Translations under genes and position numbers: made by a program
Shown here: piece after piece, positions 1-7,847 of the stretch
Numbering within the stretch: position 1 is the first letter of the stretch
Layout of the letters: each line of letters begins with the position of its first letter
Notes under the pieces: model-generated
Database searches by the model: none
What the model saw: the letters and a program-made list of their open reading frames with translations, nothing else
What the model was told of the DNA's origin: nothing
NCBI GenBank assembly: GCA_027858355.1
Contig: JAQICW010000162.1
Coordinates: 1 to 7,847, forward strand
Direction of reading: 5' to 3'
Origin: Desulfobacula sp.
Lineage (GTDB): Bacteria > Desulfobacterota > Desulfobacteria > Desulfobacterales > Desulfobacteraceae
DNA length: 7,847 bases

Positions 1-210
1 AGGAACGGGTTGATGGTTTTTGTCCATGATGTAAACCATGATGTGATGGGGCTTATCCATATCCTTTTTGCCATGGGAGGAATGGGCCGCATCCTTGTCA
101 TCGCTTTTTTGTTCCCGAAAATCCATAAGGTAATAGGAAAGCATATATCCATCCTTCATGGATTCATGGAAAAGATCTCCGATTTTTCCATTATATAGCC
201 GGAAGCAAAA
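1..210 (-). CDS. partial His/Met-rich protein of unknown function, 5' end missing, runs off the left edge
   Basis: The minus strand is open from 210 to the window edge and reads as a plausible soluble protein: LYNGKIGDLFHESMKDGYML, then a charged stretch rich in His, Lys and Asp (DKDAAHSSHGKKDMDKPHH), then a hydrophobic strand IMVYIMDKNHQPV. The first in-frame ATG (157-159) lies inside the conserved-looking part, has no well-placed ribosome site, and the frame above it ends at a TGA (211-213). The true N-terminus therefore appears to be lost at the junction with the peptidase remnant that begins at 199 on the other strand. The layout, a short helical start, a His-rich linker and a beta-strand domain starting HHIMVYIMD, recalls periplasmic metal-binding proteins of deltaproteobacteria, but that is an impression and no family is assigned. 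No signal peptide is visible. Confidence 0.5.
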
Positions 211-908
211 TCAACTGGCAACATTATTGCAGATATTCCCGGAATCATTTGTGACAACTCCTTGACCTATCTTGTGGGACATTATGACTCGGTTGCTCAC
301 AGCAATGGTTCCAATGATAATGCCGGCGGCGTAATTTCAATTTTAAAAACACTTGAATTTTTTAGCAATAATCCGCCACAACGCAATTTACGGGCCATTT
401 TTTTTCCAGTGAGGAGTTAGGTTTGCTTGGAAGTTTTGAATATGTAAATAGATATCGGACTGAAATAGAAGAGCGCGCTCAACTGGTAATTAATATTGAT
501 GGCGCAGGGGATGCGCTTGGGCTGAATAAGTATTTTATAATTGGAACATAATCCTTGCTTGGCTATATCGAAGGGGTGAGCAAGGAACTTGGTCTGGTTT
601 TTCAAAAAAACCTGGATACGTTCAATAGTGACTGTATTCCATTCGCACAATTGGGCATTCCAAGTGTCAGCATTGAAAAATGTTTAGGCAAAGGTTCTTT
701 TCATTATCACACATCGGATGATACTGCCATTAACTCCAGTGCCAGGCGACTGGCTGCACCGATAAAAGCGGCCACCGGACTTTTAACCAGAATTCTTAAT
801 AGTGAAATTTACCCCATTGAAAGAAAAATAGATTCTAGCCTGAAAAACAAAATTAAAAGTGATGTTTATAAATACACCGGTGAAAAAAAATCATTACTCT
901 GGTCTTAA
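199..908 (+). pseudogene. decayed M28-family zinc metallopeptidase (N-terminus lost, one frameshift, one stop)
   Basis: Conceptual translation across two lesions gives an M28 (aminopeptidase Y/S-like) catalytic domain. In frame from 199 it reads STGNIIADIPG, then GHYDSV (His and Asp as first metal-ligand region) and SNDNAGG (bridging Asp). The frame breaks in an eight-T run at 398-405, where one missing T explains the shift, and continues in the third frame with FSSEELGLLGS, the Glu-Glu catalytic/metal pair, then INIDGAGDA. An in-frame TAA follows at 549-551, after which SLLGYIEGVSKEL runs on through PSVSIEKC and HYHTSDD (last His ligand) to the TAA at 906-908. An in-frame TAG (196-198) lies directly before the homology, so the start and any signal peptide are missing. 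All metal-site motifs survive, so decay looks recent. A single homopolymer sequencing error could account for the frameshift, but not also for the TAA and the missing start. Confidence 0.85.
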
Positions 909-1344
909 TAAAAAATTTACCAAAAGCCTGTATTGGTTATAGTATTATGATCCGATTTGCCCGAAAGTGTGTTGAATCAGATCAGGGATTTCATATTTTC
1001 CATGGCATGCTACCCGTTCCGGCCTGTTCACCTTGCCTTCTCATGGAAGACAAAGTCCACACCTCGTAATTTTCAAGATACCGGTACAAACCAAAACAAT
1101 TTGTAATTATTGAGCACCTATTTTTAGAGGCGTTTAGATTTTTTAAAAAAGTTTCTGGCTATAGGTTTTGTTATCAAGGGCTAAGACTCTTCACAGGACT
1201 ATCTTTGTTATTCATTATGTCTGGCTATAGAAAGAAAAGCTGAACGCTTTGACTTATCTGTAAAATTACCATGCAGGCCCGGATGGGTTGCAGTGAAACA
1301 TCAGGTAGAGATCACAGAATTGATGAACCCTATCCTGTGTTTTT
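909..1344. other. 436-bp spacer with no recognisable gene
   Basis: This lies between the convergent 3' ends of the peptidase remnant and the amidohydrolase. I see no ORF with a ribosome site or recognisable motif, no tRNA and no convincing terminator hairpin for either neighbour. The only structure is an 11-bp direct repeat, TCTGGCTATAG, at 1154-1164 and 1220-1230. A minus-strand open stretch near 985-1090 (LYRYLENYEVWTLSSMRRQG) reads somewhat like protein and may be a gene fossil, but I could not match it to a family. Confidence 0.5.
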
Positions 1345-2901
1345 TCAAAAAGCTGATTCCATTTTCCAGACAATCTTTCCATCTATAATGGTCATCACAA
1401 CCTTTATATTCTTTATTTCTTCATGTGAAAGCCCAGTCGGGTCCTGGTTTAAAAGCACGAGGTCTGCCAGTTTCCCCTGTGTGACAGATCCTTTGATATC
1501 TTCATTGAAACATGCTTTTGCAGCATTAAAGGTGAACATCCCAAGGGCAGTCAATATATCAATGCACTCTTTTTCATAAACGGGTTTGCCGGTGTTGGCC
1601 TTTCGGGAGATCGCAGAATATATACCGGTTATGGGATTCGGATCAACAATGGGGCTATCCGAGCTTGCCGCAACCAATACCCCGGATTTTTGAAGGGTAG
1701 CAATGGGATATAAATGGGCGATATCTTCTTTTGGAACAGTTTTAAGGTATCGATCACCATTATAAAGGATAAATGAAGGCTGGGTGACCACCATGATTCT
1801 TAATGCAGCCAGACATTTTGCAAGGGCTGGCGGGCAGACCGCGCAATGCTCTATGCGATGCCGGTGATCCGGGCTTGGTATTTTCTTTAAAGCCTGTTCA
1901 ATGGCATTGCAGGCAGATTCAACAGCTGCTTCTTCAATGGCATGAATGGAGGCCTGCAGGCCTGCCTGATGGATATCCAGAACCAGATCATCCAATTGTT
2001 TTTGGGACGGATAAAGCAGGCCTGTGGTTTGGTCCAGTATGATTTTGACACTGCACACCTCAAGCTGGTCCCTGTCAATGGAGCAAGGGTATGTGTTGTT
2101 CTTTTGAAAGGCGTTCACTCCTAATGCCATGGTTATCCTGGGTAAAAAATCTTTTTTTGTCTTAATGGAACATAAGGACTCCCATTCCGAGGGCCCGTTA
2201 ATGAACGATGCTTCATGAATGGATGTAATGCCAAAGGAAATAAGTTTTTGATTTAATAACCGGATGCCCCGGTTCAGTTCTTTGTCGCTGATCCGGGGTA
2301 TTCGTTTTGAGAGATAATCCGTCATTTCGAAAAGGATGCCATTGGGATCACCGGTTTCGGTATACCGGTCAATGAAAGCTCCGGCAGGTTCCGGCGTGTA
2401 CCGGGAAATGCCGGTTTCTTTTAAGGCCAGACTGTTTAAAACATGGGCATGATGGGACCTGTGAGTGAGTTTGATTGGGTGGTCTGGTGCGGCTGCATCA
2501 AGATCATGACAGGTGGGATGCCGTTTTTCAGCCAGATAAAATTCGTTATATCCCGAAGCCCTGATCCATGACCCCGGAGCACGGGTCTTTGAAAAAGCAT
2601 GTATTTTTGCCTTTATTTCCTCGATTGAGGACACATTGGCCGGGGATACGTCAAGTGTCGTCAGGTGAGAAGCAGACGCCCAAAAATGAAAATGGGCATC
2701 GCAAAATCCAGGCACAAGCGTTCTGCCCCGGCAATCCACAAGACGGGTATGTTTTTTCTTGATATCCTTTAATGCATTATTTGGCAGTACGGCCTGAATT
2801 TTTTTTTTTTCAATGGCAACAAGTCCTGGATTTTCCATGGGTTTTTCCACGGAATTGTCCAGGGTCATTACATTTGCATTAAAAAGAATAAGATCAGTCA
2901 A
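1345..2901 (-). CDS. YtcJ-type metal-dependent amidohydrolase (Amidohydro_3)
   Basis: A 518-aa cytoplasmic hydrolase of the amidohydrolase superfamily, YtcJ-like branch, expected to cleave an amide or related C-N bond of an unknown small substrate with a bound metal. Motifs are complete and in order: DAHFHFW (His70, His72), Lys286 in VKIILDQTTG where the family has its KIxxDG segment, His320 in SIHAIEEAA, His352 in HRIEHC, and Asp415 in ASSDSPI. The C-terminus ends with the usual small beta domain (GKLADLVLL, IDGKIVW). Length is normal and there is no signal peptide. The start is a TTG (2899-2901) giving the family-typical MTDLILFNANVMTLD; an AGGA lies 11 bases upstream, a slightly long spacing. 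It follows the serine-hydrolase fragment by 13 bp, so the two were probably one transcript. An 11-A run on the coding strand (near residues 31-35, IEKKKIQ) is a possible slippage site. The family is secure; the substrate is unknown. Confidence 0.93.
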   Translation of the reverse strand: MTDLILFNANVMTLDNSVEKPMENPGLVAIEKKKIQAVLPNNALKDIKKKHTRLVDCRGRTLVPGFCDAHFHFWASASHLTTLDVSPANVSSIEEIKAKIHAFSKTRAPGSWIRASGYNEFYLAEKRHPTCHDLDAAAPDHPIKLTHRSHHAHVLNSLALKETGISRYTPEPAGAFIDRYTETGDPNGILFEMTDYLSKRIPRISDKELNRGIRLLNQKLISFGITSIHEASFINGPSEWESLCSIKTKKDFLPRITMALGVNAFQKNNTYPCSIDRDQLEVCSVKIILDQTTGLLYPSQKQLDDLVLDIHQAGLQASIHAIEEAAVESACNAIEQALKKIPSPDHRHRIEHCAVCPPALAKCLAALRIMVVTQPSFILYNGDRYLKTVPKEDIAHLYPIATLQKSGVLVAASSDSPIVDPNPITGIYSAISRKANTGKPVYEKECIDILTALGMFTFNAAKACFNEDIKGSVTQGKLADLVLLNQDPTGLSHEEIKNIKVVMTIIDGKIVWKMESAF

Positions 2902-2914
2902 GGAATTTGCTTTC

Positions 2915-3562
2915 CTAATCCAGCAGCGTTATTTTTTCTGCCATTTCATATATTTCCTGAAAATAAGCATAACCATCGGCTTCTTTATTTTCCAGCACTC
3001 TGAAGAAAACCACAGCCACAGAGCTTACTGGATCAGTCAGCATTAACTGGCCGCCATAACCGCTGTGAGCAAGCCACCTGCCGTTGGTCATCATCTGATT
3101 GCTGTAATAAATTTTTCCATTTTTGCCCAGCATGGGAGGCCCCGGATTTTTGCGGGTCCGCTCAAAATAGGCAGGGCTTCCAAATGTTTTACCGTTAACA
3201 CCCAGGCCCTGGCGTACAAATATCTGTCCATAACTGGCCAGATTCCTGGTTGTCATAGCACCGCCACCGCTGACAAGGGGTGTGCCCTCACGGTCTGTAG
3301 AGATATAAAATGTTCCCTCAATGCTGGCAGTCTCGATAATATCGATAAGCATGCTGCGCAGCGGGCGGCCTGAGACACGTTCTGCAATCCATCCCAAAAG
3401 ATCGGTGTTGGGAGATCTGTATTCTGCTTCACCCGTTGTGTTGGTAACATCCGGGCTCTTTAGCGACTGAATAAACCCGCGGCAGGAGATCTCTTTTTCA
3501 CCTTCGGGCGGCATTCGCCATCCCATTGCAATTTCCTGACGTCCATAACTTTCGCAACAAAT
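2915..3562 (-). pseudogene. C-terminal remnant of a beta-lactamase-fold serine hydrolase
   Basis: The open frame (from an ATG at 3526, 203 aa) matches the second half of class C beta-lactamase / 6-aminohexanoate-dimer-hydrolase-like serine hydrolases. It has YRSPNTDLLGW (residues 36-46, the Tyr-x-x-x-Asn second motif), SGGGAMTTRNLASYGQ (86-101, the usual GG-hinge and helix), and HSGYGGQ (154-160, the KTG-equivalent third motif). Homology continues upstream of that ATG (ESYGRQEIAMGW) to about 3553, then the frame ends at a TAA (3563-3565). The N-terminal part with the catalytic Ser-x-x-Lys is absent; the family normally has about 380-430 residues. The fragment cannot be an active hydrolase of this type. 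It precedes the amidohydrolase by 13 bp in the same direction, so the intact ancestor probably worked with it, perhaps in hydrolysing amides. The flanking 3566-3690 is AT-rich and unlike coding sequence, as expected at a deletion joint. Confidence 0.82.
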
Positions 3563-3690
3563 TTACGAATCATACAATAACTGTCCTAAGCTAAAGTGGT
3601 TAAAATTTTACTACAAAAAAACTGCTTTTCTTCTATATATATCTTGATTTATTTTAAAATCATCAAAGATGAAGCGCTTATTTTTATAAA

Positions 3691-3756
3691 TCATTCATAA
3701 TTTTCTACGAGGAAAATTCCTTCATTGATCGAACTGACAAATAATTTTTCACACAT
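3691..3756 (-). CDS. 21-codon ORF behind a ribosome site, possible start of a lost gene
   Basis: An AAAGGAG (3760-3766 on the minus strand) lies just after the acyl-CoA dehydrogenase stop. Three bases later an ATG opens MCEKLFVSSINEGIFLVENYE and a stop. Alternatively a GTG four bases further on sits at a better 7-base spacing but opens only 15 codons. The shape KLFVSSINEGIFLVE resembles the first strands of enoyl-CoA hydratase/isomerase proteins, which often follow acyl-CoA dehydrogenases; that match is weak and is my inference. The sequence after it, to 3566, is AT-rich and shows no continuation in any frame. It is most likely the surviving 5' end of the next operon gene, cut by the same deletion that removed the N-terminus of the serine hydrolase. 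Confidence 0.3.
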   Translation of the reverse strand: MCEKLFVSSINEGIFLVENYE

Positions 3757-3775
3757 CTTCTCCTTTTGTTGAGGC

Positions 3776-4108
3776 TTATTTTAATATTTCATAGGCAATG
3801 CGGTTTAAACAGACCTGGGTAGTGCCGCCACCCATGGACCATCCTCTGACATCTCTGTAATACCGCTCCACTTCATATTCTGTTGAATATCCATAGGCCC
3901 CGTGCAATTGAATGGCCTGGTCACAGACCCATATGGCCATTTCATTTGCATTCTTTTTGGCCATGGAAGCCTCTTTGGCAATCATCTTCCCCTTTTTTTC
4001 CTTGAACAGGGCATCATAAACCAACAGGCGGGCGGATTGTATTTTGATGGCCATTTCAGCCAGGGTCCAGCTAATCCCCTGGAACTGGCCAATGGGTTTT
4101 CCAAACTG
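3776..4108 (-). pseudogene. C-terminal fragment of the acyl-CoA dehydrogenase
   Basis: From the CAG codon at 4108 the frame reads QFGKPIGQFQGISWTLAEMA, then IKIQSARLLVYDALFKEKKG, a helix, QLHGAYGYSTEYEVERYYRD and SMGGGTTQVCLNRIAYEILK, the complete last helical domain of the family (110 aa). The first in-frame ATG is at 4054, inside a conserved helix and without a good ribosome site, so independent translation of a full domain is doubtful. Codons directly upstream of 4109 (HRISCSLS) come from the inserted element. Confidence 0.85.
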
Positions 4109-4115
4109 AATACGT
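4109..4115 (+). repeat. target-site duplication, left copy (AATACGT)
   Basis: This perfect 7-mer abuts the left inverted repeat and is identical to 4576-4582. It is the minus-strand ACGTATT that encodes part of Arg-Ile in CKERIQFGK of the interrupted dehydrogenase. Confidence 0.88.
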
Positions 4116-4140
4116 GAGAGCGAGCACGATATTCTATGGG
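4116..4140 (+). repeat. left terminal inverted repeat of the element
   Basis: 25 bp beginning GAGAGCGAGCAC and ending TATGGG; it pairs with 4551-4575 at 19 of 25 positions. Its inner part is the first copy of the CACGATA-N4-ATGG motif. Confidence 0.85.
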
Positions 4141-4242
4141 CATTTTTTCACGATAAATTATGGGATTTTGATGATCGTCCCTTATCTACTTTGAAAAATA
4201 TAGACGTCCGAAAACTTCACATAGGATCACGATAATTCATGG
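4125..4242 (+). repeat. three direct copies of CACGATA-N4-ATGG at the left end of the element
   Basis: Copies start at 4125 (spacer TTCT), 4149 (AATT) and 4228 (ATTC). All keep CACGATA, a 4-bp spacer and ATGG. The first two are 24 bp apart and also share the following G. A variant inverted copy lies in the right terminal repeat. Iterated subterminal motifs of this kind are usually transposase-binding sites; that role is inferred here. Confidence 0.65.
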
Positions 4243-4533
4243 TTTTAATCAGTCTAATTTGAGGCCGAATTTGACGGTTTAAATCAGCATACTGATATGA
4301 ATGGAAATATGTTCTTTATGACACACCTCCCCCCTGGGGTTGATGGGAAAGAAACCATAGATTTCAGCAGTCCATGGTTTATATCTAATCCACTGATATC
4401 AAAGCATATATATTTGGAAGCTGCCAATTATCCATGGGGTATGTTGAATTTTTTAAGCATTATTTATTATGCAAAATGTTGATATTCACTTAAATTTTGG
4501 GATGATAGGCCGAGCTTCCCTGATTTACCTTGA

Positions 4534-5385
4534 TCAGAAATCAACGATTTCCCATAAATTACTGTGCTCACGCTCAATACGTTCTTTGCAATATTTCAAA
4601 GTCCGTTCATAGGCACCCTGAGCAAAGCCTACGCAAAAAGAAGAATTCCCGCACCGCTCGGAATTAAACTCCTTCATAATTTCTTTGAATCCCTTGCCTC
4701 CTGCCGGAATCAGGAGATTTTCCTTTGGAATTTTTACATCCTTAAAAATAATCTCATCAAGACTTGAGCAATTGCGGCCCATCATTTTTTCAGACCTGCC
4801 GATGGAAACACCGGGAGAGTCGCTGTCGACAATGAACATGGCAATTCCCTTGGACGGTTTCTCAGGAACAATTTTTGTTTTGGCAAGGACAATAAGAACC
4901 TTTGCAATTTTTGCATTGGAAATAAATATTTTTTCTCCGTTGAGCAGATAATGGTTGTCTTTGTCTTCGGCAAAACTTGCCAGGTTCCCGGCATCTGACC
5001 CGGCATTGGCCTCTGTCTGGCAGTATGCACCGATTTTTTTACCCGAAGCCATGTCAGGCAGGTATCTTTTTTTCTGGTCCTCATTGCCCAGGTGTGCAAT
5101 GGATCTGCAACAGGCAGAAACATGGGTCAATGGAATTGAAACTCCCACCCGGCCCATTTCTTCGCACAAAATAGCCAGATCAATCATGGACCCTCCCTCT
5201 CCGCCGTACTCTTCCGGTACCAAAAGGCCCATAAATCCCATTTCCGCAATCTTTTTATAATATGAGTCAGGATATTTTCCTTCTTTTTCCCAGGTTCTGA
5301 CATGCGGTGCAATCTCCCTGTTTGCAAATCGTCTGACTTCATCCCGAAACATTTTATTCTCAGTACTCAATAAACTGTCTATCAT
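4534..5385 (-). CDS. expressed-as-is N-terminal fragment of the acyl-CoA dehydrogenase (283 aa)
   Basis: This is what the upstream half would make now: residues 1-270 of the dehydrogenase plus 13 foreign residues (EREHSNLWEIVDF) encoded by the inserted element, ending in a TGA at 4534-4536. It retains the N-terminal helical domain and the beta-barrel but lacks most of the C-terminal four-helix domain, which carries flavin contacts and the tetramer interface. An active enzyme is not expected unless it pairs with the separate C-terminal piece, which has no convincing ribosome site of its own. Confidence 0.8.
   Translation of the reverse strand: MIDSLLSTENKMFRDEVRRFANREIAPHVRTWEKEGKYPDSYYKKIAEMGFMGLLVPEEYGGEGGSMIDLAILCEEMGRVGVSIPLTHVSACCRSIAHLGNEDQKKRYLPDMASGKKIGAYCQTEANAGSDAGNLASFAEDKDNHYLLNGEKIFISNAKIAKVLIVLAKTKIVPEKPSKGIAMFIVDSDSPGVSIGRSEKMMGRNCSSLDEIIFKDVKIPKENLLIPAGGKGFKEIMKEFNSERCGNSSFCVGFAQGAYERTLKYCKERIEREHSNLWEIVDF
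4551..4575 (-). repeat. right terminal inverted repeat of the element
   Basis: Read on the minus strand it begins GAGCGTGAGCAC and ends TATGGG, mirroring the left end. It holds a variant motif copy, CACAGTA-N4-ATGG. It also supplies the foreign codons and lies just before the premature stop of the dehydrogenase N-terminal fragment. Confidence 0.85.
4576..4582 (+). repeat. target-site duplication, right copy (AATACGT)
   Basis: Second copy of the 7-mer, directly after the right inverted repeat. The bases beyond the two copies differ, so the duplication is 7 bp, not longer. Confidence 0.88.
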
Positions 5386-5453
5386 GTTTTTCTCCTATAA
5401 AAAGAATCATTTAAAATATTCAAGCACAGATTCAACAATAATTAAAGCAAAAA

Positions 5454-5469
5454 TGCAATTCTGGTGCCA
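5454..5469 (-). promoter_or_regulatory. sigma-54 (-24/-12) promoter of the acyl-CoA dehydrogenase gene
   Basis: The minus strand reads TGGCAC-CAGAA-TTGCA, a full match to the core RpoN consensus TGGCAC-N5-TTGCA, with the required ten bases between GG and GC. The predicted start is near 5443, giving a leader of about 58 nt before the ATG at 5385. Sigma-54 promoters need an activator of the AAA+ enhancer-binding class, so the gene is probably induced by substrate. Confidence 0.82.
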
Positions 5470-5511
5470 CTAGAGCAGTTGAAAACAATAATACCGTATT
5501 GTAAGGGGCTC

Positions 5512-5533
5512 TGTGCTTTGGAATAAAAGCACA
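5512..5533. promoter_or_regulatory. dyad at about -80, candidate enhancer-binding-protein site
   Basis: This is a perfect 8-bp inverted repeat, TGTGCTTT and AAAGCACA, separated by 6 bp. Its centre is about 80 bp upstream of the predicted sigma-54 start, within the usual range for activator sites of such promoters. A further half-site (TGTGCTT on the minus strand) lies at 5423-5429 in the leader. The dyad could form an RNA hairpin in read-through from mttB, but no T-run follows, so it is not a classical terminator. Confidence 0.55.
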
Positions 5534-5612
5534 AGAGAGGTATGTTTAAATAATAGACAAAAATATGATCGACAGCGGCTTTTTGTATAATTAGTAAACA
5601 AAACACTTATAA

Positions 5613-7058
5613 TCAGGTGCCCATGATGGCGTCATCCGCTTTTTTAACAATGGCTGCCATCTCTTTTATCTGATCCTCGGACATGGTTGTTTCCTGCTTG
5701 GCTTCAAGCAAATGGAAATATCTTTCCCTGGCCCGTTCAAGCAAATCTTTTTTTCCTTCGTTTGACCAGGTTTCTCCTGTTTTACGGGTAAATGATTTTG
5801 TCTTGAATCCTTCCCTGCAGTGCTTAAATGTATGATCGCAGGACAAAAACTGCATTCCCGGTTCAGCCCGGCTTAACAAGTCCCATGCCATGGTGTCTTC
5901 GTTCACCACTGGTTTGGAAAGAATTTTTTGCACCATTCCATTTATTTCATCATCAATGACCAATTGGACAGGGCTTATGGTTGTTGCCGCCTCAAGGTTT
6001 GCAGCATTACCCAGCACATCCACACCGGAAACACCGATGAGCATGGTATGAATTGTTCTTTCAATCATGGATTGCCCGCCATGCCAGGGGGCATCGCATC
6101 CACAGCCTGTCGCGTTTGTTGGAAGGTTAAACGCCTTTTTGATAAACTGGTTAACAAGGGCTCCTCCCTGGGCAGCCTCGGGAGAAGACTGCATGGTCCT
6201 CCCATTGGCCATATCAAGTGCATAAATCAGCGGGGTCGGTATGACCGGTGCCCCTGGATGAATAACCTGTGCAGTAATGAGGATCGAAAGGGTCTCGGCA
6301 GCGGATAAAATCGCTACACCCGGCATGGTTATGGGGGCGGTGGCGCCTGCGCTGGGCAGACTGCAGGCAAAAATCGGAAGGCCTTTTACAGCTGCTTGTA
6401 AAATAATCTCTGCATCCATAAATTTGAGTTCCAGCGGACTAAAAGCGCATGAAATGATACTTGCGGCAGGGTTCTCTTTGGTCTCCGGCTCTCCACCTGA
6501 AGCCACCTGGGTTAACAGGGTAAGGTATTCAACGCTCTTTTCGCCGTACGGTTGAATCCAGACATTTTTATGGATGTGTTGAAGTGCTGCACTGACAGCA
6601 TGTACATCTGCCGATAGAGCCGGTACATCAGACGGGGTCGGAACAGAAAAGAGATTAACATTTTCCAGGGTATCGGCAATACCTGCCAGGGAAATTACAT
6701 CAGATAATGTCACCTGCCGGAATTCGTCCGTACCGGGATCAATGATCGTTTGGGCACCGGTCCCTGTTCTGACATAATAGGTACCGTCCGGCTTTGGGAT
6801 CTTAAGGCGGTTTTCTCTATTTCTTGCCCCTATGGTGAACTCCCTTGGAGCGAGTTCCAGCTTTTCTTCAACAAAGCTTTTGGGAAGACAGACTATCCCG
6901 GTATTCAAATCAACATCTGCACCTGCGCTATCCAGAAGTTTGAGCACCTTTGGATGTTCCACCTTAAAACCCCGTGTTGAAAGCAGGGTAAAGACCTTGT
7001 CTTTCATTAACTCTATGTCATCATCTGAAAAAAAGGATACTCTTGAATTATCTATCAT
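5613..7058 (-). CDS. MttB-superfamily (non-pyrrolysine) corrinoid methyltransferase
   Basis: A 481-aa cytoplasmic TIM-barrel methyltransferase of the trimethylamine methyltransferase (MttB/COG5598) superfamily. Members move a methyl group from a quaternary or tertiary amine to a corrinoid protein. Family features include an N-terminal helix with GFKVEHPKVLKLLDSAGADV, YYVRTGTGAQTIIDPGT, a barrel strand SAGATAPITMPGVAILSAAE, the TGCGCDAPWHGGQSMIERT stretch (about 317-335) near where archaeal MttB has pyrrolysine, and VIDDEINGM. No in-frame TAG occurs, so this is a non-Pyl member like MtgB (glycine betaine), MtpB (proline betaine) or MtcB (carnitine). I chose the ATG at 7056-7058, eight bases after GGAGG; a longer TTG reading from 7073 would overlap that ribosome site. 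It follows a sigma-54-type promoter. No corrinoid protein or reactivase is in view. Substrate is not readable from sequence. Confidence 0.92.
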   Translation of the reverse strand: MIDNSRVSFFSDDDIELMKDKVFTLLSTRGFKVEHPKVLKLLDSAGADVDLNTGIVCLPKSFVEEKLELAPREFTIGARNRENRLKIPKPDGTYYVRTGTGAQTIIDPGTDEFRQVTLSDVISLAGIADTLENVNLFSVPTPSDVPALSADVHAVSAALQHIHKNVWIQPYGEKSVEYLTLLTQVASGGEPETKENPAASIISCAFSPLELKFMDAEIILQAAVKGLPIFACSLPSAGATAPITMPGVAILSAAETLSILITAQVIHPGAPVIPTPLIYALDMANGRTMQSSPEAAQGGALVNQFIKKAFNLPTNATGCGCDAPWHGGQSMIERTIHTMLIGVSGVDVLGNAANLEAATTISPVQLVIDDEINGMVQKILSKPVVNEDTMAWDLLSRAEPGMQFLSCDHTFKHCREGFKTKSFTRKTGETWSNEGKKDLLERARERYFHLLEAKQETTMSEDQIKEMAAIVKKADDAIMGT

Positions 7059-7147
7059 AATCACCACCTCCAATTGAATTACATTCGAAAACTATATTTT
7101 AAACTAAACATTTGGATCATTGATATTTAATATTTACATTGAGTACT

Positions 7148-7163
7148 AGCAATTTAGATGCCA
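7148..7163 (-). promoter_or_regulatory. sigma-54-type promoter of the mttB-like gene
   Basis: The minus strand reads CTGGCAT-CTAAA-TTGCT, matching the consensus TGGCA(C)-N5-TTGC(W) with correct GG-N10-GC spacing; the only weak position is T for C at the end of the -24 box. The predicted start is near 7137, leaving a leader of about 79 nt before the ATG at 7058. The parallel with the promoter at 5454-5469 strengthens both calls. Confidence 0.7.
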
Positions 7164-7262
7164 GCTTAAGTGGTGGTATGAATATTGTATAATTGGTAAT
7201 CAGTTTAGTTGATTATTAATGAATAATATAGCGCTGCCGGAAAAATTATAGTATTGTTTTGC

Positions 7263-7291
7263 AAGTTTTGTTTAAAAACTAAACAAAACTT
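7263..7291. promoter_or_regulatory. perfect 12-bp-arm palindrome, candidate operator over the hydroxyacyl-CoA dehydrogenase promoter
   Basis: Arms AAGTTTTGTTTA (7263-7274) and TAAACAAAACTT (7280-7291) flank the loop AAAAC. The palindrome covers the putative -35 box and spacer of the divergent gene and touches the first base of its -10 box, the position expected of a repressor operator. It is also about 140 bp upstream of the predicted mttB start, so it could serve as an activator site there. A 10-mer from it (AAACTAAACA) recurs at 7101-7110, and AACTAAAC occurs reversed at 7203-7210. Confidence 0.55.
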
Positions 7292-7296
7292 ATAAT
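7268..7296 (+). promoter_or_regulatory. sigma-70-like promoter for the 3-hydroxyacyl-CoA dehydrogenase gene
   Basis: TTGTTT (7268-7273), a 17-bp spacer and a perfect TATAAT (7291-7296) lie about 45 bp before the ATG at 7341. The -10 match is exact, and the -35 has four of six consensus bases. The surroundings are AT-rich, so chance matches are possible. Confidence 0.5.
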
Positions 7297-7340
7297 ATTT
7301 TACACATATCCAAAAAGGAGATTATTCAGGAGAAAAACCA

Positions 7341-7841
7341 ATGAAGAATGTTTTTATCGTCGGATCAGGGATAATGGGAAGCGGCATTGCCCAGGTTTGC
7401 AGACAGTCAGGCTATAGGGTTTCGCTCATGGATATTAATAAAAAAGCACTTGACTCTGCAATAAAAAATATAGAATGGTCTTTAAATAAATTAGAAGAAA
7501 AAAATGTGATAACGGAAAGTGCCGGGGATATCATGGGAAGACTTGCGACAGCAGACAGTCTCGAAAAAGCAGGGGATGCAGATATTGTAATAGAAGCAGC
7601 GCTTGAGGATTTAAAAATCAAACATAATATTTTTAAAGACCTTGAACAGATTTGCGGGCCGGATACAATTTTTGGAACAAACACATCTTCCATACCCATT
7701 ACCGAAATTGCCTCAATTCTTAAAACCCCCGAGAGGTTTGCAGGTATCCATTTTTTCAACCCGGTTCACCGGATGAAACTTGTGGAAATTATAAAAGGCC
7801 TTTCCACTACGAACGATATTGTACAAAAAAAAATAAAATAA
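7341..7841 (+). CDS. 3-hydroxyacyl-CoA dehydrogenase, N-terminal NAD domain only (shortened)
   Basis: NAD-dependent oxidation of a 3-hydroxyacyl-CoA to the 3-oxoacyl-CoA (3-hydroxybutyryl-CoA dehydrogenase-like). The frame carries the Rossmann GSGIMG (8-13), Asp31 at the end of strand two, GTNTSSIPI with the active-site Ser (116/117), His137 in GIHFFNPV and Glu149 in KLVEII. A strong AGGAG lies eight bases before the ATG. The protein stops at 166 residues after TTNDIVQKKIK, just past a nine-A run, with a second in-frame stop six bases on. Family members have about 280-310 residues, and the helical C-terminal domain with the catalytic Asn and dimer contacts is absent. It is either truncated, or frameshifted in the A run with its remainder beyond the window. 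NPVHRM replaces the usual NPVPxM. It is divergent from mttB across a shared 282-bp control region. Confidence 0.85.
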   Translation: MKNVFIVGSGIMGSGIAQVCRQSGYRVSLMDINKKALDSAIKNIEWSLNKLEEKNVITESAGDIMGRLATADSLEKAGDADIVIEAALEDLKIKHNIFKDLEQICGPDTIFGTNTSSIPITEIASILKTPERFAGIHFFNPVHRMKLVEIIKGLSTTNDIVQKKIK

Positions 7842-7847
7842 ATTTAA

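Follow-up and report, generated by a model that had tools for sequence, protein, structure and literature searches.

A probable non-autonomous Tn6049-like element interrupting an acyl-CoA dehydrogenase gene of a Desulfobacula-like bacterium

An acyl-CoA dehydrogenase gene in the 7,847-nt stretch of DNA analysed here (the window) is split by a short insert. Sequence comparison makes it very probable that the insert is a non-autonomous element, derived by internal deletion from a Tn6049-like transposon, that entered the gene in a Desulfobacula-like bacterium; the interruption is probably recent. This reading draws on the paired sites at both family-type ends, the 5-bp duplication of the target, what is left of a parental primase gene, uninterrupted relatives of the gene and full-length parents of the element in related genomes. 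Feature coordinates are collected in Table 1; genomes and loci of the comparison are given as G and L numbers.

The interrupted gene and its relatives

Two open reading frames on the minus strand, 4534-5385 and 3776-4054, are pieces of one acyl-CoA dehydrogenase by Pfam: the first covers the N-terminal domain, the middle domain and C-terminal-domain positions 1-42 of 150, and the second covers positions 60-149 of the C-terminal domain. The upstream part runs for 283 codons to a stop, its final codons being supplied by element sequence, and the stop of the interrupted frame falls within the C-terminal domain. Flanks joined with a single repeat copy give 380 codons and a stop, and CKERIQFGKPIG spans the joint. 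The preliminary description had proposed that the two frames are one gene, and that excising the element plus one repeat copy leaves it unbroken at 380 codons with this sequence at the joint; the division of the Pfam domains, the joined frame and the unbroken relatives bear out both proposals.

In the genome collection, 71 loci encode relatives of the dehydrogenase. Alignment of the joined translation with homologues, as had been suggested, gave full-length matches: L001 (an uncultured proteobacterium) and L002 (Candidatus Desulfobacula maris) are 93% identical across all 380 residues, and the remaining loci 27-41%. Among the matches listed (120 of 7,993 scored), every homologue covers 99-100% of the joined query; 119 of these 120 are 376-395 aa long and one is 401 aa.

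The window is collinear with L001 and L002 across the genes for the MttB-family methyltransferase, the acyl-CoA dehydrogenase and the amidohydrolase. Within the dehydrogenase the alignment breaks off at 4108 and restarts at 4582, with six bases between in each relative. This kinship points to a Desulfobacula-like sulfate reducer, probably a marine one, as the host. The empty allele that was to be sought in related strains is therefore present in both, as found by genome comparison, and homologues carrying the insert, which would have told against an insertion, were not seen. Both relatives read GACCCTT where the window has AATACGT (Arg-Val against Arg-Ile, translated by hand), so the exact pre-insertion allele is not among the alleles seen. 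The joined dehydrogenase gene shows a synonymous divergence of 0.79-0.82, and dN/dS is about 0.05 in each of the two parts, which argues that the gene was under selection until recently.

Two other accounts of the insert bear on this comparison. That it is a functional intervening sequence (an intron, an intein or a programmed recombination segment) is suggested by its position within a gene and by nothing else, and we give this next to no credence: the 467 bases in question do not divide into whole codons, the frame entering from upstream meets a stop within the element, no Rfam family reaches its gathering score in the window, and the insert is absent from the relatives and has transposon ends. 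We also consider an assembly chimera or contig-joining error very improbable; the junctions were judged from the assembled contig alone, but the direct repeat, the inverted ends of a known family and the exact in-frame joint are unlike random joining.

Elsewhere in the window, an 866-bp stretch (2910-3775) holding an N-terminally truncated serine-hydrolase gene (PF00144, ORF 2915-3526) is absent from L001 and L002, where only a short distance separates the dehydrogenase stop from the beginning of the amidohydrolase gene; either another insertion in the window or deletion from the relatives would account for the difference. Positions 1-908 contain an M28-type peptidase gene remnant in pieces, of which only 555-908 scores in Pfam and which looks pseudogene-like by eye. 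A 3-hydroxyacyl-CoA dehydrogenase ORF (7341-7841) stops after 166 aa, near the window end and behind a run of A, from either a frameshift or an assembly edge.

Table 1. Coordinates of the element, the interrupted gene and the sites within the element (window positions)
Feature	Position	Strand	Evidence
Probable non-autonomous Tn6049-like element, TGAG...CTCA, 462 bp	4115..4576	.	End comparison of repeated family copies; 25-base end matches against shuffles
Target duplication ATACG, left copy	4110..4114	.	Flush-duplication comparison, family ends
Target duplication ATACG, right copy	4577..4581	.	Flush-duplication comparison, family ends
5' part of split acyl-CoA dehydrogenase gene	4577..5385	-	Frame enters element, stop at 4534; ORFs, Pfam, joined flanks
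3' part of split acyl-CoA dehydrogenase gene	3776..4114	-	ORFs, Pfam, joined flanks
Terminal left-end site GAGCACGATATTCTATGG	4122..4139	+	16.3 bits; 0/500 shuffles
Second left-end site	4146..4163	+	11.1 bits; 8/500 shuffles; spacing as in full-length left ends (by eye)
Inner left-end-like site GATCACGATAATTCATGG	4225..4242	+	28.4 bits; 0/500 shuffles; similar site in G038 miniature
Terminal right-end site	4552..4569	-	11.1 bits; 8/500 shuffles
Second right-end site GATCAAGGTAAATCAGGG	4518..4535	-	12.0 bits; 6/500 shuffles
Remnant of parental RepB-type primase gene	4303..4350	- (gene sense)	Primase-gene DNA of G060, G042, G047 and G078 matches at 90-95% over 38-48 bp
Synonymously constrained segment within primase remnant	4319..4347	-	Codon-identity comparisons

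Ends of the element and its full-length parents

The heptamer AATACGT occurs at 4109-4115 and again at 4576-4582, and just inside it the 25-bp imperfect inverted ends described earlier (4116-4140 and 4551-4575) are present, with 19 of 25 positions matching. Of the 1,620 pairs of identical 7-mers separated by 100-2000 bases in the window, no other is flanked by inverted ends as good as these; the runner-up matches at 15/25, and the best match in 20 mononucleotide shuffles of the window is 16/25.

Exact boundaries come from repeated family copies. Near-identical copies at different places share a stretch running from TGAG to CTCA in G062 (4,384 columns, 99.93% identity) and in G064 (3,654 columns, 99.73%); in other copy pairs, from G064 and G043, identity extends a few bases into flanks that match by chance. 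Since family copies begin with TGAG and end with CTCA, the window element occupies 4115-4576 and its duplication is ATACG. Thus both heptamer copies are there as first reported, but the duplication is 5 bp with one chance-matching base on each side, and the length of 460 bp given originally becomes 462 bp. The empty-site reconstruction stands, as either boundary leads to the same inferred site with 467 bases removed.

Nineteen family copies with both flanks, the window element included, were compared for a flush duplication: it is 4-6 bp in ten, 3 bp in three and missing in six, and these last count against the derivative reading. In a control of 342 mismatched left-right flank pairs, 4 bases matched in four pairs and 3 bases in seven. 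The count excludes L124, L161 and L163, whose flanks lie at the ends of short contigs (0, 2 and 0 bases match by eye), L127 and L128 (flank missing), L149 (masked) and loci with one end. In L114 (200-4581) and L194 (767-4207), two of the six copies, a 5-base flank repeat is seen by eye set back from one end by 2 and 4 bases, respectively.

The left end of the element matches that of L117/L120 at 22/25 and its right end that of L150 at 21/25, where the best scores over all positions in 1000 shuffles are 18 and 19; compared with L127 and Tn6049, the right end scores only 18/25, within the shuffle range. By its closest family ends (22/25, 21/25) the element thus has the terminal inverted repeats of the Tn6049 family. 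A weight matrix built from 15 left ends of other copies, with 500 shuffles as control, places five end sites in the element: two near the left end (bases 8 and 32), two near the right end (bases 8 and 42, counted from that end) and an inner one at base 111. Second sites lie at similar distances in full-length family ends, as seen by eye. The inner site fits the matrix better than the terminal left site does (28.4 against 16.3 bits) and may be an older left end nested inside the element.

The element has a G+C content of 36%. The first reading found no transposase inside, and that holds: the sole ORF of at least 60 aa lying wholly within (61 aa, 4297-4482) matches no Pfam family. Genes for a Cys-rich protein, an rve transposase and an AAA ATPase, which the parents have, are missing from the element, making it a derivative rather than an autonomous family member. 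Its interior is partly related DNA, 4303-4350 matching a gene of the parent transposons.

The 460-bp sequence was used as a query against 193 relatives of G002, 26 of which match at E <= 0.01, many by short chance matches. Left-end matches occur in G038 (bases 1-150 at 78%, adjoining bases 433-460), G016 and, at three places, G010. Nine genomes (G007, G011, G038, G042, G047, G060, G062, G078 and G132) match internally, around bases 188-241, at E <= 1e-5; these matches correspond to the antisense strand of a stretch of RepB-type primase gene. Complete copies with the primase encode, in order, a Cys-rich protein lacking a Pfam match, an rve transposase, an AAA ATPase and the primase, within 3.8-4.4 kb bounded by TGAG...CTCA; overall, the transposons with such ends in the relatives measure 3.4-4.4 kb. 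The primase gene is carried by L127, L126, L124, L122, L120, L114, L113 and L195, among others, and is missing from L148, L150, L189-L191, L192-L194, L161 and L163. The lack of any parent with these ends had been named as grounds for abandoning the element; instead, full-length transposons in relatives have such ends, the two-site layout and the internal segment.

An independent left-end pattern was found in 11 of 291 genomes of the order, a reversed control pattern in none, and its matches in G139, G234 and G351 led to additional full-length copies. The transposase matches at E <= 1e-40 in 20 of the 193 relatives; the nearest ones, G001 and G002, have no transposase match at that threshold and no element, which also counts against the derivative reading. 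Two short, isolated matches to element bases 329-354 and 9-30 in G001/G002 have no ends and were not taken as real copies; 25-bp matches in G076 (no ends nearby) and G075 (protein search only) were dropped as well. Exact end patterns gave no match in the genome-contig or viral-contig collections, nor did a distant blastn search with the element against plasmids.

In the stretches examined, some left ends appeared without a right end: L116 (4351) and L118 (4465), both in G010, L145 (69, G027), L147 (1576, G243), L112 (3707) and L125 (2971). The three left ends of G010, L117 being the third, are 98.7-100% identical over 77-137 bp and then diverge. L125 was considered as an IS66-type parent and rejected, the match being a primase remnant beside transposase-like sequence called IS66-like by eye. 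In the copy L110 (G060, 2985-8878) the transposase match is split, with about 2.1 kb between its two parts, and immediately beyond the left end there are ORFs resembling reverse transcriptases, judged by eye to be of group II intron type.

On Cupriavidus plasmids, the L127 transposase has its Tn6049 counterpart as a match, with 49.5% identity across 96% of the L127 protein, and the core proteins of parent and Tn6049 correspond in the same order: Cys-rich protein 40% (145 aa), rve transposase 49% (459 aa) and AAA ATPase 51% (267 aa). Tn6049, from Cupriavidus metallidurans CH34 and also on the Pseudomonas plasmid pHS87a, has inverted ends of the type TGTGCGTGAGCAC, against TGAGCGTGAGCAC in the window element. 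Both have a short duplication of variable length, 5, 6, 4 and 6 bases in four Tn6049 copies and 5 bp here; Tn6049 is a 3.5-kb transposon with genes, whereas the window element has none. Many of the sulfate-reducer parents carry the RepB-type primase gene where Tn6049 has a 90-aa ORF of unknown function. The description of Tn6049 accompanied that of the CH34 genome. The accessible text of the sources puts its copy number in that strain at 12, each of 3.5 kb (PMC2864759), gives 12-bp ends with a 4-bp repeat (PMC4739549) and, still in 2018, states that the transposition module "could not be categorized" (PMC6210171).

The parent transposases share the rve catalytic domain with the IS481 and IS21 families, and NCBI names the Tn6049 protein 'IS481 family transposase', but the gene set of those families differs from that of the parents. 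Membership was rejected for IS481 (parent transposases at 108.8 and 96.7 bits against an NCBIfam cut-off of 224) and for IS21 (56.3 and 36.1 bits against 160). A Tn7/Tn5053 type was likewise rejected, TniB scoring 12.7 bits against a cut-off of 22.4 for L126 and not being listed for L127; Pfam found no TniQ match among eight parent proteins. A search of solved structures gave only weak matches for the transposase, mainly of retroviral-integrase type, and none for the parent ATPase.

As we picture the insertion, a full-length copy would provide transposase, ATPase and Cys-rich protein in trans; these would bind the repeated end sites and insert the element at a cut staggered by about 5 bases (4-6 in the family). 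The miniature would contribute its ends, and perhaps also the primase-gene segment. Landing in the C-terminal domain of the dehydrogenase would presumably inactivate the enzyme and might affect the downstream amidohydrolase gene; for the host, the consequence would be ordinary gene disruption.

Other miniatures and the classification of the element

A 192-bp miniature in G038, the single match of its kind in 193 genomes, shares with the window element bases 1-150 at 78% identity and not the host locus, so the compact left region with its inner site predates both insertions. A second miniature lineage is found in G047 (L123, cut by a contig end) and G056 (521 bp with both ends and an apparent nested insert). 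It has a different left-end type, and from base 82 the same primase block of about 45 bp; no other match to 14 parent loci was found in this miniature. The nested insert in G056 (L210, about 1916750-1916860 of the contig) is some 130 bp long with inverted ends ACGACAGCGACACTT / AAGTGTCGCTGT.

These miniatures bear on the alternative that a full-length transposon inserted in the dehydrogenase gene and then lost its interior in place, leaving a single dead deletion derivative rather than a mobile miniature. A parental gene remnant is still inside the element, no miniature was found twice within one genome (one each in G038, G047 and G056), and other partial copies exist, such as one in G042 (2,714 bp, fused genes) and the left ends without a right end found, all of which suits deletion in place. 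We nevertheless hold it to be unlikely, given that the left region shared with G038 lies at another locus and predates both insertions, that another miniature lineage occurs in two genomes, and that two sites are kept at both ends.

Miniature inverted-repeat elements (MITEs) of bacterial insertion sequences are short and A+T-rich, with inverted ends, a target duplication and no evident coding capacity, and in the strict sense several copies per genome are expected. The window element resembles them in each of the former respects, being 462 bp long and lacking a transposase gene; full-length, autonomous elements are found in relatives, the host DNA examined being the window. MITE parents are insertion sequences of one or two genes, whereas the parent here is a transposon of three or four. 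TIMEs, as the accessible part of the literature describes them, are also non-autonomous miniatures of a multi-gene transposon and not of a simple insertion sequence, but their parents belong to the Tn3 family and that of the window element is Tn6049-like. The MITE-like element of the preliminary description is accordingly supported for an insert whose host is known from the window alone: one gene is interrupted by what appears to be a non-autonomous element with parents in relatives, with the amendments that the duplication is 5 and not 7 bp, the length 462 and not 460 bp, and the kinship to Tn6049.

The kind of element is thus known from the miniature Tn3 derivatives, to the extent that their literature is accessible. 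The openly accessible literature naming Tn6049 yielded no description of miniature derivatives, and the openly accessible literature at large, most subscription papers being outside its scope, nothing relevant on a transposon with a RepB-type primase; no account of the Tn6049-like parent family, of the primase branch or of the retained segment turned up there either. Among the matches listed for MITEs in these genera, none was relevant by title. The comparison fixes the ends, the repeated end sites, the variable 4-6-bp duplication and the three-gene core of the Tn6049 family, and adds to it a primase-gene branch and miniature derivatives, which would show what DNA suffices for movement.

The retained primase-gene segment

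RepB-type primases, that of RSF1010 for one, initiate at specific sites. In the primase-carrying branch of Tn6049-like transposons, the primase-gene segment of about 28 nt kept in the element (CCCATCAACCCC[A/G]GGGGGGAGTGTGTCA, coding strand) might be a cis-acting site, for example one at which the transposon's own primase initiates, and miniatures might keep it since it aids their copying or movement; codon comparisons and its retention in a second miniature lineage raise this possibility, to which we attach a low but not negligible probability. If it were true, these DDE transposons would possess a replication-initiation module of their own, and the miniatures would be parasites keeping only the ends and the site. 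The retention of one synonymously constrained primase stretch in two lineages offers a direct test for a hidden cis-acting site.

A strict pattern of the segment occurs at 10 places in nine of the 193 relatives, all in primase genes or their remnants, and its reversed control at none. A RepB gene on a Desulfosarcina ovata plasmid (42%) was set aside, as it lies among plasmid transfer genes and not in such a transposon.

That the segment was retained by coincidence, its codon conservation coming from protein constraint, codon bias or recent exchange between elements and not from any function at the DNA level, seems to us fairly probable. Eleven of 14 primase genes carry the segment and most of these are closely related, so that codon counts are not independent; the primase-less members in G064, G043, G021 and G017 have no match to the motif, the G038 miniature lacks the segment, and no folded structure beyond that of shuffles was detected in it (z 0.64 to 1.11). 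Against coincidence stands the codon identity. In eight intact primase genes same-residue codon identity averages 0.57 over the gene but is 0.94 in the 9-column window PHQP-RGGV, and in the 14 genes the 8-codon motif has 0.85 (301/355) against 0.46 overall (5,426/11,821), the six top-scoring of 242 windows all overlapping it. This larger set contains three diverged genes without the motif and six added genes, taken in irrespective of whether they sit in such transposons. The codon comparisons leave out L110 and L111 (internal stops) and L115, L121 and L128 (broken reading). The same direction is indicated by the two miniature lineages, which have different left ends and both keep the block with no parental match beside it.
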